This document shows, piece by piece, positions 1 to 38,605 of a DNA stretch of 38,605 nucleotides. The stretch covers positions 1 to 38,605 of the IMG/VR virus record IMGVR_UViG_3300047496_000097; one strand, 5' to 3'. Below the pieces are notes generated by a model that was given only the letters and a program-made list of their open reading frames with translations, did no database searches and was not told where the DNA came from. The position numbers and the translations under genes were made by a program. The DNA is from a virus. Each line of letters begins with the position of its first letter. The stretch's first letter is position 1.

Positions 1-127
1 CAGGTTCGTCGAGATGATGATGTTCCAGTCGGGCACACCAAAGCGCTTGAGCTCGTCCATCACGCGCTGCGTGGCCTGGGCGATCGTGAGCGCCTGCTTC
101 GGCGACCAGCCGCCCGCCTCACCAGGG
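1..127. repeat. Left copy of the 127-bp terminal direct repeat
   Basis: Bases 1-127 are identical to 38479-38605. The repeat lies inside a coding gene that reads on without a break across the join. The length of exactly 127 matches a common maximum k-mer of short-read assemblers, so I read it as the overlap of a circular contig and not as a biological terminal repeat. The unique circle is then 38,478 bp. Confidence 0.95.
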
Positions 128-225
128 AGGGCGCGGCCGGTTTTGCCCACGAACCGTGCGCGCGTGCGATATGAAGTTCGCTTCCACCCCGGCGGCCATG
201 CGAGCGGGTATGCGGTGACGCTCAC
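1..225 (-). CDS. Conserved phage protein, N-terminal part (gene crosses the circle join)
   Basis: On the circular molecule this gene runs from GTG at 225 down to 1 and continues from 38478 to a TGA at 38350, giving 117 aa. The start overlaps the stop of the upstream gene as GTGA. The protein opens SVTAYPLAWPPGW and has NIIISTNL near residue 89. I recognise this from a widespread family of small phage proteins that begin with a TAYPLAWP-like sequence and carry an xVxISTNLxxLDG segment. They are sometimes annotated as J-domain-like, and their function is unknown. It sits in the leftward operon just before the DUF4224 gene and the integrase. A linear gene caller would report only fragments at the two ends. 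Confidence 0.8.
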   Translation of the reverse strand, partial: MSVTAYPLAWPPGWKRTSYRTRARFVGKTGRALPGEAGGWSPKQALTIAQATQRVMDELKRFGVPDWNIIISTNL

Positions 226-665
226 GGCTGCTCTGCTCCGTCACTCAAAGCAGAGCCGGGGCTCAGGTTGTCGGGGCGTGAAGGTGAGCCGCCTGATAGG
301 CCGCAAAAGCGGCGTAAAAACGCATCCATATCACTCCAACGCTGGCGGGAGAACTTTGCTTCCTCCGAAGTTACGTAAGGGCCGATTGGCCCCGCCTCAC
401 TCTGCGCGAAAAGCAGCAAGTCGTAGGCTTCCTTGAGTGCGGCCTCGGCAGTTTCCGCACGGCCCTGCATAGTCACCCGCAAATCGTGTTCACGCTGGCG
501 TTCCCAGGAAACTCCCGTGAGCAACATTTGCATACTTTCGTAGTGTTCCGCCCGCACAAAAAGCGCCGAGTCGGGCACCGTGTTCCCTTTGATTGCCATA
601 CGAAACTTCGTATATGCGTCCGCGATTTCTGATTCGCTGTACCGTCGTACACTCGGTTTACCCAT
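222..665 (-). CDS. Hypothetical protein, 147 aa
   Basis: The ATG at 665 follows a strong ribosome-binding sequence (GGGGAGGTGAGC) in one of the repeated start cassettes of this operon, so I prefer it to the longer upstream reading. The protein begins MGKPSVRRYSESEIADAYTK and is mostly charged and helical. A helical middle (about residues 60-100) is followed by a Ser/Pro-rich tail. No signal peptide, membrane segment or known domain is visible. It overlaps the stop of the upstream gene by 8 bases and ends in a GTGA overlap with the gene that crosses the circle join. Function unknown; probably an accessory early gene. Confidence 0.65.
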   Translation of the reverse strand: MGKPSVRRYSESEIADAYTKFRMAIKGNTVPDSALFVRAEHYESMQMLLTGVSWERQREHDLRVTMQGRAETAEAALKEAYDLLLFAQSEAGPIGPYVTSEEAKFSRQRWSDMDAFLRRFCGLSGGSPSRPDNLSPGSALSDGAEQP

Positions 666-903
666 GCTCACCTCCCCGGTTCGGTGTGCGCCCGAGTGCG
701 CTCCTTGCGATGCTGGCGTAGTAGAGGTCGCCCGATTCAATACACGCCGCCTCAAGACGCCGCAGCGCGTCCTCCAGCGTCCGCACGCGGCGAGCCAGGG
801 CGTCATGCGCCGGGGCATCGACAAATACGTCCTCGGCATCAAGCTCGTTGAAATCGACCGCCGCGCCGATGGTATGCGCCGTCATCCGAATCGCGTTACC
901 CAT
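658..903 (-). CDS. Hypothetical protein, 81 aa
   Basis: The ATG at 903 lies 4 bases after GGAGGT in the repeated start cassette. The N-terminus is MGNAIRMTAHTIGAAVDFNE, and residues 33-56 read as a heptad-like helix (ALARRVRTLEDALRRLEAA), so a short coiled coil is likely. The last residues (RGGEHG) are encoded by the start cassette of the next gene and are shared with two neighbours, so they are not a domain. No known family was recognised. Confidence 0.6.
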   Translation of the reverse strand: MGNAIRMTAHTIGAAVDFNELDAEDVFVDAPAHDALARRVRTLEDALRRLEAACIESGDLYYASIARSALGRTPNRGGEHG

Positions 904-1108
904 GCTCACCTCCCCGGTCCTTCGATTGCTCGATCACAACATCGCAGCGACGCACGTCCTCGAAAGCCTGGCGGGCATGTTCTCGGTTCGTGAACACGCA
1001 CCATTCATCCTGGCCGTGGTCGTTCCTGAACACGTAGGGCTTGTCATCGGTGAAGCCTATCCATGCCCTGATGATGCGGGGCGGTGGCTTTTTAGACTTT
1101 GCTGCCAT
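896..1108 (-). CDS. Hypothetical basic protein, 70 aa
   Basis: It starts at the ATG at 1108 behind GGGGAGGTGAGC. The N-terminus is basic (AAKSKKPPPR), followed by an alternating hydrophobic stretch, IIRAWIGFTDDKPYVFRN, that looks like paired beta strands, and then a helix (REHARQAFEDVRR). A small single-domain fold is plausible, but no family was recognised. The C-terminus again ends RGGEHG because it reads through the next start cassette. Confidence 0.6.
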   Translation of the reverse strand: MAAKSKKPPPRIIRAWIGFTDDKPYVFRNDHGQDEWCVFTNREHARQAFEDVRRCDVVIEQSKDRGGEHG

Positions 1109-1271
1109 GCTCACCTCCCCGGTCCGCAGGCCACTCCTCATCGCAACACACCGGTACCGGCGCGCGTTCGGGGTCCCAATTCTTCATGTAGATGCAGCCT
1201 CGCGTGACCGGAAAGCCGTTTGTGCACTTGGCGTCAACCAGCGCACTGCATGGGTATGCGACGTAGCTCAT
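1092..1271 (-). CDS. Cysteine-rich small protein, 59 aa
   Basis: This reading frame is too short for common length cut-offs. ATG at 1271 overlaps the stop of the upstream gene (ATGA), follows an AGGTGAGCC ribosome-binding sequence, and the frame ends at TAA 1092-1094. The protein begins MSYVAYPCSALVDAKC and has cysteines at 8, 16, 26, 42 and 43 with a CC pair near the end, so metal binding or disulfides are possible. It fills an otherwise unexplained gap in a fully packed operon, which supports it. Function unknown. Confidence 0.6.
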   Translation of the reverse strand: MSYVAYPCSALVDAKCTNGFPVTRGCIYMKNWDPERAPVPVCCDEEWPADRGGEHGSKV

Positions 1272-1624
1272 GGCTCACCTGTCCGGTCCACAGTTGAGCC
1301 TGCAAGGGCTGAGCTGGCAATGTCTCGGTACTGCCTATAAAACCGCGAAAAGTATTCGTTGTGTTCTTCCTGCGACATGCTCAATTCGCTGCCGTAGGTA
1401 GTGGCCGTGATTTGATGCAGCGCCGCCTCAAGCTCGCGGATGCGGGCCTTTGCCGCCACGATCATCTTGTGGTGATGTAGCTCAGGATACGGCGTCTCTG
1501 TGTCGTACTTCAGGTTCTCAATCAGCCGTTGTAGCTTGATTGAATACTCGATATCGACCACATCAGCCCGGCGCGCCCAGATGCCATCCGGCGACTCGAA
1601 TCCCATGCTGTCGTAGTACTTCAT
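1268..1624 (-). CDS. Hypothetical coiled-coil protein, 118 aa
   Basis: It begins MKYYDSMGFESPDGIW at ATG 1624 after CCGGGAAAGGTAAGCC. Residues 28-75 are strongly helical with heptad-type leucines and alanines (IKLQRLIENLK, AAKARIRELEAALHQI), which suggests a coiled coil. A short His-rich stretch (ELHHHK) interrupts it. The last residues STVDRTGEP come from the following start cassette and closely match the 12-residue leader frame at 1819-1857. No family was recognised. Confidence 0.65.
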   Translation of the reverse strand: MKYYDSMGFESPDGIWARRADVVDIEYSIKLQRLIENLKYDTETPYPELHHHKMIVAAKARIRELEAALHQITATTYGSELSMSQEEHNEYFSRFYRQYRDIASSALAGSTVDRTGEP

Positions 1625-1627
1625 GGC

Positions 1628-1822
1628 TTACCTTTCCCGGTTCAACGCCGATTCCAACTGATCCTCAAGATCCATCGGGCCGTCCTCTTCGTAGTCGTCA
1701 AACGCCTCTTCTTCGCACACCGGGCACGAACAACCGCGACAGCGCCACGTTCCATGCTTCTTGCAGTGGTACATCCATTCAAAGTCAAAGCCAGCGCAGT
1801 CGTCGCACCGATCCATGCTCAT
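1628..1822 (-). CDS. Zinc-ribbon-like small protein, 64 aa
   Basis: Seven cysteines at residues 6, 9, 20, 28, 31, 33 and 36 form CxxC and CxCxxC patterns (CDDC, CRGCSCPVC), with histidines at 19 and 23. This is typical of a two-site zinc-binding fold. The C-terminal third is very acidic (EEEAFDDYEEDG). I chose the ATG at 1822, 9 bases after GGAGG; a second ATG at 1816 is possible. It may bind nucleic acid or act as a small adaptor, but no target can be read from the sequence. Confidence 0.7.
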   Translation of the reverse strand: MSMDRCDDCAGFDFEWMYHCKKHGTWRCRGCSCPVCEEEAFDDYEEDGPMDLEDQLESALNRER

Positions 1823-1857
1823 GTCGGCTCACCTCCCCGGTCCACAGTTGCACTCAT
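1819..1857 (-). CDS. Twelve-residue leader-like frame
   Basis: ATG at 1857 follows GGGGTGGTGAGC and encodes MSATVDRGGEPT, ending in a TGA that overlaps the ATG of the zinc-ribbon gene. It could be a translational coupling peptide. It could also be the remnant of a deleted small gene, because its end matches the C-terminus of the gene at 1268-1624. Expression is uncertain. Confidence 0.3.
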   Translation of the reverse strand: MSATVDRGGEPT

Positions 1858-1859
1858 GC

Positions 1860-2051
1860 TCACCACCCCTCCCGATACGGATTCTCCATCGCCAAGTGAG
1901 GCGGGGTGCGCGTGATCCGTAGCGCCGCATCAAGTTCGCGGGCGCGCCGCTCCTGGGCTTTGGCTTCCTGCTTCCAAAATTGCACCGCTGATTCCAGGGC
2001 GAGGATGCGAGCCTGCATCATGCTGCGGTCGTCCACGTCGCAGCCGCTCAC
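1860..2051 (-). CDS. Hypothetical coiled-coil protein, 63 aa
   Basis: The GTG at 2051 overlaps the csrA stop as GTGA, so translation is probably coupled to csrA. Residues 11-45 are a continuous amphipathic helix rich in Ala, Gln, Glu and Arg ([20 protein letters not shown], then [11 protein letters not shown]), a likely coiled coil. The tail is [13 protein letters not shown]. Similar small helical proteins recur in this operon, but none has an assignable function. Confidence 0.6.
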
Positions 2052-2233
2052 GCCGACTCCTTCGCCAACCGCTCGGCCTCGATGCGCTCGTGGACCTCCT
2101 CGCGATTGACGGGGATATGTCGCGGCGCGTGCACGCCCAAGCGCACTTGCTGGCCGTTCACACCCAAGACGACTACCTGGATGTCGGCCCCGATCAGGAT
2201 CGTTTCACCGATGCGGCGCGTCAGGACGAGCAT
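2048..2233 (-). CDS. csrA: CsrA/RsmA-family carbon storage regulator (phage-encoded)
   Basis: The 61-aa product matches CsrA over its full length: [15 protein letters not shown] at the start, [18 protein letters not shown] in the middle and [14 protein letters not shown] near the end. CsrA is a small dimeric RNA-binding protein that recognises GGA motifs in mRNA leaders and changes translation or stability. The RNA-contact residues known for the family are present: L4, R6, R7, V42 and R44. The ATG at 2233 lies 8 bases after GAGGAG and matches the family start, so the upstream GTG at 2242 is not used. The gene overlaps both neighbours. The operon just downstream has repeated GGA-containing ribosome-binding sites, which makes phage targets as likely as host targets. 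Confidence 0.93.
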
Positions 2234-2454
2234 GTGGCCCACTCCTCGAATTCATTGAACAACCGGCTCACCTCGGCGCGCGACAAGACGATTTCATCGA
2301 CGCCACCCTCAAGATCGCGTTGCCTTAAGTGCAGGTAGCCGTCATCGATGGACGCATCGATACCCCAGGCCGCCTCGATCTTGAGCGCCGGCGTCGCGAC
2401 CGCTGCGGAGATCGCGGGCGCCTTCGCCGCTGCTTTCGGTTTCGCTGTAGTCAC
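2221..2454 (-). CDS. Hypothetical protein, 77 aa
   Basis: The GTG at 2454 follows GGGGGGGTAGC and overlaps the preceding stop as GTGA. The N-terminus is Ala/Lys-rich ([13 protein letters not shown]). The C-terminal half reads as a small beta-helix domain ([20 protein letters not shown], then [15 protein letters not shown]). It overlaps the csrA start by 13 bases, so the two genes are probably co-translated. No family was recognised. Confidence 0.6.
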
Positions 2455-2573
2455 GCTACCCCCCCCAGCCGCTTTTTCGCGGCATAGGCCTCGTTGCTGC
2501 GCTTCTTGCAGGCGCGGCACTTGCCGGCCGGCGTGAAGTTGGTGCCGGCGCAGACGTTGCATGGTTTCGTCAT
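2451..2573 (-). CDS. Zinc-finger-like mini-protein, 40 aa
   Basis: ATG at 2573 follows AAGGAGACGGATCG, an excellent ribosome-binding site. The protein carries two CxxC knuckles, CNVC at residues 5-8 and CRAC at 19-22, followed by a basic helix (KKRSNEAYAAKKR). This layout is common in tiny phage zinc-binding proteins that may bind DNA or RNA. The stop overlaps the next GTG (GTGA). It is too short for standard gene calling, but spacing, signal and motif all support it. Confidence 0.7.
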   Translation of the reverse strand: MTKPCNVCAGTNFTPAGKCRACKKRSNEAYAAKKRLGGVA

Positions 2574-2623
2574 CGATCCGTCTCCTTGCGTTTCATGATC
2601 GAATCGTTGCTATGGTCGGTCAT
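2570..2623 (-). CDS. Seventeen-residue reading frame
   Basis: ATG at 2623 encodes MTDHSNDSIMKRKETDR and stops in an ATGA overlap with the zinc-finger mini-gene. The upstream ribosome-binding signal is weak. It may only couple translation between the genes on either side. Confidence 0.25.
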   Translation of the reverse strand: MTDHSNDSIMKRKETDR

Positions 2624-2633
2624 TGGGAGGCGC

Positions 2634-3095
2634 TCACCCGTCCTCCCCGGGCTCGCGGCCGCGCTTGCCCTCGACCTTGCGCAGCGTTTTCTTGAACGGC
2701 CGGCGGCGGGGCAGCGTGATCGTGACCTCGATGTCCTCGGCGATGTCGGGCGAGCCCCACACGCGGATGCAGGGCTCCCCGTTCCAGACATCCTCGAAGA
2801 TGGTGATGCGCTTGCCGACCCAGGCCGAGAGATCCTTCCCAAACATGTCGCGGATGCAGATGCCGTTGGTCTTGCACGACACCAGCTTTTTTTCCGACTC
2901 GCTGAAGGATATGATCGCCTTGGCCTTCTTGGCACCGTCATCGCCCTGCAGCTCCTCGAGATCGACATCGCTGATGGTGAGCGTGACTTTTTTGCCAAGG
3001 AGTTCCCCGGCCTTTAAGAATCGCCCGGCATAGAGCTGGTCGAAAACGGTCGGCTTTTTCAGCTTGCGTGGTGCATCGGTTTCGTCGGTCATCAT
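2634..3095 (-). CDS. Conserved phage protein next to the exonuclease, 153 aa
   Basis: I chose the ATG at 3095, which overlaps the exonuclease stop (ATGATGA). Features seen are GRFLKAGELLGKKVTLTISD near residues 24-44, CKTNGICIRDMFGK near 77-90 and NGEPCIRVWGSPDI near 108-121. I recall close relatives in many proteobacterial phages, always annotated as hypothetical. The beta-rich N-terminal half resembles OB-type or scaffold-like proteins in look only. Its fixed position after a RecE-like gene suggests a role in recombination or in handling single-stranded DNA. That role is inferred from context. Confidence 0.7.
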   Translation of the reverse strand: MMTDETDAPRKLKKPTVFDQLYAGRFLKAGELLGKKVTLTISDVDLEELQGDDGAKKAKAIISFSESEKKLVSCKTNGICIRDMFGKDLSAWVGKRITIFEDVWNGEPCIRVWGSPDIAEDIEVTITLPRRRPFKKTLRKVEGKRGREPGEDG

Positions 3096-3940
3096 AGGAT
3101 TGGCTCCAATTCGAGGTCGGCAACGTCGTCCTCGGTGCGGTTGTAGGCCCAGGTGGGCAGTGTCAGATATTCCTCGTGCGTCACCGGCCCCGGCCATTCG
3201 TCGAGCGCTTCGCAGTGCTTGAGGGTGAGAAGCAGGCGCTGATACTCATCGCGGCCCTGCTCAAGGATGTCGTTCGGAATGATGTAGGTCGCCACCGCGT
3301 GCGGCGCATCGGACTCCACGACGACCTCGACCATCTGCGGGCGCTTGCCCGTGATCGCTTCGAACCCGTCGTGATACCAAGCCCACTGAAGGTGATACCC
3401 GAGCCTCGCGGCCTGGGCGCCGAAGATCATGTGCCGGCAGTCGCGCGCGGTTTTGAGGCCCACCAGCACCGGCTGGCCGTCAATGGTCGTGAGCCAATCG
3501 GCGCGCCCTTTGCACGGCCGCCCGTCGATTTCCCACTCCATCGTCACTTCAGGGTCGCCCACGGCCAGATACTTGTTCGCCGTCTCATCGAAGCGCACCG
3601 CCTTGGCGATCGCCCGGGCGTCGGCCGCCTCATCGCCGGTGAGGATCGTGCGCCCCTCGTGCAGTTCGCGGAATGCGTCCCACGCCTTGCCGTTGCGCGG
3701 GGCGGCGCGGCCGTTATCCAGCCGCCGGTCCCAGATGGCGAAGTCCTGGGCGAACCGCTCAGGCTCCAGCACCGTGACGTGGGTTGCGATGCCGAGCTTC
3801 AGGGCGTCGCTCTCCTTCGGGTGGACGAGCAGATGCTGGTAGTGCAGCGGCGAGCGCAGCAGGCCCTTGAGGCGCGAGATGTTGGTCGCCTCGATGCGGT
3901 AGTAGTCCTCGCGCGGGACTCGGGATTGGATGATGCTCAT
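3092..3940 (-). CDS. RecE/exonuclease VIII-like PD-(D/E)XK protein
   Basis: This 282-aa protein matches the phage exodeoxyribonuclease VIII-like PDDEXK domain (DUF3799 type). Its features are NISRLKGLLRSPLHYQH near the N-terminus, LGIATHVTVLEPERF near 49-63, CKGRADWLT with D148, and LVGLKTARD with K163, followed by GYHLQWAWYHDG. The family degrades one DNA strand to prepare ends for phage recombination. The motif that usually reads D-L-K is G161-L162-K163 here, so one expected metal-binding acid is absent. ATG at 3940 overlaps the preceding stop (ATGA). With the next gene it forms the recombination module. Confidence 0.85.
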   Translation of the reverse strand: MSIIQSRVPREDYYRIEATNISRLKGLLRSPLHYQHLLVHPKESDALKLGIATHVTVLEPERFAQDFAIWDRRLDNGRAAPRNGKAWDAFRELHEGRTILTGDEAADARAIAKAVRFDETANKYLAVGDPEVTMEWEIDGRPCKGRADWLTTIDGQPVLVGLKTARDCRHMIFGAQAARLGYHLQWAWYHDGFEAITGKRPQMVEVVVESDAPHAVATYIIPNDILEQGRDEYQRLLLTLKHCEALDEWPGPVTHEEYLTLPTWAYNRTEDDVADLELEPIL

Positions 3941-4110
3941 GCCGACTCCTTCGCGCGCAGCTCGCGCACATATCGTTCAAACGCCTGCAGCACCACCGGC
4001 TCCAGCACAACGTAGTGATCGCCACCCTCGCGCGGCGCACGCAGCGTGATCGCGTAGCCGTCGGTGGAGGCGTAGAGGCCATCCCCCAGATAGGTTTCGT
4101 GGAGGTTCAT
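3937..4110 (-). CDS. Conserved small phage protein, 57 aa
   Basis: This gene is below usual length cut-offs. It runs from ATG 4110 to a TGA overlapping the exonuclease start. The sequence begins MNLHETYLGDGLYASTDGYA, followed by ITLRAPREGGDHYVVLEP. I recognise this pattern (GDGLYAS.DG..I.LRAPR..GDH.V.LEP) from many phage genomes, where it is an uncharacterised small protein. It is probably a compact beta-rich fold with a C-terminal helix. Confidence 0.75.
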   Translation of the reverse strand: MNLHETYLGDGLYASTDGYAITLRAPREGGDHYVVLEPVVLQAFERYVRELRAKESA

Positions 4111-4316
4111 GTGGCTTGCCTCTTGAGAAGGGCCGGCGTTGTGATCCGCGCATCCCAGGCGAGCGACATGGCGTGCGCCCGCTTAAAGTCCTGCACCGCC
4201 GCAGCCTGTTTGGTGGACACCTCGGACGGCGCGAGAGCCTCGGCCATGTGCTCCATGGCGGCGACGGCGGCGACGTACGAGTCGAACTCGACCATCAGGA
4301 ATACCGGGGCGCTCAC
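4107..4316 (-). CDS. Hypothetical protein, 69 aa
   Basis: GTG at 4316 overlaps the stop of the membrane-protein gene as GTGA. The protein begins MSAPVFLMVEFDSYVAAVAA and is almost wholly helical, with an Ala-rich middle and a basic tail (LLKRQAT). No transmembrane segment is clear, although residues 5-20 are hydrophobic. No family was recognised. Confidence 0.55.
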   Translation of the reverse strand: MSAPVFLMVEFDSYVAAVAAMEHMAEALAPSEVSTKQAAAVQDFKRAHAMSLAWDARITTPALLKRQAT

Positions 4317-4495
4317 AGATCCCTCCAGTCTTTGGTGCCCTTGAACGCGCCCATGTTGTAGCGATTAAGCTCGGCATTGCGGATGAACTCATCGCGCCGT
4401 TTGAGCCACTCCAAGAACCAGCCGCACGCGAGGTCGGCGGCGTAGAGCAGCACGGCCAGGATGAAGCAGCCCCATGCGATCTTGCCGGCGGTCAT
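4313..4495 (-). CDS. Small membrane protein, 60 aa
   Basis: Starting at ATG 4495 (ATGA overlap with the alanine-repeat gene), the protein has one strong hydrophobic segment at about residues 6-28 (IAWGCFILAVLLYAADLACG), followed by a charged region (LKRRDEFIRNAELNR). It is a likely single-pass inner-membrane protein. A much longer frame continues upstream through the 12-bp repeats as GRSVGRSV..., but that part is a shadow of the repeat. Function unknown. Confidence 0.6.
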   Translation of the reverse strand: MTAGKIAWGCFILAVLLYAADLACGWFLEWLKRRDEFIRNAELNRYNMGAFKGTKDWRDL

Positions 4496-5376
4496 GGCTG
4501 CACCCGGATCATGCGTGCGACCAAATCGAGGGCGCTTGCTTGCAGCCATGCGGTCGTCGGCTTCAGAAATTCCCCCGCTGCGTCCCACGCTGCGTCCCAC
4601 GCTGCGGCCCGCGCTGCGGCCGTTGATGCGTCCCGCGCTGCGGCCCGCGCTGCGGCCGTTGATGCGTCCCACGCTGCGGCCCCCGCTGCGGCCCACGCTG
4701 CGGCCCACGCTGCGGCCCACGCTGCGGCCCACGCTGCGGCCCACGCTGCGGCCCACGCTGCGGCCCCCGCTGCGTCCCACGCTGCGGCCCCCGCTGCGTC
4801 CCGCGCTGCGGCCCACGCTGCGGCCCACGCTGCGGCCCGCGCTGCGGCCGTTGATGCGTCCCGCGCTGCGTCCCGCGCTGCGTCCCACGCTGCGTCCCAC
4901 GCTGCGGCCCGCGCTGCGGCCGTTGATGCGTCCCGCGCTGCGGCCGTTGATGCGCCGGCCGCCGTGGCGCCCGCCATGTCGAGGATTTCAGGAAGGTCGC
5001 GCAGCGCTTGTGCATGCGCCGCCAATGAGGGCGTCAGATCCAGCCATTTCGGCGTATGGACGCGGATCAGCCAGTCGAGCGCCATGTACGAGCGGCGCTC
5101 CTCCACCGCTTTGGTTGAGCGCGTGTCGACGAGTTGCTCGATGAGCGGCTTCAGCAGCCGGTCGCGCTCCGCATCGCTCGGCAGCGAATCGTTCCACGCC
5201 ATCAGGAAGGAGGTCAGTACCGGGCATGCGCACTGCGGATGATCGGACCAAGGCTCGCCAGCGATGTAGGCGACCGCTTCCATCACGCACATACCGTGTT
5301 CGAAATCCTCGTGATTGCCGCTTTTGAGCGACAGCGCTTCTATTTGCCGGAAGCGTTCGGCGAGCATCGGGCTCAC
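4492..5376 (-). CDS. Alanine-rich tetrapeptide-repeat protein, 294 aa
   Basis: The first 130 residues form a normal globular sequence (SPMLAERFRQIEALSLKSGN, CVMEAVAYIAGEPWSDHP, then SYMALDWLIRVHTPKWLDLTPSLAAHA). I recognise it from a family of uncharacterised phage and prophage proteins. Residues 139-266 are about 32 tetrapeptides of the type AAAW, AAAR, DASTAAAR or AAAG, encoded by 12-bp units. The protein ends with a short helical cap (EFLKPTTAWLQASALDLVAR). The start is GTG 5376 in a GTGA overlap. Because units are a multiple of three bases, unit number can change without shifting the frame. No catalytic motif is visible. A long helical rod is a reasonable structural guess. Confidence 0.8.
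   Translation of the reverse strand: MSPMLAERFRQIEALSLKSGNHEDFEHGMCVMEAVAYIAGEPWSDHPQCACPVLTSFLMAWNDSLPSDAERDRLLKPLIEQLVDTRSTKAVEERRSYMALDWLIRVHTPKWLDLTPSLAAHAQALRDLPEILDMAGATAAGASTAAARDASTAAARAAAWDAAWDAARDAARDASTAAARAAAWAAAWAAARDAAGAAAWDAAGAAAWAAAWAAAWAAAWAAAWAAAWAAAGAAAWDASTAAARAAARDASTAAARAAAWDAAWDAAGEFLKPTTAWLQASALDLVARMIRVQP
4577..4960. repeat. Tandem array of 32 twelve-bp units
   Basis: On the plus strand the unit is GCTGCGGCCCAC with variants GCTGCGTCCCAC, GCTGCGGCCCGC, GCTGCGGCCCCC and GATGCGTCCCGC. The period is exactly 12 from 4577 to 4960, i.e. 32 units. Units are mosaic: a block containing GCTGCGGCCGTTGATGCGTCCC recurs near both ends, which suggests repeated duplication and exchange. 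The array lacks stop codons in most frames, and this produces long false reading frames on both strands. Confidence 0.92.
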
Positions 5377-5714
5377 AGCGCGGCCTCCTTCAATCCCGCC
5401 TTCGCCACCCGCCGCACTTCCTCGGCGAACTGCTTGAACGTGCCCGTGGCGCCCATCACGGGCTCGAGCATGATCTCGGCGCCCATCGCGAGGTCGCGCA
5501 GGGTGTCGGCGAGCAGGTCGCGCTGCGCCTTGATGGCAAGCGCGGTCGTGCCGAGGTGGTTGATGTCGCGGGCGAGGGTCAGTTCGCTCGGCTTGAGCGA
5601 CTCGACGTCGCGGGCTTCGGCGGCAATGCGGTCGGCGAGTTCCGAGCGGCTCATGCCGAGGAGTTCGCGGTCGAGGTCGGTGGCCTCGCGTTGGTCCAAT
5701 CCATCGATTGTCAT
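5373..5714 (-). CDS. Hypothetical helical protein, 113 aa
   Basis: ATG at 5714 overlaps the stop of the small XRE gene (TAATG) and follows GGAGAAGTGTA. The protein is acidic and helical throughout: MTIDGLDQREATDLDRELLG, then SRSELADRIAAEARDVESLK, and a C-terminal helix KQFAEEVRRVAKAGLKE. No motif of a known family is visible. As the second gene of the leftward operon it may be an early function, but nothing in the sequence says which. Confidence 0.6.
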   Translation of the reverse strand: MTIDGLDQREATDLDRELLGMSRSELADRIAAEARDVESLKPSELTLARDINHLGTTALAIKAQRDLLADTLRDLAMGAEIMLEPVMGATGTFKQFAEEVRRVAKAGLKEAAL

Positions 5715-5926
5715 TACACTTCTCCGTTGACGAGGAATTGCGGCGTGACGCCGAAAAACTTGGCCAGCAGGAGCAGGTGCTGAGGGCGGATGTTCTGAGT
5801 GAGGCCGCTTTCCCACATCGAAACGGCGGCGCGGGTGACTCCCATCGCGGACGCCAATTCCTCTTGGGTCAAGCCTTCCGCTTCGCGGAGTGCCCGTATC
5901 CGATTGCCCATTGTCTCCGTGACCAT
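5714..5926 (-). CDS. Small XRE-family HTH regulator, 70 aa
   Basis: This is a single helix-turn-helix domain of the Cro/CI (XRE) type: MGNRIRALREAEGLTQEELA, then SAMGVTRAAVSMWESG with the recognition helix near residues 29-44. ATG at 5926 is only a few bases downstream of the predicted transcription start, so the mRNA may be leaderless. ATG 5911 is an alternative start but lies too close to its GGAG. It is the first gene of the leftward operon and lies directly behind two palindromic operators, so it probably represses its own promoter. It has no oligomerisation or peptidase domain. Confidence 0.85.
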   Translation of the reverse strand: MVTETMGNRIRALREAEGLTQEELASAMGVTRAAVSMWESGLTQNIRPQHLLLLAKFFGVTPQFLVNGEV

Positions 5927-5933
5927 GGGCGGC

Positions 5934-5963
5934 AATGTACAACTATCAGTTGGACTTAGTCAA
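5934..5963 (-). promoter_or_regulatory. Leftward early promoter
   Basis: On the minus strand TTGACT (5958-5963) serves as -35. The -10 could be TGTACA (5936-5941, 16-bp spacing) or TACATT (5934-5939, 18-bp spacing). The expected start point falls within about 10 bases of the ATG at 5926. One operator palindrome lies between the two boxes, so repressor binding should block this promoter. Confidence 0.6.
5940..5952. promoter_or_regulatory. Operator palindrome 1 (CAACTATCAGTTG)
   Basis: A 13-bp dyad with half-sites CAACT/AGTTG and a 3-base centre, located between the -35 and -10 boxes of the leftward promoter. The same half-sites recur at 5964-5976 and, with one change, at 6645-6657. Confidence 0.7.
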
Positions 5964-5976
5964 CAACTATTAGTTG
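5964..5976. promoter_or_regulatory. Operator palindrome 2 (CAACTATTAGTTG)
   Basis: A second copy of the dyad, immediately upstream of the leftward -35 box. Its centre is 24 bp from that of operator 1, near two helical turns, which would suit cooperative binding on one DNA face. Confidence 0.7.
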
Positions 5977-6147
5977 CAGTATTAGGATGCAGCAAAAATT
6001 GCAAAGAAATGCCAAGATTAAGGGAATCCCCTATGGATGTAACATTTTCAAAGCCCGTAGGATTTGACACTGTCGCAGCGCGGTAAAAATAACTCTGCCA
6101 AACAAAGCCGAAGGGAGGGGACGGTGTTTAGGTGGGAAAAAAAAGGA
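5977..6147. other. Intergenic region between the leftward promoter and the repressor stop
   Basis: About 170 bp, more AT-rich than its surroundings. It lies upstream of the leftward promoter and downstream of the repressor gene. A run of eight A (plus strand), read as a T-run after the repressor stop on the minus strand, lies near 6138-6145, but no convincing stem precedes it. A plus-strand frame crossing into the repressor gene looks like a shadow. No gene is called here. Confidence 0.5.
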
Positions 6148-6594
6148 CTATTTGCGAACCGGGGCGCTCGAGGATGGAAATTCGAAAGCCGCTTCTGCTT
6201 CATCGTGTTTGTTTGGAAGCGCCGCGAGCTGCGCGTAGCTGAGGATCTTGCGCCGATCGTCCGGCGTGAGATGCGGCCAGATGAAAGCTAATTCCCGCGC
6301 AATCTCGTCACCCGCGGCGGCGGGCACCACCCGGTCGCCAGGGCCAGCCTGGAGCCATTGCGCATTGACGTGAAGGATCTTCGATAGCCGGATGATATTC
6401 GGTTGCGAAGGAATGGTCTCTCCGTCGAGCCACTTCTGGGTTCCCTGATGGGATATTCGCCAGCCGATTTTCTTCAATTCCCGCGCGAGCCATTGCGCGC
6501 GCCCGCGGCTTGACGTGACGCCCATTCGCTCGCACGCGGCTATCAACCGGCGGCTGAATGCCTGCTTTTCTGGGTCATCACCGTCTGCAACCAT
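6148..6594 (-). CDS. CI-like repressor with HTH, no peptidase domain, 148 aa
   Basis: It begins MVADGDDPEKQAFSRRLIAA at ATG 6594. Residues 12-70 form an extended XRE-type helix-turn-helix (RGRAQWLARELKKIGWRIS, HQGTQKWLDGETIPSQPNI). The second half (DEIARELAFIWPHLTPDDRR) is helical and does not show the Ser/Lys catalytic pattern of LexA/CI peptidase (S24) domains. Its position opposite the Cro-like gene, with shared operators around it, marks it as the lysogeny repressor. Without a peptidase domain, RecA-driven self-cleavage is not expected. The ribosome-binding site is weak, so it may be translated leaderless or poorly. Confidence 0.78.
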   Translation of the reverse strand: MVADGDDPEKQAFSRRLIAACERMGVTSSRGRAQWLARELKKIGWRISHQGTQKWLDGETIPSQPNIIRLSKILHVNAQWLQAGPGDRVVPAAAGDEIARELAFIWPHLTPDDRRKILSYAQLAALPNKHDEAEAAFEFPSSSAPVRK

Positions 6595-6633
6595 AAATTG
6601 CAGCGTAAGGTAACCACCACCAATAATCAGTGG

Positions 6634-6663
6634 TTGACAATCTCCAACTATCGGTTGGAGAAT
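6634..6663 (+). promoter_or_regulatory. Putative rightward promoter with operator 3
   Basis: TTGACA at 6634-6639 is a perfect -35. GAGAAT at 6658-6663 is a modest -10 at 18-bp spacing. A third palindrome, CAACTATCGGTTG (6645-6657), fills the spacer, so the repressor or Cro-like protein would compete with RNA polymerase here. The -10 is weak, so its position is uncertain. Confidence 0.5.
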
Positions 6664-6871
6664 GCTACTCGTGGCAGGCATCCAATCGGCGATTGATCAG
6701 GCGGGCGGCATTAAGCAGTTGGCCAAGCAGTTGGGCATCACGTCCGAAGCGGTGCGCAAGTGGACCGCCGGGTGGCGTGTCCCCGCCGAGCGCGTGCTGG
6801 AGATCGAGCGCCTGACCGGCGTCAGCCGTCACGATCTGCGCCCCGACATCTATCCGCGCGAAACCGCTTAA
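6662..6871 (+). CDS. Cro/YdaS-like HTH regulator, 69 aa
   Basis: The product reads IQSAIDQAGGIKQLAKQLGI, then TSEAVRKWTAGWRVPAERVL, with GVSRHDLRPDIYP at the end. This is the typical layout of the Cro-like/YdaS family, including the conserved SRH-LRPD-YP tail. It is divergent from the CI-like gene and directly behind the operator-filled promoter, so it is the likely lytic-switch repressor. The start could be ATG 6662 or GTG 6671; the GGAG at 6657-6660 is better spaced for the GTG. Confidence 0.82.
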   Translation: MLLVAGIQSAIDQAGGIKQLAKQLGITSEAVRKWTAGWRVPAERVLEIERLTGVSRHDLRPDIYPRETA

Positions 6872-6874
6872 CCG

Positions 6875-7096
6875 ATGCTCGATCGCAAAGACGTGCGCGC
6901 CACCCTGGACTTCGACATCCACGAAGCGCTCTCGGCAATCTGCGACCGCGACGAGATCGGGATCAATGAATTCATCGAGCGCGAGATCCGGCGGGCAGTG
7001 GAAGCAGAAGTTCATCGCTTCATCCTGTCGGAGCGCAAATTCCGAAACCTTGGATTAATTCGGACCATCACGGATCGAGCCGGAAAGGGGCATTGA
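6875..7096 (+). CDS. Ribbon-helix-helix-like protein, 73 aa
   Basis: It follows the Cro-like gene by 3 bases. The N-terminal segment VRATLDFDIHEALSAICD could be the strand and first helix of a ribbon-helix-helix fold, and INEFIEREIRRAVEAEVHRF the second helix and tail. Proteins of this size and place are often early regulators. The assignment rests on the pattern only. No strong ribosome-binding site is seen, so translation is probably coupled to the upstream gene. Confidence 0.5.
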   Translation: MLDRKDVRATLDFDIHEALSAICDRDEIGINEFIEREIRRAVEAEVHRFILSERKFRNLGLIRTITDRAGKGH

Positions 7097-7315
7097 TCGT
7101 GGTTTCCCCTATTGCATTTTGTAAAAACGACATGATCGGTACCCCCGCTGTCTGTGCGGTACCGTACATAGCGAAGCTATTTCAGCGCATTCGCGTATCG
7201 CCAGCCATCAATACCCAAATCGAGTTTGAGCGACTGCGTTTGACATCCGAGGTGCCTGCGACGCTTCCGGCAATGGCACTTATTCCTAGAACTGAAAAAA
7301 CAGGGGACATATGAC
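7097..7315. other. 219-bp intergenic region with a GGTACC hairpin
   Basis: No convincing gene was found. An inverted repeat, CGGTACC (7137-7143) and GGTACCG (7158-7164), has a 14-base loop and could form a hairpin or a protein-binding dyad. There is no T-run after it, so it does not look like an intrinsic terminator. A frame beginning at TTG 7093 spans the region, but its protein is not gene-like. Confidence 0.5.
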
Positions 7316-7564
7316 ATGACGACTGAAATCAAAACCGAGCGGAGCACGATGGGTCTGCGCGAAGTGCTTTTTAGCGAAATCGATAAGTTGCGAAATGGAG
7401 AGATTGAACCAACTCGGGCGCACGCCACGGCCAAACTTGCGCAACAAATTTTAACCAGCGTTGCGCTTGAGTTGAGCGCAGTTCGATGGCTTGAGAACGA
7501 ACCCCAGCCCACTGGTGGCGCCCGAGTGGGGCGTTCGGCGCCGAAGTTGCAACTCGTTGGTTGA
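7316..7564 (+). CDS. Hypothetical protein, 82 aa
   Basis: ATG 7316 follows GGGGACATATGAC, an acceptable ribosome-binding site. The N-terminal part reads MGLREVLFSEIDKLRNGEIEPT, with residues 19-60 helical (HATAKLAQQILTSVALEL). The C-terminal part is disordered and basic. This looks like a family of phage proteins that count as hypothetical; I cannot assign a role. Confidence 0.55.
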   Translation: MTTEIKTERSTMGLREVLFSEIDKLRNGEIEPTRAHATAKLAQQILTSVALELSAVRWLENEPQPTGGARVGRSAPKLQLVG

Positions 7565-7565
7565 A

Positions 7566-8045
7566 ATGGGGGCGCCCAGAAAATTCTCGATGCGTTGGGG
7601 GGATGCGTTCGCCTTCCTTGCCGCTCACGTGCGGAAAAAGCCAGCGGCCATCCGTGATCGCCTCATCACACTGAATCGGGCCGATGACGTCTACGTCTTT
7701 CGGGATGGCGCGTGGCGGGAATGCATGCGGTTTTTATCAACCGCTCCTTATCGGATGGATCCCGACATGCATTCCTACATAGAAAAATCATGGGCACATC
7801 CGGCGAACGCAGGATTGAGATTTAAGATCATCCGGTTTGTCGACCCGGATGACGTTTTCGCAATAGCCACCGAATTCGGGATTAAATGCGAGGCGTGCAG
7901 GAAGGTGATAGGCGGCCACATTCGCACGAGATGCGTGCACTTCCGCAGTCCCGTTATTTGCGGACCGTGCGGGCAGCACTCCGAAGAAGGTGCGCTCCTG
8001 CGGGTTTTGCGCCGCGATATTCGTAAACGCCGGAAAAGCGCGTGA
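7566..8045 (+). CDS. Hypothetical protein with a zinc-binding C-terminus, 159 aa
   Basis: I start it at ATG 7566, just after the upstream stop; the frame is open further upstream. Residues 10-35 (DAFAFLAAHVRKKPAAIRDR) are helical. The C-terminal part contains CEAC, a later C and CGPC (CEACRKVIGGHIRTRC and CGPCGQHSEE), a likely zinc ribbon. The tail is Arg/Lys-rich. It precedes the DUF1376 replication gene with a GTGA overlap. A DNA-binding role is reasonable but not shown. Confidence 0.6.
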   Translation: MGAPRKFSMRWGDAFAFLAAHVRKKPAAIRDRLITLNRADDVYVFRDGAWRECMRFLSTAPYRMDPDMHSYIEKSWAHPANAGLRFKIIRFVDPDDVFAIATEFGIKCEACRKVIGGHIRTRCVHFRSPVICGPCGQHSEEGALLRVLRRDIRKRRKSA

Positions 8046-8623
8046 ACTACTACGAGCACCACCTGGGCGACTACGCCGAGGCGACGGCCCATCTGTCGAT
8101 CCTCGAGGACGGCGTCTACAGCCGCCTCATCCGCAAATACTACGCGACTGAGAAGCCGCTGCCCGCGGACGTCAACGTGACCCAGCGACTCATCGGGGCG
8201 CGGACCAGGGAGGAGCGCGCCGCCGTCGAGCTCGTGCTGAAAGAGTTCTTCGAGCTGCGCGAGGATGGCTGGCATCAGGTCCGGTGCGATGATGAGATCG
8301 AGCGCTTCCAGGCGAAGTCTCGCAGTGCGAAGGCCAGTGCCAACGCCCGTTGGTCGCAATCCGAGCGCAATGCGAACGCATCTAATCCGCATATGCGAAA
8401 TGGATCCAACGGCAATGCGAACGCATCCGAGTCGCATGACGTTCGCAATGCTCTCCAGTCTCCAGTCTCCAATCCCCAGTCTCCAGACACCAATCACCAG
8501 ATAAACCCACCCCTACCCCTCCCTGCGAGGGAGGGGCGTGTGCGTGGGAATCGAAAACGGCGTGATGAGCCGGAATCCGGCTGGACCCCGCCAACCGAGG
8601 AGCAAATCCGTGCAGGATACTGA
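8042..8623 (+). CDS. DUF1376 (YdaU-like) replication-module protein, 193 aa
   Basis: The N-terminal 100 residues match DUF1376: NYYEHHLGDYAEATAHLSIL, then GVYSRLIRKYYATEKPLPAD, and FFELREDGWHQVRCDDEIE. The family is common in the replication blocks of temperate phages and is thought to act with helicase loading or primosome functions. The C-terminal half is a low-complexity linker (KASANARWSQSERNANASNP) encoded by iteron-like, heptanucleotide and hairpin repeats, ending in GWTPPTEEQIRAGY. Start is GTG 8042 in a GTGA overlap. Confidence 0.85.
   Translation: MNYYEHHLGDYAEATAHLSILEDGVYSRLIRKYYATEKPLPADVNVTQRLIGARTREERAAVELVLKEFFELREDGWHQVRCDDEIERFQAKSRSAKASANARWSQSERNANASNPHMRNGSNGNANASESHDVRNALQSPVSNPQSPDTNHQINPPLPLPAREGRVRGNRKRRDEPESGWTPPTEEQIRAGY
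8371..8447. repeat. Iteron-like TGCGAA cluster (candidate replication origin)
   Basis: TGCGAA occurs at 8371, 8394 and 8416, and its complement TTCGCA at 8442, spaced 23, 22 and 26 bases. Two of them are part of an exact 16-bp repeat, GCAATGCGAACGCATC (8367-8382 and 8412-8427). Repeats spaced at two helical turns inside a replication gene recall lambda-type origins. The role is inferred. Confidence 0.4.
8451..8499. repeat. Seven-unit heptanucleotide repeat
   Basis: Seven degenerate copies of GTCTCCA lie head to tail from 8451 to 8499: CTCTCCA, GTCTCCA twice, ATCCCCA, GTCTCCA, GACACCA and ATCACCA. They are inside the DUF1376 gene and encode LQSPVSNPQSPDTNH. A change of one or two units would shift the frame. 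Confidence 0.8.
8516..8536. repeat. Perfect 9-bp stem, 3-base loop hairpin
   Basis: CCCCTCCCT and AGGGAGGGG flank the loop GCG. The hairpin is inside the DUF1376 gene and encodes part of PLPLPAREGR. It resembles short palindromic repeats found between genes in GC-rich proteobacteria. No T-run follows, so it is not a standard terminator. Confidence 0.75.
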
Positions 8624-9170
8624 CGCCAAAGGCTTCGAACGCGCCCTATCCCGACTCTGCGGCGGCTTCGACGTACCACTCACCGACCCCAGGCGCGAGG
8701 CGTATTGGCGCAGCTTTCGCAAGCTCTCGCTGCTGGAATTCACCGGCCTCGTCGATACCGCGCTGGTCGAATCGACCTTTGCCAGCATGCCCACCGTGGG
8801 GGCGTTGTGGGAGCTGCATCGCAAGGTTCAATCACCCACGAGCGACATTGCGGCCGCTTCGGCGCCCTCGATCCAGGCGCAGCTTTGCGAGTACGCGGCC
8901 ATCAAGCTCAAGCACCTGTGCGCGAAGTCCGCAACCCCGGCGCAGCGCTGGCAGTATTCCCGGCCGTGGACGTACTGCTACCGCGAGTGGGTCGATGGCG
9001 GCGGCAAGCAGTGTGCCGAATGCATGGGCGTCGTGATCGATCTCGACGACGGCAAACGAGTCGGCTGGACCGTGACCAACATGCGCGCCGATGCCGAGGT
9101 GTACGAGCAGGTCATGCGCCGACTTCACCCGGATTATCGCGGCGACAGCGAGCTGAGGAAATCGGCATGA
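8610..9170 (+). CDS. Hypothetical replication-block protein, 186 aa
   Basis: GTG at 8610 lies 7 bases after GAGGAG and overlaps the end of the DUF1376 gene by 14 bases, so I prefer it to upstream starts. Features are FERALSRLCGGFDVPLTDPR, MPTVGALWELHRKVQ, RWQYSRPWTYCYREW and a CAEC pair. The arrangement after a DUF1376 gene, where phages often carry a helicase-loader-like protein, fits a replication accessory role, but I do not recognise the family. Confidence 0.6.
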   Translation: MQDTDAKGFERALSRLCGGFDVPLTDPRREAYWRSFRKLSLLEFTGLVDTALVESTFASMPTVGALWELHRKVQSPTSDIAAASAPSIQAQLCEYAAIKLKHLCAKSATPAQRWQYSRPWTYCYREWVDGGGKQCAECMGVVIDLDDGKRVGWTVTNMRADAEVYEQVMRRLHPDYRGDSELRKSA

Positions 9171-9442
9171 GTCATTCCCAGGCCGCCTTCACGTTCAAGG
9201 ATTTCGATGCCGAGTTGTACTTCGCGCGCCGCTTGGCCGAGCACCGCTGCCGCGCGTTTGAAGGCGTGACCACGCCTGAGATCACGCGCGAGCGCATCCG
9301 TGCCGCGATCCTTGAGGCCAAGCTCGATCAGGGCATCATCGGCCGCAATTCGCTCACCAAGAAGCCGGAGACGTACGCGCAGTGCTTCGAACGCCATTTC
9401 GGCGAACCGCTGATCGCACCACAACGCAAGGGGAACCGCTGA
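9167..9442 (+). CDS. Hypothetical protein, 91 aa
   Basis: ATG 9167 overlaps the upstream stop (ATGA) and follows GAGGAAATCGGC. The sequence begins MSHSQAAFTFKDFDAELYFA and continues with helical, charged stretches (ITRERIRAAILEAKLDQGII). No motif was recognised. It belongs to the coupled replication-block genes. Confidence 0.6.
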   Translation: MSHSQAAFTFKDFDAELYFARRLAEHRCRAFEGVTTPEITRERIRAAILEAKLDQGIIGRNSLTKKPETYAQCFERHFGEPLIAPQRKGNR

Positions 9443-9849
9443 TGCTCACACTCGACCAGCTCGATGACGCCAGCGACTCCAATCTGGCCGCAGCCCATGC
9501 AGCGCCAGGGGCCGCATCCGGTAAAAACACGCGCCGCTCGAAGGTCTCCCCGACGCAGCGCAGCCTCAAGCACATGCGCAAGCTCGGCTATCTGTGCGAC
9601 GTCGTGGAGCGCCGTCTGCCGAGGGGCTTCGTGACCAAGGATTTATACGGCTTCATCGATATCCTGTGCATCAAGGGCGAGGACATCGTCGGCGTGCAGA
9701 CGACCTCGGGCAGCAACCTGGCCTCGCGCGTGACCAAGATCGTCGAGCATGAGAACTGGTCGGCGGTGTGCAAGGCGATCCGCGTGACCGTGCATGGGTG
9801 GCGGCAGAACGCGGCGGGGAAGTGGGTGCTGCGGGAGGTTGAACTGTGA
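9442..9849 (+). CDS. PD-(D/E)XK-like phage protein, 135 aa
   Basis: ATG 9442 follows AAGGGGAACCGCTG. After a disordered lead, residues 47-110 read LKHMRKLGYLCDVVERRLP, GFVTKDLYGFIDILCIKG, then DIVGVQTTSGSNLASRVTKI. This matches a group of phage proteins with a strand-turn-strand core like PD-(D/E)XK nucleases, where D in FIDIL and Q in VQTT take the usual acid positions. Q in place of E/D is usual in these relatives. It may be a small resolvase-like or inactive DNA-binding protein. Confidence 0.6.
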   Translation: MLTLDQLDDASDSNLAAAHAAPGAASGKNTRRSKVSPTQRSLKHMRKLGYLCDVVERRLPRGFVTKDLYGFIDILCIKGEDIVGVQTTSGSNLASRVTKIVEHENWSAVCKAIRVTVHGWRQNAAGKWVLREVEL

Positions 9850-9935
9850 TCCGCAACCACCGCGGCGACCGCTGGGTCGCGTTCTGGTGCGTGCTGATGG
9901 CGGCGTGCTGGGTGGCGTGGTGGGCGAGCCGGTGA
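9846..9935 (+). CDS. Small membrane peptide, 29 aa
   Basis: GTG 9846 overlaps the upstream stop (GTGA), and the frame ends in another GTGA overlap with the next gene. The peptide, MIRNHRGDRWVAFWCVLMAA then CWVAWWASR, has a Trp-rich hydrophobic segment flanked by Arg. The double coupling supports translation. Function unknown. Confidence 0.5.
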   Translation: MIRNHRGDRWVAFWCVLMAACWVAWWASR

Positions 9936-10150
9936 GCGCCATCGCAAAGGAATTGGTTGATCTTGCGGTTAAACTCGAACACGGCTGTGATCTGCCCTTG
10001 GGTCGGCTGTGCATCTTGGTCAGCAAGGATGAGCGCAAAGAACTGGTGGAATGGTGGAAATCGACTCGCCGTTTCATCGACCATGACGCGCCGCAGATCG
10101 ATTTCGATGGGCCGTTCTTCGTGCGGCGCATTGAGGTGAGGCTCAGGTGA
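9932..10150 (+). CDS. Hypothetical protein, 72 aa
   Basis: It starts at GTG 9932 and begins MSAIAKELVDLAVKLEHGCD, continuing LPLGRLCILVSKDERKELVE and ending with FDGPFFVRRIEVRLR. The fold looks alpha/beta. The frame is open upstream, but the GTG inside a GTGA overlap fits the neighbours. No family was recognised. Confidence 0.6.
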   Translation: MSAIAKELVDLAVKLEHGCDLPLGRLCILVSKDERKELVEWWKSTRRFIDHDAPQIDFDGPFFVRRIEVRLR

Positions 10151-10539
10151 TGGTCGCCGAGGAATCCCCGCGCATCGCCCGCCCCCCGAAGCTCGACCCG
10201 CAGCTTGAGCCCGTGGATGCGCTTGCGATACGCTGGGCCCGTGGCGAGCGGCCGCGCCAGGCACTCCATCCACTCGAAGCGATCCGCCTCCTGCACGATG
10301 GCGCTACGCTCGGCGGCGGCCCGATCCCGACGCCTGAGGACATCATGAAGTTCGACGAGTGCTTCGTGCAGGCCTCGGCCCAGGACAAGGCGATCATCCA
10401 CGTCTGGTACCGTGTCGGCGGCTCGGTGCAGCAGCGCGCGGATCGGCTGCGCATCTCCCGTGGCACGCTCTACATCGAGTGGGGGCGCACACTTTCGTAC
10501 TTTCGCGGCTGGCTGCGCGCGCATTCTCTTGACATCTGA
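10147..10539 (+). CDS. Sigma-region-4-like late regulator (Q-type antiterminator candidate), 130 aa
   Basis: The C-terminal 60 residues form a helix-turn-helix like sigma-70 region 4 or phage Q-type proteins: FDECFVQASAQDKAIIHVWY, then RVGGSVQQRADRLRISRGTL, with the recognition helix near residues 98-112. The gene ends the early operon and is directly followed by a strong promoter and the terminase genes. This is the position of late regulators in temperate podoviruses. The start may be GTG 10147 or ATG 10150. Antitermination is an inference; a direct promoter activator is the alternative. Confidence 0.65.
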   Translation: MMVAEESPRIARPPKLDPQLEPVDALAIRWARGERPRQALHPLEAIRLLHDGATLGGGPIPTPEDIMKFDECFVQASAQDKAIIHVWYRVGGSVQQRADRLRISRGTLYIEWGRTLSYFRGWLRAHSLDI

Positions 10540-10557
10540 ACGTTTAAACATTACACA
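10529..10557 (+). promoter_or_regulatory. Late promoter
   Basis: TTGACA (10529-10534), exactly 17 bases, then TACACA (10552-10557) gives a near-consensus sigma70 promoter. The -35 overlaps the last codons of the Q-like gene, and transcription would begin about 30 bases before the first late gene. Confidence 0.75.
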
Positions 10558-10593
10558 GACGAGACTGGCGCGTGGCGTCAGCAAAATCCCCCG

Positions 10594-10863
10594 ATGACGC
10601 CCACCTGCGTCCATTTCCAAGCGAAATACAACCTGGTCAAGGCGGGCGCGGAGCGTTGCCCTTGGTGCCGCGCGCTCGATGCCGAGGCACGGGCGCGCAA
10701 GGCCGAGGCGCTGCTCACCGATGAATTGAGTTCGTGGATCGCCACGGGCAGCACATTGTTCGCCGAGTTGCACGCCTTGGAGCGTGAGTGGCGGCTGCGC
10801 ATGGATCTACACCGACAGTTTCTCGAAACCCAGGATAACCCTGATGGCAAAGCCGGGACCTAA
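10594..10863 (+). CDS. Hypothetical protein, 89 aa
   Basis: The first gene after the late promoter. It begins MTPTCVHFQAKYNLVKAGAE and has a CPWC motif at residues 22-25, with C5 and H7 nearby, so a zinc site is possible. The remainder is a long helix (RALDAEARARKAEALLTDEL and LHALEREWRLRMDLHRQF) likely to be a coiled coil. It overlaps the small-terminase start by 20 bases. Its role is unknown. Confidence 0.6.
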   Translation: MTPTCVHFQAKYNLVKAGAERCPWCRALDAEARARKAEALLTDELSSWIATGSTLFAELHALEREWRLRMDLHRQFLETQDNPDGKAGT

Positions 10864-11152
10864 ACCAGGTTCGATCCATACCCAGGAAGTCCGAAACCGC
10901 ATCCGTGCCGCCATGCTGGTCAATCGGCTGTCGGATTTCGTCGAGGGCAAGATCGAGCCGCGCACCGGTAAGCCCGTCGAGCTGTCGACCGCGCAGGTGT
11001 CGGCGGCGCTCGGGCTGTTGCGCAAGATCGTCCCAGACCTCGCCCAGGTCGAGCATTCGGGCGAGATCAAGCACGCCTTCGCCATTGAGGTTCCGGCGCC
11101 GGCCGCTACGGTCGAGTCGTGGACGCAAACCCAAGTACCGCGCCTACAATAA
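10844..11152 (+). CDS. terS: Terminase small subunit candidate, 102 aa
   Basis: ATG 10844 follows CCAGGATAACCCTG. The protein begins AKPGPKPGSIHTQEVRNRIR, a basic DNA-binding-like N-terminus, followed by helices (LSTAQVSAALGLLRKIVPDL) and a short C-terminal tail. Gene size, position right before the large subunit and overlap with it (34 bases) fit a small terminase subunit that recognises the packaging site. No catalytic motif is expected in such proteins. The call rests largely on position. Confidence 0.6.
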   Translation: MAKPGPKPGSIHTQEVRNRIRAAMLVNRLSDFVEGKIEPRTGKPVELSTAQVSAALGLLRKIVPDLAQVEHSGEIKHAFAIEVPAPAATVESWTQTQVPRLQ

Positions 11153-12534
11153 TTTGGCGGCCTCAGACGGGACCGCAGACAGCGCTTCTGACCTGCCCGG
11201 TATTCGAGGTATTTTTTGGCGGGGCGCGCGGCGGGGGGAAATCTGACGGGATGCTCGGAGACTGGGTAGGCCACGCTGGGCGCTACGGAGAGGCCGCGAG
11301 CGGGCTCATGGTGCGGCGGGAACTCACGCAGCTCTACGATCTCATCGAGCGCTCCAAGCAGTTGTACCTGCCCTTGGGCGCGAAATTCACCGATAACGTG
11401 TGGCGATTCCCGAATAGGGCGCGGCTGCGGTTCGCTTACCTCGAGCGGGACGCCGATGCCGACGCCTATCAGGGGCACAGTTACAGCCGGGTCTACGTCG
11501 AGGAGATCGGCACCTTCCCCGATGCAACGCCGATCAAGAAACTGATGGCGACGCTGCGCAGTGCGCGCGGCGTGCAGGTGGGGTTTCGCGCGACCGGCAA
11601 CCCCGGCGGCCCCGGGCACGGGTGGGTCAAGGCGCGGTACATCGATCCCGCGCCGAATGGCTGGAAGATCATCACCGATGAGGACACGGGCCTTGAGCGC
11701 GTGTACATCCCCTCGCGGCTGGCGGATAACCGAATCTTGAGTGAGGCGGACCCGCACTACGTCGGCCGGCTCAAGGCATCCGGCTCAAAGGAGTTGGTGC
11801 GCGCCTGGCTCGAGGGGGACTGGTCGGTCATCGCCGGGGCGTACTTTCCCGAATTCGAGATGGCGAAGCACGTTATCGCGCCATTCGAGATCCCGGCGCA
11901 CTGGGCCCGCATCAGGGGCATGGATTGGGGTTCGGCCCGGCCTTTCTGCGTGCATTGGGCTGCGGTATCAGACGGCACCATCGAGGCGATCCCGCGCGGC
12001 GCCCTGGTCATTTACCGCGAGTGGTACGGCTGGAACGGTGAGCCCAACAAAGGGTGCCAGATGACGGCGCAGGAGGTCGGCAACGGCATCCGCGAACGCG
12101 AGTCCGAGAAGCTCTCCGATGAGGTGCTCGATCCTGCGGCATTCAGCCAGGACGGCGGCCCGTCGATTGCGGAGCGGATGGACCTGAATTTCCGGCGCGC
12201 AGATAACGCCCGCATCGCCCGCGGTGGCGCCATGGGCGGCTGGGACCAAGTGCGCGAGCGGCTGCGCGGTGAGAACGGCGTGCCGATGGTGTACTTCTTC
12301 GCCAACTGCACCCACATCATCCGCACGCTGCCGGCGTTGCAGCATGACACGCACCGGGCCGAGGACATCGACACGGATGGCGAGGACCATGCGGCGGATT
12401 GCCTGCGGTACATCTGCATGAGCCGGCCCCTGGTGCGCGATGCGCCGGGTGAGCCGAAGGCGCGATTCGAGACGCAACTGACCATCAACGAGATCATGAA
12501 ACGAGCCGCGCAGAAGCGCATGGCTGAGGGCTGA
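11119..12534 (+). CDS. terL: Terminase large subunit
   Basis: This 471-aa packaging motor has a Walker A-type loop, GGARGGGKS, at residues 34-42 and a Walker B, VYVEEI, at 125-130, followed by the coupling region (RATGNPGGPGHGW). The nuclease domain starts at RGMDWGSARPF with D269 as the likely first metal ligand, and a later acidic segment is DGEDHAADCLRY. It cuts and translocates phage DNA into the prohead using ATP, acting with the small subunit. The start is GTG 11119, inside the small-subunit gene. The circular assembly fits headful packaging but does not prove it. Confidence 0.93.
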   Translation: MDANPSTAPTIIWRPQTGPQTALLTCPVFEVFFGGARGGGKSDGMLGDWVGHAGRYGEAASGLMVRRELTQLYDLIERSKQLYLPLGAKFTDNVWRFPNRARLRFAYLERDADADAYQGHSYSRVYVEEIGTFPDATPIKKLMATLRSARGVQVGFRATGNPGGPGHGWVKARYIDPAPNGWKIITDEDTGLERVYIPSRLADNRILSEADPHYVGRLKASGSKELVRAWLEGDWSVIAGAYFPEFEMAKHVIAPFEIPAHWARIRGMDWGSARPFCVHWAAVSDGTIEAIPRGALVIYREWYGWNGEPNKGCQMTAQEVGNGIRERESEKLSDEVLDPAAFSQDGGPSIAERMDLNFRRADNARIARGGAMGGWDQVRERLRGENGVPMVYFFANCTHIIRTLPALQHDTHRAEDIDTDGEDHAADCLRYICMSRPLVRDAPGEPKARFETQLTINEIMKRAAQKRMAEG

Positions 12535-12537
12535 CGT

Positions 12538-12774
12538 ATGCAAAATTGGCAAGGTGGCACGTATTCGAGTTTCGCCGCAATCACGCCGAGCGCGACGACG
12601 CCAATCAACTGCCGCGCGATTTTCGTGGGCGGCGCGGGCAATGTGGTGCTGGCGACAGCGGTCGGCGGCACGCAGATCACGTTCGCGTGCGTCGCCGGAC
12701 AGGTGCTGCCCATCGAACTCAACCAGGGCATCGTCGCATCGGCCACGGCCACCGGCCTCGTCGCCCTCGCGTAA
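12538..12774 (+). CDS. Small beta-rich virion protein candidate, 78 aa
   Basis: ATG 12538 lies 3 bases after the terminase stop. The sequence (MQNWQGGTYSSFAAITPSAT, then AIFVGGAGNVVLATAVGGTQ) alternates Gly/Ala/Thr with hydrophobic residues, typical of small beta-sandwich capsid or tail decoration proteins. It lies directly upstream of the first tailspike, so it may belong to the spike complex. No family was recognised with confidence. Confidence 0.55.
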   Translation: MQNWQGGTYSSFAAITPSATTPINCRAIFVGGAGNVVLATAVGGTQITFACVAGQVLPIELNQGIVASATATGLVALA

Positions 12775-12777
12775 GTC

Positions 12778-14655
12778 ATGGCCTTCAAATATTTGAACGA
12801 TGCGACGATTGGCGCAGGCCAGATCGTGTCCAACGTATTGCCGACCGCCGCCAATGTGGCCGAGGGTACGTTCGGCTATGACTCGGTGGTGGGGCCGGTC
12901 TACCAGAAGGGCGGGAATTGGCTGGCTGTCTCGAGCAACACGTTCTCGCCCTCGGTCCTGACCGCCGCGGGCATCCAGGCCGCCATGGCCGCCGCTGGCG
13001 CGGCGGGCGGGGGGATCGTGCTGCTGCCCGCGCAGACGATCGCGCTCTCGGCGAGCCTGGTGCCCGTCTCTGGCGTGTACCTGGTGGGCACGCAGCCGGT
13101 CGTCAACGGCAACACAAATATTCCCGACAGCAATCAGGTGGTGTTCACCTCAGGCACTATCCTCGCCCCGACCGGTGCCTTCCCGGCGATCTCTTGGAAC
13201 ACGACGGTCCTGGGTATACCCGGCAGCGCAGGCGCATTCAGCGCGCTCGGCCTCTACAACATCGGTTTCAAGAACCTCGGCTTCTCCGGTGGCACCTACG
13301 GCATTTTCGCAGGCGCCACCAACAACGCCTCCTGCTGGTATTCGGAATTCGAGAATCTGTACTTCATTGGGCAATCCCAATGGGGGCTCAACATCACGAA
13401 TTACCAGCACTGCACATGGCGGCGCATCTACTCGTTCAATTGCACGGTCGGCGGCCAGTTCCATGGCATCGATGTCGCGGGCACCACGCTGCAGCCCGGC
13501 AACTCGACTTACTACGACATGTATTGCAACAACGCGTCGAGCCTGACCTCCCGCAGCATCACGTTCATCACGACATCATCCACCAACAACGGCGGAAACA
13601 ACGAGTTCAAGTTCGACCGCATCCAGTCGAATCGCAACGGCACGGCCTCGACGCAGGCCTGCACAATGACGAACGCGCAGGCGACGTTCACTGTAACGGA
13701 TGGAACCAAGTTCGCAGTCGGCATGCCGGTCGTGTTCAGCGCGACGGCGAACGGCTTTACCACGAACCTCACCTACTTCGTGGCCTCCGTGGCGGCGAAT
13801 GTGATCTCGGTAGCGACGACCTACGGAGGCACCGCAGTCAATGCCACCGGTTCGACTGCGGTCAACATCACGACCCAGGGCTTCCCGTGCTTTGAGATGA
13901 TTGGGCTCGCCGGGTCCATCATGACGAATGCCGTCATCGACAACCTCGACGTGGAAGGCGGCGCGACGGTCGCGGTGCTATTCCAAAATTGCAACGGCTT
14001 TGATGTCACCGTGAGCCAAGTGCCGGGCACCTCGGTCGCCACCTTCTCAGTGTGCGGGCGCAGTTTCGTCAATTCCACACTGAAGTCATCCCAGGCCTGC
14101 AACACGGACATGGACGGCTCTGGCCCCGCTCGCGCCTACTGGTTTTATGGTTCACGCAACTCGGCCTCTGGTAGTGGCAATCCAGGCGCCGGCATCTGGT
14201 TCGATCCGGTATCCGGCAAAGCGGTCATGTCGCTCGGTGGCGCGTTCAACAGCGTCAGCGGCGGCGACTTAACCTTTGATCCCGCCACCTCCAACGGAGT
14301 CCTATCGCCGCGCAACTACGGCATCGGGCAGCTCGTCAAGAATGTCTCCGGCGCGACCTACACTGTGGCGAATCTCAATCTGCAGTTCATCAATTCGACG
14401 TCGGGGACGGTCATCACGCTCCCGTCCGTCGTCGCTGGCAATCAGGGATGCTGGCTCGAGTTCTTCAATACCAGCGGCGGCTCCCAGACCATCAACACGG
14501 ACGGCGTCCAGCTTTTCAACGGCGTTGCAGGCCGCACCAGCCTCACGTTGAATGCCAATGCGAGCGTTCGCTTAAGTGCGAGCGGTGGCAATACTTGGTA
14601 TATCGCAGGCGCCAGCAGCGCCATGACCGCCGGCGTCATTTCGGCGCCCACCTAG
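12778..14655 (+). CDS. Tailspike 1, beta-helix type, 625 aa
   Basis: Residues 1-55 (AFKYLNDATIGAG, YDSVVGPVYQKGGNWLAV) form a particle-attachment domain shared with the next gene. The middle (about 60-430) is rich in Asn, Gly, Ser and Thr with short recurring strands (FKNLGFSGGTYGIFAGATNN, FENLYFIGQSQWGLNITN), which indicates a pectate-lyase-like right-handed beta-helix that binds or cleaves surface polysaccharide. The C-terminal part (residues 500-625) is a beta-rich trimerisation or binding domain ending GNTWYIAGASSAMTAGV. The catalytic residues cannot be set from sequence alone. It lies between terminase and portal, an unusual place for spike genes. Confidence 0.8.
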   Translation: MAFKYLNDATIGAGQIVSNVLPTAANVAEGTFGYDSVVGPVYQKGGNWLAVSSNTFSPSVLTAAGIQAAMAAAGAAGGGIVLLPAQTIALSASLVPVSGVYLVGTQPVVNGNTNIPDSNQVVFTSGTILAPTGAFPAISWNTTVLGIPGSAGAFSALGLYNIGFKNLGFSGGTYGIFAGATNNASCWYSEFENLYFIGQSQWGLNITNYQHCTWRRIYSFNCTVGGQFHGIDVAGTTLQPGNSTYYDMYCNNASSLTSRSITFITTSSTNNGGNNEFKFDRIQSNRNGTASTQACTMTNAQATFTVTDGTKFAVGMPVVFSATANGFTTNLTYFVASVAANVISVATTYGGTAVNATGSTAVNITTQGFPCFEMIGLAGSIMTNAVIDNLDVEGGATVAVLFQNCNGFDVTVSQVPGTSVATFSVCGRSFVNSTLKSSQACNTDMDGSGPARAYWFYGSRNSASGSGNPGAGIWFDPVSGKAVMSLGGAFNSVSGGDLTFDPATSNGVLSPRNYGIGQLVKNVSGATYTVANLNLQFINSTSGTVITLPSVVAGNQGCWLEFFNTSGGSQTINTDGVQLFNGVAGRTSLTLNANASVRLSASGGNTWYIAGASSAMTAGVISAPT

Positions 14656-14658
14656 CCG

Positions 14659-17280
14659 ATGAGCGCATTCAAATATCTCAACGACGCCACCATCGGGGCT
14701 GGCGCCGTGACCACCAATGTATTGCCGGCGCCGACTGCGGTCGCGCCAGGGACGTGGGCCTACGATTCGGTGTCGGGGCCTGTATGGTGTAGCGGCAGCT
14801 CCTGGGTCCCGCTGTCCACCAATTCGGGCACAACCAACATCTTTTTGAGCGCGTGGCCCGGCATCGATGCGACCGGAGTCACCGATTCGCGCGCCGCGCT
14901 CGCGGCCGCGCTGGCATTCGTCGCCGGAACCAACAATACCCTGGTGGTCGACTGCCCATGCTTGATCTCGGTGGGAACGGACCTCACGAAAACGATCTTC
15001 GTGGCCTCTGGCACCAACCTCGATTTCACCTCGACCGGCGCCTTCATCATGGACGCGCACGGCATTCCGACCTTCGCCTTTATTGGCGTGACGAATTGCA
15101 CCTGGACCGACTATACCGTCCGCTACATCGGCAACCCCGGCTCGGTGATGCTGCAGTACACCGGGACGTGGGCGACCAACAACGGCAATTGGAACACGCT
15201 CACCCTCACCAACTATCTGAAGGCGAACAACGGCAACAGTTTCAGCGGAGCGACCGCGATCTGGCCCGGGCCGACCAACACTTCGGCACTGCACTACATC
15301 GGGGGCGCCTCGAGCAACATCAACTTTATTGGCAGTTGCAGCGCCACCGCCGTGTATGCAACGGCCGATCGCTTCATCCCCGTGCTCTTTTCGATCAATG
15401 TGCAGTGGCTCTACGGCCAGGCCGTCACGTCGGGGACGGTCGTCAATTCATCGACGGCTGCGCAGCCCACGAATATCTGCTTTGACGGCTGGACCTCCGA
15501 CGGCGTCTACATGACGATGGTCGGAGGCGGCGGAAACATCAAGATCCGTAACTGGGTGTCGCTGCGCTACGGCGATCTGGAAGATTCCTCAGGCAACAAC
15601 CAAGGCGGCATCGGCACGACGAGTGGCCGATCGGGCAACCAATGCAGTGATCAGTGGTTCGCCCCGCCGCACTTGTTCTACCTGCAGTCGGGCAACTCCT
15701 CGTTCGTCTGCAGCGTTGATTACGCGAATATCTTGGATGAGGGGATCTACACCTCAAACAATGCGAATTACGGCTCTCGCCGCGCCGTCACCTCGGGCTA
15801 TATCAACTCGCTAAAATTCGACGCGAGCGGCGTGACGACAGTCACCAACTACATCTCCAAGAGGCCCGATGGTTTCTGCGATGTGCTTTCGCAGTCCTCC
15901 GGTGCCATCGCCCCGGGCTGCTTTATGGAGAACGTCAGCGTCTATCTCGACTGCGGCGTGGGTGGGTTCTATACGACGGTGAGCGCCGCCGGCGCGGGAT
16001 CTACGTCGTTCACCATTACGCCCGCCAACTGGATGTGCAACAACAGCGGGGGCAGTTACGCTGGCATCGCGAGCGGCACCTATCCCACGACGTTCAGCAC
16101 CGGGGAGGTTCGTGCTGTCACCTATACGGTGACGGTGGTCGGAAATTCCGCGACTGCCATCAGCGCCTCATGGACGCAGCCGCTTCTGAACGCCAACACC
16201 ACGTTGGTCAGGATCGGCGTCACCAGCGCCGGCCGCTTTGCGTTCCGCTATCCCGGCGCCTCGATTCAGAATGTCTACCTGAAGAACGTCAAGATTTTCG
16301 ACTCTTCGTTGTTCCCCTATTGTTGGCCGCTGCTGTCCGACTCCTCTGTCGGGCATGTCAACTTCTTCGTCAACTTTGAACTCATTGTCCAAGATTATCC
16401 GACCATCGCGACCTACACCCCGGGCTTCGGGATCGCGGGCGAGGGGATCAGCCTCAAGACGAAAGTGATCTTCCTGAACTGCTCCTCGACTCAGACCTTC
16501 CGCGGCCCGATCGCCAACGTCAGCTCGACGCCGACATTCGACCATTACAGCGAAGTGGAACTGTACGGCTGGCGCCAGACCTCGATCACCTTCCAATCCG
16601 CGCCAACCGGCACCTCGGCCAATATCCTAACGGCGATGTGGCCGACCGGCGTCACAGGCTGGATCTATCCGAGCGGCACCTACAACGTGCTGTTCAGCGA
16701 CAACGAGGTGCGCGCGGTTACGTTCACCAATGGCTCGGCGGCCTGCACTTGGTCGGGAGCGCTTTCAGGCACGCCCACCGTATCGGCGCAGGTATGCCTC
16801 ATCAACTCGGCCCAGTTCGATGCCTTCCGACCGCGGATCCAGTTGCCGCAAACCAACGGCCTCGTCAACTTCGGCGTGCGCGCCAAGGTGATTGACGTCA
16901 GTAATGGCGGTGAGTTCAACATCAACCAGGGACTGCTCGAGGAGAGCTGGACGCAGTTCTGGCAGGGCACGCCGCCCGCCGGCGCCACCTACACGACGCC
17001 GATCACGTACCCCACGACCTTCGCGATCGACCGGGTCTCCTGGGGTGTGACCACCAACTTCGGGACGATCTCCAATATCAACGTGGGCCAGGTGGGTGGC
17101 TCGGCGACGGCGTTCTTCACGGGCGTGAACGTCACCACGGGCGCGCAGGCGCCGCGGCCCATCGCGACGCCGGTGACGGTGACGGGGGCTGTCTTGCTGA
17201 CCCCCAACGTCAGTTTCGACGGCACCGGCGTCGGCGTCGTGTCGACGCGCGGCGTGCGTACGAACCTGGGGCCTGCATAG
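14659..17280 (+). CDS. Tailspike 2, beta-helix type, 873 aa
   Basis: The N-terminus (MSAFKYLNDATIGAGAVTTN, then YDSVSGPVW) is paralogous to tailspike 1, so both probably dock at the same virion site or on each other. The long central region begins with a motif typical of these spikes (AWPGIDATGVTDSRAALAAA, as in pectate-lyase-like heads). It continues with beta-helix turns (IKIRNWVSLRYGDLEDSSGN). The last 250 residues, with ATYTTPITYPTTFAIDRVSW, look like a separate beta-sandwich. This is likely a second polysaccharide depolymerase with another specificity. Confidence 0.8.
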   Translation: MSAFKYLNDATIGAGAVTTNVLPAPTAVAPGTWAYDSVSGPVWCSGSSWVPLSTNSGTTNIFLSAWPGIDATGVTDSRAALAAALAFVAGTNNTLVVDCPCLISVGTDLTKTIFVASGTNLDFTSTGAFIMDAHGIPTFAFIGVTNCTWTDYTVRYIGNPGSVMLQYTGTWATNNGNWNTLTLTNYLKANNGNSFSGATAIWPGPTNTSALHYIGGASSNINFIGSCSATAVYATADRFIPVLFSINVQWLYGQAVTSGTVVNSSTAAQPTNICFDGWTSDGVYMTMVGGGGNIKIRNWVSLRYGDLEDSSGNNQGGIGTTSGRSGNQCSDQWFAPPHLFYLQSGNSSFVCSVDYANILDEGIYTSNNANYGSRRAVTSGYINSLKFDASGVTTVTNYISKRPDGFCDVLSQSSGAIAPGCFMENVSVYLDCGVGGFYTTVSAAGAGSTSFTITPANWMCNNSGGSYAGIASGTYPTTFSTGEVRAVTYTVTVVGNSATAISASWTQPLLNANTTLVRIGVTSAGRFAFRYPGASIQNVYLKNVKIFDSSLFPYCWPLLSDSSVGHVNFFVNFELIVQDYPTIATYTPGFGIAGEGISLKTKVIFLNCSSTQTFRGPIANVSSTPTFDHYSEVELYGWRQTSITFQSAPTGTSANILTAMWPTGVTGWIYPSGTYNVLFSDNEVRAVTFTNGSAACTWSGALSGTPTVSAQVCLINSAQFDAFRPRIQLPQTNGLVNFGVRAKVIDVSNGGEFNINQGLLEESWTQFWQGTPPAGATYTTPITYPTTFAIDRVSWGVTTNFGTISNINVGQVGGSATAFFTGVNVTTGAQAPRPIATPVTVTGAVLLTPNVSFDGTGVGVVSTRGVRTNLGPA

Positions 17281-18869
17281 TGAGCATTCGGTTCGCCCCC
17301 TTCGTGGGCGCAGGCTATACCCCTCCCGGCGTCGGGCCGCCTGGGCAAGTCACCAACGCGGTGGCGACCGCCGGCAACGCGAGCGCGCAAGTATCGTTCA
17401 GCGCAGGCTCCAATGGCGGCAGCGCCATCACGAGCTTCACGGCGACCTCGAGCCCGGGCGGCAAGACCGGAACGGGCACCACATCGCCGATCAACGTCTC
17501 AGGGCTATCCAATGGCACGGCCTATACCTTCACCGTCTACGCCACGAACGCCTTAGGCAACGGGCCTGCGTCGGCCGCATCGAACTCAGTGACTCCGGCT
17601 GGCGGCACGACAGGCTACACGGGCGCCATTTCCCGCAACGGGAAGAACTTCGTCAACGGGACGGGCGGCAGCGGTTCGATCATCCAGTTGCGCGGTTTCA
17701 ACCTGTCGGGCATGGAGAATTCCCCGATGCAGGGGTTTCAGCCCTGGGCGGATGACGGCGGGGTGCCCGACTGGGCTGGAATCCAAACCTGGAAACCGAA
17801 TGTCGTGCGAATCCCCCTATGCTCGGCGAGCTTCTTGGGCCGCACCATCACCAATACGGCGACGCTCACGACCTGGGGCGCTTCGCGATCGGCCGACCCG
17901 TTCGGCAATTACGTCGCCGCGGTCGACGCGGCGGTGGCCGCGGCGCAGGCGGTCGGCTGTTACGTGATCCTCGATCTGCACTGGACGTGCCCGCAGATCA
18001 CTCTGAATTCGACCACGAACTATCTCGCGAACGCGGGGCAGAGCGCCTTTGCGGATCAGGACTGCATCGCCTTCTGGACGGCGATCGCGACCCGCTACGG
18101 CACGCAGGCGACGGCGCAGCCCGGCATCAACAACAACGGCATCCTGTTCGAACTGTTCAACGAGCCATTTTGCAACAGCTTCTCGGGCACCTGCACGACG
18201 GGACCCAATGGCACTGGCTCGCCGATCGATGACAAAGACGTGTTGATGCTGAACGGCGGGTATTCGAATCTGATCGCGAACAACAGCCAGGGCGGTAGCA
18301 ATTTCAGCCTGACGGCAAATTGGCAGGTCGCCGGCTATCAGCAGATGCTGAACGCGATTATCGCCACCGGTGCGCAGAACGTCTGCATCATCAACGGCAA
18401 CCAGTACACGCAGCAGACCAAGAATTACCTGAAGTACCTGCCGACCGACTCGCGCAATCAACTCGCGATCGGCTGGCACGCCTACCCTAACGCGCAAAGC
18501 TACGCGAACGAGGTGGCGGGCAATATCTGGCCCTGCGACGGGTTCACGGCGAACGACACGCCGAACCCGGCCGCTTTCACCGATGCGCTGGCGATCCTCA
18601 CTGCCGGCCTGCCGCTGATTGCCACCGAATGCGGTTCCTGGGGCGGCACGACCTGCACCTCGGGCTCGCCGCAGGTATCGAAATTGGTGGCGATGGCCGA
18701 CAGCAACGGATTTTCCATCGTCGGCTGGCAATTTAACGCGCCGCGCACCGCGGGCCAGGTGATGGCGAGGTATTACCTCAATGTGTTCAACAGCGGATCC
18801 AGTGGCCCGTATGTGCCGATCTTAGGATATGGCACGGTGCTCAACGCTTGGATGACGGGCCACGCATGA
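17280..18869 (+). CDS. FN3-GH5 glycoside hydrolase (endoglucanase-like), 529 aa
   Basis: Residues about 20-107 form a fibronectin type III domain (GQVTNAVATAGNASAQVSFS, ending NALGNGPASAASNSVTP). From about 115 on the protein matches glycoside hydrolase family 5: IIQLRGFNLSGMENS, VILDLHWT with H234, LFELFNEPF with acid/base E295, GWHAYPN with H400 and Y402, IATECGSWG with nucleophile E450, and VGWQFN. GH5 enzymes cut beta-1,4-glucans and related polymers by a retaining mechanism. GTG 17280 overlaps the spike 2 stop, and the gene ends in ATGA with the portal, so it belongs to the late operon. It lacks the shared spike N-terminus and has no signal peptide. It is most likely a virion-borne or lysis-released polysaccharide depolymerase. 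Confidence 0.88.
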   Translation: MSIRFAPFVGAGYTPPGVGPPGQVTNAVATAGNASAQVSFSAGSNGGSAITSFTATSSPGGKTGTGTTSPINVSGLSNGTAYTFTVYATNALGNGPASAASNSVTPAGGTTGYTGAISRNGKNFVNGTGGSGSIIQLRGFNLSGMENSPMQGFQPWADDGGVPDWAGIQTWKPNVVRIPLCSASFLGRTITNTATLTTWGASRSADPFGNYVAAVDAAVAAAQAVGCYVILDLHWTCPQITLNSTTNYLANAGQSAFADQDCIAFWTAIATRYGTQATAQPGINNNGILFELFNEPFCNSFSGTCTTGPNGTGSPIDDKDVLMLNGGYSNLIANNSQGGSNFSLTANWQVAGYQQMLNAIIATGAQNVCIINGNQYTQQTKNYLKYLPTDSRNQLAIGWHAYPNAQSYANEVAGNIWPCDGFTANDTPNPAAFTDALAILTAGLPLIATECGSWGGTTCTSGSPQVSKLVAMADSNGFSIVGWQFNAPRTAGQVMARYYLNVFNSGSSGPYVPILGYGTVLNAWMTGHA

Positions 18870-20983
18870 TCACCGCCGACGCCCAAGCCAAAGACGCGCG
18901 CCGCTGGAAAAAGGAGTTGCAGCTCGCCAAAAAGCGCGAGGAGCCCTGGCAGAAAGACGCCGACAAAATCGTCAAGCGCTACCGCGGCGAGGAGGTCAAG
19001 AAGAATCGATTCAACGTGTTGTGGAGCAATACGGAGATCCTGCGGCCGGCCATTTACAACAGCCGACCCAATCCTGATGTACGGAGGCGCTTTCGCGATG
19101 CCGATCCCTTGGGAAAAGCAGTCGCCGAGGTGCTCGAGCGCTCGCTGATGGTATTCGTCGACGGCGATGAGACCGACGATGCGCTCAAGAACGACGTGCT
19201 CGATGGGCTCCTACCGGGGCGCGGGATCTCCCGTATTCGCTACGTGCCGACGATCAGCCAGGCACCCCCGCAGACGCAGGCCGATCCCGGCGGCGATGAC
19301 GACCCGGACGATGGCGAGCCGAAAGCGACCGACGAAACCGACGAGGAGGTCGAGAGCGAGTCCGTGTGCTTGGAACACGTCGATTGGCGTGACTTTCGCC
19401 ACGGCTACGGCCGGGTATGGCCCGAGGTTCCCTGGGTAGCCTTCCGGCACAAGCTCACGCGCAATGATGCCGAGGAGAAGTTCGGCACCGATGCGCTCGC
19501 GGATGTGAAGTTCACGGCGCCTGAGTCCGATGACTCCAAGAAACCGGAGGAGGTTGGCGAGACGCAGAAGGTCGCCGAGTTTTGGGAGATTTGGGACAAA
19601 CTCGGCAAGCGCGTGTTTTTCACCCAGGATGCCGTCGAGGCGCTTCTCTTCCCGCTCGCCAACCCGGATGGCGAGCCGCCCTTGGATATGCCGGCATTCT
19701 TCCCATGCCCCCGGCCGCTCACGATCATCGAGAACACCGGGTCGCTCACGCCCATCCCGATGTTCAAGCTGTACGAGCAGCAGGCGGATGAACTCGACAA
19801 GATTTCGGGGCGCATCGACAAGATCGTCAACGGGATGCGGCTACGGGGTATTTACGACTCAAGCCTGACCGAACTGTCCGATCTCATGTCGAAGGACGAC
19901 AACGAGATGACGCCCGTCGCCAACGCCAAGCAGTGGCGTGACGGCGGCCTTGAGAAGGCGATCAGTTGGATGCCGGTGGAGAAGGCCGCCGCGGTGCTCC
20001 AGTCGCTCTACGAAGCCCGCGCGGCGCAGAAGGCCATCATCGACGAGCTGCTCGGCATCTCGGACATCATCCGCGGCGCGACCGACCCCGATGAGACGGC
20101 GACCGCGCAGAACTTGAAGTCGAACTACGGCTCGGTGCGCCTGCAGCGGATGCAAAAAGAGGTGCAGCGTTACGCCCGCGACCTCTTGCGCCTGGCCGCC
20201 TCCGCCATGGCACAGAAGTTCTCGCCCGCGACGTTTCAGAAGATGACCGAACTGAACTTCCCGACCGCGCAGCAGAAACAAGTGGCGGCCATGCAATTCC
20301 AGCAGTCGCAAATGCCGCAGCCGGGTCAGCCGCCCGCGCCGCCGCAGCCCCCGCCGGTCATCCTGCAGATGCCAACCTGGGAGGACGTGATTGGCGTGAT
20401 GCAGTCGGACAAGCGCGATCAATACCGCATCGACGTCGAGACCGATTCGACCATTGCGGGCACGCTGTCATCGGACATGGCCGGCCTTTCCCAGGTGCTG
20501 CACGCGGTGTCCGAGACCATCACCGGATTGGCACCGCTCGTCTCCGATGGGGCGCTGCCGATTGATGCCGCGAAGGAGCTCATCATGACGGTGATCCGCC
20601 GCTCGAGGATGGGTACCGCGGTCGAGGACGCTTTCGACAAGATGACGGCGCCCAAACCGCCGCCCGACCCCAATGCCGCGAAGGCGCAGGCCATGGTGCA
20701 GCAGACGCAAGCCAAGGCGCAGGCCGATATCCAAGTCGCGCAGATCAAAGCGCAGTTGGAGGCCCATGTCGCCCAGGTCGAGCAGCAGGCGCAAGCCGCG
20801 CAGAACGCCCAGGAGCAGGCCATGGAGGCGCAGCGCACCGCCCACAAGGAGCAGTTCGATCTGATGCAGGCCAAACTCGACGCCGCCGTCAAGATCATCG
20901 TGGCGCAAATTGCCGCCAAAAACGCCGTCGATGTCGCCACCATCAGCGCGGCCGACCGCGAAGCAGCCACCGACCTCTCATGA
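18866..20983 (+). CDS. Portal protein, 705 aa
   Basis: The portal is the dodecameric ring through which DNA enters the head. This 705-aa protein shows podovirus portal features: an N-terminal helical region (DARRWKKELQLAKKREEPWQ), WSNTEILRPAIYNSRPNPDV near residue 50, a conserved core (DKISGRIDKIVNGMRLRGIY), LLGISDIIRGATDPDETATA and LKSNYGSVRLQRMQKEVQRY. The C-terminal 150 residues are a Gln/Ala-rich coiled coil (VQQTQAKAQADIQVAQIKAQ), often the barrel part. A disordered acidic insert is present near residues 140-165 (DPGGDDDPDDGE). ATG 18866 overlaps the GH5 stop. Confidence 0.88.
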   Translation: MITADAQAKDARRWKKELQLAKKREEPWQKDADKIVKRYRGEEVKKNRFNVLWSNTEILRPAIYNSRPNPDVRRRFRDADPLGKAVAEVLERSLMVFVDGDETDDALKNDVLDGLLPGRGISRIRYVPTISQAPPQTQADPGGDDDPDDGEPKATDETDEEVESESVCLEHVDWRDFRHGYGRVWPEVPWVAFRHKLTRNDAEEKFGTDALADVKFTAPESDDSKKPEEVGETQKVAEFWEIWDKLGKRVFFTQDAVEALLFPLANPDGEPPLDMPAFFPCPRPLTIIENTGSLTPIPMFKLYEQQADELDKISGRIDKIVNGMRLRGIYDSSLTELSDLMSKDDNEMTPVANAKQWRDGGLEKAISWMPVEKAAAVLQSLYEARAAQKAIIDELLGISDIIRGATDPDETATAQNLKSNYGSVRLQRMQKEVQRYARDLLRLAASAMAQKFSPATFQKMTELNFPTAQQKQVAAMQFQQSQMPQPGQPPAPPQPPPVILQMPTWEDVIGVMQSDKRDQYRIDVETDSTIAGTLSSDMAGLSQVLHAVSETITGLAPLVSDGALPIDAAKELIMTVIRRSRMGTAVEDAFDKMTAPKPPPDPNAAKAQAMVQQTQAKAQADIQVAQIKAQLEAHVAQVEQQAQAAQNAQEQAMEAQRTAHKEQFDLMQAKLDAAVKIIVAQIAAKNAVDVATISAADREAATDLS

Positions 20984-21309
20984 GACGCCGCTACGTATAC
21001 GACCCAGCCCGCAAGGAGCTGGTGGAGACGGCTGCGCGCCGTTCGCATGCGCTGCACTTCATCCAGCCCGATTTGCCGGGCTATGAATCACCGGTAACGG
21101 GAAAGTGGATCGAAGGCCGCCGGGCTCGTCGGGATGACCTTGCTCGCACCAACTCTCGTCCCTGGGAGGGCATGGAGCAGGAGCGCAAGGAGGCCGAGAA
21201 GGCCAAAGCGGCCCAGGAGCGGCAGATGGACGCCCTCGCCGAGAAGATGGCCCACAGAGCCTGGGCGGAAGCGCCGGAGCGCGTGCGCAAAGTATTTCGT
21301 AGTCGATAA
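20980..21309 (+). CDS. Small protein between portal and scaffold, 109 aa
   Basis: ATG 20980 overlaps the portal stop (ATGA). The protein begins MRRRYVYDPARKELVETAAR and contains PDLPGYESPVTGKWIEGRRA, then a long Lys/Glu helix (EQERKEAEKAKAAQERQMDA). Genes of this size between portal and scaffold occur in many podoviruses, where an RRYVYD start and a P-Y-S-TG-I-R pattern are common. The function is unknown, probably head assembly. Confidence 0.7.
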   Translation: MRRRYVYDPARKELVETAARRSHALHFIQPDLPGYESPVTGKWIEGRRARRDDLARTNSRPWEGMEQERKEAEKAKAAQERQMDALAEKMAHRAWAEAPERVRKVFRSR

Positions 21310-21321
21310 CGGGAGAACCCC

Positions 21322-22491
21322 ATGGCTTTGAGCGATAAAGACGTCGATGCGGAGATGGCGGCCAACTGGGCCAGCATCTTGGAAAAACACGCCGATCCCG
21401 AACCGGAAGCCGCGCCCGAGGCCCCAGCCGATGCCGGCGATGATGCGGGCGCCGAAGTCGAAACCATCCCGGTCTCACGCGAGCCCGATGGCAAGTTCAA
21501 AGCGAAGGACGACAAAGCTGAGAAGCCGGTCGCCGCCCCGAAAGCCAAACCGGCTACAGTGGCCAAGACGGCGGCTCCGGCTCCCGTGGACCCGGCTGCC
21601 GTTCAGTCTGAGGTGCCGACGCCGGAGCTGCCGTCACCTGCCGCCGCCGGCCGCGATGTCAACCGGCCGCCCTCGACCTGGAAGCCGGCCGCGCGGGCCG
21701 AGTTCGATAAACTGCCGCCGACGATCAAGGCCGAGATCCACCGCCGAGAAGCCGATTTCCTCAACGGTCAGGCGCAACTGCGCCCCGACGCCGAGATGGG
21801 CCAGAGGATGCGCCAGGTCATCGAACCCTACCGCATGCTCATCGAGGCCGAGGGTGGTACGCCCGACCGCGCCGTCGCTGACCTCCTTCGCACCGCGGCC
21901 ATCTTTCGCACAGGCTCCATGGATCAGAAGCGCCAGGCCGTCATCGATATCGTCAATCAGTTCGGCGTGCAGTTCCCGCAGCCGGGCGATGCGCCGCAGC
22001 AGCAGCCGGCCCAGAATCAGTTTCGTGACCCTCGCGTGGACCAATTGCTCCACCAGCAGAACCTGGAGCGGCAGCAGGCGGCCCAGCGCGAGCAAGCCAC
22101 GATGGAGTCCACCGTCAACCGGTGGATGAATGAAGTCGATGCGCAAGGCAACCCCAAGCGCGAATACTTAGGCGATGTGATCAACGAAATGTCGGCGTTG
22201 GTCCCGCAGATTCGCCAAGCCGATCCGACCTTGACCCATGCGCAGGCACTCGATGCCGCGTATGACCGCGCGATCTGGGCCCACCCCGAGATTCGCACGC
22301 TGCTCGCGCAGAAGCAGCAAGCCGAGCAAGAAGCCCAACGCCGCGCTGAAAACCAGAAGCGGGTCAGTGACGCGAGAAAAGCCGGAAGCGTGAACGTCGC
22401 CCGACGCGCCTCCACCCCATCCCCCGGCAAGCCCGGGACGATGGATCAGACGCTCAACGAGACGGCACGCGAACTCGGACTGATCACGTAA
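21322..22491 (+). CDS. Scaffolding protein, 389 aa
   Basis: RBS GGGAGAACCC precedes ATG 21322. The first 115 residues are acidic and disordered (DPEPEAAPEAPADAGDDAGA, then AAPKAKPATVAKTAAPAP). A helical core follows (FDKLPPTIKAEIHRREADFL, YRMLIEAEGGTPDRAVADLL) and then a Gln-rich coiled coil (LLHQQNLERQQAAQREQ). This composition and the position just before the major capsid gene are typical of scaffolding proteins that guide prohead assembly and leave before packaging. Confidence 0.85.
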   Translation: MALSDKDVDAEMAANWASILEKHADPEPEAAPEAPADAGDDAGAEVETIPVSREPDGKFKAKDDKAEKPVAAPKAKPATVAKTAAPAPVDPAAVQSEVPTPELPSPAAAGRDVNRPPSTWKPAARAEFDKLPPTIKAEIHRREADFLNGQAQLRPDAEMGQRMRQVIEPYRMLIEAEGGTPDRAVADLLRTAAIFRTGSMDQKRQAVIDIVNQFGVQFPQPGDAPQQQPAQNQFRDPRVDQLLHQQNLERQQAAQREQATMESTVNRWMNEVDAQGNPKREYLGDVINEMSALVPQIRQADPTLTHAQALDAAYDRAIWAHPEIRTLLAQKQQAEQEAQRRAENQKRVSDARKAGSVNVARRASTPSPGKPGTMDQTLNETARELGLIT

Positions 22492-22516
22492 CAACCCAAC
22501 TTCCCAGGAGATTCCC

Positions 22517-23515
22517 ATGCCCCAGGGCATAACCAGTATTTTCCAGGCGTGGACGGAGCTGGCCGCCACGACCTATCGCAAGCACAACCCCGAGGTCGCC
22601 GACGCGGTATCCAAGCACAACGCACTATTCCGGCGCCTGAACACGAAGGGCCGCAAGCGCACCGAGGATGGCGGCTTATCACTCGTCGAGCCGCTGGAAT
22701 ACGCCAACAATTCCACGTACCAGAGATATTCCGGCTACGACGCGCTCAACATCAACGCGGTCGACGTGTTGACGGCAGCGGAGTACCCGTGGCGCCAGGT
22801 GGCGGTCAACGTCGCGGCTTCGGGCCTCGAGCTGCGCACCAACATGGGCGAGTCGAAGATCATCAACTTCACCAAGTCGAAGATCCGAAACGCCATGAAC
22901 TCGTTCAAGAACGGCATGGCGGGCGACATCTATTCGGACGGCACCGCGGCGAACCAGATCAACGGCCTGCAGGCGCTGATTTCGGACACCGGCACCGGCA
23001 CCGTTGGGCAGATCAATTCGGCGACGTTCCCGTTCTGGCAGAACCTGGTGCAGTCGGCTGCGGCACCGCTGCAAGGCGGATCGGCGCTCACCCTCGGGCC
23101 CTCCACAATCGAGTCTTTGATGCTGACGCTGTACATCAAGCTCACTCGCGGCACCGATCAGCCCGACATGATCGTGTTCTCGGATGACCTGTTCACCTTC
23201 TTCGAGCAGTCCCAGACGTCACTGAAGCGGTATACCACCTCGGGCGATGAGGGCCCGAAGAATGCGGATGCCGGCTTCGTGACCATGAAGTACAAGAACG
23301 CCGATGTGTTCTTCGATTCGAGCGGCGGCATTCCCGCCGTCCATGGGTACTTCATCAACACGGATTACCTGGAACTCGGCGTTCACCGCGATGCCGACAT
23401 GACAATCATGGATGAGCTGAAAAGCGTCAACCAGGATGCCGTCGTGATCCCGGTGCTGTGGATGGGAAATTTGCTTTGTTCTAACAGGCTCCTCCAGGGC
23501 GTTCTGAAGTCGTAA
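22517..23515 (+). CDS. Major capsid protein, 332 aa
   Basis: ATG 22517 follows CAGGAGATTCCC. The protein has typical podovirus capsid features: LFRRLNTKGRKRTEDGGLSL near residues 38-57, YSGYDALNINAVDVLTAAEY, and a C-terminal segment KNADVFFDSSGGIPAVHGYF followed by MTIMDELKSVNQDAVVIPVL. It is an HK97-fold-like coat protein by family membership (inferred, not tested). It follows the scaffold, and the strong ribosome-binding site fits high expression. Confidence 0.88.
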   Translation: MPQGITSIFQAWTELAATTYRKHNPEVADAVSKHNALFRRLNTKGRKRTEDGGLSLVEPLEYANNSTYQRYSGYDALNINAVDVLTAAEYPWRQVAVNVAASGLELRTNMGESKIINFTKSKIRNAMNSFKNGMAGDIYSDGTAANQINGLQALISDTGTGTVGQINSATFPFWQNLVQSAAAPLQGGSALTLGPSTIESLMLTLYIKLTRGTDQPDMIVFSDDLFTFFEQSQTSLKRYTTSGDEGPKNADAGFVTMKYKNADVFFDSSGGIPAVHGYFINTDYLELGVHRDADMTIMDELKSVNQDAVVIPVLWMGNLLCSNRLLQGVLKS

Positions 23516-23532
23516 TCGTCTACCCGTGACCA

Positions 23533-23555
23533 GCCGGCGGCATCCCGTCGCCGGC
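23533..23555. promoter_or_regulatory. GC-rich hairpin after the capsid gene
   Basis: GCCGGCG (23533-23539) and CGCCGGC (23549-23555) with a 9-base loop lie between the major capsid gene and the next gene. There is no T-run, so it is more likely an mRNA-stabilising or attenuating hairpin than a full terminator. Confidence 0.5.
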
Positions 23556-23590
23556 CTCTTGGATGACCTCACTAGAAGGAAATTTTCGAT

Positions 23591-24400
23591 ATGCGTGATC
23601 AACCGTTATTTCCCTACGCGGGCGCTCGCCCGCTGCAGGAGTATTTCCAGGGCCAGAACGACACCGGCGGCGGCGTCACCGGCACCAGCAACCTCACCAA
23701 CCCGCCGACGTCGATGCCGAATGGCGCGATCATCCCCGGCTTCGACAATTACTGGGGCGGAGCGGAGTTTCAGTATTGCCTGTTCTCGACCACGGTAGCC
23801 GCCTGGGCGCTATGCTCGATCAAGCCGGCGCTCGCAAACAATCGCTTCGGCTTCGTGGCCTCCGCGGTCGCCAATACGGCGAACCAGGCGCGGCCCGTCG
23901 GCCAGGCGATTCAGCAGATGGCGGCCGGCCAGTACGGCTGGGTCGTGGTCTCGGGCCTGCGCCCGATACTCTCGACGGCCTCTGTCGCGGCCGATGCCGC
24001 GGTCGGCATCACCGGTGCCGGAACCGTGGGCGCGACCTCGGCGGGCAAGGAGATCGAGAACATGGTGAGCGTGCTGCCGGCGACGACGACCGTCGTGAAG
24101 GCGAACGCCTTCGTGCAGACCGGCTCGAACATCATCCAGTTCACCGGTAACAACACGATCGACGGGGTATTCGTCGGCTGCGCCCTCTCGGGCACCGGCA
24201 TCCCGGCGAACGCGGTGGTGCAGAACATCGATCCGGATGGCCGGCGCGTGTACATGTCGACCGGCCCCGGTGTTGCGGGCGCAGCGCTCAATGCGACGGC
24301 GACGGGCGGCGTGTCGGTGACGGCGACGTACAACGATGGCACGAATTATTACAACGTCGTGCAGTCGTCCCGGCCGTTCGCGCAAGGCCGCATCACTTAA
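23591..24400 (+). CDS. Minor virion protein candidate, 269 aa
   Basis: The RBS AGAAGGAAATTTTCGAT precedes ATG 23591. The sequence starts MRDQPLFPYAGARPLQEYFQ and has a low-complexity Thr/Gly/Ala/Val-rich beta character (GCALSGTGIPANAVVQNIDP near residues 197-216). It follows the coat gene, where decoration or stabilising proteins are typical. No family assignment can be made from sequence. Probably a capsid-associated protein. Confidence 0.65.
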   Translation: MRDQPLFPYAGARPLQEYFQGQNDTGGGVTGTSNLTNPPTSMPNGAIIPGFDNYWGGAEFQYCLFSTTVAAWALCSIKPALANNRFGFVASAVANTANQARPVGQAIQQMAAGQYGWVVVSGLRPILSTASVAADAAVGITGAGTVGATSAGKEIENMVSVLPATTTVVKANAFVQTGSNIIQFTGNNTIDGVFVGCALSGTGIPANAVVQNIDPDGRRVYMSTGPGVAGAALNATATGGVSVTATYNDGTNYYNVVQSSRPFAQGRIT

Positions 24401-24412
24401 AGGAGATTCACC

Positions 24413-24781
24413 ATGCCTCTTCAACAACGAATGGTGGTGACCGGGATCTCTGCGGTGCAATCGCAGGCGGTGCAGGGCTCGGTTGCGAATGGGTTGACGG
24501 CGACCGGAAGCACGCAGGGCGCCGCGTTGCCGTTGCCGGCCGACATCAACTACGTGACCACAGTGGCGGCCTCGACGGGAGTCATCCTCCCGCCGATGAA
24601 CCCCGGCGACTCGCTGAACGTCTACAACAAGGGCGCGAATGCGCTCCTGGTGTATCCGCCGACGGGCGCCATCATCAACAGCCTGGCCACCAACGCCGGG
24701 TACAGCGTCGCAACCGCGACCCCGTACGTCGAGGTGTATTGCATCACGCCGCTGATTTACATCGCTTCGCAGTCCGCTTGA
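24413..24781 (+). CDS. Minor virion protein candidate, 122 aa
   Basis: ATG 24413 follows AAAGGAGATTCACC. The sequence is Ala/Thr/Val-rich with a beta-sandwich look (AASTGVILPPMNPGDSLNVY, then NKGANALLVYPPTGAIINSL) and ends IYIASQSA. Segments like LPPMNPGDSLNVYNKG recur in phage decoration and fibre-head proteins. It ends the capsid sub-operon just before a terminator hairpin. Confidence 0.65.
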   Translation: MPLQQRMVVTGISAVQSQAVQGSVANGLTATGSTQGAALPLPADINYVTTVAASTGVILPPMNPGDSLNVYNKGANALLVYPPTGAIINSLATNAGYSVATATPYVEVYCITPLIYIASQSA

Positions 24782-24814
24782 TCCCTAGCCGCTGCCTCCC
24801 CGCGGCTCCCACTC

Positions 24815-24841
24815 GGGGGCGCCTATGGCCCCCACTTTTTT
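24815..24841 (+). terminator. Rho-independent terminator
   Basis: A GGGGGC/GCCCCC stem (24815-24820 and 24828-24833) with a 7-base loop is followed, after AC, by TTTTTT (24836-24841). It lies after the capsid block and before the connector genes, so it may partly reduce expression of downstream genes relative to the capsid. Confidence 0.75.
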
Positions 24842-24860
24842 CCACTTAGGAGAACCCTAA

Positions 24861-25493
24861 ATGATTTCGATATACGACAAGCGACCGCCGTTCGTGCGGT
24901 TCGAGGAACGCGAGATGGGCATCGATCCTGCCGCCACCGAAGCCGCAGGCCGCCCGGTGCCGAAGATGGTGATCATGGCGTGCATCACCTCCGCGGGCTC
25001 GAAGGATGAGCACGAGAAGCCGGTGGAGGAGTGGCTCAAGCAGATCAAGGAAAAGGCGCTGCGCGGCGAATACCCGATCGAGTGGAAGAACCACTTCGAG
25101 CTGCAATACTCCGAATGGCTCAAGGGTCACGAGCTGCCGCGCGAGGGCACTCCGATCAAGACCTGGGCCATGGCGACCCGCCAGCAATCGACGCGCCTCA
25201 TTGCCGCCGGCATCACCACGGTCGAGGATCTCGCCGCATTCCCCGATACGACCCTATCGATGATTGGCCTGGATGGCCGGTACCTGCGCGACATGGCGCG
25301 CGGCTGGATCAACGAGGCGAAGGACAAGGGCACGAACGCGAAAGCGCTCGCGGACGCCAACATCAAGATTTCGACGCAGCAGGAGACCATCGACCGGCTG
25401 ACGGAGCGCCTGCAGCGCGTCGAGGCGCGGCTGATCGAGGGCGATCCCGAGCCCGCGCGCCGCGGCCGGCCGCGCAAGGATGAGGCCGCTTAA
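24861..25493 (+). CDS. Hypothetical virion-block protein, 210 aa
   Basis: ATG 24861 follows TTAGGAGAACCCTAA. It begins MISIYDKRPPFVRFEEREMG. A helical central part (EWLKQIKEKALRGEYPIEWK) and GHELPREGTPIKTWAMATRQ are followed by a helix-hairpin-helix-like element (LIAAGITTVEDLAAFPDTTL near residues 113-132), and a coiled coil and basic tail end the protein (RRGRPRKDEAA). Podoviruses carry such proteins next to capsid genes; the function is not established. Confidence 0.65.
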   Translation: MISIYDKRPPFVRFEEREMGIDPAATEAAGRPVPKMVIMACITSAGSKDEHEKPVEEWLKQIKEKALRGEYPIEWKNHFELQYSEWLKGHELPREGTPIKTWAMATRQQSTRLIAAGITTVEDLAAFPDTTLSMIGLDGRYLRDMARGWINEAKDKGTNAKALADANIKISTQQETIDRLTERLQRVEARLIEGDPEPARRGRPRKDEAA

Positions 25494-26210
25494 ATGGCGC
25501 TGCTGGATCTGGTTCAGTCTGTCGCGATCAAGGTGGGCCTGACCGCGCCCGCGGCTGCCATCACATCGCCTGACCAGAATATCCAGCAGATCGTCTACTT
25601 TGCGAATGAGTCCGGCCAGGAGCTCGCGCACCGCTTCCCCTGGCAGGCGCTCACCAAGGAGGCGACCTTCGTCACAGTGGCGACCGAATCGCAGGGCGCC
25701 CTCGCGACGCTGACAGGTCCCGATTTCGTGAGCATCGTGAACGAAACGATGTGGGACCGCTCGACGAAGCGCCCGGTATTCGGCCCCAAGGTGCCGGCCG
25801 AGTGGCAGCAGTTGAAGGCCCAGTTCGTCAACGGCCCCTGGTCGCAGTACCGCATCCGCGGCAACCAGGTGCTGTTCATCCCGGTGCCCGCGGCCGGCGA
25901 TAACATCTACTTCGAGTGGACGAGTAACTATTGGGCCTCGACCGCCGCAGCCCCGACCGTTGGCGCGCAGAAGGCCTTCGCGACCGACACCGATATGTCG
26001 CTGCTCTCGGAGCGGGTGATCCTGCTCGACACCGTCTGGCGGTACAAGCAGACGAAGGGCCTCGATTACAGCGAGGACTACGATAAAGCCGAGGGGGCGA
26101 TCGCGGACCTGATGAGCCGCGATGCCAGCAAGCCCACGCTGAACCTCTCGGGGCCGCAAGGGAACATTCAACCTGGGGTTTGGGTTCCGAGCGGGAACTG
26201 GGGCCACTGA
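25494..26210 (+). CDS. Head-tail connector (adaptor) candidate, 238 aa
   Basis: It directly follows the upstream stop. Features include LDLVQSVAIKVGL at the start, YFANESGQELAHRFPWQALT, and a beta-rich core (YRIRGNQVLFIPVPAAGDNI) with YKQTKGLDYSEDYDKAEGAI near the C-terminus. The layout fits gp4/gp11-type adaptor proteins below the portal in podoviruses, including FANE and PWQAL-type motifs near the N-terminus. The call is by resemblance and position. Confidence 0.7.
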   Translation: MALLDLVQSVAIKVGLTAPAAAITSPDQNIQQIVYFANESGQELAHRFPWQALTKEATFVTVATESQGALATLTGPDFVSIVNETMWDRSTKRPVFGPKVPAEWQQLKAQFVNGPWSQYRIRGNQVLFIPVPAAGDNIYFEWTSNYWASTAAAPTVGAQKAFATDTDMSLLSERVILLDTVWRYKQTKGLDYSEDYDKAEGAIADLMSRDASKPTLNLSGPQGNIQPGVWVPSGNWGH

Positions 26211-27769
26211 TGGCGATCGGCCTCGCACGCCGCGCCTCGCCGCAGACGCGGCGGCAGTCGGCCGTCATCAAGTCGGTCATGGCGCCCACCGGCGGCGTGA
26301 ATGCGCGCGATGCGCTCGCGCATATGCCAGAAACCGATGCGATCGTGCTCGACAATTGGTTCCCCACTCCGTCCTGCGTCGCGGTTAGGAATGGCTCCCA
26401 GGCCTGGGCCACCGGCATGACGAACCCGGTCGAGACGGTGGCGGCGTACAACGGCTTTACGACCCGCAAGCTGTTCTCCTGGGCCGGCGGTAAAATCTAC
26501 GACACCACGGCCGCGGGCGCGGTCGGCGCGGCACTGATTACGGGCCTCACGAATTCGCGCTGGCAGACGGCCATGTTCAACGCCGGCGGCGGCAACGTGC
26601 TGGTGGCCGTCAACGGCGCCGATGCGCCGCTCTGGTACAACGGCACGACCTGGGCGACGACGACGATCTCGGGCACCAGCCTCACGGCCTCGAATCTGAT
26701 CACCGTGACGGTATTTAAACAGCGTTGCTGGTACATCGAAAACAACACGATGAACGTCTGGTACTCGGCCGTGACCGCGTTCCAGGGCGCGCTTACCGTG
26801 CTGCCCTTGGGCGCCATCTTCAAGATGGGCGGGTATCTCATGCAGATGGCGACGTGGACGATCGACAACGTCTCAGGCATCAACGACTACGCGGCCTTCA
26901 TCACCTCCGAAGGTGAGGTCGCGGTCTATCAGGGCTACGACCCCAGTTCGATCAGCACCTGGTCCTTGGTCGGGGTGTTCCGGGTCGGGCGCCCAATTGG
27001 CCGGCGCTGCATCACCAAGTTCGGCTCTGATGTGCTGGTGATCTGCACGGACGGTCTCGCGCCGCTGTCGAAGGAGCTCCTGACCGATCGCACGCAGCCC
27101 GACGCACTCCTCACCAACAAGATCATCAACGCGATCAACAATGACGCGGCAAGCTACGGCAGCAATTTCGGCTGGCAGTGCATCGAGCATCCGCTCGGCA
27201 ATAAGCTGATCCTGAATGTGCCGGAAGTGACGAACACGACGTCGCACCAGTGGGTGATGAACACCGTCAGCACCTCGAATGCGTGGTGCCGCTTTCGCAA
27301 CTGGAACGCGAATTGCTGGGAGGTACAGCAGGACAGCCTGTACTACGGCGGCAATGGAGGGACCCTCTATCTCGCGGACGTCGGCACGACCGATGCCGGC
27401 GGGGCTGCAATTCTCGTCGACGCCAAGCCCGCGTTCTCCTATTTCGACTCAATGACGCAAAAGCGCTTCTTGATGGCGCGGCCGAATTTCGTATCGAGCG
27501 CGGTCATTGGGGTGCTCCCGATCACGCTGAATGTGGATTTTAACGACGTCAGCAACGTGACGCCATTTTTCAACACCGGCACGACGGCGCAGTGGAACGT
27601 CTCGAATTGGGACACCGGCCCCTGGACGAGCGTGCTGTCGCAGAACAATTGGCTCGGAGTCTCGGGGATCGGATATGCGGCCTGCGGGCGACTCACCTTC
27701 CAGATCTACGGCGTCTCGGTCCAATGGCAGAGCATCGACTACATGTTCGAGCCCGGCGGCCCGCTCTAG
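26210..27769 (+). CDS. Tail hub/DNA-stabilisation protein candidate, 519 aa
   Basis: ATG 26210 overlaps the preceding stop (TGATG). The N-terminal segment APTGGVNARDALAHMPETDA, then IVLDNWFPTPSCVAVRNGSQ, is characteristic of a podovirus tail protein found next to the adaptor. The following beta-rich region (MLVAVNGADAPLWYNGTTW in context) and WNVSNWDTGPWTSVLSQNNW suggest a beta-propeller-like ring. It is likely a tail-tube component closing the head. Confidence 0.7.
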   Translation: MAIGLARRASPQTRRQSAVIKSVMAPTGGVNARDALAHMPETDAIVLDNWFPTPSCVAVRNGSQAWATGMTNPVETVAAYNGFTTRKLFSWAGGKIYDTTAAGAVGAALITGLTNSRWQTAMFNAGGGNVLVAVNGADAPLWYNGTTWATTTISGTSLTASNLITVTVFKQRCWYIENNTMNVWYSAVTAFQGALTVLPLGAIFKMGGYLMQMATWTIDNVSGINDYAAFITSEGEVAVYQGYDPSSISTWSLVGVFRVGRPIGRRCITKFGSDVLVICTDGLAPLSKELLTDRTQPDALLTNKIINAINNDAASYGSNFGWQCIEHPLGNKLILNVPEVTNTTSHQWVMNTVSTSNAWCRFRNWNANCWEVQQDSLYYGGNGGTLYLADVGTTDAGGAAILVDAKPAFSYFDSMTQKRFLMARPNFVSSAVIGVLPITLNVDFNDVSNVTPFFNTGTTAQWNVSNWDTGPWTSVLSQNNWLGVSGIGYAACGRLTFQIYGVSVQWQSIDYMFEPGGPL

Positions 27770-27770
27770 G

Positions 27771-28172
27771 CTGATCGTCGACGATCACGAGAGGGTCGCC
27801 GATTGGTGCGAGGCGCGCATCGAGCACTTCGCCGGCTGGGGCTCGGACCCTAAGGCGATCGGCCTCGAGGTGGGCGGGATGCTCCGGGCAGCGGTGGTCT
27901 ATACGAACTACAGCCCGGGCAACGTGTTTGCCACGATCGCGGTCGAGGGGCGCATGAATCGCCGGTTTTTGTACGCGATTTTCTACAACCCTTTCATCGC
28001 CTGGGGCGTGCGCCACATTACGTGTGCGATCGAGGAAAGCAATGTCAGGTCGCTTAGGCTCTGCACGAAGATGGGCTTTCAGCAGGAAGGGCGGCTGCGC
28101 GAGTCGGCAGTCAACGGCGAGGATGTGATCGTCATGGGTATGCTTAAACGGGAATGCAGGTTCATCCAATGA
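27771..28172 (+). CDS. GNAT acetyltransferase-like protein, 133 aa (unusual start)
   Basis: The protein matches GNAT-fold acetyltransferases: MLRAAVVYTNYSPGNVFATI, then FNPFIAWGVRHITC-like core and EESNVRSLRLCTKMGFQQEG, the acetyl-CoA region, ending MGMLKRECRF. No ATG, GTG or TTG lies where the family normally begins; CTG 27771, two bases after the upstream TAG, would give L-I-V-D-D-H-E at the start. Upstream in-frame codons belong to the other gene. Similar GNAT genes occur in the tail block of several podoviruses. The target is unknown; it could modify a virion or host protein. Confidence 0.7.
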   Translation: MIVDDHERVADWCEARIEHFAGWGSDPKAIGLEVGGMLRAAVVYTNYSPGNVFATIAVEGRMNRRFLYAIFYNPFIAWGVRHITCAIEESNVRSLRLCTKMGFQQEGRLRESAVNGEDVIVMGMLKRECRFIQ

Positions 28173-29158
28173 AAATCATCACGCGCGCGGTGCTCGATTG
28201 GGATGGGAACATCCTCGAGGAGGACTCGTACGAGTACCGCGGACCCGTCGCCGCGTGCAAGGATTCGGGATCTTCGCCTCAACCCGTCGATCCCTACACC
28301 CAGGCCGCAGCGCAGTATGGCCTCGACACCGGCAGCGCCAATTACAACGCCGCGCTTAATCGCACGAACTCATCGAACCCGTTGGGGTCGAATACGTGGA
28401 GCGTGACGGGTTACGACGGCAGTGGCGCCGGGGGCATCCCTGGGACGAACAGCGGCACCGTGACGCCGCGCACCGGATACCTCGGCGGCGGCGGCGGCGG
28501 CGGTTTCGGCTTGGGCGGCGGGGCGCCCGCGACGAGCACCGGCACGATGGGACTCGGCGGCGGGACGGGCGCGCCCAAGTACACGCAGACGACCTCGCTC
28601 ACCCCTTGGGCAAATCAGATGCTGTCGAGCCCGATCAATACGTCGGGGATCGCCGGGATGCCCGGCGGTCCGTCGACCACGGCCGACCTCAACACGACGC
28701 GAAACGCGCTCTACAACGAGCAGGAAGCGTATATCCAGCCGCAGCAGGCCCAGGCGCATGAACAGTTGCTCTCGCAGCTCGCCAATGAAGGGGCGACGCC
28801 GGGCTCCCAGGCGTGGCAGACGGCGCTCGACCAAGAGAACCGGCAGAATACGTTCACCAACAATCAGACCATCAACTCGGCGATTACCGGCGGCGGCGCG
28901 GAGCAGTCGCGGCTGTTTGGGCTGGGATCTCAGAGCCTGCAGGATCAGCTGTCGACCCGCAGCGCGCCGATCTCCGAGTATGAGGCGCTGCAGGGCAATC
29001 CGTCCGCGCAGGTCAATGCGGCGACGCCGGATATCTCGGGCGCGTTCGGCCAGCAGTACCAGGGCCAGCTCGCCGGCTACAACGCGAACGTGGCGACCAA
29101 TAACGCGAACACCGGTACCGTCGGCTCCCTCGCGCTCGCGGCGGCGATATATTTCTGA
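28169..29158 (+). CDS. Virion/tail assembly protein, Gly/Gln-rich, 329 aa
   Basis: ATG 28169 overlaps the GNAT stop. The N-terminus (MKIITRAVLDWDGNILEEDS) is followed by a Gly-rich linker (GGGGGGGFGLGGG near residues 110-122) and a helical, Gln/Asn-rich part (EAYIQPQQAQAHEQLLSQLA, then NEGATPGSQAWQTALDQENR). The C-terminus ends in LALAAAIYF. This composition and position are usual for internal virion or tail proteins of podoviruses. Specific function not known. Confidence 0.7.
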   Translation: MKIITRAVLDWDGNILEEDSYEYRGPVAACKDSGSSPQPVDPYTQAAAQYGLDTGSANYNAALNRTNSSNPLGSNTWSVTGYDGSGAGGIPGTNSGTVTPRTGYLGGGGGGGFGLGGGAPATSTGTMGLGGGTGAPKYTQTTSLTPWANQMLSSPINTSGIAGMPGGPSTTADLNTTRNALYNEQEAYIQPQQAQAHEQLLSQLANEGATPGSQAWQTALDQENRQNTFTNNQTINSAITGGGAEQSRLFGLGSQSLQDQLSTRSAPISEYEALQGNPSAQVNAATPDISGAFGQQYQGQLAGYNANVATNNANTGTVGSLALAAAIYF

Positions 29159-29865
29159 TGGAGGCGCTCCACTTTGGCGGCGGCAGGGATTCACTTGCGT
29201 GTCTGTATTTGCTGCGTCCGCGGTGGCCTGAAATTACCGTCGTGTGGATGAACCCGGGCGCGCCGTTTCCCGAGACCGTCGCGCAGATGGAGGCGATCAA
29301 GGCAGTGGTGCCGAATTTCCTTGAGGTGCGTGCTGATGTTCTGACGAACATCAAGAATCACGGGTGGCCTACCGATGTCCTGCCAGTGAGAAACGCGTAC
29401 TGGGGCAAGCAATCGACTGGTGAGACCGGGATCATGATGCAGACATGGTTCGACTGCTGCTCAAATAGCTTCTGGTTTCCGATGCAACGCAAGATGCATG
29501 AATTGGGCGTGACCAAAATTTACCGGGGGCAGCGGCTTTCGGAAGATTACAAGTCACCGATGCGAAGCGGCCAGATCGTTGATGGCATCACCTACGAATT
29601 TCCGTTGGAGAATTGGAGCGAGCAGCAGGTATCCGACTATTTGACCGAGCAGGGGGTCAAGATTCCCGCGCATTACGCGCACACGCAGAAGTCCCTTGAT
29701 TGCTGGTGCTGCACGGCTTACCTCGATGCCAAACTTGATCAGTTGCAATACCTGAAAAACAGACACCCCGATAAATACGAAATCGTTGCGGCAGCACTCA
29801 CTGAGATGCGCGCCGCGGTGCGCGCTGCCGGCGTGCCCCTGATGACCACCGAGGATTTGATATGA
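29158..29865 (+). CDS. APS/PAPS reductase-like protein with a [4Fe-4S] cysteine pattern, 235 aa
   Basis: The protein belongs to the adenine-nucleotide alpha-hydrolase group: EALHFGGGRDSLACLYLLRP carries a modified PP-loop (G7-S12, GGGRDS), followed by TVVWMNPGAPFPETVAQME, typical of PAPS reductase. Cysteines C100-C101 and C182 to C185 give CC-X80-CxxC, as in [4Fe-4S] APS reductases; C184 is extra. The family reduces adenylyl-sulfates or activates sulfur for nucleotide modification (CysH, DndC). ATG 29158 overlaps the upstream stop (TGATG), and the gene lies among virion genes, so its product is made late. Sulfur metabolism or DNA sulfur modification in infected cells are possible roles; an altered PP-loop makes activity uncertain. 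Confidence 0.8.
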   Translation: MEALHFGGGRDSLACLYLLRPRWPEITVVWMNPGAPFPETVAQMEAIKAVVPNFLEVRADVLTNIKNHGWPTDVLPVRNAYWGKQSTGETGIMMQTWFDCCSNSFWFPMQRKMHELGVTKIYRGQRLSEDYKSPMRSGQIVDGITYEFPLENWSEQQVSDYLTEQGVKIPAHYAHTQKSLDCWCCTAYLDAKLDQLQYLKNRHPDKYEIVAAALTEMRAAVRAAGVPLMTTEDLI

Positions 29866-30131
29866 GCATGGACCCCGGAATGATGCAGCAAATCTTAGCG
29901 CAGGCGATGAGCGGCGGCGGCCAGCAGCAGCCCGCGATGGGCGGCATGGTGCCCCAGGTAAGCCCGCTCCAGGCGGGCGCCGATCTCGCCCGTAAGGCAA
30001 TGCTCATCAGTGCTCTGCGTCAGACGCCGCAGCAACCCCGGCCGCAGCCGATCGCGCAGGCGAACCCGGCGCTGCAGCAAATGAACCCGATGACGCCGCC
30101 CAACCCGACACCGGGCATGCAAAATGTCTGA
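29862..30131 (+). CDS. Met/Gln/Pro-rich small protein, 89 aa
   Basis: ATG 29862 overlaps the preceding stop (ATGA). The sequence is low complexity: MSMDPGMMQQILAQAMSGGG at the start, a short helix (GADLARKAMLISALRQ), and a Pro/Gln-rich tail (TPPNPTPGMQ). Small genes of this type precede the large ejection proteins in podoviruses and may encode an internal virion component. No fold can be assigned. Confidence 0.6.
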   Translation: MSMDPGMMQQILAQAMSGGGQQQPAMGGMVPQVSPLQAGADLARKAMLISALRQTPQQPRPQPIAQANPALQQMNPMTPPNPTPGMQNV

Positions 30132-31683
30132 CGCTACGCCGTTCCCCTATCTCGACCCGGGTCAGGCCCCGGCGTGGCTCGACGTCCAGCGCAAGCAGCA
30201 GCTCGCGCAGATGCTCATGGGCGCATTCCAGCAGTCGAACCAGTCGCCGCCCGAGTGGAACTCAATGCGCCAGGTGCCGAAGCGCGGGGCGCTTGGGACG
30301 GTGGCATCGCTCGCCACCGCATTGATGGCGGGCAAGGCAAACAACAGCGCGCTCGACTCCCAGCGCAATTACATGATGGGCCTGTTCGGCGGCGGTCAGC
30401 CGCAGCCCTCGACGGGCCCGGGCGCCGGCATCGTCTCGCCCGACGCACCGCCAGCCGCGCAGGACGCCGCCCAAGCCGTCACCTCGGGCAATGTGCAGCA
30501 GCCGGGTGCGGTTTCGCCGCCGAGCAATCCGCTGATCCCGATCCCGAATGGCATGGGACGCGGCACCGCGAATGCCGTGATGGCCGCAATGGGGCCGGTC
30601 GAGTTCATGAAGTCGTTCGTGGCGCCGCAATTCGCGCGTACCGACATGATGAAAAACGACGCCTATATGGGTCTGACGCCGCAGCAGCGCAAAGTTGCGA
30701 CACTCTCCGATGCGCTGCGCGGCGCGGTCGTCCCCGGCAGTACGGCTACGCTCGGGTTGGATCCCTCGGGTAACGTGACGCCAAACCTGATTCCCGGGCT
30801 ACAGGGCAATGAAGCGGCGTTGCAAGCCGCGACTACAGCAGCGACGCAATCGCAGACTCCGCATGAGGTCAAGGACGCCCAGGGGCGCCCATCGTTTGAG
30901 TACACCACGCCGCCTGCGCTGCGAGGCGTTGGCGCGGGGATATCGGCGACCGGCGCCTCTGGCGGGGGCGGTTTGCAGACGACCGCGGGCGCGACCTCGC
31001 AGGCTGAATTCGGCAAGCAGGGCGCGGCCTACAACGAGCAGATCAATGCGGATGCCGAGAACGCGATCCAGGGCAAGCGCACGCTCTCCGAGATGGGAAA
31101 CCTGCTTCAAGGGTTCAATCCAGGGAAGGGCGCGCCCGTGCTCTCGGCGATCGGCAGCGTGGCTCAGGCCATGGGCGTGCCGGCTGAGAAGGTCGAAAAG
31201 TTCACGAACATGAACGTGGGCGACACGGAGGCGTTCCAGAAAGGAACGGCGAATCTCGCCGCCGAAGCCGCCAAGCAAATGACCAACAAGGTGACGCAGC
31301 AGGAATTCAAGGTCTACCTCGCCAACAACCCCAATTGGATGATGACGCCCGGCGGCATCAAGAAAGCGATGGATTTCATGGGCAAGGGCTTTGACCAGAC
31401 GCTCGATAAACAGGCGATGTGGCAGCAATTCACGAAAGACCCGAAGAATGACCCCGGCCGCTACTCGATCGATTTTCCCGCCTACTACAACGCGCAGACG
31501 CGCGCAAAGGTCGCCGCCGGCGGCCTGAATTCCTCACCCGTCGAGAAGATCCCCATTCGCACGCGCGCCGATATGGAAGCCGCGGCGGCGAAACCGGCGC
31601 CGCCCGTTGGCACCATCATGCAGGGGCACAAGTACCTCGGCGGGCCGCCCGGCGATCCGCGCAGTTGGCAGCAGGTACAGTAA
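30124..31683 (+). CDS. Internal virion/ejection protein candidate, 519 aa
   Basis: It overlaps the preceding gene by 8 bases. The N-terminal part has a hydrophobic helix-like stretch (GTVASLATALMAGKANNSA), a Pro/Ala-rich linker and a helical core (NEQINADAENAIQGKRTLSE, LGNLLQGFNPGKGAPVLSA in sense). C-terminal features include FLANNPNWMMTPGGIKKAMD-like segments and a proline-rich end (PPVGTIMQGHKYLGGPPGDP). Internal proteins forming the DNA ejection conduit have such size and place; the sequence shows no lytic motif. Confidence 0.7.
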   Translation: MSDATPFPYLDPGQAPAWLDVQRKQQLAQMLMGAFQQSNQSPPEWNSMRQVPKRGALGTVASLATALMAGKANNSALDSQRNYMMGLFGGGQPQPSTGPGAGIVSPDAPPAAQDAAQAVTSGNVQQPGAVSPPSNPLIPIPNGMGRGTANAVMAAMGPVEFMKSFVAPQFARTDMMKNDAYMGLTPQQRKVATLSDALRGAVVPGSTATLGLDPSGNVTPNLIPGLQGNEAALQAATTAATQSQTPHEVKDAQGRPSFEYTTPPALRGVGAGISATGASGGGGLQTTAGATSQAEFGKQGAAYNEQINADAENAIQGKRTLSEMGNLLQGFNPGKGAPVLSAIGSVAQAMGVPAEKVEKFTNMNVGDTEAFQKGTANLAAEAAKQMTNKVTQQEFKVYLANNPNWMMTPGGIKKAMDFMGKGFDQTLDKQAMWQQFTKDPKNDPGRYSIDFPAYYNAQTRAKVAAGGLNSSPVEKIPIRTRADMEAAAAKPAPPVGTIMQGHKYLGGPPGDPRSWQQVQ

Positions 31684-33792
31684 ATGGCCGGCCCGTGGGA
31701 ACAGTTCGCCGCGCCGGTTGCCAATGGCCCTTGGACGCAATTTCAGGCGCCTCAGGCAGACGTCGATAACTCGACTGTCGGCGCGCCGGGCACGACGTAC
31801 CACGGTCCGTATGGCAATTACACGATCCCGCAGCCCACGCAGCCCGATGCGCCCACAGCGTTTGAGCGCGTCGGGCATGGCGCCGATCGCACCGTGCAGG
31901 GCATCCATCAGGCGTTTCTCGAACTGAAAAACGCGATCGCCCCAAGTGATCGTTCCGCTGCGGATTTGAAGGACTACACCGGCAGTCTCAACAGCCAGGA
32001 ATCCGACTACCAGAAAGGCCGCGGACCGAACGCGGGTATCGACTGGGCGAGCCTGGCGGGAGGAGCGGGCATCGCGGCACCGTTGGCGCTTATTCCAGGT
32101 GCCGGCGCTGCGGGCGTGATGGGACGCATCGGGGCAGGTGCCGTGCAAGGCGGCATCGATGCCGCGGCGCAGCCGACCTCGACCGGTTCGATGTGGGATC
32201 GCGCCAAAAATACGGCCGTGGGAACGGGCACCGGTGCCGTCGTCGCGCCAGTTGCGGGCGCTGTCACGGACAAGCTGGTGGGCGCGCTGAGTGGAATACC
32301 CGGCCGGCTGCGTGGGATCTCCGCGCGCTGGAATGCGCAGGACAATCCGCTCAACGTGCTCAACGAAGTGCCGGAAATTGCCACCGCTCCGGCGGAGGCG
32401 CAGCCGGCGCTTATCAAGGAAGGCCAAGCGCAGGTCCGTTCCACCGGCACCTTGGATGCGGCGGCGCTCGCGCGCAAGGCCAACCTGCTCGCCAATGGAC
32501 TGACGCCCACCAGTTCCATGGTCACGCGCGACCCGGCGCAGTGGAGCATCGAGCGCAACCTACAGAAACTCGCCGGCTCACCGGATACGGGGCTCTCGGC
32601 CACCGGGCAGCAGCTCACTCGCGTCTATCAGGGAAATGACGCGGCGCTCACCGCGAAGGCGGCCGAATTGGCGAAGCCCTATGGAGCCGCCACCCAGGAA
32701 GGTCGCGGCATGACGGCCATCAGCAACTTGGATGATTTTGCGAAGGCCTCGCAAAAAGAGGTGAAGGCGGCCTACGACAGCGTGAGGGACGCGCATGGTG
32801 AGGATCTCGCTTCCGATGCCCGGAATGTCTACTCGACGCTTAAAAACCCGGATGTTGCCGACAATGCCTACGCGCAACCGATCATCGACAGCGTCACGAA
32901 GCGATTAAAACGCATTGGCATGATCGATGACGAGGGCAATCTCACCCCGAAAACGATGACGGTCAGCGGTGCCGAAGAATTTCGCAAGTTCGTGCAGACC
33001 TTGAAAAGCGGCGATCCAAAGACCGATCGCATTGCCGATATGTTCATCAAGGCGACCGACGCGGATGTGTTGACGGGAACCGGCGAGAATGCATTCGGTG
33101 GCGCGCGACAGGTCGCTGCGCAGCGCTTTGCCGACCTTTACAACCCGGCAACGCAAAAAGCGTTGAATAACATCGGCGAATTGAGCCAGGGAAAATCCGC
33201 GCAAACATTCATCCGTTCGCAGATCATTTCTGCGCCAGAAATGGATGTGGCGTCGCTGCTGCAAACAGTCGGAAAAATGGCGCCCGACAAGCAACAGAGC
33301 ACCATGAACGCGATTCGCGGCGGCGTCATGGAGCACCTGCAGGACGCGGCGATCAAGGACAACGGCCAATTCAGCGGGGCCGCTCTCAAAAAGGCCATGG
33401 ACGCGATCGGGCCGAACAAGCTGAGCATGGTGCTAGGCCCCGATGCTCACGGCAAGCTGCAGAGCCTCGCGCGTGCCGCAACCGATGCGACCTATGAGCC
33501 GCCGTATTCCTCGGTCAATTACTCGAACACCGCGCCCACGCTACTCTCGCTCATGCAGAAAGCCCGCACGCTGCCATTCTCCGAAATGTTGATACCGGAA
33601 GGGGCGGAGAAGGTCGCCGCGCGTTCAGGGTATGCCGGGCAATTGGCAAGCGCTTTGAAAGCCAAAGCGCCCGCGCCCGAGGTAGGGCTATCGCCCGCGA
33701 TCCAGCGACGGTTATCTAAGTTGCTTTCGGTGGGAGCTGCGCCAGCGGCGGCGACCGGCATCAATCAGCTGCGAGATCCCGGCGGCCAGTAG
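31684..33792 (+). CDS. Large internal virion/ejection protein candidate, 702 aa
   Basis: ATG 31684 follows the preceding stop directly. The first residues carry a repeated WEQFAAP/WTQFQAP motif (residues 5-11 and 17-23) common in ejection proteins. A hydrophobic Gly/Ala-rich segment (LAGGAGIAAPLALIPGAGAA, near 119-140) could insert in the membrane. The rest is helical (EEFRKFVQTLKSGDPKTDRI). No transglycosylase active site is clear. The C-terminal 27 codons overlap an antisense mini-frame. It is probably one of the proteins ejected ahead of the DNA. Confidence 0.75.
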   Translation: MAGPWEQFAAPVANGPWTQFQAPQADVDNSTVGAPGTTYHGPYGNYTIPQPTQPDAPTAFERVGHGADRTVQGIHQAFLELKNAIAPSDRSAADLKDYTGSLNSQESDYQKGRGPNAGIDWASLAGGAGIAAPLALIPGAGAAGVMGRIGAGAVQGGIDAAAQPTSTGSMWDRAKNTAVGTGTGAVVAPVAGAVTDKLVGALSGIPGRLRGISARWNAQDNPLNVLNEVPEIATAPAEAQPALIKEGQAQVRSTGTLDAAALARKANLLANGLTPTSSMVTRDPAQWSIERNLQKLAGSPDTGLSATGQQLTRVYQGNDAALTAKAAELAKPYGAATQEGRGMTAISNLDDFAKASQKEVKAAYDSVRDAHGEDLASDARNVYSTLKNPDVADNAYAQPIIDSVTKRLKRIGMIDDEGNLTPKTMTVSGAEEFRKFVQTLKSGDPKTDRIADMFIKATDADVLTGTGENAFGGARQVAAQRFADLYNPATQKALNNIGELSQGKSAQTFIRSQIISAPEMDVASLLQTVGKMAPDKQQSTMNAIRGGVMEHLQDAAIKDNGQFSGAALKKAMDAIGPNKLSMVLGPDAHGKLQSLARAATDATYEPPYSSVNYSNTAPTLLSLMQKARTLPFSEMLIPEGAEKVAARSGYAGQLASALKAKAPAPEVGLSPAIQRRLSKLLSVGAAPAAATGINQLRDPGGQ

Positions 33793-33852
33793 CTTGATCA
33801 GCCCAATGCCGACGACGGCAGCGGCGGGCGCCAATACAGTTTCTGAAAGCAT
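33712..33852 (-). CDS. Possible antisense small membrane protein, 46 aa
   Basis: On the minus strand ATG 33852 begins MLSETVLAPAAAVVGIGLIK, continues LLAAGISQLIDAGRRRWRSS and ends at TAA 33712. A hydrophobic helix followed by an Arg-rich tail is typical of small membrane proteins. It overlaps the end of the ejection-protein gene by 81 bases and lacks a strong ribosome-binding site, and no promoter is obvious. It may be a chance reading frame. Confidence 0.3.
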   Translation of the reverse strand: MLSETVLAPAAAVVGIGLIKLLAAGISQLIDAGRRRWRSSHRKQLR

Positions 33853-33916
33853 GAGGTTTTCTCAGCACGGCAATGTGCCGCGCTCGCATTTTAGACCCAC
33901 TTGAGGAGATTCGACT
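33793..33916. other. Intergenic gap before the tail-fibre gene
   Basis: A 124-bp gap. It contains a short stem CGGCA-ATG-TGCCG (33869-33881 approx.) without a T-run right behind it, then CGCATTTT, and a good ribosome-binding site (GAGGAGATTCGACT) for the next gene. A weak terminator or an internal promoter could be here; nothing is clear. Confidence 0.35.
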
Positions 33917-34750
33917 ATGCCCTGGTCTGCGGGTGTCTATTCGCGCGGTTACGCCTCCTGGGCGGCCGATGCCGCCAACAATCTGCCGATCTCCTCGTCC
34001 AAGTTCGACACCGAGGACAATGATTTCGCCGGCGGCCTCAACAACTGCCTGACCAAGGACGGCCTTTCGGCGCCCAACGCCGCCATGACCTGGGGGCTGT
34101 CGGCGGCCCAGGTGCTCGCGCTCAATCGGGCGAGCGACGGGGCCGTGTTTTCGATCGCGCGCGCCGGGGGCGCGAATTCGCCGAAATTGACCTTCAGCGT
34201 CGCGGACGCCACCGGGATCAGCGGCTCCATCAGCTTTGGGTCGCTCTCGCTCACCGGCACGGGCGCGATCGGCACGCCCACGCTCGCGCTTTTGTCGAAC
34301 GGCAATACGTACCTGCAGATCGTGGGCGCGGGACAAACCATCGGCACCTCCTGCCTGGCGCTCGTGCAGGGCAGTTCCGGGGCCGCCACCATCAACAATC
34401 TGGCAAATTCCACGTTGAGTTTCGCTACCAATGGAGTCACGGCGCTGACCATCGCTGCAGGCGGCGCAGTGACGATTGCGGCGCCGAGCGCGGGCAACAC
34501 ACTGACGTCCATCGGAGCGCCAGGGGTCGCGGGATTTGCCGCCGACTTGGTATCGAGTAACTCGGGGCAAGCATTGAGGCTCACCGGCCGCGCTGCGGGA
34601 CAGGCAGCGATCACCGTCAACACGACCGCCAATACCGGTGCCGGCGCGGGCACGCTCATCGCCAACAAGCCGGGCGGCAACACCAATACCACGACATGGA
34701 TACCGGTGATCGTGGATGGTGCCAATGGCTATATCCCGGTGTTCGGCTGA
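33917..34750 (+). CDS. Tail fibre protein, 277 aa
   Basis: The N-terminal 60 residues (MPWSAGVYSRGYASWAADAA, then KFDTEDNDFAGGLNNCLTKD) form a virion-attachment motif widespread in phage tail fibres (FDTEDNDFA-GLNNCLT-DG). The remainder is a Gly/Ala/Thr-rich beta repeat region (NGNTYLQIVGAGQTIGTSCL, then STLSFATNGVTALTIAAGGA), with a C-terminal segment TTTWIPVIVDGANGYIPVFG. It likely contributes to host recognition with the spikes at 12778-18869. RBS GAGGAGATT supports the start. Confidence 0.8.
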   Translation: MPWSAGVYSRGYASWAADAANNLPISSSKFDTEDNDFAGGLNNCLTKDGLSAPNAAMTWGLSAAQVLALNRASDGAVFSIARAGGANSPKLTFSVADATGISGSISFGSLSLTGTGAIGTPTLALLSNGNTYLQIVGAGQTIGTSCLALVQGSSGAATINNLANSTLSFATNGVTALTIAAGGAVTIAAPSAGNTLTSIGAPGVAGFAADLVSSNSGQALRLTGRAAGQAAITVNTTANTGAGAGTLIANKPGGNTNTTTWIPVIVDGANGYIPVFG

Positions 34751-35046
34751 TGAAGCGCGACCTGTCCCAAGAACTGCTCACGCTCAAGGGCGAGCCGTTC
34801 GACCCGCCCGCCACCTTGGAAGCCGTCGCCTTCAATGCGCTTACCCAGGTCCATGCCGACGATCAGGCCATGGGAGTGGATGTGAAGCTCAAGCATTACG
34901 CCCTCGCGCGTAAGGTCGCCCGCGGCGGCATTCAGGACTTTACCGCCGAGGAGCTCGCCGACATCAAGGCGCGGATCGGCAAGCTGTACGTGACCCAAGT
35001 CGTCGGCGCCGCCTTTGAGGCGCTTGACCGCGATTACCAACCCTAG
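34750..35046 (+). CDS. Hypothetical protein, 98 aa
   Basis: ATG 34750 overlaps the fibre stop (TGATG). It starts MKRDLSQELLTLKGEPFDPP and has a helical middle (MGVDVKLKHYALARKVARGG), then TAEELADIKARIGKLYVTQV. Phages often carry such a gene after the tail-fibre gene; it resembles small proteins with a PFxxP-T lead and a DVKLKxYxLA segment. Assembly role unproven. Confidence 0.65.
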   Translation: MKRDLSQELLTLKGEPFDPPATLEAVAFNALTQVHADDQAMGVDVKLKHYALARKVARGGIQDFTAEELADIKARIGKLYVTQVVGAAFEALDRDYQP

Positions 35047-35055
35047 GAGACATCA

Positions 35056-35199
35056 ATGGATCATCCGGAGCTGGAAAAGATCGAGGCGCAGGCCAAGGCT
35101 GAGGAGGCGAAATTCGTCGCCTTCGTCAGAACCTATTGCTGCTACCTGTTCGCGGCGATCTGCTTCTGCGTGGGCATTCTCATCGGCCGGCACGTGTGA
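35056..35199 (+). CDS. Small membrane protein, 47 aa
   Basis: ATG 35056 follows TAGGAGACATCA, a good ribosome-binding site. A charged helix (HPELEKIEAQAKAEEAKFVA) is followed by a Cys-rich hydrophobic segment (YCCYLFAAICFCVGILIG, about residues 28-45) and a short RHV end. This is an N-in or N-out single-pass protein. It opens the lysis region, so a holin-related role is possible. It is below common gene-length cut-offs. Confidence 0.6.
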   Translation: MDHPELEKIEAQAKAEEAKFVAFVRTYCCYLFAAICFCVGILIGRHV

Positions 35200-35262
35200 C
35201 CGCGAATACGGGCGCAATTTTCTCACCGTCGGCTACCGCTTCAAACCATAAAGGGGATTTGC

Positions 35263-35451
35263 ATGCTCACCATTTCAACGCTGTTCACACTGTTCATCGC
35301 GCTCTGCATCGTCGGTCTCATCCTGTGGGGCATCGGGCAGATCCCCGGTATCCCGCAGATCGTCAAGGTGGTGATCTACGTGATCGTCGGCGTGTTGCTG
35401 CTGCTGTGGCTCTTGAACATGGTCGGCGGTCACGGGATCTCGATCAGATGA
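35263..35451 (+). CDS. Two-span membrane protein, 62 aa
   Basis: RBS AAAGGGGATTTGC precedes ATG 35263. Two hydrophobic helices (LFTLFIALCIVGLILWGIGQ and VVIYVIVGVLLLLWLLNMVG) join through the IPGIPQ turn, which resembles the Thivi_2564-type small membrane protein family seen in phages and proteobacteria. It ends in an ATGA overlap with the endolysin gene. It could serve as a holin or antiholin. Confidence 0.7.
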   Translation: MLTISTLFTLFIALCIVGLILWGIGQIPGIPQIVKVVIYVIVGVLLLLWLLNMVGGHGISIR

Positions 35452-35972
35452 CTCCCAACGTCGCCGCGTTCCTCTCGACCATCGCGCACGGCGAGGGCGT
35501 CAATGGAGTCCTCGATGCCGCCGGGAACCCCGTCGATCCGTATCGCGTGTGCTACGCGAAGCGGCATGTGATTCAGGATATGACCTATCACCCGCATCAG
35601 CTCCGCCCCAACGGCACGCGGGAATGGGCGGGCGAGAAGCTCACCGACGCGCAGTGCGCCGGCGCCGGCCTGCACCCCGGCTGCGTGTCGACCGCGGCCG
35701 GCCGCTACCAGCTCACCTGGGGCACCTTTGAGCGGCTACAGGACATCCTACGGGTGCCGGATTTCACCCCAGGCTCGCAGGACGACTGCGCCGTGCAGTT
35801 GCTCAAGGAAGTGGGCGCGCTCGACTTCATCAATGCCGGGGACTTTGGCCGCGCGGTGCCGCTCTGCGCGCACCTCTGGGCGAGCTTCCCCGGCAACACC
35901 GCCGGCCAGCCGCAGCGCTCCTTCGCCGAGCTCGCCCGCGCCTACAGTGACGCCGGGGGTATGTTCGCATGA
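35448..35972 (+). CDS. Endolysin, GH104/GH24-like muramidase, 174 aa
   Basis: The N-terminus reads NVAAFLSTIAHGEGVNGVLD, with E16 as the likely catalytic glutamate, followed by DPYRVCYAKRHVIQDMTYHP, REWAGEKLTDAQCAGAG and STAAGRYQLTWGTFERLQDI. This is the pattern of phage muramidases in the GH104/GH24 group that cut the MurNAc-GlcNAc bond of peptidoglycan. There is no signal peptide or SAR-type membrane anchor, so release depends on a holin. ATG 35448 overlaps the upstream stop. Cysteines at 35 and 68 onward may form disulfides. Confidence 0.85.
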   Translation: MTPNVAAFLSTIAHGEGVNGVLDAAGNPVDPYRVCYAKRHVIQDMTYHPHQLRPNGTREWAGEKLTDAQCAGAGLHPGCVSTAAGRYQLTWGTFERLQDILRVPDFTPGSQDDCAVQLLKEVGALDFINAGDFGRAVPLCAHLWASFPGNTAGQPQRSFAELARAYSDAGGMFA

Positions 35973-36163
35973 CCCGCCTGCAATGGCTGTGGTCCCACCG
36001 CACCAAGCTCGCCGGCATCCTCATGGGCGTAGGTGCCGCCATCCAATCGACGCTCGCGCAGTATGGGCATGTGATCCCGGTCAAGTGGCACGGCATCCTC
36101 CTCGGGATCGCCGGCATGATCACGTTCCTCATCGGCCTTTACAATACGTTCAGCGCCGTATGA
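35969..36163 (+). CDS. Holin candidate, 64 aa
   Basis: ATG 35969 overlaps the endolysin stop (ATGA). It has two hydrophobic helices (AGILMGVGAAIQSTLAQYG and GILLGIAGMITFLIGLYNTF) and a basic N-terminus (TRLQWLWSHRTK). This size and topology, directly beside the endolysin, fit a class II holin that forms the membrane lesion at lysis. The neighbouring membrane proteins could instead be the holin. Confidence 0.7.
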   Translation: MTRLQWLWSHRTKLAGILMGVGAAIQSTLAQYGHVIPVKWHGILLGIAGMITFLIGLYNTFSAV

Positions 36164-36483
36164 GCCGCTTCGGCATGACCGGCAAAATCGTGGCCAAAGC
36201 TGACCGCAGCCAGGACCCCTTCGGCTATATCGACGACCTCAGGCAGGAGGTGTACGAGCTCGGCGAGTCGCGCGACGCCCAGGACAAGCGCATCAAACTC
36301 CTTGAGGACGCCGAGCGCGACCGGCTCACCGGCACCGGCGTCTGGCTCATCGTCAAGGAAAAGCTCGAAGCCGAGACGGTCGATTGGGTGAAGTGGGGGA
36401 TTCGCGCGGCGTTCTGCGGGCTGGGCTCGCTGATGCTCACGGCTATGGGCTGGATGATCGTAAGGATATTTAGAACGTCATGA
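36160..36483 (+). CDS. Coiled-coil membrane protein of the lysis cassette, 107 aa
   Basis: ATG 36160 overlaps the preceding stop. A helical region (YIDDLRQEVYELGESRDAQD, then KRIKLLEDAERDRL) is followed by a C-terminal membrane segment (AAFCGLGSLMLTAMGWMIVR). The topology differs from usual holins and spanins and suggests a membrane-anchored accessory, possibly an antiholin or pinholin regulator. No family was recognised. Confidence 0.6.
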   Translation: MSRFGMTGKIVAKADRSQDPFGYIDDLRQEVYELGESRDAQDKRIKLLEDAERDRLTGTGVWLIVKEKLEAETVDWVKWGIRAAFCGLGSLMLTAMGWMIVRIFRTS

Positions 36484-36662
36484 CCGACAAAGACCGTACC
36501 GATGAGGTGCTCAAATCCATCGAGGGCCTGCGCCAGCAGCAGTCCGCCCAGCACGATGAGCAGCTCTCCATCGCCAAGTCCTCGCATAGCATCCTCGTCT
36601 GGTGGCAACGATTGTGGGAGCGGCTCGGCCGCAACAGGACGTGGCCGGGCGATTCGAAGTGA
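36480..36662 (+). CDS. Small helical protein, 60 aa
   Basis: ATG 36480 overlaps the upstream stop (ATGA). The sequence MTDKDRTDEVLKSIEGLRQQ continues with a helix and a Trp-rich amphipathic end (SILVWWQRLWERLGRNRTWP). The Trp/Arg end could bind the membrane surface. It ends where the inner-membrane spanin begins. Function unknown. Confidence 0.55.
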   Translation: MTDKDRTDEVLKSIEGLRQQQSAQHDEQLSIAKSSHSILVWWQRLWERLGRNRTWPGDSK

Positions 36663-37096
36663 TGCCCTACGTCACCTACGTCAAGTGGGCGCTGATCGCC
36701 GGGGTGCTCGCCTGGGCCTATCACGCGGGCGGTAATGGCCCCAGGGCCGCATTAGAGGCCGACCACGCGGCGATGGCCGAGACCGCTACTGCGGCACTCC
36801 TCGCCCAGCGTGCGGCCAGCGACGCCCAAATCGCAAAGCTCAGCAAGGTGGTTTCCGACTATGAGAATGCTCCCCCTGATCCTCTCGCTCCCGTTGTGGC
36901 TCACCGCGTGCTCGTCTACGCCGCGAGCGCCTGCCGTGATCCCGTGCCCGCCGCCGACCCCGTGGCCGGCGGAACTCAAACACCCGCCCCGGTCGCCGTC
37001 GGCCCAAGCCGAGTTGAACAGGCTCTTGGGGAACTCCTCACCGCCTGCGCCGCAGACGCCGCCCAGATGAGGGCGATGATCGAGGCGGCGCCGTGA
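36662..37096 (+). CDS. Inner-membrane spanin (Rz-like), 144 aa
   Basis: ATG 36662 overlaps the preceding stop (TGATG). An N-terminal membrane anchor (VKWALIAGVLAWAYHAG, residues 7-23) is followed by a long helix (EADHAAMAETATAALLAQRA) in the periplasm. This is Rz-type spanin architecture, which joins inner and outer membranes with Rz1 at the last stage of lysis. The Rz1 frame is fully nested in this gene, and this overlap supports the call. Confidence 0.8.
   Translation: MPYVTYVKWALIAGVLAWAYHAGGNGPRAALEADHAAMAETATAALLAQRAASDAQIAKLSKVVSDYENAPPDPLAPVVAHRVLVYAASACRDPVPAADPVAGGTQTPAPVAVGPSRVEQALGELLTACAADAAQMRAMIEAAP
36861..37070 (+). CDS. Outer-membrane spanin lipoprotein (Rz1-like), 69 aa
   Basis: This gene lies wholly inside the Rz-like gene in another frame. 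ATG 36861 begins MRMLPLILSLPLWLTACSST, a signal peptide with lipobox LTAC and lipidation at C17, followed by a Pro-rich stretch (PRAPAVIPCPPPTPWPAELK). This is the typical o-spanin design. The longer reading from 36810 lacks the signal sequence at its start, so I chose 36861. Confidence 0.85.
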   Translation: MRMLPLILSLPLWLTACSSTPRAPAVIPCPPPTPWPAELKHPPRSPSAQAELNRLLGNSSPPAPQTPPR

Positions 37097-37112
37097 GTTG
37101 TCATCCCTTGGC

Positions 37113-37272
37113 CGTCTAAGAGACCCCTTAGACGCTTAGACGTTTCGAATCGGCTACCGCTCTAAGTGCTTGATTTTGGCTCCCCGGGAGAGATTCGAAC
37201 TCCCGACCAACGGATTAACAGTCCTTCACTACCTTTATTTATTTCAGTTGCTTACGCTCGAAATCGTCTAAG
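37113..37272. repeat. CGTCTAAG arm-type repeats around attP
   Basis: The 8-mer CGTCTAAG occurs at 37113-37120 and 37265-37272, and its complement CTTAGACG at 37127-37134 and 37135-37142. The first two form a perfect 8-bp dyad with a 6-base loop. Repeats flank the tRNA core and the last touches the integrase stop, which is how integrase arm-binding sites are arranged. The dyad could also act as a transcription end between the converging operons. Confidence 0.6.
37177..37224 (-). other. attP: attP core: 3' half of tRNA-Asn(GTT)
   Basis: On the minus strand 37224-37177 reads from GGACTGTTAATCC through the T arm (GGGAG-TTCGAAT-CTCTC) to CCGGGGAGCCA. This is the 3' half of a tRNA-Asn: the anticodon GTT is at 37217-37219 and the CCA end at 37177-37179. 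Upstream of the anticodon stem the match to a tRNA stops, so it is not a complete gene. Phages of this type integrate in the host tRNA gene and restore its 3' end. The integrase gene ends 49 bp away, as expected for attP-int modules. Confidence 0.88.
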
Positions 37273-38166
37273 TCACCGTACGGGTTTGATATGTTGGGCC
37301 CTCACGTACCGGGTGAGCATTTGGGCATCGTGACCGAGCACATTGTGTTCAGCGTCGCTCGCCGCTTTCGGCCGCAGATCGCGAAAGCGGAACCCGGGGG
37401 CTAGGCGCTTCATCGCGAGCTGCAGGCCGTCCATGGTATAGGGTCGCCCAGACGCACCGACGAACACATGATCGCACTCTGACCGCGCCATGGCGCGCTC
37501 CACGAAGAACCGCAGGGCAGGCGACCATGATATGACGCGCAGCTTCCCATCCTTCGATTGCCGCAGCTCGATTCCATTGGCCGTAATGTTGTCGCGCTTC
37601 AACTCCCGCAGATCCCCTTGCCGAAGGCCGGTCAGGAACGCCACCGCGAGCAAATCCTGCAGCGCTGCTGGGGCGCGGTCTATGACCCCCTTCAGTTCTG
37701 CGTCCGTGACGTAGCGCCTGCTAGGCGCCTCCCTATTGCGTTTTACACCATGGCACGCGTTTGACGCGCACCAGCCAAATCGCATCCCCCAAGAGATCAC
37801 CGACCCCAGTACGGCCCGCTCCCGATTTCCGCCTATTGCCGCCCCGTCGATTTTGCGCATTTCCAAGTATTGGGCGATATGCATGGGCTCGAGCGCGTTG
37901 AGGATGACATGTCCGAAATGATGCTGCAGGCGGGCATTGATGATGCGCAGGTACTCAGGCTGGGTCGCGGGCCGCAGCTCGGGGAGCGCGCGGGCGATGT
38001 AGAGCATCATCAGTTGACCGTAGGTCGCCGGCCGATCAGAGGTCCAAGCCTGGAGGGCGGTATAGAGGGCGGTCGCCCCGTCATCTACCCGGGAGAGCGG
38101 GTGCCATTTGTTCTGATGGACGTAGAAGTACCGGCCGTGCCTTTCGTGGACTTTGGGCGGGAGCAT
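37273..38166 (-). CDS. int: Tyrosine site-specific integrase, 297 aa
   Basis: I chose ATG 38166 (MLPPKVHERHGRYFYVHQNK); an extension upstream is a shadow of the DUF4224 gene. The N-terminal part reads as a core-binding domain (ATYGQLMMLYIARALPELRP). The catalytic domain has R182 (TGLRQGDL), K205 or K208 (QSKDGKLR), R262-x-x-R265 in FRDLRPKA where the first position is often His, H279 (LGHDAQ) and nucleophile Y287 (LTRYVR). It recombines attP with attB in a host tRNA-Asn gene. It ends next to attP and is the last gene of the leftward operon. Confidence 0.92.
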   Translation of the reverse strand: MLPPKVHERHGRYFYVHQNKWHPLSRVDDGATALYTALQAWTSDRPATYGQLMMLYIARALPELRPATQPEYLRIINARLQHHFGHVILNALEPMHIAQYLEMRKIDGAAIGGNRERAVLGSVISWGMRFGWCASNACHGVKRNREAPSRRYVTDAELKGVIDRAPAALQDLLAVAFLTGLRQGDLRELKRDNITANGIELRQSKDGKLRVISWSPALRFFVERAMARSECDHVFVGASGRPYTMDGLQLAMKRLAPGFRFRDLRPKAASDAEHNVLGHDAQMLTRYVRAQHIKPVR

Positions 38167-38360
38167 GGGGGCGGCGTGAAGTCCGGCTTGTCGAATTTCG
38201 TTGTACCGTACATCGCCCGGTTGATGGCGTCCAGCGTAGTTACCGGGTCGCCGGAAGGCTGGACCATGAAGGCGACCCCGTTGGATCGCAACCACCGGCG
38301 GATGTCCGACCGGCGCTTCAGGCCCGAGAGTTTTTGCAGATGCGGCAGGTCAGCGATCAT
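38085..38360 (-). CDS. DUF4224 protein, candidate excision or integration accessory, 91 aa
   Basis: ATG 38360 overlaps the end of the upstream gene by 11 bases. The N-terminal 45 residues (LPHLQKLSGLKRRSDIRRWL, then RSNGVAFMVQPSGDP) match DUF4224, a short winged-helix-like DNA-binding domain commonly found before phage integrases. It may act as excisionase or control int. The C-terminal part (about 30 residues) is coded by the same DNA as the integrase N-terminus in another frame, an 82-bp overlap. Confidence 0.8.
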   Translation of the reverse strand: MIADLPHLQKLSGLKRRSDIRRWLRSNGVAFMVQPSGDPVTTLDAINRAMYGTTKFDKPDFTPPPCSRPKSTKGTAGTSTSIRTNGTRSPG

Positions 38361-38605
38361 GTTTCGCGAGTTTGCGGCGCACCGCTTCCTCAATGATGCC
38401 GATCTTCGGGACAAGCCGCCTGCGCTTTCCGCGACGGGACATGGCACCCTCCTTGCGCAGATGGCCATCCAGATGATCCAGGTTCGTCGAGATGATGATG
38501 TTCCAGTCGGGCACACCAAAGCGCTTGAGCTCGTCCATCACGCGCTGCGTGGCCTGGGCGATCGTGAGCGCCTGCTTCGGCGACCAGCCGCCCGCCTCAC
38601 CAGGG
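38350..38605 (-). CDS. Conserved phage protein, C-terminal part (gene crosses the circle join)
   Basis: This is the continuation of the gene beginning at 225 (minus). In the circle, bases 38479-38605 equal 1-127, so only 38350-38478 adds new codons (43 codons with the TGA stop). The end of the protein includes ISTNLDHLDGHLRKEGAMSR and a basic region (RRGKRRRLVPKIGIIEEAVR). The stop overlaps the DUF4224 start. In a linear view it looks like a separate 63-residue frame from a GTG, which is an artefact of the break. Confidence 0.8.
   Translation of the reverse strand, partial: PGEAGGWSPKQALTIAQATQRVMDELKRFGVPDWNIIISTNLDHLDGHLRKEGAMSRRGKRRRLVPKIGIIEEAVRRKLAKHDR
38479..38605. repeat. Right copy of the 127-bp terminal direct repeat
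   Basis: Identical to 1-127. Keep only one copy when treating the genome as a circle. Confidence 0.95.

Follow-up and report, generated by a model that had tools for sequence, protein, structure and literature searches.

The window analysed here is a 38,605-base IMG/VR virus record taken at its full length, whose annotation recognises a CsrA-like regulator, an exonuclease VIII-like gene, a repressor-like gene, a primosomal protein, a terminase, a portal, a major head protein and an integrase. Judged by its sequence, the source is a temperate tailed phage. On the plus strand, an ORF with an ATG start (29158..29865; 235 aa) encodes a PP-loop protein with an APS-reductase-like set of four cysteines, as identified from the reading frame, profile matches, alignment and a structure model. 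The protein matches Pfam PF01507 (PAPS_reduct; E 1.5e-11, above the cut-off) and phrog_424, named "phosphoadenosine phosphosulfate reductase" (E 5e-27).

The initial annotation had described this ORF as carrying the PP-loop GGGRDS and the cysteine pattern CC-X80-CxxC, and all of these are present exactly as it gave them. The PP-loop (G7-G-G-R-D-S12; residues 7-12) is encoded at 29176..29193 (+), the first half of the predicted [4Fe-4S] ligand set (C100-C101) at 29455..29460 (+), and the second half (C182-W-C184-C185, in a DCWxCTAY motif) at 29701..29712 (+). The spacing among C100, C101, C182 and C185 is exactly CC-X80-CxxC. C184 is an extra cysteine, absent from the initial annotation, and is not conserved.

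Two other features of the window were observed. A glycosyl hydrolase family 5 cellulase with a fibronectin type III domain (17280-18869) lies among the virion/tail genes and is possibly a host-surface polysaccharide depolymerase. A 12-bp repeat, CCCACGCTGCGG, is present in 31 copies at 4572-4945, inside an Ala/Trp-rich minus-strand ORF (4492-5376) in a region where several frames are open.

The late-operon slot and its optional cargo

Structural and ejection-type genes lie on both sides of the PP-loop gene, all of them on the plus strand. The upstream genes are a tail stabilisation-like protein (26180..27769; phrog_5107, identified by profile and position), a GNAT-like acyltransferase (27675..28172; phrog_4470), the true start of which is probably near 27765, where homology begins, and, immediately before the PP-loop gene, a virion structural or ejection-type protein (28154..29158; phrog_6121, identified by profile and context). 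The label "amidase, lysis" of phrog_5107 is probably wrong for the first of these, and the gene at the same position in MW202489 is annotated as a phage stabilization protein. Downstream, there are a small virion-operon protein of 89 aa with homologues in relatives (29862..30131), a virion-operon protein of 519 aa that is conserved by homology (30124..31683) and a large protein of 702 aa with a homologue in contig L174 (31684..33792). The gene is thus placed amid virion genes, as had been noted from the start, and its placement in the late operon is borne out by these flanks together with the overlap of its start with the upstream stop.

In the window, the ATG of the PP-loop gene overlaps this stop by one base (TGATG). 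The start overlaps the upstream stop in 87 of 97 homologous loci, by one base in 67 (T(A/G)ATG or similar) and by four bases in 20, an upper estimate since the procedure picked the start nearest the stop; the motif itself is visible in the sequence. The order of stabilisation protein, GNAT or phrog_22172, virion protein and PP-loop gene was found in 80 of 101 loci. Where the upstream sequence exceeds 2.6 kb, 51 loci have the stabilisation protein, the phrog_4470 GNAT and the virion protein, and in 22 more phrog_22172 replaces the GNAT. GNAT, virion protein and PP-loop gene also follow each other in BcepIL02, in a Chromobacterium phage-plasmid and in most viral contigs, and the upstream protein in the phrog_22172 group matches a "DNA ejection protein" family.

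The phrog_22172 proteins, a conserved family of about 120 aa, take the GNAT position in one phage group (L070:608-970, L099:4700-5050, L081:4612-4977). They were considered as diverged GNATs or gp13 homologues and showed no profile similarity. The GNAT itself was considered as a homologue of T7 gp13, which lies between genes 12 and 14, and the profile comparison was not significant, leaving a positional analogy only. In two loci, the PP-loop homologue has another position: directly before the terminase large subunit gene (L034:31-729), and in the same pre-terminase position with a frame that looks split (L032:6001-6699). Lessieviruses carry a trio of CsrA, GNAT and "PAPS reductase" (PMC9144972), and the CsrA-like regulator of the window is located at 2048-2242 (-).

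In virion proteomics of phage JC1, gp64, encoded between the GNAT and the "PAPS reductase", was detected, and the published protein list has no entry for gp63 or gp65 (PMC9144972 Table 6). JC1 gp64 is the Lessievirus counterpart, at the same position, of the protein encoded at 28154..29158, and gp65 is the orthologue of the PP-loop protein. A role of the latter as a virion component is therefore unsupported, and its most likely site of action is the infected cell. Late placement alone is no evidence of a virion role, given that the gene is optional and JC1 gp65 was undetected in virions.

In order to see the slot independently of the PP-loop gene, relatives were collected via the stabilisation gene, 48 of which had enough downstream sequence. 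GNAT and virion protein are present in all 48 and the PP-loop gene in 6, these counts being approximate because the window itself, as well as loci of contigs already in the analysis, is part of the set. In L160, L163, L164, L169 and others without the PP-loop gene, the homologue of the 29862 gene begins no more than 12 bases past the virion-protein gene. In three relatives, the slot is filled by a gene related to PF14518 iron-containing redox enzymes of the haem-oxygenase-like type (L174:9719-10258; L162:6779-7321; within 4462-5142 of L165), recognised by profile and identity. The PF14518 match has an E value of 1.5e-7 in L162 and is below the Pfam cut-off in L174; the slot genes of these two are 65% identical, and that of L165 matches both. 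The PP-loop gene is therefore an optional accessory gene, and the slot, which holds the PP-loop gene, a PF14518-type gene or nothing, is a small hotspot for one-gene cargo.

The phage family is widespread. When 185 bacterial genomes were searched with the family profile, the sole full-length match came from G001, the genome that supplied locus L015, where it sits in a prophage-like cassette. The other matches were weak and mostly partial, and both of those whose complete sequence was examined (L142, L144) are ordinary ECGLH-bearing reductases. The longer reading frames of L015 and L087 (432 and 532 aa) were rejected as gene fusions, since they look as if the frame merely continues backwards into the gene upstream. 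In a Comamonas phage-plasmid (L029:4452-5714), the PP-loop domain follows an additional N-terminal domain of 183 aa; its RefSeq name, "methyltransferase type 11", was not adopted, the 183 aa giving only a weak and suggestive CmoB match (E 0.044).

Conserved residues and reductase hallmarks

A first alignment contained 12 homologues with 25-40% identity to the window protein and showed 13 invariant residues, including G8, G9, D11, S12 and the four cysteines. A scan of a viral collection with two short patterns then gave 433 relatives, 80 of which were kept, and the final alignment comprised 100 sequences. In this alignment G8, G9, D11, S12, C100, C101, C182 and C185 are each 100% conserved, C15 is conserved at 96% and the family-specific W106 at 94%, while position 184 is a cysteine in 15% only. 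The loop reads SGG(K/R)DS in 97 of 100 homologues and GGxDS in all of them, GGGRDS being the variant of the window. Because the patterns used in the scan covered parts of the P-loop and CxxC, these two were in part selected for; the CC pair and W106 lie outside the patterns. Since the 12 homologues aligned before the scan show the same invariants, the invariance of CC, P-loop and CxxC goes beyond this bias, and the motif conservation is far beyond chance. The gene is under strong purifying selection: across 172 homologue pairs, dN/dS has a median of 0.095, with a maximum above 1.

An AlphaFold2 model of the window protein has a mean pLDDT of 95.1. Judging from the fold, the four conserved cysteines, sufficient in number for the predicted [4Fe-4S] cluster, would come together in space. 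In Foldseek searches, sulfonucleotide reductases (CysH) were the best matches among solved structures (TM about 0.5-0.56), followed by TtuA (an Fe-S tRNA thiolase), QueC and CysD; the best match in the viral library was an uncultured phage "CysH" (TM 0.92). The GGxDS loop of all 100 homologues, the model and the fold matches together place the protein in the PP-loop superfamily, which is defined by an SGGxDS-type loop and a Rossmann-like fold. Profile searches also matched SspD (E 9e-7) and, weakly and over the C-terminal part, QueC (PADLOC; E 1e-4) and CBASS Cap9 (E 5.8e-5). Maximum-likelihood phylogeny unites the phage sequences in a single clade (100/98). A long branch divides it from the reductases, with DndC and SspD on the same side as the clade; this deep placement is tentative, as long branches may attract.

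For comparison with true reductases, 15 genuine APS reductases from bacterial genomes of the class of G001 were used as controls. The C-terminal catalytic ECG(L/I)H is found in none of the 100 phage homologues, whereas all 15 controls (as ECGLH) and E. coli CysH have it; 92 of 100 homologues have no cysteine whatever C-terminal to CxxC. The lysine of the CCxxRKxxP / NKVEP segment, four places past CC, is likewise absent from all 100 phage homologues and present in 15 of 15 controls, the CC of the phage family being followed mostly by xxNxWxP instead of xxRKxxP. The phosphate loop is of the ATP-pyrophosphatase type, SGG(K/R)DS as in DndC and SspD, while most reductases have a SFGAED-type loop. 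The cluster motif of APS reductases, CC-X~80-CxxC, is present in the window protein (X80; X75-82 in homologues, X79-87 in the controls). The curated reductase models gave scores far short of their cut-offs for the window protein (22.7 of 235.3 bits for TIGR02055, 20.2 of 165.1 for TIGR00434), and a search of the window and four related records for a sulfite-reductase domain found none.

An identity as APS/PAPS reductase was rejected on account of the missing ECGLH, the missing lysine and the ATP-type loop. Of the initial description as an APS-reductase-like protein, the fold and the four-cysteine set stand, while a role in sulfur assimilation as a reductase is not supported. As far as its sequences tell, the family is a clade outside the reductases, known already under the misleading name "PAPS reductase".

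Proposed function and competing explanations

We propose, as slightly better than an even bet, that the gene product is a phage-specific N-type ATP pyrophosphatase with a predicted four-cysteine [4Fe-4S] site, not a sulfate reductase, and that it is optional late-operon cargo acting in the infected cell. ATP would be bound in the GG(K/R)DS loop and the substrate adenylylated by the PP-loop enzyme, after which a nucleophile, most likely sulfur from host cysteine-desulfurase chemistry, would displace AMP to leave a thiolated or otherwise modified substrate. The Fe-S site may be structural or sulfur-delivering. The enzyme would be produced late in the infected cell and not be part of the virion. 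Its gene is single-gene cargo in a fixed slot of the operon for late ejection proteins; the phages that carry it are temperate and probably podovirus-like, and the stop-start overlap couples it to the upstream virion-protein gene. The sequence hallmarks and their invariance, the predicted fold, the lack of reductase features, the slot, the overlap and the optional status are shown here; binding of a cluster, the chemistry with ATP, transfer of sulfur, expression late in infection and the site of action are inferred. We found no paper that tested a member of the phage family biochemically.

Neither a cysteine desulfurase (Aminotran_5) nor a sulfite-reductase domain is encoded by the window or four related records, so that any sulfur used must be supplied by the host. 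Sulfur transfer fits less well than plain adenylylation, because the four cysteines are kept as in APS reductase, compared with three in DndC (PMC10853773). Thiolation of nucleic acid, or modification by sulfur activation, had also been suggested for this protein, and it is a possible function within the class favoured by our analysis.

As a specific alternative, the protein might be a DNA or RNA thiolase, with a DndC/SspD-like action on phage nucleic acid or a TtuA/TtcA-like one on host tRNA, for instance to escape restriction. The PP-loop as in DndC and SspD, the SspD profile match, the side of the tree on which the phage clade lies and TtuA among the fold matches point this way, and an optional, cargo-like distribution suits counter-defence. 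We consider it unlikely, for no cysteine desulfurase occurs in the five records and no DNA-targeting partner among the annotated window genes, DndC and SspD have a single cysteine before CxxC where the phage family has CC, and a late gene is odd timing for a DNA-protective mark unless applied before packaging.

Instead, the gene could be a moron, neutral or of benefit to the host, that occupies an insertion site the phage tolerates and whose product has no part in the phage cycle. It is optional, an unrelated PF14518-type iron enzyme takes the same slot in L162, L165 and L174, the orthologue in JC1 was assigned to the moron genes in the description of that phage (PMC9144972), and the CSP3 paper reports that the PAPS reductase of phage 186 is non-essential. 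The strong purifying selection speaks against this explanation, coupling to the late operon would probably keep the gene off in a lysogen, and the one full-length match in a bacterial genome lies in a prophage-like cassette; on balance the probability is low.

Still less probable, in our judgement, is a modifier of the ejection apparatus that, perhaps with the GNAT, modifies the adjacent virion protein, as QueC-like Cap9 and QatC do on protein N-termini. In most homologues the PP-loop gene is stop-start coupled to this virion-protein gene, which, like the weak QueC and Cap9 matches, is in line with it, and protein conjugation by the QueC family, in CBASS and qatABCD, is published (PMC13279940). 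However, virion protein and GNAT occur without the PP-loop gene in 42 of 48 close relatives, which makes any such modification dispensable, and the gene order alone may merely mirror the insertion slot. A broader speculation, to which we likewise give little weight, is that a late phage enzyme carries out an undescribed modification (adenylylation or thiolation, perhaps with the GNAT), its target being either the neighbouring ejection protein or DNA before packaging, and that the slot is a hotspot where iron-dependent modifying enzymes (PP-loop Fe-S or haem-oxygenase-like) replace one another.

A genuine APS/PAPS reductase, an auxiliary metabolic gene boosting host sulfur assimilation in infection or lysogeny as published for Lessieviruses (PMC9144972) and for "viral cysH", is very improbable: the Pfam and PHROG names, the CysH fold neighbours, a cysteine spacing within the range of real APS reductases and an NTG..FPE segment resembling DTG..FPET of reductases are outweighed by the absent tail and lysine, the ATP-type loop, the NCBIfam scores far below every cut-off and the lack of a sulfite-reductase domain in the five records.

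Many virome studies score viral "cysH" genes as auxiliary metabolic genes that drive sulfate assimilation. Where the phage PP-loop family is included, such counts are probably misleading, because the family lacks residues of the known reaction. New here are that the family lacks the features of a reductase, that its slot is optional and coupled to the gene upstream, and that another iron enzyme can occupy this slot.

Relation to known PP-loop systems

The nearest described proteins are the Lessievirus "PAPS reductases" (BcepIL02 gp67, JC1 gp65, DC1, BcepMigl, CSP3; phrog_424), with 39% identity, the same cysteines and PP-loop, the same slot after GNAT and virion protein, and ECGLH missing too. 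The difference is mainly one of annotation, these proteins being published as acting in sulfate reduction (PMC9144972).

APS reductase (CysH, TIGR02055) shares the fold, CC-X79..87-CxxC, a W-(S/T)-x-x-x-V segment and a (D/N)TG..FPE-type segment with the phage family, whereas the latter lacks ECG(L/I)H and the lysine of CCxxRKxxP and has SGGKDS in place of the SFGAED-type loop. In APS reductase, all four cysteines bind the cluster.

DndC and SspD resemble the phage family in the SGG(K/R)DS loop, CxxC, the lack of ECGLH and the side of the tree. They differ in a single cysteine (RWCT...K motif) before CxxC, where the phage family, a distinct clade of its own, has CC without the lysine; no Dnd/Ssp partner was seen among the annotated window genes. 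The DndC cluster is described as bound by three cysteines (PMC10853773), which would leave an open iron.

CasCysH of type IV-B CRISPR-Cas systems also has a CysH-like fold with a PP-motif; it carries an SGGxDS loop and no catalytic cysteine, and was argued to be an ATP alpha-hydrolase (PMC8175902). It is CRISPR-linked, and its likeness to the phage protein is by description, not by sequence. The QueC family (QueC, Cap9, QatC) shares the PP-loop ATP pyrophosphatase fold and the weak C-terminal profile match, whereas similarity is low and no queuosine-type pathway gene was seen among the annotated window genes. The [4Fe-4S] tRNA thiolases of the TtuA/TtcA type have the same combination of PP-loop and Fe-S architecture, but are about 300 aa long, with a different cysteine arrangement and extra domains.
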